The notes beneath the pieces were generated by a model. That model was given only the letters and a program-made list of their open reading frames with translations, was not told the origin of the DNA and ran no database searches. From positions 1-43,089 of the forward strand of contig CANGYO010000004.1 in assembly GCA_947458095.1 (NCBI GenBank): a stretch of DNA of 43,089 bases, given 5' to 3'. Numbering within the stretch: the stretch's first letter is position 1; each line of letters starts with the position of its first letter. Source of the DNA: Vampirovibrionales bacterium. GTDB lineage: Bacteria > Cyanobacteriota > Vampirovibrionia > Vampirovibrionales > JAJTHC01. Both the position numbers and the translations under genes were made by a program. Shown one piece after another: positions 1-43,089 of the stretch.

Positions 1-80
1 CAGGGAAGACTTTGGGTCATTTCTTCAAGGAATCGGTGTTGGGGGCAGGCATCTTGGAGCAGGTAGTCGGCGAAGTGCAT
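1..80 (-). CDS. N-terminal fragment of an unidentified protein, cut by the window edge
   Basis: A reading frame opens at an ATG (complement of 78-80) preceded by a good ribosome-binding site (GAGGACGTTCTT) and stays open for 26 codons to the edge of the window, so the gene continues outside. The visible peptide begins MHFADYLLQDACPQHRFLEE. It is too short to identify. Contigs often break inside transposase genes and the peptide would suit the start of one, but that is a guess. The ORF track misses it because no stop codon is present. Confidence 0.5.
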   Translation of the reverse strand, partial: MHFADYLLQDACPQHRFLEEMTQSLP

Positions 81-160
81 AAGAACGTCCTCAAAACAAT
101 GTTATGCTCTTATTTTACCAAAAACAACCGACTTTCTCTGTACCTTCTCTTAAATGTTTT

Positions 161-207
161 AAAGTTCTTCTCGCTAAAAATAGCGAGAAGAACTTTAGAC
201 CTTTTTT
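161..207. terminator. perfect 16-bp hairpin between two leftward genes
   Basis: AAAGTTCTTCTCGCTA and its exact reverse complement are separated by AAAA. The hairpin lies between the end of the EF-hand gene and the start of the truncated gene, both on the minus strand. The clear T-run (ccttttttc) is on the plus-strand side, so as an intrinsic terminator it is asymmetric; it may still terminate leftward transcription through its very stable stem. Confidence 0.55.
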
Positions 208-215
208 CAAAAACA

Positions 216-998
216 CTAGGTATTTTGGCTTGGTGAAATAGGTAAGAGACCACCCAGTTTACCCTGCTTTTGAGCTTTAATGGCAGCCGTTTGTTCGAGC
301 ATTCCACTTAGCTGTTGATACAAAGTTGCCACTTGCATGTTAGGATCAGCTCCAAGAGCAGCCCCACCCCCCATGCTAAAATTAGAAAGTCCATTCCCCA
401 CGCCGTTATTCAGGGTACCCAAGGCTTCCATAAGCTTGACAAGAATGTCATCATGCTCCGTCATAATCTGCGATGTGTTCAGTCGATCTTCATTGGCGAC
501 AACGGCATAAGTAAATGCATCCTGTTTTTCAACTGCGGAAGGGGCGAGCTTGTCGTGAACACCAGCTCCTTTACCAAACTCATAGAGGTTACTGTAATTG
601 ATGCTGGCTCCCAATTTAGGGTTACCTTGAAGGAGGTTGTTTTCAAGATTTTGTTCAAAGGCTTGCTGTTCTTCAGCCGTAATTTGACCGTCACCACCTT
701 GAATGGTATTGTCCATCACCAAGCGAGCTTGGGTGAGTTCCATGGCACTTAATTCGTCAGAACCTGCAATAGAAGGGTAGAGGCGTTGGAGTCTTTCCTT
801 AGCTTGAGGAATCATGTTGGTGTCTTGACCGAGCAATCCACCTGCATCGATGAGTTCTTCTAGGTCTAATCCACCACTTTTATTTTTATCATTTTTTAGA
901 ATAAAGGCAATTGATTGCTTATCCGCTCCGTCTTCTTGAATTTGAAACGGTTTATTGACATTTAAATTGAAAAATGGATTGTTATAATTCATGGTCAT
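216..998 (-). CDS. EF-hand-like calcium-binding protein of unknown role
   Basis: The product has 260 residues. Residues 37-48 (DKNKSGGLDLEE) match the canonical 12-residue EF-hand loop, with acidic or polar ligands at positions 1, 3, 5 and 9 and Glu at 12. A second, degenerate loop (GGDGQITAEE) lies near residue 105, so a paired EF-hand module is likely. No signal peptide or membrane segment is visible. The C-terminal third is rich in Gly, Asn and Gln. An AAGGAA box about 12 nt upstream supports the start; an internal ATG two codons later is possible. Repeat A1 lies directly upstream, so the promoter must be inside or beyond it. Calcium binding follows from the motif; the cellular role is unknown. 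Confidence 0.8.
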   Translation of the reverse strand: MTMNYNNPFFNLNVNKPFQIQEDGADKQSIAFILKNDKNKSGGLDLEELIDAGGLLGQDTNMIPQAKERLQRLYPSIAGSDELSAMELTQARLVMDNTIQGGDGQITAEEQQAFEQNLENNLLQGNPKLGASINYSNLYEFGKGAGVHDKLAPSAVEKQDAFTYAVVANEDRLNTSQIMTEHDDILVKLMEALGTLNNGVGNGLSNFSMGGGAALGADPNMQVATLYQQLSGMLEQTAAIKAQKQGKLGGLLPISPSQNT

Positions 999-1030
999 AG
1001 CAGGGTATTTCCTTAGATTTTTTATGGGGG

Positions 1031-1177
1031 TATAGTCGTTTTAGAGTTTTCTGAACTTAGGCTAGACGAGGAGCCTAGATTATTTTGTGAGGACGTGTAG
1101 ACAGACCTACATAACAGAACAAAATAATCGTAGCTACAAAGTATAGACACTGGACAGGAAATTATAAAACGACTATA
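1031..1177. repeat. dispersed repeat A, copy 1
   Basis: This 147-bp element starts TATAGTCGTTTTA and ends with the inverse TAAAACGACTATA. Inside are a TAGGCT...AGCCTA hairpin and a GATTATTTTGT...ACAAAATAATC arm pair. The same layout recurs at 32026, 37656 and 42940. There is no coding capacity. TA at both ends and the small size suit a MITE mobilised by an IS630/Tc1-type transposase; this is inference, as no such transposase is in the window. Confidence 0.85.
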
Positions 1178-1306
1178 TTTCTTGAACAGATGCCCTATAC
1201 AAGAGGGCTACTCTAATAAAAGCGGTTTCAAACCTTCGATTGCGAAATTGTTACAATGCGTGAAAGAAGCTGTTATAGAAAGGTCAATGCGACTACACTA
1301 AGCCTT

Positions 1307-1453
1307 ATACCATTTAAACGAATGAAAAGCGACTAGGTGGATTCTAGGACCCTAGACTCGCAGATGTGTGAGGTGTACAAAACGTACATAAGCACATCGA
1401 GAATCGTAGCGACAACGAAGACGCCAGACGCTATTCATTCGTTTAAATGGTAT
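1307..1453. repeat. dispersed repeat B, copy 1, with perfect 20-bp terminal inverted repeats
   Basis: The left end ataccatttaaacgaatgaa is the exact reverse complement of the right end. The core contains ctaggaccctag and cgcagatgtgtgag, found again in B2 (41869-42033) and in the 3' end of the TolC-family gene. The right end overlaps the last codons and stop of the gene at 1443-2621. The ORFs the track calls here (1337-1564 and 1352-1594) are open frames through the repeat and not credible genes. Confidence 0.9.
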
Positions 1454-2621
1454 GAAACAACGGTGCTTGACGAGACGACATGGGGTTGGTATACGCGTTC
1501 TGCATCGGGGGAGCCGTCTTGGCTTGCTGGGCTTTATAGTCAGTGCTTCGATCCTTACGAGTGAACAAACATGCCACCGTCGGAGGCATCGCATACAAGC
1601 CTGCTCCTGTTGCCACGGTAGCTAAAAAGCTGTACACCGCTTTTTTATCTGAATGTTTCCCAAACTTTTTGTCCAGTGTGGGTTCAATCGACTTCTGCAC
1701 GATGTTGGGAATCACCATGTTGGCAAACCCATACCATGCAAATTTCACAATGGCTTCAAAACGTTCGACGGGGTCTCGTGCTGAAAGGATAAGTCCGCTA
1801 TAGCCAAAGGTGCCAAAGCTTGAAAAAACTTGAAGATCACTGATGTCACCCATGTCGCCTGTAATTTCACCCGTTTCACGATTCTTAAAACTTAGCAAAT
1901 CTTGTAAGGACGTTTTACTCCCTTTTTCGGGAAAGAGAATTGCCAAATGTTTTAATCGACCTTTTTTTAGCTGATTATGCACTTTAGCCAGCGATTCAGT
2001 GAATGGTACTTTAAACTGCTTCGTTAAAAAAGCAGGCAAGTCTGCTCCCTTTTTCATTTGATGATACGCCCACCCTGAAGTAACACCGCCTATGGCTAAA
2101 CTTAAACCCACTGCTTTTCCAATGGTTTCGAGTTGCGTACGTTCAAAGGCATAGCGTTCTTTTTTGTGGACGTCTGTTTCAGTGGCGTTCTTTTTCTTAT
2201 GGTCTGTGTCATCATCACCCAAGCCCACCAAATCCACAAAATTATGCGTTTTAAACGTTTTACTGGTGAGATAATTCCGCAGATACATCGCTGAATAGTC
2301 GGTGGCAGCGAGTACAGGCAAGGTCGCCAGTGCAACGCCTAAGCCTTTCCATGCTAATGCATTTTTCTGTTCCGCCGTGCCATGTTTGAGCGTATTTAGG
2401 TGGGCATCATAGATTTTTTCAACGCCCTTGCTAAACTGAAACGTCGCCATGTAAGACCCGACTTCTTGAGCAGCCTGCTGGTAGAATTGATCGATACGTT
2501 CATTAAGGTTCATGCCCAACAAAACGTGAGGCACACCAGATCCTAAGAATTCTTGCCAAAAGAAGCGTTGACCAGAACTTTTTGCAATGGGGGCGAGCCA
2601 TTTAACCAGTTTATCAGACAT
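1443..2621 (-). CDS. membrane-associated protein of unknown function
   Basis: The product has 392 residues and I do not recognise the family. Hydrophobic stretches suggest membrane contact: GLGVALATLPVLAA near residue 95, AVGLSLAIGGVTSGWAY near 170, and SFLATVATGAGLYAMPPTV near 340. A charged stretch (DDDTDHKKKNATETDVHKKE) lies between the first two. GAGG about 8 nt before the ATG supports the start. The final residues HTI and the TAA stop are encoded by the terminal inverted repeat of element B1, so the native C-terminus may have been altered by insertion of the repeat. Confidence 0.75.
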   Translation of the reverse strand: MSDKLVKWLAPIAKSSGQRFFWQEFLGSGVPHVLLGMNLNERIDQFYQQAAQEVGSYMATFQFSKGVEKIYDAHLNTLKHGTAEQKNALAWKGLGVALATLPVLAATDYSAMYLRNYLTSKTFKTHNFVDLVGLGDDDTDHKKKNATETDVHKKERYAFERTQLETIGKAVGLSLAIGGVTSGWAYHQMKKGADLPAFLTKQFKVPFTESLAKVHNQLKKGRLKHLAILFPEKGSKTSLQDLLSFKNRETGEITGDMGDISDLQVFSSFGTFGYSGLILSARDPVERFEAIVKFAWYGFANMVIPNIVQKSIEPTLDKKFGKHSDKKAVYSFLATVATGAGLYAMPPTVACLFTRKDRSTDYKAQQAKTAPPMQNAYTNPMSSRQAPLFHTI

Positions 2622-2711
2622 TGAAAAGCCTCAACTTAGAGTGACTAAGATCTTAGTATACCTTAAGAAACAGCCTTGTCAACTATTTAATGTAAAGCCT
2701 CCTTTAGCCAG

Positions 2712-2736
2712 GAATGTTGCCACGCTACGCTCGCAA
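2712..2736. repeat. fragment of dispersed repeat C
   Basis: TTGCCACGCTACGCTCGCAA matches the arm sequence of the C elements at 6084, 20415, 30640 and 36024, in the inverted sense. It lies in the short gap between the unknown membrane protein and kdsD. It is a solo arm without terminal inverted repeats. Confidence 0.65.
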
Positions 2737-2773
2737 TGCCCGTGTTTATTGGGGATTTTCTCTATAACTTGAG

Positions 2774-3778
2774 CTACAAACCTTGAGCCAGTAAATCATG
2801 CAAGTGCAAGACGCCCACAATTTGAGCCGTTTCATCTTCCACCACAATGGCGGTAATTTTTCGCTCTTCCATGTGACGCAAGGCCTCCACGGCTAATGCC
2901 TGCTTTGAAATCCGCTGAGGGGACGGACTCATCACGCTATCTACCAGCACTGCTCCAATTTCTCCGCCATGCTTCATCAACGCACGACGCACATCGCCAT
3001 CCGTCAAAACACCGCATAAATCGCCTGCTTGGCTTTGAACAAGGGTCATGCCCATTTTCTTTTGGCTCATTTCAATGAGGGCGTGCAGCAATAAATCGTC
3101 AGACGTCACGTAAGGCAAAGCGTCGCCTGTGTGCATCAAATCCGCCACCTTGAGCAATAGTCGTTTACCCAACATGCCAGCAGGGTGAAATAACGCAAAA
3201 TCACTCGACGCAAAGCCCTTATTTTCTTGAAGCACAACCGCCAACGCATCGCCTAAGGCGAGGGTTGCCGTCGTTGACGCCGTGGGAGCCAATCCCAAGG
3301 GACAGGCTTCTTCAGGCACAGCGACATTTAAAATCGCCACGGCTTGTTTGGCAAGCGTTGAATGAGCCTTTGCCGTCATGGCGATAATTGGCGTTTCAAG
3401 GGTATGCAGGCTCGGCAATAAGCCCAAGAGTTCTTCGGTTTCTCCGCTATTGGAAATGGCAATCACTACATCGTGCGAGGTCACCATGCCCAAATCGCCG
3501 TGACGTCCTTCCGCAGGGTGCATAAAATACGCAGGCGTGCCTGTGGAACTCAAGGTTGCCGCCATTTTACGCCCGATATGCCCTGATTTGCCCATGCCTG
3601 TAATCATCACCCGACCCCCTTTGGCTTGCCGAGCTTCAATCAACGCTACAGACGCCAAAAAGCCGTCGTCAATCGATGCTTTCATGGCTTGAACCGCAAG
3701 GCTTTCCACATCCAAGACATGTAAAGCGGTTTGACGGATACGTTCGTTAGTTTGTAAAGGGGGTTTGAGTGTCATCAT
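2774..3778 (-). CDS. kdsD: arabinose-5-phosphate isomerase (SIS plus two CBS domains)
   Basis: This enzyme converts ribulose 5-phosphate to arabinose 5-phosphate, the first step towards KDO in lipopolysaccharide synthesis. The product has 334 residues, the usual length. A SIS domain at about 45-180 carries GMGKSGHIG, HPAEGRHGDLGM and SNSGETEE, typical of the KdsD/GutQ/KpsF family. LAPTASTT and HPAGMLGKRL follow. Two CBS domains fill about 215-330. The start may be either Met of MMTLK; the ribosome-binding site is weak. It follows the thiamine-binding gene by 40 nt in the same direction and may be cotranscribed with it. GutQ or KpsF paralogues cannot be excluded from sequence alone, but KDO synthesis fits the outer membrane implied elsewhere in the window. 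Confidence 0.9.
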   Translation of the reverse strand: MMTLKPPLQTNERIRQTALHVLDVESLAVQAMKASIDDGFLASVALIEARQAKGGRVMITGMGKSGHIGRKMAATLSSTGTPAYFMHPAEGRHGDLGMVTSHDVVIAISNSGETEELLGLLPSLHTLETPIIAMTAKAHSTLAKQAVAILNVAVPEEACPLGLAPTASTTATLALGDALAVVLQENKGFASSDFALFHPAGMLGKRLLLKVADLMHTGDALPYVTSDDLLLHALIEMSQKKMGMTLVQSQAGDLCGVLTDGDVRRALMKHGGEIGAVLVDSVMSPSPQRISKQALAVEALRHMEERKITAIVVEDETAQIVGVLHLHDLLAQGL

Positions 3779-3818
3779 GACTCTATTTTAAGGCAATCAT
3801 ATTTAAAAAGAAAGCCTT

Positions 3819-4115
3819 TTATAGTTTGGCTTCGACACTGCTGACCTTGTCCTGCATGGATTGCGTGCGATCGGTGCGGGTGCCAAGCTTGATCGTACTG
3901 GTAATACGAGGCGCCCCTTGGGCGTGGACGGCTTCGTGGCAGGCTTTTACGCACGCCATGACGTCATCCCACTCGCCTTCAATGTTCGTGCCATACGCAT
4001 GCAAATGATGCGACAAACCTCGTTCTTGAATGATGCGTTCACAAGTCACCACATAGGCGGAAACACTCACACCGACGCCTAAAGGCACAATACAGAGATC
4101 TAAAATAACGTGCAT
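3819..4115 (-). CDS. MTH1187-family thiamine-binding protein
   Basis: A 98-residue protein of the MTH1187/YkoF-like (UPF0045, Thiamine_BP) family. It starts with the typical strand MHVILDLCIVPLGVGVSVS and has the central YGTNIEGEWDDVMACVKACHEAVHAQGAPR segment, with the characteristic TNIEG and the C-terminal strand RITSTIKLGTRTDR. Members form tetramers and bind thiamine or related ligands; their physiological role is not settled. AAGGAA 8 nt before the ATG supports the start. It begins 15 nt after the stop of deoC, so the two are almost certainly one transcript. Confidence 0.85.
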   Translation of the reverse strand: MHVILDLCIVPLGVGVSVSAYVVTCERIIQERGLSHHLHAYGTNIEGEWDDVMACVKACHEAVHAQGAPRITSTIKLGTRTDRTQSMQDKVSSVEAKL

Positions 4116-4130
4116 AAAAGAGATTCCTTT

Positions 4131-4922
4131 TTAATATAAGTCACTAAAGGCGGAGGGATTCACAGGCATCTCAAGGGCGGCTTGGGCAATGGCGACACAG
4201 GCGGAAGAACCAATGCGAGTGGCACCTGCGGCTTGAACGGCAAGGGCGTCTTCTAGGGTTCGGATGCCTCCGCTGGCTTTGATGCCCACATGAAACGCCC
4301 CCAAGTCATCGAGCGTTTTACGAATGAACGCAATGCGTTCAGGGGTGGCTCCGATGCCTTCTTTCAAGTAGCCTGTCGACGTTTTAATGGTGTCAATATC
4401 CGCTTCAACGGCTTGGGCAATGGCAAAACGCAGTTCGTCTTCGCTGAGCAAATCAACTTCTAAAATAAGCTTAATCGGCATATCATCCGCCACCATACGC
4501 AAGCCTTGCAGTTCTTTGAGCGTGAACTCGCCACCGATTTCATGGTCTTTTTTGAGAAAGGCGACGTTCATTACCACGTCAAACTCTTCGGCACCAGACC
4601 CTTGAGCGGTGGTGATTTCTTGCAGTTTGGTGCTGGAATAACAAGCCCCAATCACAGGGCATTCTTCGTGATCTTGACGGCTCACGGGGCGTTCAGGAAA
4701 GCCTGCAACCGCCGCAAGAACCACGCTGGTTTTATGCCCCAAGGCTTCACGAGCCGTCAATACGTGTTCTGGTCGTACGCAGACGGTTGCCATGCCGTAT
4801 TGTTTGGCTTCTTCACAAAGTTGGCGAACGCTGGCGTGGGCATCTTCACCGTATTGAAAGCTTAGTTTGGTGTGTTCAAGTTTGCTAATTAGTTGCTGGG
4901 CTGGGCTGGGAGGCGTTGTCAT
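4131..4922 (-). CDS. deoC: deoxyribose-phosphate aldolase
   Basis: DeoC cleaves 2-deoxyribose 5-phosphate to glyceraldehyde 3-phosphate and acetaldehyde in deoxynucleoside salvage. The Schiff-base lysine is in IDTIKTSTGY and the second catalytic lysine in VGIKASGGIRTLEDA; the phosphate-binding loop TRIGSSA follows. I start at the Met of MTTPPS because AAAGGATCC lies about 10 nt upstream. The ORF track begins 22 codons earlier (4988), where there is no ribosome-binding site. The result is 263 residues, close to the family length. It is the first gene of a leftward group with the thiamine-binding protein and perhaps kdsD, and is divergent from trxB. Confidence 0.92.
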   Translation of the reverse strand: MTTPPSPAQQLISKLEHTKLSFQYGEDAHASVRQLCEEAKQYGMATVCVRPEHVLTAREALGHKTSVVLAAVAGFPERPVSRQDHEECPVIGACYSSTKLQEITTAQGSGAEEFDVVMNVAFLKKDHEIGGEFTLKELQGLRMVADDMPIKLILEVDLLSEDELRFAIAQAVEADIDTIKTSTGYLKEGIGATPERIAFIRKTLDDLGAFHVGIKASGGIRTLEDALAVQAAGATRIGSSACVAIAQAALEMPVNPSAFSDLY

Positions 4923-5093
4923 AGAGGGAGGGATCCTTTTTTTAGTTTGGTACCTTTTTATCATAGCCTCAATCTGTTTTTTCATCAATATATAATGTCT
5001 GCGAACATTTAGTTTCTTTTAATAGTAGCTTTTTTCTTTTTAAGATAGAATAATAGCATTGCATTGATTAAAATTTAAAAAGGACGTTTTACT

Positions 5094-6035
5094 ATGACAA
5101 CGCATCACCCCCTCATTATTATTGGTTCAGGACCTGCGGGCTTTACCGCAGGCATTTACGCCGCTCGTGCGGATTTAGCCCCCCTCATTTTTGAAGGCAT
5201 CCAACCTGGAGGTCAACTCACCATCACCACCGATGTCGAAAACTTCCCTGGTTTTCCCGACGGCATTATGGGTCCCGACCTCATGGATGCCATGCGAAAG
5301 CAAGCCCAACGCTTTGGAGCAACCACCGCTTACGAAATGGTAACGAATATCGATTTTAGCAAGCGACCTTTTGCTGTAACGACTGATAGCAAAAGCTATA
5401 CCGCTGATGCGTTAATCCTTTGCACAGGGGCTTCCGCCATTACAGGGGGCTTGCCAAATGAAGCGGAACTCATGGGGCATGGGCTTTCCGCCTGTGCGAC
5501 TTGTGATGCCTTTTTCTTCCGTGGCAAAGAAGTCGTGGTCGTCGGTGGAGGCGATTCTGCGATGGAAGAAGCGCATTTCTTGACGAAATTCGCCACGAAA
5601 GTCACGATCGTGCATCGTCGTGATGCCTTTAGAGCGTCCAAAACCATGCAAAGCCGTGTGCTTGAAAATCCGAAAATCAACGTCATTTGGAATACCGAAG
5701 TCGTGGAACTCATCGGCAGCAAAGAAACAGGCTTGACGGCTGTGACCCTTCAAGCGAAAGACGGCGAACGCACGAATTTCCCCACCAACGGCTTATTTTA
5801 CGCCATTGGTCACAAACCCAATACCGACTTGTTTAAAGGCGTGTTGGATATGAATGAGGTGGGCTATTTAAATGTCGCTTCGCCTTCAAGTAAAACGAAT
5901 GTCGAAGGCGTCTTTGCGGCTGGCGATGTCTGCGATCCGCATTACCGCCAAGCCATTAGTTCCGCTGGGGCAGGCTGTATCGCTGCCATGGATGCCGAAC
6001 ATTTCCTCTCTAGCCAAGTGACTAGCCTGGTTTAA
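5094..6035 (+). CDS. trxB: thioredoxin reductase
   Basis: This NADPH-dependent flavoenzyme reduces thioredoxin in the cytoplasm. The 313 residues have the usual order: FAD-binding GSGPAGFTAGIYAARA near residue 11, the redox pair in CATCDAFFF near 136, NADPH-binding GGGDSAMEEAHFLTKF near 153, the HRR motif, and GVFAAGDVCD near 275. AAGGA lies 10 nt before the ATG. The coding sequence ends SLV-TAA, and the last A of the stop codon is the first base of a B-type repeat end (atacc), so the gene abuts a repeat at its stop codon. Confidence 0.95.
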   Translation: MTTHHPLIIIGSGPAGFTAGIYAARADLAPLIFEGIQPGGQLTITTDVENFPGFPDGIMGPDLMDAMRKQAQRFGATTAYEMVTNIDFSKRPFAVTTDSKSYTADALILCTGASAITGGLPNEAELMGHGLSACATCDAFFFRGKEVVVVGGGDSAMEEAHFLTKFATKVTIVHRRDAFRASKTMQSRVLENPKINVIWNTEVVELIGSKETGLTAVTLQAKDGERTNFPTNGLFYAIGHKPNTDLFKGVLDMNEVGYLNVASPSSKTNVEGVFAAGDVCDPHYRQAISSAGAGCIAAMDAEHFLSSQVTSLV

Positions 6036-6212
6036 TACCAAATAAACGAATAAATTTCGTGTTGTCTCTTCGTAGCGACAAAGTATAGAAGGCTTTGTGA
6101 AACTCGAAAAACACACCGTCATTGCGAGCGTAGCGTGGCAATCTGCCTCCCACAAAAGGTTTTCGCAGAGCCTTCTATAGACACTGAACAGGAAATTATA
6201 AAGATGACTATA
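6035..6212. repeat. composite repeat: B-type left end, inserted C element, A-type right end
   Basis: Bases 6035-6072 match the end at 18766-18803 (inverted) in 36 of 38 positions. The sequence then continues cgtagcgacaaagtata as in A elements, is interrupted by a C element (6084-6179), and resumes at gacactgaacaggaaatt to finish gactata, the A right end. Excising C restores an A-like junction at TATA. The composite fills the gap between trxB and the SDR gene and overlaps both. Confidence 0.8.
6084..6179. repeat. dispersed repeat C, copy 1 (nested)
   Basis: The element is 96 bp, bounded by tatagaaggctttgtgaaa and its imperfect inverse tttcgcagagccttctata. The core holds gtcattgcgagcgtagcgtg, a motif shared with copies at 20415, 30640 and 36024. 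It sits inside an A-like element at a TATA site, which suggests later insertion. Confidence 0.85.
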
Positions 6213-6923
6213 AAAGACAAGGTTATCCTGATTACAGGCGCCAGTAGCGGAATCGGTAAAGCCATTGCCGAAACGCTGGATGCCTACGCCTCTCGCTTGG
6301 TGTTGGTGGCTCGCCGTGGCGATGCCCTGCGTGCGTTGGCGGATTCCCTTCAAAGCGAAAGCCTTGTGATTGCGAGCGACTTGCTTGAAACGTCGACGCT
6401 GGAAAGCCTTGTCGATCAAGCTGTTGAGCGATTCGGACGGCTGGATGTGCTTATCAATAACGCAGGCATCGGGGGAAAGGTGGGGCTTTTGCCTGAACTG
6501 CCTGACGCGCAGATTCACCAGATGATTACCTTGAATCTCACCGTGCCGATTTTGCTGTCGAAGTATGCGGTGGCTCAATTTACGCAACAAGGCGAAGGCG
6601 GAACGGTGTTGAATATCAATTCCATTGCAGGTAAGTGGGCGTTTCCCTATTGGAGCGTTTACGATGCTTCAAAAGCAGGATTAAAAGCCTTTGCCGAAGC
6701 CCTAAGTGAAGAGCAACGCAGCAACAACACACGTTTCATCAGCATTTACCCTGGAGCCTGTGCCACGGATATTTGGGATAGCGTCGATCTCGCCCAAGCC
6801 CCCGATGCGTCGGGGATGCTCGCCCCTCAACAGGTGGCGGATGCCGTGCTGTATGCCTTGAATCAACCGCAAAGCCTGCTTATTTCGGATATTACCTTGA
6901 TGCCCACGAAGTCTTTATTGTAG
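6204..6923 (+). CDS. short-chain dehydrogenase/reductase
   Basis: A classical SDR oxidoreductase of 239 residues. The cofactor motif TGASSGIG, the NNAG motif, the active-site Ser in NSIAG and the YDASK catalytic motif are all present. The Arg-containing VLVARR segment after beta-2 favours NADP(H). The substrate cannot be told. I start at 6204 because translation MTIKDKVILITGASSG matches the usual SDR N-terminus. The ORF track start at 6135 would translate a C repeat. Both the purine-rich region (acaggaaatt) and the ATG lie in the right end of the A-type repeat, so a mobile repeat supplies the translation start. The gene may be driven by readthrough from trxB or by a promoter in the repeat. 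Confidence 0.88.
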   Translation: MTIKDKVILITGASSGIGKAIAETLDAYASRLVLVARRGDALRALADSLQSESLVIASDLLETSTLESLVDQAVERFGRLDVLINNAGIGGKVGLLPELPDAQIHQMITLNLTVPILLSKYAVAQFTQQGEGGTVLNINSIAGKWAFPYWSVYDASKAGLKAFAEALSEEQRSNNTRFISIYPGACATDIWDSVDLAQAPDASGMLAPQQVADAVLYALNQPQSLLISDITLMPTKSLL

Positions 6924-7027
6924 AAGAAACCAAAACTTAAACAAAATACATCTTTGGGAGGGGGCAAGGCGTCCTCAAAGTCGTCACAATAAGAAGGAGA
7001 GAGAAAAAATACCTGAGGGACGACGAG

Positions 7028-7714
7028 ATGAATCCAATAACTTTAAACGCATTACGCTTTTTTCTGGTGGCTTTGCTACTCAATACCGTATTAAACACGG
7101 CATGCCCCGTGCAAGCCGAATCCCTATTCTTGCCGAATACCAACGGCATGCACCCACGAGCCAATGCCCCTCGCATGTTGTACAGCCCCCCACGCCCCCA
7201 GCAGGTCGGGGATTTGGTCACCATTAAGGTGGAAGAAAGCACCAAGCGTCAAAATAAAAACACGATTCAGATTCAAAAAGATTCGACTTTTGACGAAAAT
7301 ACGTCCACAGTCGTCAGCAATGCGGCGACGACTTTAGCCAACACTTTTGGTTTGGGTGGACTTTCTAGGTTTGCTCAATTGCCCAATTTAGGGGGCATCG
7401 TCAATAATAATACGACCAACAGTCAAGGCACGGCCACGCAAAACCAGTCCTTTAATGATATGTTCACCTGCCAAGTCGTACAAGTTTTACCCAACGGCAA
7501 CCTGATGGTACAGGGACGCAAAACCATTGCGTTTTCTAAAGAAAAGACCGATGTGTACGTCACAGGCATTGTGAATCCGTACTTTTTAAATAGTGAAAAT
7601 CAAATCTCGTCTCAAAAAGTCGCCAATATGCAGATTGTGGTGGCGGGGCAGGGCATTATTAGTCGATCTCAAAACGACAGTATTTTCTCAAAAATCATGA
7701 GCAAGTTCCAATAA
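7028..7714 (+). CDS. flgH: flagellar L-ring protein FlgH
   Basis: FlgH forms the outer-membrane bushing around the flagellar rod. The 228 residues begin with a signal peptide (NALRFFLVALLLNTVLNTACPVQA) that places a Cys at a plausible lipidation site, though NTAC is not a perfect lipobox. The mature part has the family hallmarks VGDLVTIKVEEST, LPNGNLMVQGRKTI, VTGIVNPYFL and the C-terminal GQGIISRSQNDSIFSKIMSKF. GAGGGA about 8 nt before the ATG supports the start. It is the first of three tightly spaced flagellar genes (flgH-flgI-flgJ). The basal-body rod genes that often precede it are not here. Confidence 0.93.
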   Translation: MNPITLNALRFFLVALLLNTVLNTACPVQAESLFLPNTNGMHPRANAPRMLYSPPRPQQVGDLVTIKVEESTKRQNKNTIQIQKDSTFDENTSTVVSNAATTLANTFGLGGLSRFAQLPNLGGIVNNNTTNSQGTATQNQSFNDMFTCQVVQVLPNGNLMVQGRKTIAFSKEKTDVYVTGIVNPYFLNSENQISSQKVANMQIVVAGQGIISRSQNDSIFSKIMSKFQ

Positions 7715-7751
7715 AAATATCCAAGCCTTTGCTTGAAGGAAATCTAACACC

Positions 7752-8906
7752 ATGCGTTATTTAAATACCTCTTCTAAGCATCTATTTAACTCCTTGACTT
7801 CACTATTAACCTGTAGTGCTTTACTTTTTGGCGTCTTAGGCACAGAACTAGTTCTCCCTTATGCCGAAGCTAGAACCAGCATCAGCCTAAAAAACTTGGT
7901 TAGAATTAAAGATGTTCGCATGAACCAAGTCGTCGGCTACGGCTTAGTCGTGGGCTTAAACGGCACAGGCGACAGTTCAGTCGCCACTCGCACCGCTCAA
8001 TGGAATATGCTCAACAATTTAGGCGGAAGAATCAGCAACCCCAACGACTTGCAAGGCTCGAATGCGGCTCAAGTTATGGTGATTGCCAAGATTCCTCCCT
8101 TTGCTAAAGCAGGCGACAGCATTGATGTCACCCTTTCAGCGATCGGCAAGGTCAAAAGCTTAGAAGGCGGTGTCCTGATTTCGTCTCAGCTACTCGCAGC
8201 AAATGGCGAAGTTATTGCGGTCGCTCAAGGCCCTGTTTCAACAGGAGGCTCTTCGGTGTCATCTGGCGGATCTTCCAAGCAAACGGCGATTACCACCAGT
8301 GCGAGAATCCCCAATGGGGGGATTATTGAGCGAGAAATGAATACGCAAGTGGGGGATTCCACAGGGTTGACGCTCGTCTTAGACCGCACGGATTACACAC
8401 TCGCCAACCGCATCGCCGCAAAAATCAATACCAGCCTATGCCCTGCCGTCGCCTTAGATGGCTCTTCCATTCGTGTGGAATTGCCCACCCGTTATCTGAA
8501 CAATCGAGTCGCTTTTGTATCCGTTTTAGAGCAACTCACCGTCGATGTGCCGAATGACAACGCCAAAGTCGTCGTGAACGAACGCACAGGCACGGTGGTT
8601 ATTGGCAGTAGTGTCAGGCTCTTGCCTGCGGCGGTGGCTCATGGGGGGATTACGGTGACCATTCAAAGTAATACGGAAGCCGTTCAACCCAATGCATTCG
8701 CTGGTGGAGACACGGCCTTGGTCACCAATGACAAGGTGGATATTACCAAGGAAAAGGGGAGCCTGATTGAGTTAGGGGCGAATAATACCTTGCACGATTT
8801 GGTCACCGCTTTAAATGCGATCGGGGTTACGCCCAGCGACCTGATTTCAATCTTACAAGCCTTGAAAGCAGCAGGATCCCTAGAAGCGGAGCTGGAGATT
8901 ATATAG
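7752..8906 (+). CDS. flgI: flagellar P-ring protein FlgI
   Basis: FlgI builds the ring in the peptidoglycan layer around the flagellar rod. The 384 residues are full length. An N-terminal export signal ends near YAEA, followed by the conserved LVRIKDVRMNQVVGYGLVVGLNGTGDS, then IPPFAKAGDSIDVTLSAIGKVKSLEGG, IPNGGIIERE and the C-terminal GVTPSDLISILQALKAAGSLEAELEII. AAGGAAA lies about 12 nt before the ATG. It follows flgH by 37 nt. P and L rings together imply an outer membrane. Confidence 0.96.
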   Translation: MRYLNTSSKHLFNSLTSLLTCSALLFGVLGTELVLPYAEARTSISLKNLVRIKDVRMNQVVGYGLVVGLNGTGDSSVATRTAQWNMLNNLGGRISNPNDLQGSNAAQVMVIAKIPPFAKAGDSIDVTLSAIGKVKSLEGGVLISSQLLAANGEVIAVAQGPVSTGGSSVSSGGSSKQTAITTSARIPNGGIIEREMNTQVGDSTGLTLVLDRTDYTLANRIAAKINTSLCPAVALDGSSIRVELPTRYLNNRVAFVSVLEQLTVDVPNDNAKVVVNERTGTVVIGSSVRLLPAAVAHGGITVTIQSNTEAVQPNAFAGGDTALVTNDKVDITKEKGSLIELGANNTLHDLVTALNAIGVTPSDLISILQALKAAGSLEAELEII

Positions 8907-8920
8907 GAGCGTCTGGCGTT

Positions 8921-9349
8921 ATGGAATTATCATCTTTTGCAGTTCCCAACATTGCGTTGCCTCCTGCGGAATTGCCTGCTTACAAGTTTAAGCAGAACAA
9001 TTCACTCACACCTGAACTGGCGAGTGACAAAGCCGATGTGGCGAAACCCATGGCAGAACGGCTTAAAGACTTACGAGCCAGCTTTTTGGATCCTCAAACG
9101 CCCAAGCAAAAAGAGTTAAAGGGGGCGGCTCAACAGTTTGAAGCGGTATTCCTTCAGCAATTATTGGAAGCCATGGATTCAACAGTGGATCGTGAAGAGG
9201 GCTTTTTTAGTGGAGGAGAAGCCGAAAAAACGTTTCGGGGTATGTTGAATCAAGAAACGGCGACGAACATTAGTAAGCAAGGTGGTCAGGGCTTTGGTTT
9301 GGCGGAGTCCGTATATCAGCAGTCGGTTTTACTGTACGATGTGAAATAG
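8921..9349 (+). CDS. flgJ: flagellar rod-binding protein, FlgJ N-terminal domain type
   Basis: Residues 50-135 (AAQQFEAVFLQQLLEAMDSTV ... ETATNISKQGGQGFGLAESVYQQ) match the rod-binding domain of FlgJ, which caps and scaffolds rod assembly. The protein has only 142 residues and lacks the C-terminal glucosaminidase domain of enterobacterial FlgJ, so a separate muramidase must open the wall for the rod. Single-domain FlgJ occurs in several phyla. AGGAG 10 nt before the ATG supports the start. It begins 14 nt after flgI and closes the flagellar operon. Confidence 0.88.
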   Translation: MELSSFAVPNIALPPAELPAYKFKQNNSLTPELASDKADVAKPMAERLKDLRASFLDPQTPKQKELKGAAQQFEAVFLQQLLEAMDSTVDREEGFFSGGEAEKTFRGMLNQETATNISKQGGQGFGLAESVYQQSVLLYDVK

Positions 9350-9381
9350 ATGAAACGGTTTTTGGGAATCCCATGTAAATA

Positions 9382-9453
9382 TTTGTAACAATTTTAAGCC
9401 CTTTGTAACACTTTATTTCTATTCTTGACAATTTGTTGTATTCTAAAATTACT
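9382..9453 (+). promoter_or_regulatory. two TTTGTAACA boxes upstream of a TTGACA promoter
   Basis: TTTGTAACA occurs at 9382 and 9402, 20 bp apart in the same orientation (about two helical turns). TTGACA follows at 9425-9430 and a weak -10 (ATTACT) 17 bp later. The arrangement resembles that at 18200-18266. No credible ORF follows before the terminator at 9516, so this may drive a short RNA. Confidence 0.4.
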
Positions 9454-9457
9454 CTGA

Positions 9458-9545
9458 TGCAATGTTTTTTCTATTAAGATGCTAGTCTTAGGCTGGCTTC
9501 TTATCAAGAATTACAAATCCTCCTTTGTGGGAGGGTTTTTTTTGT
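9458..9545 (+). ncRNA. candidate small RNA between flgJ and recF
   Basis: A TTGACA-type promoter and a clear terminator are about 85 nt apart with no credible ORF between them. The presumed RNA contains ctattaagatgctagtctta before the terminator stem. A similar promoter-box/terminator arrangement occurs at 20231-20404. No known RNA family was recognised. It could instead be the tail of the flgHIJ transcript. Confidence 0.25.
9516..9545 (+). terminator. intrinsic terminator downstream of flgJ
   Basis: AATCCTCC pairs with GGAGGGTT (one G-T wobble) around a TTTGTG loop and is followed by a long run of T. It faces rightward and ends either the flagellar operon or the candidate small RNA. Confidence 0.85.
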
Positions 9546-9562
9546 CTTTTTTGTTCGGCTTA

Positions 9563-9781
9563 CTCCCTCCCCTTTAAGGGGAGGAAAACAATCTTCTCAT
9601 TCACGAAGGGAATCTTCACCTTTAGGAAGGAGAGGTTGGGAGAGGAAACCAACGGTTTTCTTTCCCAAGAGAAAAAGTCAGAGACTTTTTCGACCATGGT
9701 GGGGTGGGGAGTAGATGCAAACACTGGTTTTCAGACATCCCCCCTCTCCCTAGCCCTCTCCTCAAGGAGAGGGAACAGGAT
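9563..9781. repeat. cluster of E-type palindromic repeats; no gene seen
   Basis: The gap between flgJ and recF contains ctcccctttaaggggagg and, further on, ccctctcctcaaggagaggg followed by aacaggattcttgcagag. Both are palindromes of the E family seen at 11873 and 31917. Between them are further gagaggttgggagagg-like stretches. The 115-aa ORF listed here (9525-9872) starts in the terminator and runs through the repeats into the end of recF, so I do not accept it. Confidence 0.6.
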
Positions 9782-9796
9782 TCTTGCAGAGGCATT

Positions 9797-11041
9797 CTAC
9801 AAAAGGCGGATGCCCCCAGATTCAACCTGCCACGAGCTTAAACTCGCTTTTTTTTCAGCAAGCAGACTGTGAAATTGATGTTGCGTGTCCACATAAGGTG
9901 TTGTCAAAAACACCTGAGACGTCTGCGGAAAAATATGCAAGAGTTGAGCCTGCCTGTCCGCATCCAGTTCCGCCATAATATCGTCCAACAAAATAATGGG
10001 GGACTTGCCTAAACTGCCTTCTAACATGGCGAGTTCGGCGAGTTTCAAGGCAATGACCACACTGCGTTGCTGCCCTTGGCTGGCATACATGGTGACATCC
10101 ACCTTTTGAGCATTTTCAACAAAGTGAATGCCAATATCATCCCGATGCACACCCCATGCCACCGTTTGCCGACGTAACTCTTGAGGCATCACCTCTCGCA
10201 GGTGGAGAATGCACGCTTGCACCCATTCCGCTTCATTGAGGCTCGACAAAAACGACAGACCGTCCGTCCAATTATGTAAAGAATAGGTCAAGGTCGGTGT
10301 ACCGTCATGCCCTTGACTCAAGCCTTGATACAACAGGGGTAGATGCGTCTGTAAGAGCCGAAGGGTTTCAAGGCGTCCTGTTAAAATACGCCATGCCACC
10401 GCAGCCAGTTGGTGATTCAAGACGTCTAGTAATTCCACCTGCTCCGTTTGTGGGGTGGGGAAGTCCATTTGCTTGAGCAAGGCACTTTTTTCGCTGATGG
10501 TTTTCTTCCATATTTGCAGATGCTCCAAATGCAGGGGGACACGTTGCACGGTGGCTAAATCCAGCCAGCGACGGCGACTTTGCGGCATGCCACGCACAAT
10601 GTCTAAATCCGACAGATAAAAAGACACCGTTGGTAAACGCCCGATGATTTCACTTCGAGACTTACAACGCTGTGAATCAATCAAAAATTGTGTCTTCCAC
10701 TTCTGGCTAACAAAACCTGTGGGAGAGGTCACCTTGTCGGGCTGAAAGCGGGCTTCTAAATCAAGCCCACCAGCCAAATGCAAGGCGACACGAGATCCCT
10801 GCCCCAAAAACGGATCGTCCACCGTGGCATCGAGCAAGCCCCCACGAGCGTGACGAATGAGTTCGCTGTCTCGGCTACTACGGTTAGAACGTCCGTGAGA
10901 AAGGTAGTAAATCGCTTCAAGCAGGTTGGATTTGCCTTGCCCGTTCTGCCCCACAATCAGGTTGATTTGGTTTAAGCCTTCCCAATTGAGTTGTGAAAAA
11001 TTGCGAAATTGCCATAAATCCAGCCGTTCAATATAAAGCAT
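9797..11041 (-). CDS. recF: DNA replication and repair protein RecF
   Basis: RecF is a DNA-binding ABC-type ATPase that helps load RecA at gaps with RecO and RecR. The 414 residues start with the typical MLYIERLDLWQFRNFSQL. Walker A is GQNGQGKSNLLEAI near residue 33, the signature is ASQGQQRSVVIALKLAEL near 325, and Walker B is IILLDDIMAELDADR near 350. Its ATG overlaps the stop codon of the upstream gene (TAATG), so it is translationally coupled to the HdeD-like gene. dnaA, dnaN and gyrB are not adjacent. The last codons approach the E-repeat cluster. Confidence 0.95.
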   Translation of the reverse strand: MLYIERLDLWQFRNFSQLNWEGLNQINLIVGQNGQGKSNLLEAIYYLSHGRSNRSSRDSELIRHARGGLLDATVDDPFLGQGSRVALHLAGGLDLEARFQPDKVTSPTGFVSQKWKTQFLIDSQRCKSRSEIIGRLPTVSFYLSDLDIVRGMPQSRRRWLDLATVQRVPLHLEHLQIWKKTISEKSALLKQMDFPTPQTEQVELLDVLNHQLAAVAWRILTGRLETLRLLQTHLPLLYQGLSQGHDGTPTLTYSLHNWTDGLSFLSSLNEAEWVQACILHLREVMPQELRRQTVAWGVHRDDIGIHFVENAQKVDVTMYASQGQQRSVVIALKLAELAMLEGSLGKSPIILLDDIMAELDADRQAQLLHIFPQTSQVFLTTPYVDTQHQFHSLLAEKKASLSSWQVESGGIRLL

Positions 11042-11826
11042 TAGTTGGATTCACCATGTAGGTAGGGCAAGCCCTTTGCCATACGTTGCAAGCCTAAGGC
11101 GACCCCAAAGACCAACGAACCTTCCAGCATCATGAGCGTACCTGTAAAAATGCTCGGGAATAGGGCTTCGTTTTTGAGTAAGCCAAAGCTCAATAAAATC
11201 AGCATGACAAAGGCCGTAAGCGACACAAACTTATAGCCTCCCGCATACGGATAGCCATAAAACTGCCCCGAAAACACAAAGTTCGTGACGGTTTGAATCA
11301 TAAAGTAAATGCTTAAGGCGACTCGTTCGTCCAAAAATGAATCATGCGGATACACGGTTAATAAAGTGCCAATCACCAGTGTTAAGACCGCCGATGCCAA
11401 GCTGGGCAAGAAACCCGGTAATTCACGAGCCTGAAAGCTTCGGATGCCTTTCATCATGCCCGCCATGATGAGCAAGGCACCGACGATTTCTCGAAAGAAG
11501 CCTTCACCTGCCATCGCAGGAAGCGTAAGGGATCCCATGCCTAAGGAAAACAAGACCAAGCCTTCGGTGTAGAAAAAGGGCCAGCATTTTTCGAGCGTTT
11601 CATCGACGATTTCAGGCGCTTCAATCGGCTCTTTTGTTTTTTGAGCCGTTTTGCTTTTGGGTGTAGGATGTGGGGTATTGTCTTCTGTTGTTTGAGTGAT
11701 GAGTTCATCATTAGATTCAATCGTTTTAGGCACAGAAACAGACGAGATGCCTTTGGCTTCAACTGAAACGACTTGCTCTTCAGGTGGTAAAATGGCTTGC
11801 GAAAAGGACGGAGGTAAACCCATCAT
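11041..11826 (-). CDS. HdeD-like (DUF308-type) six-helix membrane protein
   Basis: The product has 261 residues from the start I prefer. The first 85 or so are hydrophilic, rich in Pro, Thr, Lys and Glu, and probably disordered. The rest holds six hydrophobic helices in pairs, including GLVLFSLGMGSLTLPAMAG, IVGALLIMAGMMKGI, LASAVLTLVIGTLLTVY, FVSLTAFVMLILLSFGLL and GTLMMLEGSLVFGVALGL, which is the architecture of HdeD/DUF308 proteins. HdeD of E. coli is linked to acid resistance; the function here is unknown. GAGAAGGGG 8 nt before 11826 supports this start; the track start at 11859 lacks a ribosome-binding site. The stop overlaps the recF start. Confidence 0.65.
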   Translation of the reverse strand: MMGLPPSFSQAILPPEEQVVSVEAKGISSVSVPKTIESNDELITQTTEDNTPHPTPKSKTAQKTKEPIEAPEIVDETLEKCWPFFYTEGLVLFSLGMGSLTLPAMAGEGFFREIVGALLIMAGMMKGIRSFQARELPGFLPSLASAVLTLVIGTLLTVYPHDSFLDERVALSIYFMIQTVTNFVFSGQFYGYPYAGGYKFVSLTAFVMLILLSFGLLKNEALFPSIFTGTLMMLEGSLVFGVALGLQRMAKGLPYLHGESN

Positions 11827-11872
11827 ACAAAACCCCTTCTCAATAGGAATATGCTTCATTATAGCATAAAAC

Positions 11873-11926
11873 AGTGGCTTTGTCCCCCCTCCTAATTTTA
11901 GGAGAGGGGACAGGAAGATTCTTCAA
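11873..11926. repeat. dispersed repeat E
   Basis: This segment (agtggctttgtc, then CTCCT-AATTTT-AGGAG, then ggggacagga and attcttca) matches 31917-31968 along its length. The centre is a palindrome. It lies upstream of the HdeD-like gene, between divergent genes. Confidence 0.7.
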
Positions 11927-11999
11927 AATACGATAGCACTTTCTCAAATGCTTTGGGTTTAATGCTATTAAGTTTCACTTTAATTTAAGGATTTTTATC

Positions 12000-12203
12000 A
12001 TGAACGCAGTTAACCCTAGTTTTAATAACCCACAAACGACTATGCCTCCTGCTTATACGGTGGATCCTAAAGTCTTAGAAAAGCTAAAAAATACGAACGT
12101 TTCACAAGTGAATCCGCCTGTGGAAGAAGACAACTTTGTGCATCAAAATGTTGACGACAAGCAAAACAAGGACGTGAAGAAAAAGAAGCCCTTTAACCCG
12201 TAG
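12000..12203 (+). CDS. small hydrophilic protein upstream of the kinase-like gene
   Basis: A 67-residue protein of unknown function, MNAVNPSFNNPQTTMPPAYT at its start and ending in a lysine-rich DVKKKKPFNP tail. It has no hydrophobic segment and low sequence complexity, so it is probably disordered. AAGGATTTTTATC before the ATG is a good ribosome-binding site. Its stop is 6 nt before the next start, implying coexpression. It may be a partner or chaperone of the downstream protein, but that is inference. Confidence 0.65.
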   Translation: MNAVNPSFNNPQTTMPPAYTVDPKVLEKLKNTNVSQVNPPVEEDNFVHQNVDDKQNKDVKKKKPFNP

Positions 12204-12209
12204 AAGTGG

Positions 12210-14162
12210 ATGGTTTTAACACCTTTGATTGCGGTTGTAGCGACCCCATTAATTGCGGTTGGGGTTGCGGGGGCATGGTTTATGCACACGCCTTCTTCTT
12301 TAAGTAAGGATTTGACGCCTGAAAAATTGACCAAAATGTTGGAAGCCTACGGTCGAAAAGAAAAAGTCAAGATCCCTGAAGGCTTAAAAATCCCGACCTA
12401 CACAGGTAAGAATTTAGAGGATCCTTCTTTCCTTCAACAAGGTACGATGGGCTTAATAAAAGGCTTGCGTCATTTACCTAAAGACAATAAGTGGGAAATC
12501 CTGAAATATGTCTTGAGTCCTAAAGGGATTAAGGATGCCGTGCAACTTCCTATGATCTTTTTAGATCTCTGTTTTGGCAAGTTGGAACGTTTACAAACAA
12601 GGGATTTCTCCTTTATTGCCAATGTTTTCGCTAAAGGGGGAACTGTCACGACAAAATATGGTCAAAGTCTTGCCGACATCGTCAAACAAAATGTGCTTAA
12701 TTCCCACGCCAATGTCATGAAACTAAAAAAAGCAAAAGCACCTAAAAAAGAAATTGATGAAGCCATGGCAAGCTTTGAATCGAATCGGAGGTTGTATCAG
12801 TCCATTTCTCAATTACAGAGTCAAGAAGTCCAACTCACGAAAAAAGAAGAAAAGCATTTCACCCATCTATATAAAGCAAAAGTCGCTGAATACAATAAGG
12901 ACAATCCAGACAAACCTCTTTCAGTAAAACCTTTAAGTGCTTTAAAGAAAATTCAAGCGTCTACAGCACTTGGTGTGATTCAAGACGATGTGTTTTTCAA
13001 GTTGCCTCGTACCGATGCACGAGCCGATAATGCCGTCAATAATTTCGAACTTATGGTTCACTTTAGTGCGATTCAAGAAGCCGGCAAAGCGATTCTTACA
13101 AAACAAGATGCCAGTCTTGCATCTAAAGACGATATTGTAAAGTCTGCCTTAGAAAAAGTAGCACCTATTATAGAAGGATCCAACTTCAAAAATGAAGTCA
13201 AAGGACTTGAAGCCATGCGTGCCTTACAAGCAGAAGCAGGGGTGCTTGAAGGACTTGCCCCTAAACCACTTCATTTTTCCACCATCAAAGGGATTGACGG
13301 GCTTGATTACGGCGTGGTTGTCATGGAAAGAATTAAGGGGGCGGGTGACTTGTCTAAAGTTACCTTAAATGCCGTAATGTCTGAAAACCCCTTTGATTTA
13401 AGTTCTAAAGAATGGAAGTTGTATCACAAATTTATGCAAGAAGATGCTCTTGCCACCGTGGGGATGCAATCTTTACGTATATTCACAGGAGACGGTCATG
13501 GTGCCAATTTAGGGCTTAAGCAAAACCCCGTTTCAAAAGGTAAGAACGGCGGGGCAGTCCCCTTTGATTTGGCGGAATACCTTGAAATCCCCAAAGAAAG
13601 TATGAAGCCCATTGCCAACTTATTTTTAGCCTGTGTTAAAACAGGTCACTTGCAAGATGCCAATGCCAAAACGGCTGCTCGTAATGAAGCCATGAAACTG
13701 CTGAATCAATTGCTAGAGAAAAACGGAAAAGGTGTTTCTGAGCAAGTGAAGAAAGATTTGCTTATTGAAATTGAAGCATCGCCTCTACGGATTTTAGGCA
13801 AGCTCTATGGAAGTCCTGAAATTGCGGACAAGCTCCATATTCCTAATGCAAAGGGGCTAAATGCCAATAATGTTCAACGAGCCGAAACGAAGTTTGGATC
13901 GTTTATTGAAACGTTAAAACAGTATGAACATCATTTAGATGCCACAAAACCAGAAGGAAAGGCGTTCAGAAAGTCTAAGGAAATAGCGGCTGAAGATCTT
14001 CTTTCAAATATGGAAAGGTATTCTGGTAAAAAGGTTGACCCCGCAGAAAGACAAGCCCATCTTGATTATGTACGTCGTCGCTTCTTGAGTACCGAAGGTT
14101 CAGGTGGTGAATCAACCTTGGAAGAGCTTAAAAGCAAGAAGAATACTTTAAAAAGTTACTAG
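12210..14162 (+). CDS. membrane-anchored protein with ABC1/UbiB-like kinase motifs
   Basis: The product has 650 residues. An N-terminal hydrophobic helix (VLTPLIAVVATPLIAVGVAGAWF) should anchor or export it. The middle resembles the ABC1/UbiB atypical kinase fold in motif order: KYGQ near 149-152 (compare KxGQ), a small-residue loop STALGVIQ at 251-258, a candidate ATP-lysine in VFFKLP (K264), a hinge VVVMERIKG at 369-377, a catalytic-loop-like GDGHGANLG at 427-435 with D428 and N433 spaced as in HxDxHxGN, and PFDLAEYL at 451-458 in the place of the DFG. Overall similarity is remote. The C-terminal 190 residues are helical and charged, of unknown role. The ribosome-binding site is weak; a GTG one codon earlier is possible. 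Coupling to the 67-residue gene is likely. Confidence 0.6.
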   Translation: MVLTPLIAVVATPLIAVGVAGAWFMHTPSSLSKDLTPEKLTKMLEAYGRKEKVKIPEGLKIPTYTGKNLEDPSFLQQGTMGLIKGLRHLPKDNKWEILKYVLSPKGIKDAVQLPMIFLDLCFGKLERLQTRDFSFIANVFAKGGTVTTKYGQSLADIVKQNVLNSHANVMKLKKAKAPKKEIDEAMASFESNRRLYQSISQLQSQEVQLTKKEEKHFTHLYKAKVAEYNKDNPDKPLSVKPLSALKKIQASTALGVIQDDVFFKLPRTDARADNAVNNFELMVHFSAIQEAGKAILTKQDASLASKDDIVKSALEKVAPIIEGSNFKNEVKGLEAMRALQAEAGVLEGLAPKPLHFSTIKGIDGLDYGVVVMERIKGAGDLSKVTLNAVMSENPFDLSSKEWKLYHKFMQEDALATVGMQSLRIFTGDGHGANLGLKQNPVSKGKNGGAVPFDLAEYLEIPKESMKPIANLFLACVKTGHLQDANAKTAARNEAMKLLNQLLEKNGKGVSEQVKKDLLIEIEASPLRILGKLYGSPEIADKLHIPNAKGLNANNVQRAETKFGSFIETLKQYEHHLDATKPEGKAFRKSKEIAAEDLLSNMERYSGKKVDPAERQAHLDYVRRRFLSTEGSGGESTLEELKSKKNTLKSY

Positions 14163-14190
14163 AAGTCATTCAACAGCAAATTGCTAATTA

Positions 14191-16128
14191 CTAGAACTTC
14201 TGACCGACGCCGAAGCTAAAGTTCTGCTGGTAATCTTTATTAGTGGTGACCAGCGGAATGGCGTAGTCAAAGCGTAAAGGCCCCACACCCGGTATCGTTA
14301 AACGAACGCCTGCCCCAATCGAAGCCCCACTGCCCTTACGGGCAAACAAGGTGTTGACTTCACTCTTATTAAACAAGGCACCTGCATCCATAAAGCCTAC
14401 AACGCGTAAGGTTTCTAAGAATGCCACATCTTTTAGCTTGCCAAAAAGTGGGAACTTGGAACGCAGTTCAACCGTCGTTAACGCTTGCCCTGAACCAATC
14501 CCTAAGCCACCTTCTTGATAGCCACGAACGGTGTAAGGTCCGCCTAGACGGAAGGCGTTAAAGTCGGGAATATCGTTAAATACGGAGGACGACAACTGAC
14601 CGTTCCAACCCAAGGTCAAGCTCTTGGTGAGTTTGATGTACTTACGAAGGTTGAGGCTGGCGGTGCCATAACTGTCTGCTCCTAAGCCCAAAGTCCCCCC
14701 AACGGAAGCCGTGTTAAACCAGCCTGATGTGGGGTCGTAGCGGTTGTTACGGTTGTCAAAAGCAATCGTTGGGCCTAAGCTCACAAAGGTGCCACCTTGG
14801 GAAAGTTCTCTGGCTCGTTCGGTGGGGCTGATGTTAAAAAAGGCTAAATTGCTGTCACTACCGCCTTCACGCAATGCCACGTTTTCAACTTTTAAGCCTA
14901 AACTGGCGGAAACATTGTTATAGCGTTGAATGGCTCGGGAAATAGTGGCTCCCCCACCGATACGACGCTCCAGTGCCAAAGGCACATTGAAACTTTGAAG
15001 ATCTCGACCAAATAGGTTGACGCTGAAGGCATTGTCGGTGCCTGCCAAATAAGGCGTCGACCATCCTAAGTCGATTTGATAGGTCGGGGTTCTGGCTTGG
15101 GTGCGGGTGTCTCTGCCAATAACACCTGAACCGACCCCGATTTGCGTGGTTAAGTTTTCGCCACGCCCCAAAAAGTTAGGGTCACTATAGCCGACGGATC
15201 CGAAGAACCCTGTCACCGTGTCGATTCCACCGCCTAACGAAAAGGCACCTGAGCGTTTTTCATCGATTTCAACGACCAAGTCATACTTTTCAGGATGTTT
15301 CGCACTGGGCGTTAGCACACGACGCACGTCATCAAAGGCTTGCAGGGAAAAGAACCGCTTTAAATCATCATTCATGGTCGTGTCGTTATAAACGTCGCCT
15401 GTTTTAAGTATCAAGTTCTTGGTCACCACAAAGTCTTTGGTTTTACGGTTACCCACCACTTTAATGCTGTCAATGACGCCTTCATCTACCTTAAGTACCA
15501 ACGTACCTTCGGGTGTGTCACTAATATCCACCACTTTCGCCAAAATGTAGCCGTCTGTCATATATTTTTTTTCAAGTTCGGCGATACCTGCATTAAGGGC
15601 ATCGATGTTTTGAGGCAAGCCGATTTGATCCGCAAAAATCTTTTCAATGGCGGCATCGGTTAAGACTTGGTTGCCCTTAATGTCAATGCCTGTGACAGGG
15701 GCGTTTTCTTCCACCGTGATGTAAATCACAATCCCGTCTTTAGTGGCTTTTGGAACCGCCTTCATTTGCTCCGTAAAATAACCAAGTTCATAGATCCGTT
15801 TTAAATCCGTTTGCAAGGCGGTTTTACTGTAGACGACGCTAGGACGTAGGGTCATCATATTCCGCAAGCGAGCTTCATCAACCAGCGTATTACCTTCAAT
15901 GTACACATGATGAATCGTAATGGATTTGTCGTAGTTCGGAATATCCCCTTCAACAGAAGAGCCTTCATTCAGAGTGTTTTGAATTTCAGTAACCTTGGTT
16001 TGAGCAGAAGCCAAGGACGCATAAAAAGGTGAAGCATAGAGACAAAAAAAGGCTAGCAGAAAAACGCCATACCACCGAAGAGAGGGCATAGACCTGCGAA
16101 TATGGGAGGCATTTTTGGTCTGTTGCAA
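14191..16128 (-). CDS. bamA: outer membrane assembly factor BamA (Omp85)
   Basis: BamA inserts beta-barrel proteins into the outer membrane. The 645 residues begin with a signal sequence (YGVFLLAFFCLYASPFYASLASA). Three POTRA domains follow: ITIHHVYIEGNTLVDEARLR, VTGIDIKGNQVLTDAAIEK and IDSIKVVGNRKTKDFVVTK. The barrel covers about 295-645, with the conserved RLGGPYTVRGYQEGG loop and the terminal Phe of VGQKF. Three rather than five POTRAs recall cyanobacterial Omp85. I keep the TTG start, which has GAGGGAAG 4-5 nt upstream; a downstream ATG at MPSLRW would shorten the signal sequence. The gene converges with the kinase-like gene and is divergent from trhO. Confidence 0.93.
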   Translation of the reverse strand: MQQTKNASHIRRSMPSLRWYGVFLLAFFCLYASPFYASLASAQTKVTEIQNTLNEGSSVEGDIPNYDKSITIHHVYIEGNTLVDEARLRNMMTLRPSVVYSKTALQTDLKRIYELGYFTEQMKAVPKATKDGIVIYITVEENAPVTGIDIKGNQVLTDAAIEKIFADQIGLPQNIDALNAGIAELEKKYMTDGYILAKVVDISDTPEGTLVLKVDEGVIDSIKVVGNRKTKDFVVTKNLILKTGDVYNDTTMNDDLKRFFSLQAFDDVRRVLTPSAKHPEKYDLVVEIDEKRSGAFSLGGGIDTVTGFFGSVGYSDPNFLGRGENLTTQIGVGSGVIGRDTRTQARTPTYQIDLGWSTPYLAGTDNAFSVNLFGRDLQSFNVPLALERRIGGGATISRAIQRYNNVSASLGLKVENVALREGGSDSNLAFFNISPTERARELSQGGTFVSLGPTIAFDNRNNRYDPTSGWFNTASVGGTLGLGADSYGTASLNLRKYIKLTKSLTLGWNGQLSSSVFNDIPDFNAFRLGGPYTVRGYQEGGLGIGSGQALTTVELRSKFPLFGKLKDVAFLETLRVVGFMDAGALFNKSEVNTLFARKGSGASIGAGVRLTIPGVGPLRFDYAIPLVTTNKDYQQNFSFGVGQKF

Positions 16129-16308
16129 CGGGCTTCCCTCGAAAATAGTATATACAGTCTTAATTCTAGCATAAAAATAGGTAATGCAAGCAAAGCAGGC
16201 GTCAGCCGACCACTGATTTCACCTTGAAAGGGGACTAAAAATAGAAAGAAGACAGGGCGTTTTGTTTCTTCTAAAATGGAAAGGGTTTCTTTTAAGTTCG
16301 AGGTTATA

Positions 16309-17235
16309 ATGATGAGTCCTTCCAAAAATGCTTCTTTAATAGAATCGTCTCAAATGTGGAAAGTGCTTGCCTTGTACCGATTTGTCAAGCTAAAGGACCT
16401 TTCTTCCCTCAAAGAAACGCTTCAAGCCCGCTGTGAGGAACTCCACATTTGTGGGACTTTATTGCTGGCTCCTGAAGGCATTAACGGCACGATTGCAGGT
16501 GAGGAATCCGCCATGGCTACTATTCTGCAAGACTTGGATGCACATTGCGGTGTAAGGCAAGGGGAAGTGAAAATCTCTTACGCCCAAGAAAAGCCGTTTA
16601 GACGTATGAAAGTCCGCCTTAAAAAAGAAATCGTGACCATGCGAACCCCCAAAGCCACGCCCGAGGAAGTGGTCGGCACTTATGTGGAAGCTCAAGACTG
16701 GAATGCGTTGTTGGAAGATCCTGATGTGTTGGTCTTGGACACTCGCAATGAGTATGAAATAACGATTGGCACGTTTAAAAACGCCGTGAATCCTCATATT
16801 TCAACCTTTACAGAATTCGTGCCTTATGTGGAAACGCAGTTGAATCCCACGCAAACGAAAAAAGTCGCCATGTTCTGCACAGGAGGCATTCGTTGTGAAA
16901 AGGCGTCAAGCTTTATGCTCAATCAAGGCTTTGAAACGGTGTATCACCTTAAAGGAGGCATTCTCAAGTATTTAGAAGACGTTCCGCCTGAAGAAAGCTT
17001 GTGGGACGGTGCCTGCTTTGTCTTTGATCGTCGTGTGGCGGTGGGTCATCATTTAGCGGAAGAGGGTTACGAAATGTGCTTTCACTGCGGATGGCCTTTA
17101 TCTGAAACCGACAGAACCTTAGCGTCTTATGAAAAGGGCGTGTCCTGTTTACATTGCGTAGAAGGACTCACCCCTGAATCAGCGGCTCGTTTGCGGATGC
17201 GTCAAGAACAAAGCGAGGCAGGCTTGTTTGAGTGA
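16309..17235 (+). CDS. trhO: tRNA uridine-34 hydroxylase TrhO (rhodanese-like)
   Basis: TrhO (YceA family) performs oxygen-dependent 5-hydroxylation of U34 in tRNA. The N-terminal domain has the typical GTLLLAPEGINGTIAG. The rhodanese domain carries the active-site loop CTGGIRCEKASSFM and GGILKYLED. A C-terminal cysteine cluster (CFHCGWPLSE ... CLHC) is also family-typical. I start at the double ATG at 16309/16312, preceded by GAGG; the track start at 16276 has no ribosome-binding site. Length is then 308 residues, normal for the family. Confidence 0.92.
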   Translation: MMSPSKNASLIESSQMWKVLALYRFVKLKDLSSLKETLQARCEELHICGTLLLAPEGINGTIAGEESAMATILQDLDAHCGVRQGEVKISYAQEKPFRRMKVRLKKEIVTMRTPKATPEEVVGTYVEAQDWNALLEDPDVLVLDTRNEYEITIGTFKNAVNPHISTFTEFVPYVETQLNPTQTKKVAMFCTGGIRCEKASSFMLNQGFETVYHLKGGILKYLEDVPPEESLWDGACFVFDRRVAVGHHLAEEGYEMCFHCGWPLSETDRTLASYEKGVSCLHCVEGLTPESAARLRMRQEQSEAGLFE

Positions 17236-17272
17236 TTTGCCTACCTTCGCTTTAAAACACTATAAAAGAAAT

Positions 17273-18068
17273 TTATATGGGACGAACCTGTGTGCTGGTG
17301 GCATCTTGGGTTTGAAGTTGTAACAAAGTGCCTTTGGGCAACTCGATGCCCTTGCCCGGTCTCCATAATGCATAACCGATGCCCGCCGCTGCACCAATAC
17401 CTGTACCTAGAGCTGCTCCTGAACCAGCGGCTCCAAATATCGCTCCCGTAGCGGTTCCTGCCAATGCCCCGATACCTGTACCTGCCGCCGCAATTCCCAC
17501 GCCTTTGGCGGCATCCACCACATAATTATTGGGACGAATCACCGAGCCTCCGTGCTTGGTTACCACAATGGCGTCCATGGCGACACGTTCACCACTGGGT
17601 TTTACAATGGTATAAAAACGTAAATCGACTTGGCCATGAATGCCAGCACGCTTAGCGGAAGACACATCCACAATCGTTCCTAAGACTTCAGAACCAGCAG
17701 GGGCAATAATAGAAGATCCCGACATCACAGGCGATTCAAGCGTCGCAGAAATGGTGTCGCCTTGCTTGGCATCTTTAGAACTCACACGATCGTTCAGACG
17801 AATCGTCAAGTACTGCTTACCAGCCACGGCAGAAACACCTGTTCGGTAGCTGGCTGAACTGGTTGAAGGGGTGTTGTAAACAGACGGATCAATGCGTCCG
17901 CCAGAGGTGGTACTGGGTTGCCAAGGTTGCACAGAACCACTGCCGCTATTGGCAGTATTCAAGGGACGCAACTGCACTAAGCCTTCCGCTTGGGCATAAA
18001 AAGGCAAAACCGTCAAATTAACAAGGGAAACCAATAAGGTAAAAGTCATCCATTGAGATAAACGCATA
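17273..18068 (-). CDS. secreted glycine-zipper protein of unknown function
   Basis: The product has 264 residues. A signal peptide (MTFTLLVSLVNLTVLPFYAQA) directs export. The central region (YLTIRLNDRVSSKDAKQGDTI ... PAGSEVLGTIVDVSSAKRAG) resembles the beta-rich domain found in many cyanobacterial and other exported proteins, and is followed by a glycine zipper (GTGIGALAGTATGAIFGAAG). Such zippers often associate with membranes. The function is unknown. I place the start at 18068, where AGGAG lies 9 nt upstream; the track start at 18106 lacks one. Confidence 0.75.
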
Positions 18069-18199
18069 ATCAATACTCCTAACATCTGTAGACAAAACCA
18101 ATACAATCATTATTATACTTGTTATTTTAAAAAGAGAAAAGTATTTTTGAAATAATTTCCAGAAGGCTTTATTTACAGAAGATTTAAAAGCCTTGTAGA

Positions 18200-18266
18200 A
18201 AAGTGTAACATTTTTGTTACACTTTACCTTAGTGTGCTTGACACACTACCCCAAAGTGTTTAATAT
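18200..18266 (+). promoter_or_regulatory. palindromic operator plus near-consensus sigma70 promoter
   Basis: AAAGTGTAACA and TGTTACACTTT form a perfect 11-bp inverted repeat around TTTT (18200-18225). TTGACA (18238-18243) and TAATAT (18261-18266) follow with exactly 17 bp between them. The palindrome centre is about 60 bp before the expected transcription start, a position used by Crp/Fnr-family activators; TGTA-N10-TACA also resembles NtcA-type sites. The regulator is inference. The promoter should drive the small gene at 18342. Confidence 0.75.
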
Positions 18267-18341
18267 ACACATATGCTTAACGTCAAATCAACACTAAGCA
18301 CCTAACGAGACTTAACAAACCCCTTGCTTGGAGCAAACCCC

Positions 18342-18569
18342 ATGACCTTCGCTCTTACACAACAACCCATCGGATCTCCCACCATCGGACCTTTTGCCCT
18401 ACCTCAGTTTTCAAACAACAAGGTCGGTGCAAAAGCTCGTGTGGGTGCTAATGCGGTTGAATTTGGTGGTTCGGTTAGCACCACCGCCCCCTTGGTCAAC
18501 AGTATGTTTTTGAAAAACCTTTCCCCTCAAGTGGGAACGGCTCAAAACCGCTTGAACATTATCGCTTAA
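18342..18569 (+). CDS. small, probably strongly expressed protein of unknown function
   Basis: A 75-residue protein starting MTFALTQQPIGSPTIGPFAL, without signal peptide, membrane segment or cysteine; rich in Gly, Ala, Ser and Asn. GGAG 9 nt before 18342 decides this start over the TTG at 18324. The gene has a near-consensus promoter and its own terminator, so it is a single-gene transcript. No family was recognised. Expression level is inferred from promoter quality. Confidence 0.7.
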   Translation: MTFALTQQPIGSPTIGPFALPQFSNNKVGAKARVGANAVEFGGSVSTTAPLVNSMFLKNLSPQVGTAQNRLNIIA

Positions 18570-18671
18570 TTCTTTGATTCCCTCTTGTTTTTTGCTTTCC
18601 CTTTTTATTCCCCCCAAAAAACCCTTGAGCATTTGATGATATTTGAAAAAGTAGAAAGGCACTATGTGTTT

Positions 18672-18700
18672 GCGATGAGAAGCCCTCATCGCTTTTTTTT
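18672..18700 (+). terminator. intrinsic terminator of the small gene at 18342
   Basis: GCGATGAG and CTCATCGC form a perfect 8-bp stem with loop AAGCC followed by eight T. It lies about 100 nt after the stop. Confidence 0.9.
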
Positions 18701-18765
18701 GTCTGGCGGATTCAAAAAAAGTAGAGTCGGTAAAAATAAAAGGCGGATCAAATCTAGCTTGAAAA

Positions 18766-18803
18766 CGAAGAGACAACACGACATTTATTCGTTTAATTGG
18801 TAT
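18766..18803. repeat. solo end of a B-type repeat
   Basis: These 38 bases are the inverse of 6035-6072 with 36 identities (ends ggtat; inner part gagacaacacga). Beyond this the two copies diverge. It overlaps the stop codon of the metalloprotease gene at 18793. Confidence 0.8.
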
Positions 18804-20160
18804 AAGATAAGCGATCCAGTTCTTCTTGACAAAAGCGGATGGCTTCAGTAACGTTGCCCTTGTATTGAGCTTCAATCGTATATTCAATGCCTGTTAAAAG
18901 CTGAAGTGATTTTTGAATATCCGCCTTATAGGTATTGTGGAACTGCCCACGTTGTTCGGCTCGCTTAAGCGTCAACACCGCTAAATCATAGATTTTCAAC
19001 GGATTTTTGTCGTTGGGTTTGACCGCTCTTTCATACAAAGAAACCGCTCTTTCATAATCCTGTAATTTGGCGTTGCATAAGCCTGCCAGTAAATACGCAT
19101 CGGTATTATTGGGATCATTTGCAAAAACAACCGCAAGTTTAGCTAAGGCGTCTTGATACTGCTGTTTTTTGAAAAACTGTTGAGCCATCAAAAGGTTCGC
19201 AGCACCGACTCGAATGCTTGCCATGGTGGTGGATGTGTCGTTGGTGTAGGTGGGTTTGGTCTGATACAGGCGTTTCATCGTGGCGAGATCACGACTGGTT
19301 AATTGCGTTTGCTTGAGCGATGCTTGCCAATACATAATGTCTTCTTCATTGGGACTATGCCCATGTATACCTAGGACGTGTCCAAACTCATGCACAATAG
19401 TTAAGTACAAGGTTTCGGTGTCTAAAATCTGACCTGTAGGGGTGTGTGTTGCCAAAACGAGATCTGCCAAAACAAGCTTACCACTTAGCACAATGTTCGG
19501 ACTTTCGCCGATGCGGTTATGTTCAAGCATTGTTTTCCATTTCACACGAACATCCGATTGTTTTTCGGTGGCAACGAGCCGAAACTGAAAGGCTGGCTCC
19601 GCTTTTCGCCATTCGCCAATGGCTTTGATCACAAAGTTTGCATAATCAGGCATGCGTTGTTTGAATTCCGCAGGAGGCGGTTGAATATAGACATTTAAAG
19701 GCATTTTGGCGAGGTTCCAGTGAATGATATTGCCTGGTGTAATGGCATAATCAAAGTAATCGTTACTAGAAGCGGGCTTTTGTACGGTGGGCTTTGTAGC
19801 TTGCCATTGTTTCATGGCACTGCTTTGTGAAACGACATTTAAGGTTTGACTGGCGAGAGGACGCATGGCATGGTTACTGGGAAAATGAGACAATAAGACT
19901 TGTAAGCGTTTTTGAGCATTGGTTGTTTTACCTAGCTTGGCTTCAATCAAAGCGAGTGTGACTTGTGAACGGGCTTGTTCGTCAAAGGTATTGCTTTGTG
20001 CCACGGCATCTTTCGCGAGTTTTTCAGCAATGTTGACCTGCCCTTGTTGGAGGTACATTGTGGCTCGTTTAGCGAGTTCTTCGGCTTGTGTGCCTGCCAC
20101 CGCAAAATGCGTGAAGAAGGGACTTATGAGGAGTAAAAGTAGTAAAAAACGCAGAAACAT
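18793..20160 (-). CDS. secreted zinc metalloprotease (matrixin-like) flanked by TPR regions
   Basis: The product has 455 residues. A signal peptide (FLRFLLLLLLISPFFTHFAVA) is followed by helical TPR-like repeats (residues 25-110). Residues 140-300 look like a metzincin protease: HEFGHVLGIH at 257-266 gives the zinc ligands and catalytic Glu of HExxHxxGxxH, and EEDIMYW provides a Met-turn at M276. TPR repeats resume at about 320-450 (AVVFANDPNNTDAYLLAGLCNAKLQDYERAVSLYERAV). Activity in the periplasm or outside the cell is likely; substrates are unknown. The last residues YTN and the stop are encoded by a B-type repeat end. It is divergent from the region upstream of pilB. Confidence 0.82.
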   Translation of the reverse strand: MFLRFLLLLLLISPFFTHFAVAGTQAEELAKRATMYLQQGQVNIAEKLAKDAVAQSNTFDEQARSQVTLALIEAKLGKTTNAQKRLQVLLSHFPSNHAMRPLASQTLNVVSQSSAMKQWQATKPTVQKPASSNDYFDYAITPGNIIHWNLAKMPLNVYIQPPPAEFKQRMPDYANFVIKAIGEWRKAEPAFQFRLVATEKQSDVRVKWKTMLEHNRIGESPNIVLSGKLVLADLVLATHTPTGQILDTETLYLTIVHEFGHVLGIHGHSPNEEDIMYWQASLKQTQLTSRDLATMKRLYQTKPTYTNDTSTTMASIRVGAANLLMAQQFFKKQQYQDALAKLAVVFANDPNNTDAYLLAGLCNAKLQDYERAVSLYERAVKPNDKNPLKIYDLAVLTLKRAEQRGQFHNTYKADIQKSLQLLTGIEYTIEAQYKGNVTEAIRFCQEELDRLSYTN

Positions 20161-20230
20161 GGGATGCTCTTTTCGCTAAAGACGGCTATAACACTCCTTT
20201 TCGATAAAGTTCAAGGATTTCTTCAAGAAC

Positions 20231-20314
20231 TGTTACATTTGTTAGGAAAGGTTTTCGTAAATAAATGTAACAAATTAGCATAATGTTTCTTAAAGATTTC
20301 TTTATTAGAGTGGA
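20231..20314 (+). promoter_or_regulatory. TGTTACA / TGTAACA boxes with a weak promoter
   Basis: TGTTACA at 20231 and TGTAACA at 20266 lie in the divergent gap before pilB. A TTAAAG / GATACT pair with 17-bp spacing follows at about 20290-20318. The layout parallels 9382-9453 and 18200-18266. The boxes could also serve the leftward metalloprotease gene. Confidence 0.35.
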
Positions 20315-20322
20315 TACTTCCT

Positions 20323-20404
20323 TTTTATTAAGGTTAGCGTCCGTGACCAACTTGCATTGATACTTGCTATACTAGGCCAACGATTTCGTTGGCTTTTTCT
20401 TTTT
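20323..20404 (+). ncRNA. candidate small RNA upstream of pilB
   Basis: A stretch of about 80 nt without an ORF lies between a box-plus-promoter arrangement and a good terminator, as at 9458-9545; both contain TATTAAG near the presumed start. No known riboswitch or RNA family was recognised. Alternatively this is an attenuated leader of pilB, although the terminator lies well upstream of it. Confidence 0.25.
20376..20404 (+). terminator. intrinsic terminator upstream of pilB
   Basis: GCCAACG and CGTTGGC pair around ATTT and are followed by TTTTTCTTTTT. It faces rightward. No protein gene ends here, so it terminates an RNA initiated in the gap. Confidence 0.8.
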
Positions 20405-20414
20405 GCAGTGTTTT

Positions 20415-20486
20415 TATAAAAATTCGCTTCGTCATTGCCACGCTACGCTCGTAATGACGAAAGCCATTTCCGTAGAGCCTTCAATA
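20415..20486. repeat. dispersed repeat C, degenerate copy
   Basis: A short palindromic version: CGTCATT ... AATGACG around gccacgctacgctcg, with diverged outer ends (tataaaaattcgc and gagccttcaata). It lies between the terminator and pilB. The rest of the gap to the pilB start shows no further feature. Confidence 0.7.
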
Positions 20487-20577
20487 CACATCCCCATCAG
20501 TTAATGGAGGACTGTTTAGTTTTTGAGTCACTTTGCCGAAAGAGAATAAACTCCCCTAGGTGTAAGGATGGGTCATC

Positions 20578-22593
20578 GTGGTATTTAATCCTCTTTCTTT
20601 TAAAAAACAAAGCATTCCTTCGGCAACCGTCCTGCCAAAGGAAGAGAACCCGTCCTTAGAACAGGATCTCACACAGACGTCTGCCCCTACTCAAAGCTCC
20701 GATCAAAGACCCGATCAAACGTCAATCCTGCTAAAGCAAGCTCTGCAAGATCCTCGTACTGCTTTGCCTAAGCAAGCACCTGCCCAAGCACCTGTGAAAG
20801 CAAGTACGACGGCGGCGGCTAGTCCTGCTAAATACGCCAAGCCCCAAGGTACGGAAGCCTTGCTTGCCAAGAATGCCAGTCCTCCTGCGAAAGCTTCCGT
20901 GCGGACGCGTCGCATCGGAGATATTTTGCTAGAGAAGGGCTACTTGACGTCTGCTCAAATTGAGGGGGCGTTGTCTGAATCTAAAGCCACAGGCGCCACC
21001 CTCGGTACAATTGTGACACGAGCAGGCTATGTGACTGAAGAACAATTAGGAATGTGTTTGGCTGAACTGCATGACATGGAATATATTCGAGGAAGAGACA
21101 TTTATATTAAGCCTGAAGTCGCCAGCTTAATTCCAGTGAACTTCATTAAAACGCACTTGGTTTTGCCTCATCGCTTAGATGCAGAAGCAGGACGATTAGA
21201 AGTGATTATTGCTCACCCTGACAATACAAGGGTTTTAGATGATATTGCGTTGATGACTCGTTATCGCGTGGTGGCAAAGGTCTCTACAACATCAGAAATA
21301 TCCCACTTAATTGATCAATTTTTCGCCACCAAATATGTGGCAGAAGAACTGATTGAAGCTTTAGAAACGGACGTCTTCCTCAATAAAGAAGAGGAACAAG
21401 AAGACATTTCCAGTATGGAAGTGAATGCTGATTCGGCACCTGTTGTACAGTTTACCAATGTGTTATTGACCGAAGCGATTGAAAAAGGGGCTTCGGATAT
21501 TCACTTGGAACCCCAACCACAGCGTTTTTTGATTCGTTTTCGGATTGACGGGATTTTGAAAGAAATCCATAGCTTAAGCATTAAAATGGCTCCTGCGATT
21601 ATCTCACGACTCAAAGTTATGGCGAAGTTAGATGTTTCTGAACGACGCCGTCCGCAAGATGGACGTCTTAAACATGCTTACGGTAGTACATTTGTCGATA
21701 TGCGTATTAACACGATCCCCCTTTCCTTTGGGGAAAAAATGGTTATTCGTGTTTTGAAGATGAATGCGAATTCAGGGCAATTAAGTAAACTGGGGATGGA
21801 AGAAGAAAACCTAAGACGCCTAACTAAAATGATTCAGGCCCCACACGGCGTTGTGTTGGTTACAGGACCGACAGGTTCAGGAAAAACCACCACGTTGTAT
21901 GCCGCCTTAAGAAATATCGCTAGCCCCGAACATAATATTTCTACGATTGAAGATCCTGTCGAATACCTTTTGGCAGGGATTAACCAAATGCAAGTGCAAC
22001 CGAAGGCAGGCTTGACGTTTGCGTCTTCTTTACGAGCTTTATTGCGTCAAGATCCAGATGTCATCATGCTTGGGGAGATTCGTGATACCGAAACCCTTGA
22101 AGCCGCCCTTCAAGCCGCCATGACGGGTCACTTGGTGTTAAGTACGGTTCACTCCAATAGTTGTGCCAAAACCGTGGCACGTCTTTTGGATATGGGGGCA
22201 CCTTCTTACTTGGTTTCAACATCGGTTGTGGGCATTGTGGCTCAACGTTTGGTACGTTCCTTGTGTAACAGTTGTAAAAAGTTGACCACGCCTTCAGAAG
22301 AAGATTTAGAACTGTTAGGTGAACCTAAAGCAGGTGAAGCCCCTTACCATATCTATGAAGCGGTGGGTTGTTCCCAATGTAACCATTCAGGTTACATTGG
22401 TCGACGTGGCATCCATGAAGTGTTAATGATGAATCGTGAAATTGCTCAACTCATTGATGATGGAGCCTCTTCAGTCACGATTGAAGACACGGCCATTAAG
22501 CATGGCATGAAGCTTTTGTTGGATGATGCCAAACGTTTGGTCAAGCTTGGAATAACTACTACCAAAGAAGTACGACGTACTTTAGGGCGTTAA
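20578..22593 (+). CDS. pilB: type IV pilus assembly ATPase PilB
   Basis: PilB powers pilus extension from the cytoplasmic side of the inner membrane. The 671 residues comprise a Pro/Ala-rich linker (1-110), an N-terminal GspE domain (IGDILLEKGYLTSAQIEGAL), and the ATPase core: Walker A GPTGSGKTTTLYAAL near 430, LRALLRQDPDVIMLGEIRDTET near 485-505, and the His box TGHLVLSTVHSNS. A tetracysteine zinc site (CNSCKK ... CSQCNHSGYIGRRGIHEV) is near 563-610. The start is GTG with AAGGA about 11 nt upstream. It is followed by pilC after 36 nt. A retraction ATPase (pilT) is not adjacent. Confidence 0.93.
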   Translation: MVFNPLSFKKQSIPSATVLPKEENPSLEQDLTQTSAPTQSSDQRPDQTSILLKQALQDPRTALPKQAPAQAPVKASTTAAASPAKYAKPQGTEALLAKNASPPAKASVRTRRIGDILLEKGYLTSAQIEGALSESKATGATLGTIVTRAGYVTEEQLGMCLAELHDMEYIRGRDIYIKPEVASLIPVNFIKTHLVLPHRLDAEAGRLEVIIAHPDNTRVLDDIALMTRYRVVAKVSTTSEISHLIDQFFATKYVAEELIEALETDVFLNKEEEQEDISSMEVNADSAPVVQFTNVLLTEAIEKGASDIHLEPQPQRFLIRFRIDGILKEIHSLSIKMAPAIISRLKVMAKLDVSERRRPQDGRLKHAYGSTFVDMRINTIPLSFGEKMVIRVLKMNANSGQLSKLGMEEENLRRLTKMIQAPHGVVLVTGPTGSGKTTTLYAALRNIASPEHNISTIEDPVEYLLAGINQMQVQPKAGLTFASSLRALLRQDPDVIMLGEIRDTETLEAALQAAMTGHLVLSTVHSNSCAKTVARLLDMGAPSYLVSTSVVGIVAQRLVRSLCNSCKKLTTPSEEDLELLGEPKAGEAPYHIYEAVGCSQCNHSGYIGRRGIHEVLMMNREIAQLIDDGASSVTIEDTAIKHGMKLLLDDAKRLVKLGITTTKEVRRTLGR

Positions 22594-22629
22594 GATGCCC
22601 TAAAGTTTCACTAAAAAGGATTTTCAAGA

Positions 22630-23847
22630 ATGCCTGTTTTTTCTTATAAGGCCTTAACCGCAGGGAATTATTCCCCCGTGAATGCTCGTATAGAAGCAAA
22701 AGACATTCGCCATGCCAAGCAACAGCTCAGAGAAATGGGTATGTTGCCTCAAAGTTTGGAACAAGTGCAAGATCAGCGTGCTGAAGATGAACTCAAAAAG
22801 TTAATGCTCACTTTTTCCTTTGGTTTGCCTGAAAAACAATTGCTTGTGTTTGTGCAACAACTTGCCGTGGTTTTAGAAGCGGGTATTCCGTTGATTGAAG
22901 CCTTGTTTATTTTAGAACAACAAACCACCAATCCCAAGCTTCAACAAATTTTAGGCGAAGTCCGTCAAGAGGTTATGAATGGTAAGATTTTTTCGGAAGC
23001 CATGGCTCAAACGGGAGCGTTTGATCGTTTGTTTATTACTCTGCTGAAAACAGGGGAATCCACAGGGGAGTTGGACAATGCCTTGTTTTCCCTGTACGAA
23101 TTAAGGGATAAAGCCTTTAAGCTTCGTGCTAAAGTGCAAAAAGCGATGACCATGCCTGCCATTTCCGCCGTTATTATTTTTGGGGTGATTATTTTGATGC
23201 TGACCTTCGTCATTCCTCAATTTAAAGACTTTTTTACCTCTCAAAAACAGGAGCTGCCCTTCATTACAACGATGATGATTACTTTAAGTAAGGTGGTTTG
23301 TGATTTTTGGTGGATAGTACTTTTGGTTTCGGGGGGCATAGGATTTTGGTTTAACAATTACCGCCAAGGGGTCGGTAAGCCTGTGGTGGATCGCCTTCTT
23401 ATTCAGATCCCCGTCGTTGGCGGGTTGGTGACTCGTGTGTATACGCTACGCTTTATTTCGACCTTACATACCTTATTGGGTGGTGGCGTTATCCTGACCG
23501 AAGCCTTAGACCGAGCGTCGTCCACGATTCCAAACGTCGATTTTCAAACGGCATTTACGGCGGCCAAAGAAACCTTAATGAAGGGTGGTGCCATTTCCAA
23601 GACCCTTGAAAAAGAAGGTATTTTCCCCCCTATGGTAACGAAAATGATGGCGATTGGTGAACAAACAGGTGAATTTGAAAAAATGCTTAAAAAAGCCATT
23701 GGCTTTATGGATGAAGAAGTCGATGCCGCCATGCACGCCATGACGGAAATGATTCAACCGTTGATGACGGTTGTCGGTGGGGGGATTATTCTCTTTATGT
23801 TTGCGGCGATATATCTACCCATTTTCCAAATCGCCAAAAATGGATAA
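22630..23847 (+). CDS. pilC: type IV pilus inner-membrane platform protein PilC
   Basis: PilC is the polytopic membrane platform on which PilB acts. The 405 residues contain two T2SF domains, each with the pattern of GIPLIEAL ... GxxxSEAM and GESTGELDNAL / GEQTGEFEKML, and membrane helices near 178-200 (AISAVIIFGVIILMLTFVIPQF), 220-240 and 378-400 (TVVGGGIILFMFAAIYLPIFQ). AAGGA lies 10 nt before the ATG. It is the second gene of a pilB-pilC unit. Confidence 0.94.
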   Translation: MPVFSYKALTAGNYSPVNARIEAKDIRHAKQQLREMGMLPQSLEQVQDQRAEDELKKLMLTFSFGLPEKQLLVFVQQLAVVLEAGIPLIEALFILEQQTTNPKLQQILGEVRQEVMNGKIFSEAMAQTGAFDRLFITLLKTGESTGELDNALFSLYELRDKAFKLRAKVQKAMTMPAISAVIIFGVIILMLTFVIPQFKDFFTSQKQELPFITTMMITLSKVVCDFWWIVLLVSGGIGFWFNNYRQGVGKPVVDRLLIQIPVVGGLVTRVYTLRFISTLHTLLGGGVILTEALDRASSTIPNVDFQTAFTAAKETLMKGGAISKTLEKEGIFPPMVTKMMAIGEQTGEFEKMLKKAIGFMDEEVDAAMHAMTEMIQPLMTVVGGGIILFMFAAIYLPIFQIAKNG

Positions 23848-23864
23848 GTCTTTTCATTAAGTAA

Positions 23865-23871
23865 TGTAACA
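23865..23871 (+). promoter_or_regulatory. TGTAACA box upstream of the HExxH protein gene
   Basis: A single TGTAACA lies in the 143-bp gap between pilC and the next gene, 120 bp before its start. No clear -35/-10 pair follows at the usual spacing. It is listed because the box recurs in other gaps. Confidence 0.3.
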
Positions 23872-23990
23872 TTTCAGCACGAATACCTTCAATAAAGTGT
23901 TTATTGCTTGTGGAGCCTTTTATTTAGAGGTGTCCCTATTTTGAACGAGCAAACGATCCGTCTATACAACAATGAAAAAGGAAACTTCTA

Positions 23991-24827
23991 ATGGCTTTAG
24001 GAATTTCAAGCATCGGCTCGGTGGGAAGCATTCCACCCCCTGTTTCGCAGTATTTTCAAAATAACGTACAGAACCCAACACAAAACTCCAATGGTGCGGT
24101 GCCTCCTGTGAATGGGATTCGCACATTTAATCCACCTAGCAATTTACAGCAGGCTCCTACGGTGGGGGCGGGTCTCGGTGGAAACGTCGGTAATACAGGC
24201 AATGCTCAAGGACAAGGCAGCGTTACGGATATGCTCGCCTTCAACAATCAGCCCACGCATACTTTTTCGATGTGGGGTCATGAGTTTTTCTTCAACCCTC
24301 AATTTCAAGACAAAACTGAAGCCGTTGATGCCAGTGGCGTAAAGGCACCAGAAGCCACAAAAGCAGGCGTTCAAGCACATGAAGATGCCCACTATGAAAC
24401 GGCTCAACGATTCGGGATTAAAACAGGTCCACCCATCGTTGAAATGGAAAACGGTATGACCAGTGGTGGACATGTGAGCCTTCAAACCGAAGAATTCAAC
24501 CAAGCACGAGCCTTAAAAGAAGGTAAAACCTACGTAGATGACTTTAAATATCGCATGGGTGAAGGCTTAATCGCTTCAGCCATCGCCCCTGAAAAAGCGG
24601 GATTGTCTCACGGTTATGGCGAACTTTCTGGCATGGATGGCGACTTGGGCGTCAAGTTGCTGGGTGAACAAAACTTAATGAAAGTCGCTGCTTTTGAAGC
24701 CACGAATCAAGGTCAAGCGGTTACAAAGCTTAAAGAGCCTCCGTCGCCTGCGGCACAGCAACAATTGGCAATGCTCGCCAGCCACCCCGACCTCTTGCAA
24801 GCCTTTAACAACGGCACAATCAGCTAG
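23991..24827 (+). CDS. putative HExxH metalloprotease, SprA-related/CJM1_0395-like, paralogue of 42166-42795
   Basis: The 278 residues have a low-complexity, Gly/Asn/Pro-rich N-terminal half. At 127-164, VQAHEDAHYETAQRFG carries an HExxH motif (H130, E131, H134) followed 25 residues later by GGHVSL, the order found in the SprA-related family of putative metalloproteases. The region GEGLIASAIAPEKAG...GYGELSGMDGD and the tail HPDLLQAFNNGTIS closely match the protein at 42166. No Sec signal peptide is visible. Proteolysis is inferred from the motif alone. AAAGGAAACTTCTA precedes the ATG. It follows the pilBC unit but may have its own promoter. Confidence 0.7.
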   Translation: MALGISSIGSVGSIPPPVSQYFQNNVQNPTQNSNGAVPPVNGIRTFNPPSNLQQAPTVGAGLGGNVGNTGNAQGQGSVTDMLAFNNQPTHTFSMWGHEFFFNPQFQDKTEAVDASGVKAPEATKAGVQAHEDAHYETAQRFGIKTGPPIVEMENGMTSGGHVSLQTEEFNQARALKEGKTYVDDFKYRMGEGLIASAIAPEKAGLSHGYGELSGMDGDLGVKLLGEQNLMKVAAFEATNQGQAVTKLKEPPSPAAQQQLAMLASHPDLLQAFNNGTIS

Positions 24828-24840
24828 AATTGCGAAACAA

Positions 24841-24866
24841 AAGAGAGGATTGAAAAACCCTCTCTT
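24841..24866. terminator. bidirectional terminator between convergent genes
   Basis: AAGAGAGG and CCTCTCTT form an 8-bp perfect stem around ATTGAAAAAC. It lies between the rightward HExxH gene and leftward rpsP. T-rich sequence on the minus strand (cttttgttt) and cacgtttta on the plus strand give moderate tails. Confidence 0.75.
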
Positions 24867-24895
24867 CACGTTTTATGAAAAAATACATCGAAAGA

Positions 24896-25438
24896 CTAAG
24901 CGTCTGTCGGGGTCTCTTCTTTAGCGATTTCTTCGGCTTCTGCTTCAGCGGTGGCTTCTTCAAGCACTTCAGCCACTTCGGCTTCTGCTTCAGCAACAGC
25001 TTCTTCAAGCACTTCAGCAACGGATTCTTCGGCAACGGCTTCAGTCGTTTCAACTTCTGTAATCACTTCAGCGACTTCCGCTTCCGCTACTTCTTCTTCC
25101 GCAACCACGTCTTCAAGAACCGCTTCTTCAGCGACTTTTTCTTTCACTTGGTTGGCTTCGCCCAAGTGTTCTTTTTTAGCTTTTTTAGGCAATTGAATCA
25201 ACGAACCATCTTCAGGAGCCAATGTCGCTAAGTAAGCAACCGTTTCAGAAGGCTGAGCGCCTTTAGCGATCCACGCATTAAGGGATTCTTTGTTCAATTT
25301 CAATTCTTTCGACATGGGGTTGTAGTAACCCAATTCTTCAATGGGGCGACCGTTACGGCGATCCCGCTTGTTCATGACGACAATTCTGTAAAAAGGACTT
25401 TTTTTGCGTCCTAGGCGTTTTAAACGAATACGAACCAT
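24896..25438 (-). CDS. rpsP: ribosomal protein S16 with a long acidic C-terminal extension
   Basis: Residues 1-82 are a normal S16 ([41 protein letters not shown] ... AYLATL), a 30S assembly protein. After a basic linker ([18 protein letters not shown]) come about 85 residues of almost only Glu, Ala and Val with short internal repeats such as VAEVLEEA and AEAEAE. The total of 180 residues is about twice the usual length. The extension is strongly acidic and may be helical or coiled. AAGGAA lies 11 nt before the ATG. The usual neighbours rimM, trmD and rplS are absent. Confidence 0.92.
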
Positions 25439-25696
25439 TTGGGTGTATTTCCTTTATAAATGTAAAAAGTGTGCATCGTGTGAATCCGTTAGAGGCTTTG
25501 AAAAAGCGTCTTGCCGATGCGACGTTTTTACCGCAGGGGCTAGGCATTCACGAGGGGGGAATATGCTCACTTTACTATAACGCATCCATTGTAAAACGCA
25601 AGGGGAGATTTCTAGTCATAAATGTATAGAGAGTCTTGTTCTTCGCATTAGATAATAGTATCATAAGCAAAGTTGCTGGTATAAAGGAATCAAAAC

Positions 25697-26419
25697 ATGG
25701 ATACAAGAGAGAAAACTGATAAATACATAAGTATTCTAAGAGAAAGTTTTCATACAGTGTTTGTAAACACAGAGCAATCAGAAGATTTTTGGAAAAAAAT
25801 AGAGTCGTTTTTTCAACTTGATAAAGAGAATTATGGGAAACTCTTGGATTGTTTGTATTTACTTGAAGATACTCAACTAGCAAAGAGTGACTATTATTTA
25901 TACGGATTAAAAGGATCCTTTGGTGAAAAATATTTAAGATTGTATGGGTTACTGAATGCCTGCTTTCTTCAAAAAGAAGCACTCATAGTGTCTAGGGAAT
26001 GCACAAAACTAGAAAAGGTGAATTTTGAGGCAGTAAAAATATTTGATTATCGAAATACTTATGCAGCACACACTCCTAACAAGAAGGGAGATAAAACTAA
26101 AAATAAAACACAACTTAAGCGTTCTTTTATTTTGTGTCGATTTTCTTTAAATGAGGAAAGGGTAAAGGGTTATTCTTCTTTCCCTAAGGATGAGACTATA
26201 TATAAAGATGCTCTCTTAATTGATCTACTACAAGAATGGGATAGTACTTTGATTACTCATTTAGAAAGTATCATAGAAAAACTGTTTTCTTGTATTTCGC
26301 CTGAACAGCCTGAACTAGATAGCTTCAAGAAAAGCTTTGACATTGTAAAAGGAGGAGGGTTTTCGACAAACATCACTGACATCCCTGAAAAATTGAATAT
26401 CACTATAAGTTTTTTCTAA
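25697..26419 (+). CDS. AT-rich orphan gene with a HEPN-like RX5H motif
   Basis: The 240-residue product is charged and mostly helical, without signal peptide or membrane segment. Its codon use is visibly richer in A and T than its neighbours (many aaa, tta and ata codons), which suggests recent acquisition. R119-N-T-Y-A-A-H125 within FDYRNTYAAHTPNK fits the RX4-6H motif with a polar residue after Arg that marks HEPN ribonuclease domains. HEPN proteins commonly act in toxin-antitoxin and phage-defence systems. No partner nucleotidyltransferase is adjacent. AAAGGAATC before the ATG supports the start. The gene ends 11 nt before the Maf gene, convergently. The family assignment is tentative. Confidence 0.6.
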   Translation: MDTREKTDKYISILRESFHTVFVNTEQSEDFWKKIESFFQLDKENYGKLLDCLYLLEDTQLAKSDYYLYGLKGSFGEKYLRLYGLLNACFLQKEALIVSRECTKLEKVNFEAVKIFDYRNTYAAHTPNKKGDKTKNKTQLKRSFILCRFSLNEERVKGYSSFPKDETIYKDALLIDLLQEWDSTLITHLESIIEKLFSCISPEQPELDSFKKSFDIVKGGGFSTNITDIPEKLNITISFF

Positions 26420-26430
26420 AAAACTAAAAT

Positions 26431-28371
26431 CTACCAGTTAGCTTTAATGCTAAACGTCAGCTCGTCATCTTTAATCAAGTCGTAGCTATCTTCAAGCTTC
26501 ACGATCGCCGCTTCCACAGGAGGCAAAATCGCTTCTTGCAATAGCTTAACCATCGTTTTGAGATACTGAGCATCCACCGAAAAGTTTTGCCGATGCTCTT
26601 CTTCCGTTTCCGCAAAGTCATTATACGCCTGATAAATCACCAACTGCTCGTGATAAAAGGCATCGTTCAACAACGGTTCCGCTTCTAAAGTCTCTGAAAA
26701 GCGGTTAAAGGCGTCAGAATACCGTTCAGATGCTTCCGTCCACGAATTGGACTTGAGGATTTTCAACGTGTCAAGCTTTTGAATGGCGGTTTTGGCTTCT
26801 TCAATCGTTTCTTTTGTGTGCTTTTTAAGTGCTTTCATCGCCTCATAAAGCCGTTCGGCTTTGGTGTTCGTACTGCTTTGCTCTTGGGATGCTTCAATCC
26901 CTGCTTCGACAATGGCATCCACATCGATGCGTTCTTGCAAGTTCAAACGAGGCAACAGCTCTTCAATCGGCAAGTTTTCCATATCCTCAATTTTGGCACC
27001 GCCCACTGAACAATTGTAGACGTTAAACTCAGGAAACACGACACGGATTTTACTGCGAATGGTGTCAAAATGGTACTTAAAATGGCGGTAATCTTCTTGG
27101 GTCATAATTTGATTGCCCTGCCAATCTTCCACATAATGCAGTTCGGTCGCACGGTTATTGAGTTCTTTAGAAACCAGATATTTCCCACTTAGCTCGACTT
27201 CTTCACCTGTGGCATACACCTGCATGCCACGCAAGGCAAGGTCTTGCCCTGCTAAAATCATCGTGCGAAAACCCAAATCCACCGCCACCAAAAACATATA
27301 AAACGCTACCGTCCCGCCTGTATGATACTCATGCGTTTTTTCGTCAAACATAGTGTTCAAGTAAGTCGTGTATTGATCGTTATATTTCAGAGACGCCGCC
27401 CAACGGCTTTTGCAAGTTTGGCTCAACATAAAGGTGTCCGAACTGGGGCCTGTAATAATGTGGCTGTCCGCAAGAGGGGCTTCCAAGCCTTCCATTTGCT
27501 TGGCAGGGCCGTAATAATCCATGCCAAAGACGAAATCGGGCGTAATGCCGTGCTTTTTGAAGGCTTTAACGGCTCCGCTGACGCAACAAATGACAAGCTT
27601 GTCTCGCACGGCGTGAATATGAGGCAGCACATCGTTTAAAGAAGGCCCTGCTCCGCACATTAAGGCGGTTTTACCTTCAAAGGCATCACGCAAGTGCGTG
27701 ACCGAATGCATGGTGGGTAGAAACGACGTGTTTTGAAGGAAGACATCCGTCCACAAACGGCTACGCCCTTGCAAGAGCTTGGCGTTACGCACGGCATTGT
27801 CCGCATGGAGCTTGAGCTTTTCCACCACAGGCTTGAGCCTTTCCCCAAAGGCGTGAATCATCCCTGGCAACATCATCATCCCGATGCCGTCGCCTTGCAC
27901 GAGGTGCGTTTCCACATACTGCCACAAAGGTTCAGAATCGGTAAAAAGCAAAATGCTTTCATGGGCGAGTTCTTCGGCTAAATTGATATTGCTTAGCGTA
28001 AAATACAATAAATCGAGATCTTTTTCATAAATCACGACTTTGGCTTGACTGTTTTTGGCTCGCACCGCTTGCACCAAGGGTTTCAGCACGTAGCCCAAGC
28101 CCAAACCAAAGACGATGTTAATGGAATGCTTGCCGTAACAGACTTGATCTTCAACCAGTGCTTCCGCTTCCGCAACGGCACCGTTCATGCTATGCAAGGG
28201 GATTTTGTCGTTGTATAAAATCGTCAAATCTTTGACGTTGGTTTCATAAATGTGGATATTTTCGGCGGACGCTTTTTCGGCGTGATTACGAATATGTTTA
28301 GCGGAATTGGCGTTATAGCCTTTTACGTCTTTAAATAAGGCGTTTAAATTGCTTTCTAAAAAAGTGGTCAT
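26431..28371 (-). CDS. Maf/DUF115-type flagellin glycosyltransferase
   Basis: The 646 residues match the motility accessory factor family (MAF_flag10/DUF115), which transfers nonulosonic acids such as pseudaminic or legionaminic acid to flagellin. Features include INIVFGLGLGYVLKPL near residue 85, the nucleotide-binding-like TALMCGAGPSLNDVLP near 235, ICCVSGAVKAFKKHGITPDFVFGMDYYGP and GGTVAFYMFLVAVDLGFRTMILAGQDLA. The C-terminal 200 residues are helical. AAGGGAAG before the ATG is the likely ribosome-binding site. It is directly downstream of a CMP-sugar synthetase-like gene, which would supply the donor. Confidence 0.85.
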   Translation of the reverse strand: MTTFLESNLNALFKDVKGYNANSAKHIRNHAEKASAENIHIYETNVKDLTILYNDKIPLHSMNGAVAEAEALVEDQVCYGKHSINIVFGLGLGYVLKPLVQAVRAKNSQAKVVIYEKDLDLLYFTLSNINLAEELAHESILLFTDSEPLWQYVETHLVQGDGIGMMMLPGMIHAFGERLKPVVEKLKLHADNAVRNAKLLQGRSRLWTDVFLQNTSFLPTMHSVTHLRDAFEGKTALMCGAGPSLNDVLPHIHAVRDKLVICCVSGAVKAFKKHGITPDFVFGMDYYGPAKQMEGLEAPLADSHIITGPSSDTFMLSQTCKSRWAASLKYNDQYTTYLNTMFDEKTHEYHTGGTVAFYMFLVAVDLGFRTMILAGQDLALRGMQVYATGEEVELSGKYLVSKELNNRATELHYVEDWQGNQIMTQEDYRHFKYHFDTIRSKIRVVFPEFNVYNCSVGGAKIEDMENLPIEELLPRLNLQERIDVDAIVEAGIEASQEQSSTNTKAERLYEAMKALKKHTKETIEEAKTAIQKLDTLKILKSNSWTEASERYSDAFNRFSETLEAEPLLNDAFYHEQLVIYQAYNDFAETEEEHRQNFSVDAQYLKTMVKLLQEAILPPVEAAIVKLEDSYDLIKDDELTFSIKANW

Positions 28372-28397
28372 GGGGACTTCCCTTCTTCTCTCTTTTT

Positions 28398-29282
28398 TTA
28401 CAAGTCTTGCGAGCGGTCTTGTTGCTTCAAACGACTCAACGGGTTCAACGGATTCAATCGCTTACGGGGTGCCAATGGCTTGGGTGAAAAAACCGTCTTT
28501 TCTAAATCAGTACCTTCGCAAAGCGTGCTTTCAATTCTAAGTTGAGCGTCCAACAAGGCTTCGGCGACTTGAAAATCAGGGGCGGTGTCAACATCGATTG
28601 AACGTTGCCACGGCATTTCATACGCCAGAACCGTGCCTAAATCCCACAAGCTAAAACCCACAGGCTTTTGAAGCAGGGCAAGCGTCGGCACGATGTAAAA
28701 GGCTCCGTTGGGGGTGACGTAGGTGTTTTCAGCGTCATCGTGCAGGTGAAGATTCGCTGGCTTTACGTCGTTTTGCGTCTTTTTTAACAACCACGACACG
28801 GGCTTACTAGGCGGACACACACTCAACAAGCCTGTTGAGCGAAGGTTTTCGGTGTAACTTTCTAAGTCTTCTAAGGCTTTTTGGAAATCGACCGTTTGCA
28901 CCAAGGGGCTGGTGCATTGGCACAGCATCACCCAATCGGGGAGTGCTTCAAAGCTTTGAGCCTGCCATTCTTGCAGGAAATACGCCAAGCTGTCAAAGCT
29001 GGATGTCTGTGCATCGCTGACGGCAGGGGGGCGTTGGAAAGGCGGGATTTCTATTTTAGGATGTGAGCCTTTGGCAAGATCCAAAAGGGCGTCATCATCG
29101 CTGAAGAGGAAGCGTCGTTCGATGCCCTCAGCGTCTTCAAGGGCATCAAAATACCACGATGCCATTGGGCGGTTACACAAGGGGAGCATCGCTTTATTCG
29201 GCAGGCGTTGGGAGCCTGCTCGTGCCAAGACCACTGCCCACACTCGGGGGGGAGTTGTTTTTGAGAAGGTGGACTTAGGCAT
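28398..29282 (-). CDS. CMP-sugar synthetase-like cytidylyltransferase (NeuA/PseF type)
   Basis: The 294 residues carry the nucleotide-binding start VWAVVLARAGSQRLPNKAMLPL, a variant of the NeuA/PseF ARxGSxRxxxK motif, and SIDVDTAPDFQVAEALL, the conserved metal- and sugar-binding Asp region. QCTSPLVQTVDFQKAL corresponds to the family's TSPL segment. Such enzymes activate nonulosonic acids with CTP. It is 26 nt upstream of the Maf gene in the same direction. The last 45 residues (from LEKTVFSPKPLAPRKRLNPL) are basic and outside the domain. Whether the substrate is pseudaminic, legionaminic or another acid cannot be told; the synthesis genes are not here. Confidence 0.8.
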   Translation of the reverse strand: MPKSTFSKTTPPRVWAVVLARAGSQRLPNKAMLPLCNRPMASWYFDALEDAEGIERRFLFSDDDALLDLAKGSHPKIEIPPFQRPPAVSDAQTSSFDSLAYFLQEWQAQSFEALPDWVMLCQCTSPLVQTVDFQKALEDLESYTENLRSTGLLSVCPPSKPVSWLLKKTQNDVKPANLHLHDDAENTYVTPNGAFYIVPTLALLQKPVGFSLWDLGTVLAYEMPWQRSIDVDTAPDFQVAEALLDAQLRIESTLCEGTDLEKTVFSPKPLAPRKRLNPLNPLSRLKQQDRSQDL

Positions 29283-29408
29283 AAGGGGGGTTCTTTCAAG
29301 ATAGCAGAATGTCTAATTAAGCTTTTTTTAGTTTAGCATGGCACGACGATCGTCGGTGATCTTCGCTTCAAGATTGCCCTATGTGATTGAGTCGAGGGGA
29401 AAGAGCCA

Positions 29409-29479
29409 GTCATCCTGAACGCATGTGAAGGATCTCCCCAAACGGAGGGGAGGAGATGTTTCGTTACACTCAACATGAC
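29409..29479. repeat. dispersed repeat D, copy 1
   Basis: An imperfect palindrome with arms gtcatcctgaacgcatg...gaaggatct and agatgtttcg...ctcaacatgac, joined by ccccaaacggagggg. It recurs inverted at 34083-34162, and its arms resemble one arm of the C element at 30640. It lies between the CMP-sugar synthetase-like gene and the end of flhB. Confidence 0.75.
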
Positions 29480-29490
29480 GGCGTAATTAG

Positions 29491-30582
29491 TTAAACCTCT
29501 CGGGTTTCGGTAGCTTTTTGTAAGGGGTTTTCACCCTTCATTTGCCACGCAAACATCAGAATTTCCGCCACGGCTTGATACAAATCAGGCGGGATGTCTT
29601 GGTTGACGTCCACCACACGATAGAGCGTCCGAGCCAGCACAGGGTTTTCCACAATCGGGATGCCATGCTCTCTCGCCACCGCTTTAATGCGTTCGGCGAA
29701 ATGTTCCGCTCCTTTGGCGACGACTAACGGGGCTTCCATTTCTTTGGGCTTGTACTTCAACGCCACCGCCACATGAATGGGGTTCGTCGTAATCACATCC
29801 GCCGTGGGGACGGCTTCAAGCTGGCGTTGCATCATCATTTGCATCCGCTTTTGTTTCAGCATGTGCTTGACCATGGGGTCGCCTTCACTTTGCTTGTATT
29901 CGTCTTTCACTTCTTTCAGCGACATTTTTTGATCGTTCATAAACTTGGTGCGTTGGTAAAGGTAATCTCCAAACCCGATGATGATGAAAAACATAATGGC
30001 GAGAAAGATAAAATCTTGCAAGATTTTGCCGACCAAAAACAGGATGATCATGGGCGTGTCGCTGTGCATGCTGTTGATCATTTCAGGCAGGTGCTTCATA
30101 AAGGAGTTGTAGCCCATATAAAAGAGGATGCCAATCTTCAGCAAGTTTTTCGCCAGTTCAATGACGGTTCGTTTGGAAAAAATCCCTTTTAAGCCGTTGA
30201 CAGGGTTGAGTTTGTCCAACTTGGGCGTAATGGACTTTAAGGCAAAGAGAGGACCCACTTGCAAAAAATCGGCGAAAAAAGCGATCATAAAAGCCAAGCC
30301 TAAAAACGGCAAGCTCGGCAGTACCAAGCCTTTAATCGAATGTAGAATCATGAACATGGTTCCCATATCATCCAAGTGTTTTTGAGGAATGAGATCAAAA
30401 AAGACGATGAACATTTCGCACACGGCTTTAAACACAAAGGGCGACAACGCCAGCAATAAAATAAACATAATCGCCAAAAATACGCCAGCGGAAAGGTCTC
30501 GGCTTTTAATGACCTGCCCTGATTCTCTCAAGCGTTGGAGCTTCTGCTGGGACGCTTCAAAGGATTTGTCTTCATCACCCAT
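29491..30582 (-). CDS. flhB: flagellar type III export switch protein FlhB
   Basis: FlhB is an inner-membrane component of the flagellar export apparatus that switches from rod/hook to filament substrates. The 363 residues begin with DEDKSFEASQQKLQRLRESGQVIKSRDL, then four membrane helices, and the self-cleaving cytoplasmic domain with TTNPIHVAVALKYKP near residue 265. The cleavage motif is NPIH instead of the common NPTH; cleavage is between Asn and Pro and should be retained. The start has AAAGG about 11 nt upstream. fliR and flhA, its usual neighbours, are absent. Confidence 0.94.
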   Translation of the reverse strand: MGDEDKSFEASQQKLQRLRESGQVIKSRDLSAGVFLAIMFILLLALSPFVFKAVCEMFIVFFDLIPQKHLDDMGTMFMILHSIKGLVLPSLPFLGLAFMIAFFADFLQVGPLFALKSITPKLDKLNPVNGLKGIFSKRTVIELAKNLLKIGILFYMGYNSFMKHLPEMINSMHSDTPMIILFLVGKILQDFIFLAIMFFIIIGFGDYLYQRTKFMNDQKMSLKEVKDEYKQSEGDPMVKHMLKQKRMQMMMQRQLEAVPTADVITTNPIHVAVALKYKPKEMEAPLVVAKGAEHFAERIKAVAREHGIPIVENPVLARTLYRVVDVNQDIPPDLYQAVAEILMFAWQMKGENPLQKATETREV

Positions 30583-30639
30583 CGAGGTTCTGCCTTTTAG
30601 ATTGACTTTTGTATCTTTATATTATCATGCTAAACTATT

Positions 30640-30782
30640 TATAGAAAGCTCTGCGAAAGTGGTTTTCGTCATCCTAAGTGAAACGAAGGATCACCCTAGT
30701 CTTTGCGGTTTCCATTTTGGGAGATTGCCACGCTACGCTCGCAATGACGGTATGTTTTCAGACTTCCGCAAAGCCTTTTATA
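30640..30782. repeat. dispersed repeat C, copy 2, with hybrid arms
   Basis: The outer ends tatagaaagctctgcgaaag and cttccgcaaagccttttata are imperfect inverted repeats. The left inner arm (gtcatcctaagtgaaacgaa) is of D type and the right inner arm (attgccacgctacgctcgca) is of C type. It sits just upstream of the glycosyltransferase start and is the reason the ORF track extends that gene too far. Confidence 0.85.
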
Positions 30783-30799
30783 GAATTAAGGACACGGTT

Positions 30800-31906
30800 G
30801 TGAACATTTTATTAGATACTTACATTTTCACCAAACACGCAGGGGGCATGGCAAAAGTCACCGCATTTTTGTATGAAGAAGTCCTAAAGCTCCTGCCCAA
30901 TAGCGTCCGTGGTGTTAGTCAGCTCACCCTAAAAGAAGGGAGCCTCCCTGAAGGGATATGCAATACGATCTTGCCCCTGCCTTTGGGGCGTGAAACTTGG
31001 CGTAGCCTGGTTTTGCCGATCTATAGTCGTTTAGCGTCGCCGTCTGTTTTACACTTTCCTGCCAACGGATTGATCCCTGTGGGCTTGCCTCGTTCCACTA
31101 AAGTCGTCACAACCCTGCACGACGTCTTACAGCTGGATATGGACGACTTTTACCGCCCTGAAGATGTTGCCAAAAGAGACGCCTATGTGAAGCGTTTGAT
31201 GAATGATTTAAGTCGCACCGATGTACTCGTCACGGTGTCGGACTATTCCAAGCAACGCATTTTGCATCATTTCCCTAATTTAGCTTTAGATCCTATTGTC
31301 ATTCCCAATGCGACGACGCTGACTCGTCCCCATGGCTTAAAGGCCTTGTCTTTAGAAGACTTAGCCGATAAAAATACGCCGTATTTTTTGTACACAGGGC
31401 GTTACGAAAAACGAAAAGGGCTGGAATGGTTGCTCGATGCCTTCTTGGCGGGGCATCAAGCAGGGACGCTAAAAAGTCGCCTACTGCTCACAGGCGAATC
31501 CGCCTTTATCAGCGAGGCGTTTACGGCACAACTCAACGTCGCCAAAGCCCTAGGCATTGTGGAAGAGCTGGGTTATGTGGATGACGACACGCTCATTACG
31601 CTAATGAATGAAGCGGTGGCGTTGGTGTATCCGTCTTTTGCCGAAGGCTTTGGGTTGCCTCCGTTAGAAGCGATGAACCTGTTCTGCCCTGTGATTACCA
31701 CGGCGTTAACGGCGTTGCCCTTTACCTGTGGAAACGCCGTGTACTATGTGGATCCTCAAGCACCGTCGTCGTTGCTGGTGGCGATGCAACGCTTGGAAAG
31801 CGAGGCATCGTTGCGAGCGGAACTCATCGATTTGGGGCTTGAGCAGGTCAAGCAGTTTAGTTGGCGACGCAGTGCGGAAGCTTTTTTGGACGCTATCGTG
31901 TTTTAG
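30800..31906 (+). CDS. GT4-family glycosyltransferase
   Basis: A GT-B fold glycosyltransferase of 368 residues. The N-terminal half has HAGGMAKVTAFLYEEV and VVTTLHDVLQLDMDDFY; the donor-binding half has YFLYTGRYEKRKGLEWLLDAF and the EX7E-like AEGFGLPPLEAM. It probably transfers a nucleotide-activated sugar to a surface glycan. I start at the GTG at 30800, preceded by AAGGA 9 nt upstream; the track start at 30389 translates antisense flhB and a C repeat. It is divergent from flhB and may belong to the same surface-glycan theme as the Maf gene. Confidence 0.88.
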   Translation: MNILLDTYIFTKHAGGMAKVTAFLYEEVLKLLPNSVRGVSQLTLKEGSLPEGICNTILPLPLGRETWRSLVLPIYSRLASPSVLHFPANGLIPVGLPRSTKVVTTLHDVLQLDMDDFYRPEDVAKRDAYVKRLMNDLSRTDVLVTVSDYSKQRILHHFPNLALDPIVIPNATTLTRPHGLKALSLEDLADKNTPYFLYTGRYEKRKGLEWLLDAFLAGHQAGTLKSRLLLTGESAFISEAFTAQLNVAKALGIVEELGYVDDDTLITLMNEAVALVYPSFAEGFGLPPLEAMNLFCPVITTALTALPFTCGNAVYYVDPQAPSSLLVAMQRLESEASLRAELIDLGLEQVKQFSWRRSAEAFLDAIVF

Positions 31907-31916
31907 AGAGTTCAAT

Positions 31917-31968
31917 AGTGGCTTTGTCTCCGCTCCTGATTTTAGGAGAGGGGGCAGGACTTTCTTCA
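31917..31968. repeat. dispersed repeat E, second matching copy
   Basis: The sequence agtggctttgtctccgctcc, then a palindrome around GATTTT, then aggagagggggcagga and ttcttcat matches 11873-11926 closely. It starts 10 nt after the glycosyltransferase stop. Confidence 0.7.
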
Positions 31969-31977
31969 TACCACCCC

Positions 31978-32008
31978 AAAAAAAGGCCTGGTCTGTATCA
32001 GACCAGGC
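31978..32008 (-). terminator. intrinsic terminator, leftward
   Basis: GCCTGGTCTG and CAGACCAGGC form a perfect 10-bp stem around a 3-nt loop. On the minus strand it is followed by CTTTTTTT, so it ends the leftward transcript of the TPR gene, with repeat A2 lying in the 3' untranslated part. It may also stop rightward readthrough from the glycosyltransferase gene. Confidence 0.85.
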
Positions 32009-32025
32009 GACTCTCTCTCTCTTAA

Positions 32026-32175
32026 TATAGTGTTTTAAAGAGTTTTCCGTACAGTAGGCTAGACGAGAAGCCTAGATTATTTTGTGAAGAAGTGTAGATA
32101 GACCTACATGACTGAACAAAATAATCGTAGCGACAAAGTATAGACACTGTAGGGGAAATTATTTAAAATACTATA
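32026..32175. repeat. dispersed repeat A, copy 2
   Basis: The 150-bp element runs from tatagtgttttaaagag to ttaaaatactata. The internal arms gattattttgt and acaaaataatc and the tgtag...ctaca inner stem are intact. It lies between convergent genes, inside the 3' region of the TPR gene transcript. Confidence 0.9.
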
Positions 32176-32206
32176 GGTAAACAAAAAGGTGGGTTTATTC
32201 GTAAAC

Positions 32207-33850
32207 TTACATGTCGTTGAACAAGCGTTCTAAATACTGATTAATCTCTTCAGTATCCAATTCTTGTGTCATTAAATTACTGGCTTTGGCACAGGTAAAG
32301 GCTAAAGCGGCTTCGCTAAACTGTTCTTGTTGGGAAAGAAGGCGTCCACGGTTGAAGTGAGCCATCGCATAATGCGGATTCTGTGCCACCGCTTCTAGAA
32401 AGTGATACAATGCCTTGGCTTGCTGGTTGAGGTCATCAAAATAAATACAGCCCAAGTTATTGTGAGCCACCGCATTGTCAGGATCTAGAATCAAGGCTTG
32501 TTTGTAGTAGTAAACCGCTTGTTGAATGGCGTTGGCTTGCCAAGCCGTGTACGCCAAGTTCACCACACATTGCGGATTCTTGGCGCCTTCGTGGGTCAAG
32601 GCGAGTTGGCATAATGCCATGGCTAAATCGTGCTGTTCTAAGGTATTGGCGAGCTTGGCAAGATGGCTCAAGGTGGCGGGGGTCATCTTGTGTTCTTGTT
32701 CGATTTTTAAGAGCAAGGCGATTTCAGCACTTAAAAAGGCGCCGTATTCTTCGTATTTAAATTGAGACGAACTTTCAATAAACACAGGACTTTCTAAAAA
32801 GCTGGCAATCACAAAGGCGATTTTACGCTTGCTTTCTTGCTTTTGAGCATACACATAAGCGAGCAAATACCGTTCGATCGCCGCAAAAGCATTGCCTTCT
32901 TCCGCATACGTCAAGCCGAGTTCCAGTTGAGCCATCGACAAAGACGGCATAAGCGTCACGGTTCTTTCAAGGGCATGCTTGGCTTTGTCATGGGCTTCTA
33001 ACATGCCGTACACATGTGAAAGTTCGTACCACAACAAGGGTTGAGATGGCAAACGGCGAATGGCTCGTTTTAATCGCACCAAGGCGGACGACCATTCTAA
33101 GTGGCTGACTTCCAGTTGAGCGGCATGGATCACAATACTGCTAAGGTACACCGATTTTTGAATCTCTGAACATTGTGCCAAGATTTTAGACACAGGCGCC
33201 TTCAAGCTTTCACTGGCAAATAGCTGTAAAATTTCCATCGTGCTTTGCAAGCATTTCCAAAACCCTTGAGGGCTAGAATGCGTCATTAAATTGCCCAAGT
33301 GGGCAAGGGTCAGTGCGTTTTTTTTCCACGTAATTTGGAAGGTATCCAAGCCTAAATAGGGGGAACCTTCTTCATAAACCAAACGTTGCAAGTTTTGGTG
33401 ATGCTGTTCTAAGTGGTGAAAGCGTTTCGGGATCTTGGCTTGATCCAAATACCCTTGAGCCAAGGCATAATGCCCCGCCAGCGTATGGATATGAGCCAAG
33501 CTTAATTGTACGACCCAGTCTAAGGCAAGGGCTTGAGCGGTGTGAGTCTCTTCTTTTAGATTGAGGGCTTTGTACGCATGATGTTGACCCTTGAAGGTTT
33601 CACCGTTTAGGGTAAAATACAGGGACAAAACGGCGTCCTGCTGCCAAGTACCGTACCATTGTTCGTTAATTTGGCTTAAAGTGTTTTGAGCGACGTCGTG
33701 TTTGGGATGCAATTCCCATTGAGAGACTAAGCCGTCGAGGTGATTTAAAAGGGCTTCAAGCAAGTGGATTTGAGGTTCACAAACAGGGGTACTGGGCTGA
33801 AGAAAGAGTTGTTCAAGCTGGTGGACGTTCATGGATTGTGACATCGACAC
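32207..33850 (-). CDS. TPR-repeat protein of unknown function
   Basis: The 547 residues are helical with TPR units, clearest at about 400-515: NLAYTAWQANAIQQAVYYYKQALILDPDN and AHNNLGCIYFDDLNQQAKALYHFLEAVAQNPHYAMAHFNRG. Another run is near 260-330 (LWYELSHVYGMLEAHDKAKHALERTV). No signal peptide is visible, so a cytoplasmic scaffold is likely; the partner is unknown. The start is GTG at 33850, 5 nt after AGGAGG, or ATG at 33844. Two TGTTAC boxes 10 bp apart lie about 110 bp upstream (33957 and 33967). Confidence 0.8.
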   Translation of the reverse strand: MSMSQSMNVHQLEQLFLQPSTPVCEPQIHLLEALLNHLDGLVSQWELHPKHDVAQNTLSQINEQWYGTWQQDAVLSLYFTLNGETFKGQHHAYKALNLKEETHTAQALALDWVVQLSLAHIHTLAGHYALAQGYLDQAKIPKRFHHLEQHHQNLQRLVYEEGSPYLGLDTFQITWKKNALTLAHLGNLMTHSSPQGFWKCLQSTMEILQLFASESLKAPVSKILAQCSEIQKSVYLSSIVIHAAQLEVSHLEWSSALVRLKRAIRRLPSQPLLWYELSHVYGMLEAHDKAKHALERTVTLMPSLSMAQLELGLTYAEEGNAFAAIERYLLAYVYAQKQESKRKIAFVIASFLESPVFIESSSQFKYEEYGAFLSAEIALLLKIEQEHKMTPATLSHLAKLANTLEQHDLAMALCQLALTHEGAKNPQCVVNLAYTAWQANAIQQAVYYYKQALILDPDNAVAHNNLGCIYFDDLNQQAKALYHFLEAVAQNPHYAMAHFNRGRLLSQQEQFSEAALAFTCAKASNLMTQELDTEEINQYLERLFNDM

Positions 33851-33956
33851 GGGAGCCTCCTGTTAAAGGGCATGCTACGCTTGCCCTAACGTTGGGCGGT
33901 GGTCTATGCCTCCTACAAATGGAGTATCGAACAAGGCTCACTTTTTCTACAAGGGG

Positions 33957-33972
33957 TGTTACATTCTGTTAC
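33957..33972 (-). promoter_or_regulatory. tandem TGTTAC boxes upstream of the TPR gene
   Basis: TGTTACA and TGTTACG start 10 bp apart, one helical turn. On the minus strand they read TGTAACA-like, facing the TPR gene. No strong -35/-10 pair was recognised between them and the gene. The rest of the 33851-34271 gap holds only repeat D2. Confidence 0.3.
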
Positions 33973-34082
33973 GGTTCACCCTTTTAGCGAAGCAAGGGGC
34001 GTATTTCTGACACACGAAACCTGCTTTTTCGACACACAAAACCCACAGTTCTGACACACACTTTGAAGGGAAAACGGCTTTT

Positions 34083-34162
34083 GTCATGTTGAGTGGAGCG
34101 AAACATCCCCTCCCAACGGAGTCGGAGGTGGGGGGAGATCCTTCGCATACGTTCAGGATGAC
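34083..34162. repeat. dispersed repeat D, copy 2
   Basis: The element starts gtcatgttgagtggagcgaa and ends gttcaggatgac; read inverted it matches 29409-29479 in both arms, with a different purine-rich centre. It lies in a 420-bp gap without a gene between the TPR gene and citrate synthase. Confidence 0.75.
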
Positions 34163-34271
34163 GTCATTGGGTACTGTTTTCAAGGAGCCACTCTTTTTCA
34201 GTATGCCCTATTTTGAATGCGTTTAATAGTGTCTAAAACCCACGATTTTGAGTTTTGTAACCGTTTCTAAC

Positions 34272-35399
34272 CTAGCCGTTCCAAGGGCGTTGAGGATGCC
34301 CCTCATACAACGCTTTGGGACGAATCAAGCGGTTATTCGCCAATTGTTCCACCACATGAGCCGTCCACCCTGCGGAACGACCGATCGCAAAAATCGGCGT
34401 ATACACTTCGGTCGGAATGTTCATCATGTAATACAAATACGCAATCGGGTAGTCCACATTCGGGAAAAGTCCCTTTTTCTCAGTCATCAACGCTTCTAAG
34501 CGATCCGCAATGGCGGGCCAAGGCGAGTTGGCTCCTTTGGCTTCGACAAATTCCGTACGCATTTCACGCAATAATCTCGCACGAGGATCCCCGTTTTTAT
34601 AGGCACGATGCCCAAAGCCCATGATTTTACGCTTTTCAGCCAAGGCTTTTTCAAGCCACGCATCGACATTTTCAGGGCTAGCCACTTCTAAGAAAGTCAA
34701 CATGGCTTGCTCGTTGGCTCCGCCATGTAAAGGCCCTTTCAAGGCACCAATGGCGGCAACCACGCCTGAATGAATATCGCTCAAGGTGGATGTCGTCACT
34801 CTCGCACTAAAGGTGGATGCATTAAAGCTATGCTCGGCATAAATCACCAAGGTGGCGTTAAAGACTTTCGCCGTAAGGGCATCAGGCTTTTGACCTTGCA
34901 ACATATATAAGGTATGTTCCGCATGGGTGAGTTCAGTCCCCAAAACCTTAGGCAAAGGTGTGCCTGCTTTGGCGTGAGAAAAAGCAGCGGTCAAAGCGGG
35001 CATTTTGGCGATGATACGAATGGCTTTACGCAGATTACTTTCGTTGGTATGCACGTTCTTTTCAGGATCGTAAAGGGCTTCAAGGGCAAGGCCTGCTTTA
35101 AGGGCATCCATGGGGTGAGCATCCTGTGGAAAACCTGCGATGATGCTGGCAACTTCGGGGCGAATCCCGCGTTCAGCAACCAAAGTTTGTGTGAAGAGAT
35201 CCAGCTCATTCGGTGTTGGCAATTCGCCGTACAATAAGAGGTAAGCGGTTTGTTCAAAGCTGGCGTGTTGCATCAAATCTTGAATATCATACCCACGATA
35301 TAACAAGGTTTGCGTTTCAGGGTTAATCGTACAAATCTTCGTCGTTCCAGCAATAACGCCTTCAAGACCGGGGGAATATGCTACGGTGGCTGCGTTCAT
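34272..35399 (-). CDS. gltA: citrate synthase (short bacterial type)
   Basis: Citrate synthase condenses oxaloacetate and acetyl-CoA. The 375 residues show LYRGYDIQDLMQHASFEQTAYLLLYGELP near the start, the catalytic-site GPLHGGANEQAM, and GFGHRAYKNGDPRARLLREM with the second active-site His. The length and N-terminus match the short, type II-like or 2-methylcitrate synthase-like group, so propionyl-CoA may be an alternative substrate; no prp genes are near. I start at 35399, where AAGGAG lies 7 nt upstream; the track start six codons earlier would overlap the ribosome-binding site. Confidence 0.93.
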   Translation of the reverse strand: MNAATVAYSPGLEGVIAGTTKICTINPETQTLLYRGYDIQDLMQHASFEQTAYLLLYGELPTPNELDLFTQTLVAERGIRPEVASIIAGFPQDAHPMDALKAGLALEALYDPEKNVHTNESNLRKAIRIIAKMPALTAAFSHAKAGTPLPKVLGTELTHAEHTLYMLQGQKPDALTAKVFNATLVIYAEHSFNASTFSARVTTSTLSDIHSGVVAAIGALKGPLHGGANEQAMLTFLEVASPENVDAWLEKALAEKRKIMGFGHRAYKNGDPRARLLREMRTEFVEAKGANSPWPAIADRLEALMTEKKGLFPNVDYPIAYLYYMMNIPTEVYTPIFAIGRSAGWTAHVVEQLANNRLIRPKALYEGHPQRPWNG

Positions 35400-35526
35400 G
35401 GAACGGCTCCTTCTCATTGAATAAATAAAATTGGTTTAAGCGGGGAAGTGAGGTTTTTAATCATTCACTATCTTCATTAGTATAACTTAAAAAAACAAAA
35501 AGTCATCACACGCAAGAAGAATCTCC

Positions 35527-35877
35527 TTAGGCGAGTAAAAAGATTTGACCTCCGCCGTAAATGGGTTTTTCATTATGGTAGCCAATAAACATAGGCTGTT
35601 CAAGAGGTTTATTTTCGCCCATGTTGCGGGTTTTGCCCAAGCTAGAAACTTCGCTCGACATTAAAAACGGGTTGCTTTTGCCGATGCCTGAAAGTCCTCC
35701 CAAGGCGGGGCTGGGGAAATTCGGCAGGTTGGGGCGAGTTACTTGTGACGACAAAGGGGCTTCTACAGCCACCAAGCCTTGTGCAAAGCCGTCTTGCTGA
35801 CCTTTTTGGGCTTGAAAGCGTTGGTTAATGGAAGATTGTTTGAAGAGGGTGTTTTGAATGCTGTCGAGCAATCCCAT
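35527..35877 (-). CDS. small protein of unknown function
   Basis: The 116 residues start MGLLDSIQNTLFKQSSINQR and end GQIFLLA. They are rich in Pro, Gly, Ser and Asn, with no signal peptide or membrane helix. Its composition is like that of the other lineage-specific small proteins in the window (12000 and 18342) without sequence similarity. AAGG 9 nt before the ATG supports translation. Confidence 0.6.
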   Translation of the reverse strand: MGLLDSIQNTLFKQSSINQRFQAQKGQQDGFAQGLVAVEAPLSSQVTRPNLPNFPSPALGGLSGIGKSNPFLMSSEVSSLGKTRNMGENKPLEQPMFIGYHNEKPIYGGGQIFLLA

Positions 35878-36009
35878 GGGGTGGACCTTATGGTTCTAGG
35901 ACATTTTGTTTAGTATGACGGCTTTTGGGTGTGAACGCATCCCCTTTAAGGCAGGACTTCCTTTGAATACATGAGGTTTTTTCAAAAAAGAGGTTTCGTG
36001 TGTCGAGAA

Positions 36010-36217
36010 TATAGTGTTTTATATATAGAAAGATCTGCAAAAGGGGTTTTTGTCATTGCGAGCGTAGCGTGGCAATCTGTAAAAACGCCGCAGGTGATGA
36101 ACAGATTGCTTCGTTTCACTCGCAATGACGGTGTATTTTTCGACTTTCGCAGAGCTTTCTATAGTATCCGCTAGATAAAACAGTCTACTCTAGGAACCTA
36201 GACTCGCAGATGTGTGA
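36010..36217. repeat. composite repeat: A left end, C element, B core
   Basis: Bases 36010-36021 (tatagtgtttta) match the A left end. A full C element follows, then gctagataaaacag, which resembles the right part of B2. Finally 36190-36217 (ctaggaacctagactcgcag and onward) matches the B1 core with one difference. The last part encodes the end of the TolC-family gene. No other gene is seen in the gap 35878-36197. Confidence 0.75.
36024..36163. repeat. dispersed repeat C, copy 3
   Basis: The element is 140 bp, from tatagaaagatctgcaaaag to ttcgcagagctttctata. Its inner arms gtcattgcgagcgtagcgtg and ttcactcgcaatgac enclose a C-rich centre. It lies within the composite upstream of the TolC-family stop codon, flanked by TA. 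Confidence 0.88.
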
Positions 36218-37595
36218 AATCTACAGTGGGTTGTTCCCACGGTAATTTAAGCAAAAGCCCTTCTAAGGGAAGCCCTGTTTGTTGTTCAAGCAACGCCCAC
36301 GCTTGCCATGCTAAACCTAAGTTTAGTAAGTAATCCAACTGAATGGCTTGGCAGGCTTGACGAGCCAAAATCACATTAGCCAGACCTGTTTTCCCATATC
36401 GATAGCCTAAGTCTGCCAACCGCAAGACTTCTTGCGATTGAGGCAAAAGGTTTTCTCGGTAGTTGTCTAAAACCCGTTGTTGTGTGGCAATTCCTGTAAT
36501 GGCTTGTTGAATACTATTTTTAATCGAAAACGTTAAGGCTTCCACAGACTTTTCATCGGTGCTGAGTTGGGCTTTGGCTTTGCCAATTTCTTCTTCTTGA
36601 TTATCAAATACGGGAAGTGGCACATTGAGGGTCACATAACCGCCCAAAAAGGTGCCTTTTTCATTGGCGGTTGGATTCGACGTGGACAACGGAGACAAGG
36701 TATTGACGAATAAGACGCCTCCCCCCACTTGAGCGTCAGGAATGCGTTTTATTTTTTCGGATTTTAGCTGTAAACGACTTGCATCCACTTGCTTTAACGC
36801 CACCTTAAGTTCTTGCCGTTGGGTCAAGCCTTCATTTTGAAGTGAGAGAATCAGTGCCTCTTCTTTGGCTTGGGGTAGAAAACTCTTCCACTGAGGAATA
36901 TGCTCTAATAAAGCAAGGCTCCCTGCGGACAAAGGCAAGCGACTGGGGTCTTCTTCTCCCACAAAATAAGCCAGCTTCAAACGGTTTTGAGCCAGCTGTC
37001 CTTCTAACTGAATACGCTGAGGAAACAACTGCGAACGAACCAAGCGTGCTTGCAACAAGTCCGCTTCAGGGGAACTGCCTGCTTTGACGCGGACTTCTGC
37101 AATACGAATGAGCTGATTCACCGAGACGAATTGTTTTTCAAGCTGAGCGGTTTGGCTCACGGTCGCCAAGTATTCTAGGTATGCCAAGCGTAAATTACTT
37201 CGCAATAACCACAAGGCTTGTTGAAGTCCCGTTTTTTCTTTTTCTAAAATGGTTTTGGCTATAAGGGTTCTTAATTTACGTTTAGGCCCGAGTTCAAAGG
37301 TTTGCGTCAAGCCCACTTGGTTGGGGTTGCCCAAAACAGACGTTTGACGTCCCCAGCCCCAATAAGTATTCAGACTAGGGTTCGGAATCGTCGCCGCAAT
37401 ACCGATGTCTTCTTGGGTCACCTTAAGGGTTTCTTGAAGGACTTTAACATCATGATTTTGTTTAATGGCAAGTTGATACAGCTGTTCAAAGCTTGAAGCA
37501 TGAGCATCGAAGGTTTGAGCGTCTGCCGTATGTTGAGAAAAGCCTTGAAGTAAAAGGGTGAAGATAAAAAAGTAGACAAAGAAAGTATATTTCAC
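36198..37595 (-). CDS. TolC/CzcC-like outer membrane efflux protein
   Basis: An outer-membrane channel component for tripartite efflux or type I secretion. The 465 residues start with a signal peptide (YTFFVYFFIFTLLLQGFSQHTADA), followed by two OEP repeats of long helices, with NPSLNTYWGWGRQTSVLGNPNQVGLTQTFEL and GGYVTLNVPLPVFDNQEEEIGKA typical of the CzcC/CusC branch. I start at the GTG at 37595, preceded by AAGGTG; the track begins 3 codons earlier. No inner-membrane pump or adaptor gene is adjacent. The last residues (THLRV) and TAG stop are encoded by a B repeat core, the same peptide that B1 encodes at 1352. Confidence 0.87.
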   Translation of the reverse strand: MKYTFFVYFFIFTLLLQGFSQHTADAQTFDAHASSFEQLYQLAIKQNHDVKVLQETLKVTQEDIGIAATIPNPSLNTYWGWGRQTSVLGNPNQVGLTQTFELGPKRKLRTLIAKTILEKEKTGLQQALWLLRSNLRLAYLEYLATVSQTAQLEKQFVSVNQLIRIAEVRVKAGSSPEADLLQARLVRSQLFPQRIQLEGQLAQNRLKLAYFVGEEDPSRLPLSAGSLALLEHIPQWKSFLPQAKEEALILSLQNEGLTQRQELKVALKQVDASRLQLKSEKIKRIPDAQVGGGVLFVNTLSPLSTSNPTANEKGTFLGGYVTLNVPLPVFDNQEEEIGKAKAQLSTDEKSVEALTFSIKNSIQQAITGIATQQRVLDNYRENLLPQSQEVLRLADLGYRYGKTGLANVILARQACQAIQLDYLLNLGLAWQAWALLEQQTGLPLEGLLLKLPWEQPTVDFTHLRV

Positions 37596-37655
37596 AATAG
37601 GCACCTTAAAATACGAACATCATAACCATTCTATAGCCACCTGCAAGCAAGGCTA

Positions 37656-37804
37656 TCTAGTGTTTTAAAGAGTTTTCCGTACTTAGGCTAGACGAGGAGC
37701 CTAGATTATTTTGTGAAGAAGTGTAGATAGACCTACATGACTGAACAAAATAATCGTAGCGACAAAGTATAAGCACTGTAGGGGAAACTCTTTAAAACAC
37801 TATA
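37656..37804. repeat. dispersed repeat A, copy 3
   Basis: This 149-bp copy has the longest terminal inverted repeats: tgttttaaagagttttcc at the left pairs with ggggaaactctttaaaaca at the right with few mismatches. The internal stems are intact. It lies between the TolC-family gene and the small gene at 38243. Confidence 0.9.
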
Positions 37805-37931
37805 TCAAAAGGATACGAGTTGCTTCTCTCGCTTTCTATTCTACCACACGAAAGTCAACAGAACGTTTGAAAATCATCTTTTCTCATAGATATAGCCGTC
37901 TTGATCATTTTCTACAGAGTTTTTTAAAATA

Positions 37932-37953
37932 AACTGTTACAATTTTTACAGTT
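37932..37953 (+). promoter_or_regulatory. AACTGT-N10-ACAGTT palindrome with a TGTTACA box
   Basis: Two 6-bp perfect arms are 10 bp apart and the left arm runs into TGTTACA. It lies about 300 bp upstream of the small gene at 38243. From here to that gene I see a C-rich stretch and a run of CTCCTA units, but no ORF I trust. Confidence 0.4.
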
Positions 37954-38242
37954 CAGGCAATTGTAAGATTATTTTTATCTTTATTAAAGCACAGAGGAGA
38001 TTATTCCTCCCCCCCACTCCTATTCACCACATGTATTTGCCCCCCTTGTTTCAGAAACGGGTGTAATCCAAAACGTTTAGAGATACTTACACCTTCCCGA
38101 TGACGTTCATTGTTTTACGGATCTGCTTCCTTTGTGTTGCGTAAAACGCCTCCTCTTCCTCCTACTCCTACTCCTACTCCCTGTTCGCTCCTTATTAATA
38201 CCTGTTCACCCCTTAAGAAAAAAAGAGAAAATAAATACCATT

Positions 38243-38446
38243 ATGGCTTTAACTGAACCCCAAATCTCGTCTTTATTAGGTTACATTGCTGAACCCATTC
38301 AAAACAAAGTTTCTGATAAAAATCAGGCGGACTTAAAAGCAATTATGCTCGTCTTCAAAGAAATTGATGCTCAAAGAAGCTTGCAAATGCCTTCTTGCAT
38401 CGAACAACGCTGGATTGATTTCTTGCCTTGGCATTCGTTTAACTAA
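38243..38446 (+). CDS. small protein of unknown function
   Basis: A 67-residue protein starting MALTEPQISSLLGYIAEPIQ and ending LPWHSFN. It is predicted helical and soluble. The longer frame in the ORF track (from 38132) would add a leucine-rich stretch encoded by CT-rich simple sequence, which I judge non-coding. The ribosome-binding site before 38243 is weak (aaagagaaaat), so the start is uncertain. It lies upstream of the WYL operon but the promoter at 38528 separates them. Confidence 0.5.
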   Translation: MALTEPQISSLLGYIAEPIQNKVSDKNQADLKAIMLVFKEIDAQRSLQMPSCIEQRWIDFLPWHSFN

Positions 38447-38474
38447 AAGCGTTTAACCTTTTTGTGTATCTTTG

Positions 38475-38556
38475 TGTAACAGAATAAAACAATTCTCAAT
38501 AACATAGGTGTCAAAAAATACCTAGCCTTGCAAGACAACTTAAGTATTGATATTCT
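38475..38556 (+). promoter_or_regulatory. TGTAACA box and sigma70-like promoter of the WYL-pilin operon
   Basis: TTGCAA (38528-38533) and TATTCT (38551-38556) are separated by exactly 17 bp, with the next start codon at 38621. TGTAACA at 38475 lies about 47 bp further upstream, farther than in the 18200 promoter. Confidence 0.55.
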
Positions 38557-38620
38557 AAGAAATACACGTCTGATTAAATCATTCTAATCGTATCAAACAG
38601 TCAAAGAGAACCCCTCCCCT

Positions 38621-39679
38621 ATGGTTCGTCAAACCTTGAAGAACACCTACCATACGAGTTCACTGTACTTGCTGAAGTTTTTAGCATTTTTAGAAGTGAA
38701 CGCACTCAAACGTGCTGAATTGCAGGGGTTCTTTGAGCAGGATGCCGACTGCCTTTCGCCCCTTTCAACCGATACCTTGCGTTTGTATGCCAATGCACTT
38801 GAAGACATCGGTTGCGTGATTCATCGCCCTGATAAAACCAATGATTTTCAATACAAACTGGAGTATTCCCCTTTTTACGTACAACTTTCTTCGGAAGAAT
38901 GGCAATTGCTTTTGCATAGTTTAGACAGTAAATTGCGAACGTCTCACATCCCTAGTTTTGTGCGTGTTTATGAAATGGCAGAACATTTACTGTCGCAAAA
39001 GTTTTTGAGTCTTCAGGTCAAGCAAGAATTACAAAATGTGTTAAACCGTTATATTCAACCGTTTCAACTCAAAAATCTCAAGCTTTTGGAACGCTCAGCG
39101 GAGTTGAATACGTGGTTCTTGGTTCAATATCAAGGTAAAGAATCGGTCTATGAATGGCAGGTTTTGCATGACACCTTAATTTTAGACAACCGTCGTTTGT
39201 ATTGGTTGTGTTATCAAGTCAGTCCGCAGACAGGGGATATTTTTCCCTTGATGTTGCGTGTGGACAGATGCCGTAACCTATTCCCCATCCCTAAGCTAAA
39301 GTCAGACGCTTATGAGCCGACGCATCGTCGTATTTTAAGTTATATTGACACGGAACCCGAATTAAGTTGTGCCGTTGTTCTGCCAAAGGGTATTAATTTT
39401 ATTTCGCCTCGCTTACGAGGAGAACGGCTCTTGTTTTTAAGTGAAGAAGCTCAAGACGCTTTACCGTTTTGGCAAGAGATTCAAGCGTTTTATGGTGTTG
39501 AAACTTATGCCATTCAATACACGGTTAAAACCACACATCTTTTTTATTTAATACAGTGCCTAAAAGCCTCAGGAGGCTTTTTAATTCCTTTAACATCCGC
39601 TTTTTCAGAAGCCTTTGAAAGCAGTCAAGAAAGAAAAAAGCCCGAAAAAGACATCCATGAAAGGGTATTAAGCCTATGA
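38621..39679 (+). CDS. WYL-domain-like transcriptional regulator, first of a pair
   Basis: The 352 residues begin with a helix-turn-helix-like region (about 10-70, STDTLRLYANALEDIGCVI). The segment DNRRLYWLCYQVSPQTGDIFPLMLRVDRCRNLFPI near 190-225 resembles the WYL core, whose strands end in an R-hydrophobic-DRI-like motif. WYL proteins bind nucleic acid or nucleotides and often regulate defence or DNA-damage genes. Its TGA overlaps the ATG of the next gene (ATGA), so the two are translationally coupled. The similarity is moderate; a distant YafY-like regulator is the best description. Confidence 0.6.
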   Translation: MVRQTLKNTYHTSSLYLLKFLAFLEVNALKRAELQGFFEQDADCLSPLSTDTLRLYANALEDIGCVIHRPDKTNDFQYKLEYSPFYVQLSSEEWQLLLHSLDSKLRTSHIPSFVRVYEMAEHLLSQKFLSLQVKQELQNVLNRYIQPFQLKNLKLLERSAELNTWFLVQYQGKESVYEWQVLHDTLILDNRRLYWLCYQVSPQTGDIFPLMLRVDRCRNLFPIPKLKSDAYEPTHRRILSYIDTEPELSCAVVLPKGINFISPRLRGERLLFLSEEAQDALPFWQEIQAFYGVETYAIQYTVKTTHLFYLIQCLKASGGFLIPLTSAFSEAFESSQERKKPEKDIHERVLSL

Positions 39680-40662
39680 CTTTTTCAGGCATCTCAGATC
39701 CCTTTAAACAAGCCGCCAGTCTTCCGCTCCCTTCGGATTTACATGCAACGGCTAAGCGTGTTCTAAGTATTGTCTTAATTTTATTAGAACAGCTCAAGGT
39801 AGAAGAATCGGTGTTAATGGCACGCTTAAGCCCTGAAGGTGAAGAGCCTGTGCCTTATAACACCTTACGAAAATATATTCGTACCTTGCGTTATGCGGGT
39901 TTTGACATTGTGCGAAAACGCCTAGACGGGGCTATTTTCTACTTATTAAACGACACAAAGTTTCACTTGGATTTAAGCGTTCAACATGCTCAAGGCTTTG
40001 AAGAATGGGTGACGTCTCTTTCTAAATCAAGCTTGCTTTACCGTAAGTTGATGCTGTTGGTGTCGCCTCCGTTTCGTATGGGGTTTTGGGATCCTAACTT
40101 TGCTTATCAACAACCCTCTTCGCCCACGTTGTTTGAAGGAAAAGAACATTTAAAGCTTTTACAAGAAGCCATTGCGTCTAAAGAGCTTTTAGAGTTCCAG
40201 TTGTACAACGATGTACAGAGTCAAACGCAAATTTCAACGTTTTGGGCAAGACCGTATGCCCTAAGCCCCTTTCGTCAAAGAGATGCCGTTATTTCTGCGA
40301 TTCACCCATATAACCGTCAAATCTTTCATCTTAAACTGAGTAATCTACGTCAGTTGCGTCCCGCATCTAGGCAGTGGTTGACGTCAGATTGGCTTAAGCC
40401 TGTGAACTACCAATTAACGTTGATGCCTCATTTTGCCAAGCGTTATGAAATCAAGCCCCATGAAACACGATTGGGACTTACGGCGTTGGGGGAAACCTGT
40501 ATACAGGTTTCAAAGGAATTACAGTACAAGGCCCTCTCTCGATGCGTGAAATATGATACACTGGTACAAGTGCGTTCAGAAGAGACGTTAAATCAAAAGC
40601 TTCAAGCCTTTCAGGACTTGCAGGCTTGCATTTTTAAAGAAAGTAAGGTGCCTTCCCCTTAG
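39676..40662 (+). CDS. WYL-domain-like transcriptional regulator, second of a pair
   Basis: The 328 residues have an N-terminal helix-turn-helix-like part (VEESVLMARLSPEG ... YNTLRKYIRTLRYAGFDIVRKR) that fits a winged helix. The region STFWARPYALSPFRQRDAVISAIHPYNRQIFHLKLSNLRQLRP near 190-235 matches the WYL pattern PxxL ... R.F.L.RI..L. The gene overlaps the preceding WYL gene by 4 nt. Pairs of such proteins are known to act together, as in PafB-PafC, so a heteromeric regulator is plausible but unproven. Confidence 0.65.
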   Translation: MTFSGISDPFKQAASLPLPSDLHATAKRVLSIVLILLEQLKVEESVLMARLSPEGEEPVPYNTLRKYIRTLRYAGFDIVRKRLDGAIFYLLNDTKFHLDLSVQHAQGFEEWVTSLSKSSLLYRKLMLLVSPPFRMGFWDPNFAYQQPSSPTLFEGKEHLKLLQEAIASKELLEFQLYNDVQSQTQISTFWARPYALSPFRQRDAVISAIHPYNRQIFHLKLSNLRQLRPASRQWLTSDWLKPVNYQLTLMPHFAKRYEIKPHETRLGLTALGETCIQVSKELQYKALSRCVKYDTLVQVRSEETLNQKLQAFQDLQACIFKESKVPSP

Positions 40663-40695
40663 AAGGTACTTCTTAAGGCGAAGGAAACATCCATT

Positions 40696-41169
40696 ATGCA
40701 ATCGTATGTCATGCTAATTAGCTTAGGAAGTTCAGCCGTCATCTATGGTGTGGTGTATTGGCAATTACGATGTTCCTTTTTTAATTTGCTAGGGACTGCG
40801 TTTCGTAAAAAAGCCGCTTTGGCGTCTTCAACGCTTGGTGAATCCTCCATTCCAGACCAATCAGAAGCAGTAGAACAGTTTCAACGAGACAACGCTCATT
40901 TGGAAGAGCACGGGTATTTAAGGCTTTTGAATGTCGTGTATTTTCTTTTTGTCGTCAATGGCTTGGTAAATGTGGCGAAAAAAATCACTTCGTTACAAAT
41001 TAAAGATTTTACTCAAGCAATTCAGATTTGGGCCGATATAACCAGTGGTCAACTCTTTTGGCTAGGATGCTTTGCTGTTTTGTATGTGATTGCCCTATTG
41101 GTGATTAAAGACCGCTTGCAAGATTCATACAGCTCCTTAAGTAGAACGGATTCACCCCAACCTTGGTAA
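40696..41169 (+). CDS. small integral membrane protein
   Basis: The 157 residues have three hydrophobic segments: MLISLGSSAVIYGVVYWQL at the N-terminus, LLNVVYFLFVVNGLVNVA near 80-95, and LFWLGCFAVLYVIALLVI near 120-138. The first loop is acidic and polar. No family was recognised. AAGGAAAC about 11 nt before the ATG supports the start. It lies 33 nt after the second WYL gene and 28 nt before the prepilin, in one probable operon. Confidence 0.7.
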   Translation: MQSYVMLISLGSSAVIYGVVYWQLRCSFFNLLGTAFRKKAALASSTLGESSIPDQSEAVEQFQRDNAHLEEHGYLRLLNVVYFLFVVNGLVNVAKKITSLQIKDFTQAIQIWADITSGQLFWLGCFAVLYVIALLVIKDRLQDSYSSLSRTDSPQPW

Positions 41170-41197
41170 ACCGCTATCAACACAAGGGAAATAGACG

Positions 41198-41869
41198 ATG
41201 AACCTGCCTTGCCTTAATCACTTTACAAGAGCCTTCACCCTGTCTGAAATCCTGATTATTTTAGGGATTATGGGAGTGCTGAGTGCGATTACGCTACCGT
41301 CTTTTTTTGAAAATCAAACGCGAAACAACTGTGCTTATGTCATTAAATCGAGCATTTTAGCGTCTAATAGCCTTTTAGAAGATGCCTTTGCCTTTGGTCG
41401 CACCAACTTAATGAATGAAGCCGTTGAGCGATTAACGACCATTCGTAATTGTTCCACGGTTGTGACCACAGATCCACAGACAAATATAACAACCACGACA
41501 GGCTTGTCGGCTACAGCAGGAGGGTGCTGGAATACCACATCGCAACAAGCTTTACCGACGGGTGTGGCAAATGCAGGCGTATTACTGAAAAATAATGCGG
41601 TTATTTTAGGGTTTAAACCCGCCGTATTATCAACAGATGAGCTTATTCGTTTTATTATTGACGCCAATGGGGTGGCGGGTCCTAATTCGGTAGGGGTGGA
41701 TCAAATCAATTTGGTGACGTGTACGACCACGGCATTTTGTCAATCAAACGCCACCATGCAAACGCTTTCAGCACAAGGTTACAAGGTCGTTCCTGGGCAA
41801 CTTTTACCTGCCAGTGTTTCAGATCTAGAGTCTGTAGCACTTTATGACCGAGTCTTTGACAGCATTTAA
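41198..41869 (+). CDS. type IV prepilin-like protein
   Basis: The N-terminus RAFTLSEILIILGIMGVLSAITLP is a class III signal: a short leader, cleavage before FTLSE, Glu at mature position 5 and a long hydrophobic helix. The residue at -1 is Ala instead of the usual Gly, which some prepilin peptidases accept. The mature part (about 210 residues) has four Cys that could form disulfides, as in minor pilins. AAGGGAAATAG before the ATG supports the start. The stop TAA shares its last A with the first base of repeat B2. It presumably uses the PilB/PilC machinery. Confidence 0.85.
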   Translation: MNLPCLNHFTRAFTLSEILIILGIMGVLSAITLPSFFENQTRNNCAYVIKSSILASNSLLEDAFAFGRTNLMNEAVERLTTIRNCSTVVTTDPQTNITTTTGLSATAGGCWNTTSQQALPTGVANAGVLLKNNAVILGFKPAVLSTDELIRFIIDANGVAGPNSVGVDQINLVTCTTTAFCQSNATMQTLSAQGYKVVPGQLLPASVSDLESVALYDRVFDSI

Positions 41870-42033
41870 TACCTAATTAAACGATTAAATAGGGTCTGGC
41901 GTCTTCGTTGTCGCTCGGGTTCTCGATGTGCTTATGGTCGTTTGTGTACACCTCACACATCTGCGAGTCTAGGCTCCTATAGTGTTCGATAGATGAAACA
42001 GGCTATGAGGCTATTCACTCGTTTAAATGGTAT
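41869..42033. repeat. dispersed repeat B, copy 2
   Basis: Starting atacctaattaaacgattaa and ending ctcgtttaaatggtat, it is B1 in the opposite orientation with a variant right portion (tatagtgttcgatagatg). The core cacctcacacatctgcgagt is conserved. A further partial end (gtttaatgggtataaatggt) follows to 42060. The left end overlaps the prepilin stop codon. Confidence 0.85.
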
Positions 42034-42062
42034 CAGTCGTTTAATGGGTATAAATGGTATAA

Positions 42063-42132
42063 AAATAGCACCCCAAGCTAACAACAATGAGTCTTCATCA
42101 GAATAGACCGTAATTGTTATAGGATGCTATTT
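42063..42132. other. long imperfect hairpin downstream of the second HExxH gene
   Basis: AAATAGCA pairs with TGCTATTT at the base and CTAACAACAAT with ATTGTTATAG further in, giving a stem-loop of about 70 nt. It lies 33 nt past the stop of the leftward HExxH gene and could terminate or stabilise its transcript. There is no strong T-run. Confidence 0.4.
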
Positions 42133-42165
42133 CAAGCAATTCAAAAGCCTTGAACGAGGAAAAGA

Positions 42166-42795
42166 CTAGGAAATCGTGCCTGCGTTGTGTGCCTGCATGA
42201 GATCAGGGTGATACCCAAAGGCGGCTTTTTGTTGTTTAGCAGCCAATGCTTTAGAGAGGGCGGGTCGTTGAGACTCCACTTGTGACGCTTTGGCTAAGTT
42301 GGCACGACCAATGGCAGCGACATTACGGTCGGCTCCAGACATCTGCCCGTAGCCACCAATACCAGCCCCTTCAGGTGCGTGAGCAGAACTCACTAACCCT
42401 TCGCTTTGACGCTTAAAGGTAGACAAATAACTGGGGTTCATCATCGCTTGTTGAACATCTAACTGAGGCACTGAAAGGCTCACATGCCCTGCAACGGTTA
42501 AGCCGTCTTGCGTTTCAAGCACAGGGCCTGATGTGGAAAGCCCTGCGGCTTTGGCTTTACTGTCATGGGCTCTTTCGTGAGCCAAAACACCCTGACGAGA
42601 ATGTTCTGCAGCGGTGACACCACTGCTATTTTTAAACTGAGATTTCGGCGTGCCTTCAGCCCCTGTAAAGGTATTGCCAAACATGGTGAGGCGATACTGC
42701 CTTTGTTGGGCTTTTTGAGGCCCTGCTTTAAGTGATTTGTTTTGATTGAGAGGGGTTAAGCCACCTGACAATCCTGAAGAAGCGGAAAGAGCCAT
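42166..42795 (-). CDS. putative HExxH metalloprotease, SprA-related/CJM1_0395-like, paralogue of 23991-24827
   Basis: The 209 residues contain VLAHERAHDSKAKAAG (HExxH: H73, E74, H77) followed by VLETQDGLTVAGHVSL, the order seen in the SprA-related family of putative metalloproteases (HE..AH ... DG ... GGxVxL). The segments GLVSSAHAPEGAG, GYGQMSGADRN and the tail HPDLMQAHNAGTIS match the paralogue at 23991. The N-terminal 60 residues are polar and unrelated. No Sec signal is visible. AAGGAAAATATCTC before the ATG is a good ribosome-binding site. Repeat A4 lies about 145 bp upstream. Confidence 0.7.
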   Translation of the reverse strand: MALSASSGLSGGLTPLNQNKSLKAGPQKAQQRQYRLTMFGNTFTGAEGTPKSQFKNSSGVTAAEHSRQGVLAHERAHDSKAKAAGLSTSGPVLETQDGLTVAGHVSLSVPQLDVQQAMMNPSYLSTFKRQSEGLVSSAHAPEGAGIGGYGQMSGADRNVAAIGRANLAKASQVESQRPALSKALAAKQQKAAFGYHPDLMQAHNAGTIS

Positions 42796-42939
42796 GAGAT
42801 ATTTTCCTTAACACATCTACTTTTAGGGGGGTAAATGAAAAACGACATTACGAAAAGGACATTTCCTTTACCCACTAATTCTACCTAAACTGTAGTAGAT
42901 TGGCAAGTACTTATTTAAAAAACGTTACATATAGTGTTT

Positions 42940-43089
42940 CATAGTGTTTTAAAGAGTTTTCCGTACAGTAGGCTAGACGAGGAGCCTAGATTGTTTTGTG
43001 AAGAAGTGTAGATAGACCTACATGACTGAACAAAATAATCGTAGCGACAAAGTATAGGCACTGTAGGGGAAATTATTTAAAATACTATA
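42940..43089. repeat. dispersed repeat A, copy 4, ending exactly at the window edge
   Basis: This 150-bp copy differs from A2 at only a few positions. The preceding ten bases (tatagtgttt) duplicate its own left end. The last base of the window is the last base of the terminal inverted repeat (aatactata), as expected if an assembly broke at a repeat. Confidence 0.88.

Follow-up and report, generated by a model that had tools for sequence, protein, structure and literature searches.

A short TACC...GGTA repeat duplicates its TNA target and at some loci lies on gene ends and stop codons in Vampirovibrionales

The window analysed here, the whole stretch of 43,089 nucleotides, is contig C4 of a Vampirovibrionales genome (G000; a 1.66-Mb draft, 85% complete) and contains four loci of a repeat termed B. 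A complete element at 1307–1453 (forward strand) runs from TACC to GGTA (1308–1452), its outer bases being part of target triplets, TTA on the left and TGA on the right. Its inverted ends read ATACCATTTAAACGAATGAA on both sides without a mismatch, and its RNA folds into a single long hairpin (−63.8 kcal/mol, z −10.2). A membrane-protein gene of 392 aa (1443–2621, reverse strand; no family assigned and zero matches in Pfam and NCBIfam) enters this repeat at 1453 and takes from the B end its final codons CAT ACC ATT and the stop TAA (HTI*, stop 1443, offset +10). A single decayed B end at 18765–18803 (reverse strand) likewise gives an M10 metalloprotease gene, entering at 18803, its terminus TAT ACC AAT TAA (YTN*, stop 18793); the protein matched Peptidase_M10 and TPR in a domain search. 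At two other genes, TAA overlaps the repeat end by one base, its final A being the first base of that end: trxB, whose stop (6033–6035, forward strand) is the target triplet of a single decayed B end (6035–6073, forward strand), and a prepilin-like gene (41198–41869, forward strand; weak N_methyl and pilin matches), whose stop (41867–41869) is the left target triplet of a nearly complete B element at 41869–42033 (forward strand). The left end of the latter (ATACCTAATT) carries one additional base, and more B-like ends follow up to 42060. All four B loci of the window thus touch a stop codon, and re-reading the sequence placed these stops (1443, 18793, 6035 and 41869) exactly where a preliminary description had put them. 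Compared with the whole genome, the window is an extreme sample of such contacts.

Two further repeats are found in the same window. Family A, with ends TATAGTGTTTTAAAG, lies at 1030–1178, 32027–32175, 37656–37804 and 42941–43089 and has core motifs in common with B; in several places a B end follows immediately on an A end (CACTA|TACC), with CTA in place of TNA. A third repeat (TTGCCACGCTACGCTCGCAATGACGG) occurs at 6110–6170, 2710–2750, 20434–20486, 30715–30786 and 36024–36167. The B end behind trxB runs on into A-repeat-like sequence, and one copy of the third repeat (about 6110–6150) is nested within this B/A hybrid.

Full copies of B measure 146–148 bp, have inverted ends of about 20 bp and are non-coding. 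The end pattern was counted 99 times in G000 vs 2 times for the reversed control, and 188 vs 5 times in Vampirovibrionales bacterium CoA8N_M69.1 (G001). B is therefore very probably a short non-coding MITE of predatory Vampirovibrio-type bacteria, which inserts at TNA and duplicates this triplet. We read the stretches around the G000 ends and around 100 of the 188 G001 end matches, namely those listed, and among these matches 51 full copies from both genomes were readable. Aligning their flanks gave T-N-A|TACC...GGTA|T-N-A, with N mostly equal on both sides: the flanking triplets were equal in 31 of the 51 copies, always TNA (12 TAA, 8 TTA, 8 TCA, 3 TGA), and unequal in the other 20. Shuffling the flank pairing over 5000 rounds yielded a mean of 10.7 equal pairs and a maximum of 21. 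Across both species, TNA adjoins 199 of 219 B ends, while CTA, which the TNA rule leaves unexplained, adjoins 13, many of them at junctions of B with A repeats. Beyond TNA, the target shows just a slight bias towards Y on the 5' side of the triplet and R on its 3' side.

The length of the duplication is given by empty sites. Where B is inserted within B (L011), the sequence reads gtgTGA–TACC..GGTA–TGAggt, whereas many uninterrupted B copies show gtgTGAggt; two TGA instead of one mean that 3 bp are duplicated and exclude duplication of TA. An insertion within an A repeat (L069) agrees with this if the right triplet changed once. Paired flanks and empty sites together show the duplication of the TNA triplet. 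A one-base or zero duplication, the first impression from the raw flanks, was dropped after the outer A and T had been assigned to the target triplet, and a CC...GG element duplicating TA was ruled out by the empty sites. We also observed 26-bp (near-)palindromes in which two B ends are fused without an interior (L024, L063 and L023, each at 2501–2526); those of L024 and L063 abut a stop codon without a gap. Decay of B can thus leave nothing but the pair of ends.

Since TNA comprises TAA and TGA on one strand, with TTA and TCA as complements, insertion into an in-frame stop copies the stop and costs nothing. In frame 0, a TAA or TGA target is the stop itself, and a TTA or TCA target reads through to a stop at +18. 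In the frame T|NAT|ACC|WWT|TAA, the stop lies at +10 within the inverted repeat, while the third frame has none there, so that stops are provided in two of three frames and at both ends. The trxB and prepilin contacts exist because the target triplet is the stop codon of these genes, those of the membrane-protein and metalloprotease genes because the inverted repeat carries a stop in their frame.

The mapping of B ends relative to stop codons that the preliminary description had proposed gave the sharp peaks expected from its claim. Over both species, offset 0 was found 22 times, +10 11 times, +18 twice and +9 once, and no offset between −60 and +20 other than 0 and +10 exceeded 3. In G000, 21 of 76 B clusters contact a stop (at 13 the stop is the exact target, at 8 it lies within the repeat); in G001, 15 of 85 clusters do so among the matches listed (9 exact, 6 inside the repeat). 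These counts rest on gene calls from a codon-usage model, with long frames as the training set, and insertions common to both genomes were not systematically taken out. Under a null model in which every TNA site of the insertion's own element-free intergenic gap is equally likely, 11.3 exact-stop hits are expected vs 22 observed (P = 0.0006; G000, 13 vs 6.5, P = 0.005; G001, 9 vs 4.8, P = 0.034). Per 100 TNA sites, 6.7 insertions were found at stops vs 2.8 at 1–100 nt downstream (2.4 times; odds ratio 2.5, P = 0.0007). The excess at stops is real but modest, about two-fold beyond target preference. The earlier statement that contacts in four of about 37 genes are far from random was hence right about an excess, although the proper denominator is the B loci. 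Coding sequence holds about 79% of the TNA sites in the sampled loci (23,238 of 29,348), and in the sampled loci of G000 and G001 genuine B ends are confined to intergenic positions, stops and last codons. None was found in a gene interior; two matches inside genes of G000 are flanked by triplets other than TNA and appear fortuitous.

Comparison with orthologues separates the two classes of contact. The preliminary description expected repeat-free orthologues to end differently; for the exact-stop class this expectation failed, as the end position was unchanged in the element-free orthologue in 15 of 18 comparisons. In G000, nine genes behave in this way: L009 (RVL*), L020 (NEVK*), L024 (GEIE*), L029, L035, L049, L056, L072 (EGIK*) and the prepilin gene, whose element-free G001 orthologues finish at the same residue position (ERI*). 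Two have differing orthologue ends, L063 and trxB; in the latter case, the G001 gene ends VLNVGV* without a B end, vs TSLV* here, the proteins being 93% identical. For the G001 exact-stop genes, the G000 orthologues have the same end in six cases, one of which (L348) shows a TACCC stub after the orthologue's stop, perhaps a remnant, and differ by one codon in another. About 7 of the 15 same-end orthologues use TAG instead of TAA; TAG is no TNA triplet, so the stop codon itself changed in one lineage. These orthologues show that an exact-stop insertion (stop–element–stop) leaves the protein unchanged. In contrast, stop-in-repeat genes (L005, L017 and the gene entering at 1453) differ from their orthologues at the C-terminus, with RQLYTI* vs RQLHAYLSDL* and VAYTH* vs NAAIR* in the +10 class, and PLFHTI* in the window vs PLYS* in the G001 counterpart of the membrane-protein gene (L120; DNA 81% identical). 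The idea that the repeat supplies the stop is hence borne out for the +10 class, while exact-stop genes have their own stop duplicated. The 3' end of G001 trxB (L088, about 1910–1985) carries another inverted repeat, GTAGGGGTGTGATAAATCAC...CGCACCCCTAC, which supplies its stop; this gene end is therefore used by two repeat families.

A partner insertion sequence was found in Vampirovibrio sp. DET50b (G002), where screening the IS copies for inverted ends brought up an element of 1085 bp that is bounded by ATACCAATTCCAAGTTTAAATAGCG and contains two overlapping frames. Its transposase matches HTH_33 and DDE_3 (PF13358, E 1e-24), and the second frame scores 139.7 bits against the NCBIfam IS630 model NF033545 (cut-off 100). 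B ends and the ends of this IS share 21 of 25 positions. The copies read in G002 have TNA flanks with few exceptions, equal on both sides in 5 of 12 (L330, L340, L344, L345 and L319), and the empty paralogues of the full-length copy L330 carry one TAA (83/83 identical); the target is thus a 3-bp TNA and not the duplicated 2-bp TA of IS630 elements. Matches to the second transposase frame number 19 full-length in G002, one in Candidatus Melainabacteria LacPavin MAG_44_8 (G003), one relic plus two weak in G000, and none in G001. The G000 relic (contig C30, from 17642) starts at TAA with ATAACCATTAAACGATTAAATAGCG, 24 of 25 positions identical to the B end; it carries a transposase frame of 76% identity but no right end. 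These data show a partner family of IS630 type that agrees with B in both ends and target. Neither the G000 bin (85% complete) nor the G001 bin (81% complete) yielded an intact autonomous copy; the case for mobilisation in G000 therefore rests on the shared ends and target. Another G002 element with a distantly similar transposase has TATAGCTG...CAGCTATA ends, consistent with the usual TA rule. G002 is very IS-rich: an IS5-type element with GAAGTTACGG ends is present in about 40 copies, several IS630 types occur, and elements are nested in one another.

Taken as a whole explanation, we consider a trans-mobilised, TNA-duplicating MITE combined with survival at stops the best reading (probability about 0.86). 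An IS630-type transposase would mobilise B in trans and place TACC...GGTA at TNA, duplicating the triplet. A hit on an in-frame stop would give stop–element–stop with the protein unchanged, and where a TNA near the C-terminus is hit, either in another frame or as an in-frame TTA or TCA, the repeat would end the gene after 10 or 18 nt for two of three frames. Insertions within genes would be purged, the survivors lying between genes, on stops and in last codons. The two-fold stop excess would most simply reflect a survival advantage, because insertions at stops leave the protein unchanged. Of the two options raised earlier, site targeting and selection, each is partly supported as a contributor: TAA and TGA stops are indeed TNA sites, although the target is a duplicated TNA and neither TA nor gene ends per se, and selection for low-cost insertions is suggested by the element-free coding interiors, from which B would have been purged.

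An unlikely alternative is active targeting, in which the transposase or target complex favours gene 3' ends or stops beyond TNA, e.g., via terminating ribosomes, hairpins or DNA shape. It would account for the denser use of stops than of downstream TNA sites and for an excess in both species; however, selection alone also predicts such an excess, stops hold just 22 of 161 clusters, and the weak Y/R preference is all that extends the target. In a broader version, an IS630-type lineage moved from a TA to a TNA target, with gene termini being self-restoring sites directly favoured by the transposition complex; we regard this as doubtful.

Decidedly improbable is a domestication of B, by which elements are kept at gene ends as hairpins that end or protect transcripts, or as spare stop codons. 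The very stable RNA hairpin would suit such a role, as would the stops that each end provides in two frames, and so would L067, where the G000 stop comes from the repeat at +10 and the genus-mate G001, which also has the repeat end (L190), reads an in-frame TAA directly before it. A search for a T-tract terminator around 1307–1453 detected none, though, solo, truncated and mini-palindrome ends lie at stops without a hairpin body, and orthologues manage without the element. Chance contact of AT-rich repeat ends with AT-rich stops is scarcely credible: TNA preference alone gives about half of the exact hits, but the peaks at 0 and +10 are sharp, the P value is low and separate insertions occurred in two species. 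Equally remote is membership in the groups better known for TNA or TWA targets, IS1031/IS5 and PIF-like elements. B does share the TNA target and 3-bp duplication of the IS1031 group (PMC12016507), and eukaryotic relatives use TWA or TNA (PMC4482050), but B-like ends flank an IS630-type transposase, and the IS5-type elements read in these genomes have unrelated ends (GAAGTTACGG, GGGGCTGTCTTC). Searches for IS5-type parents (DDE_Tnp_1, DDE_Tnp_4) accordingly returned elements with unrelated ends.

Parts of this picture have known counterparts. IS870-type elements gain a stop from their CTAG target. With the IS630/Tc1/mariner (ITm) elements, the partner IS shares an HTH_33 and DDE_3 transposase in two overlapping frames and short inverted repeats; it differs in duplicating a 3-bp TNA, whereas ITm members are described as duplicating TA; the exceptions are TATA in Sailor elements (PMC8533490) and TAA in the pogo-group Fot elements (PMC7386202). 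MITEs as such, IS630-driven MITEs and TNA targets (IS1031, PMC12016507; PIF relatives, PMC4482050) are already known. The RUP element of Streptococcus pneumoniae, a MITE of IS630-Spn1 (107 bp, 108 copies), resembles B in being intergenic, stop-bearing (in all frames) and thought to be mobilised by an IS630 element; unlike B, its target contains TA, and stop-codon duplication is not reported in that work (PMC2229807). MITEAba12 is likewise short and non-autonomous, and one copy truncates a gene and gives its stop, but its parent is ISAba12, its ends are different and its 9-bp duplications show no sequence trend (PMC6382973). The IS1031 group of IS5 agrees with B in target and duplication but has another transposase family and other ends (PMC12016507). 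Coxiella QMITE2 in enhC is also a MITE affecting the stop at a gene 3' end, yet by in-frame C-terminal extension or indel and without stop duplication by the target site (PMC5896051). In a search of open-access papers, we found neither a published stop-codon-restoring MITE or IS nor a description of a bacterial IS630-type element or MITE using TNA.

B would illustrate how a mobile element can inhabit a compact genome by simple means: a stop-codon target is duplicated, landing on a gene end is harmless, and in two of three frames the inverted repeat offers a reserve stop. The data also indicate that an IS630-type transposase is able to work with a 3-bp TNA target, a point relevant to target choice among ITm elements. 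We predict that TNA users gather at stop codons, which would apply to the IS1031 group and others with this target.

Besides G000 and G001, B ends occur in G002 and G003, where the same ends surround other interiors (elements of roughly 126–291 bp, mostly with TNA flanks) and further stop contacts were found at L232 (offset 0) and L237 (offset +10). A class-wide survey of 289 genomes found the end pattern abundant solely in four genomes of one family (92, 144, 34 and 18 matches), and eight further genomes had a single match each, comparable to the control. In G001, contig C222 around 17709–17861 (L099, L220) is 99–100% identical to the window near 1453, while the trxB DNA is 87% identical; bin contamination or recent transfer between both species are possible reasons for this near-identity. 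Among viral contigs, the only match was one B end on IMGVR_UViG_3300044637_002641 (L302, 11212–11231), a viral-collection contig with B-like repeat cores around this end, which may be bacterial sequence.
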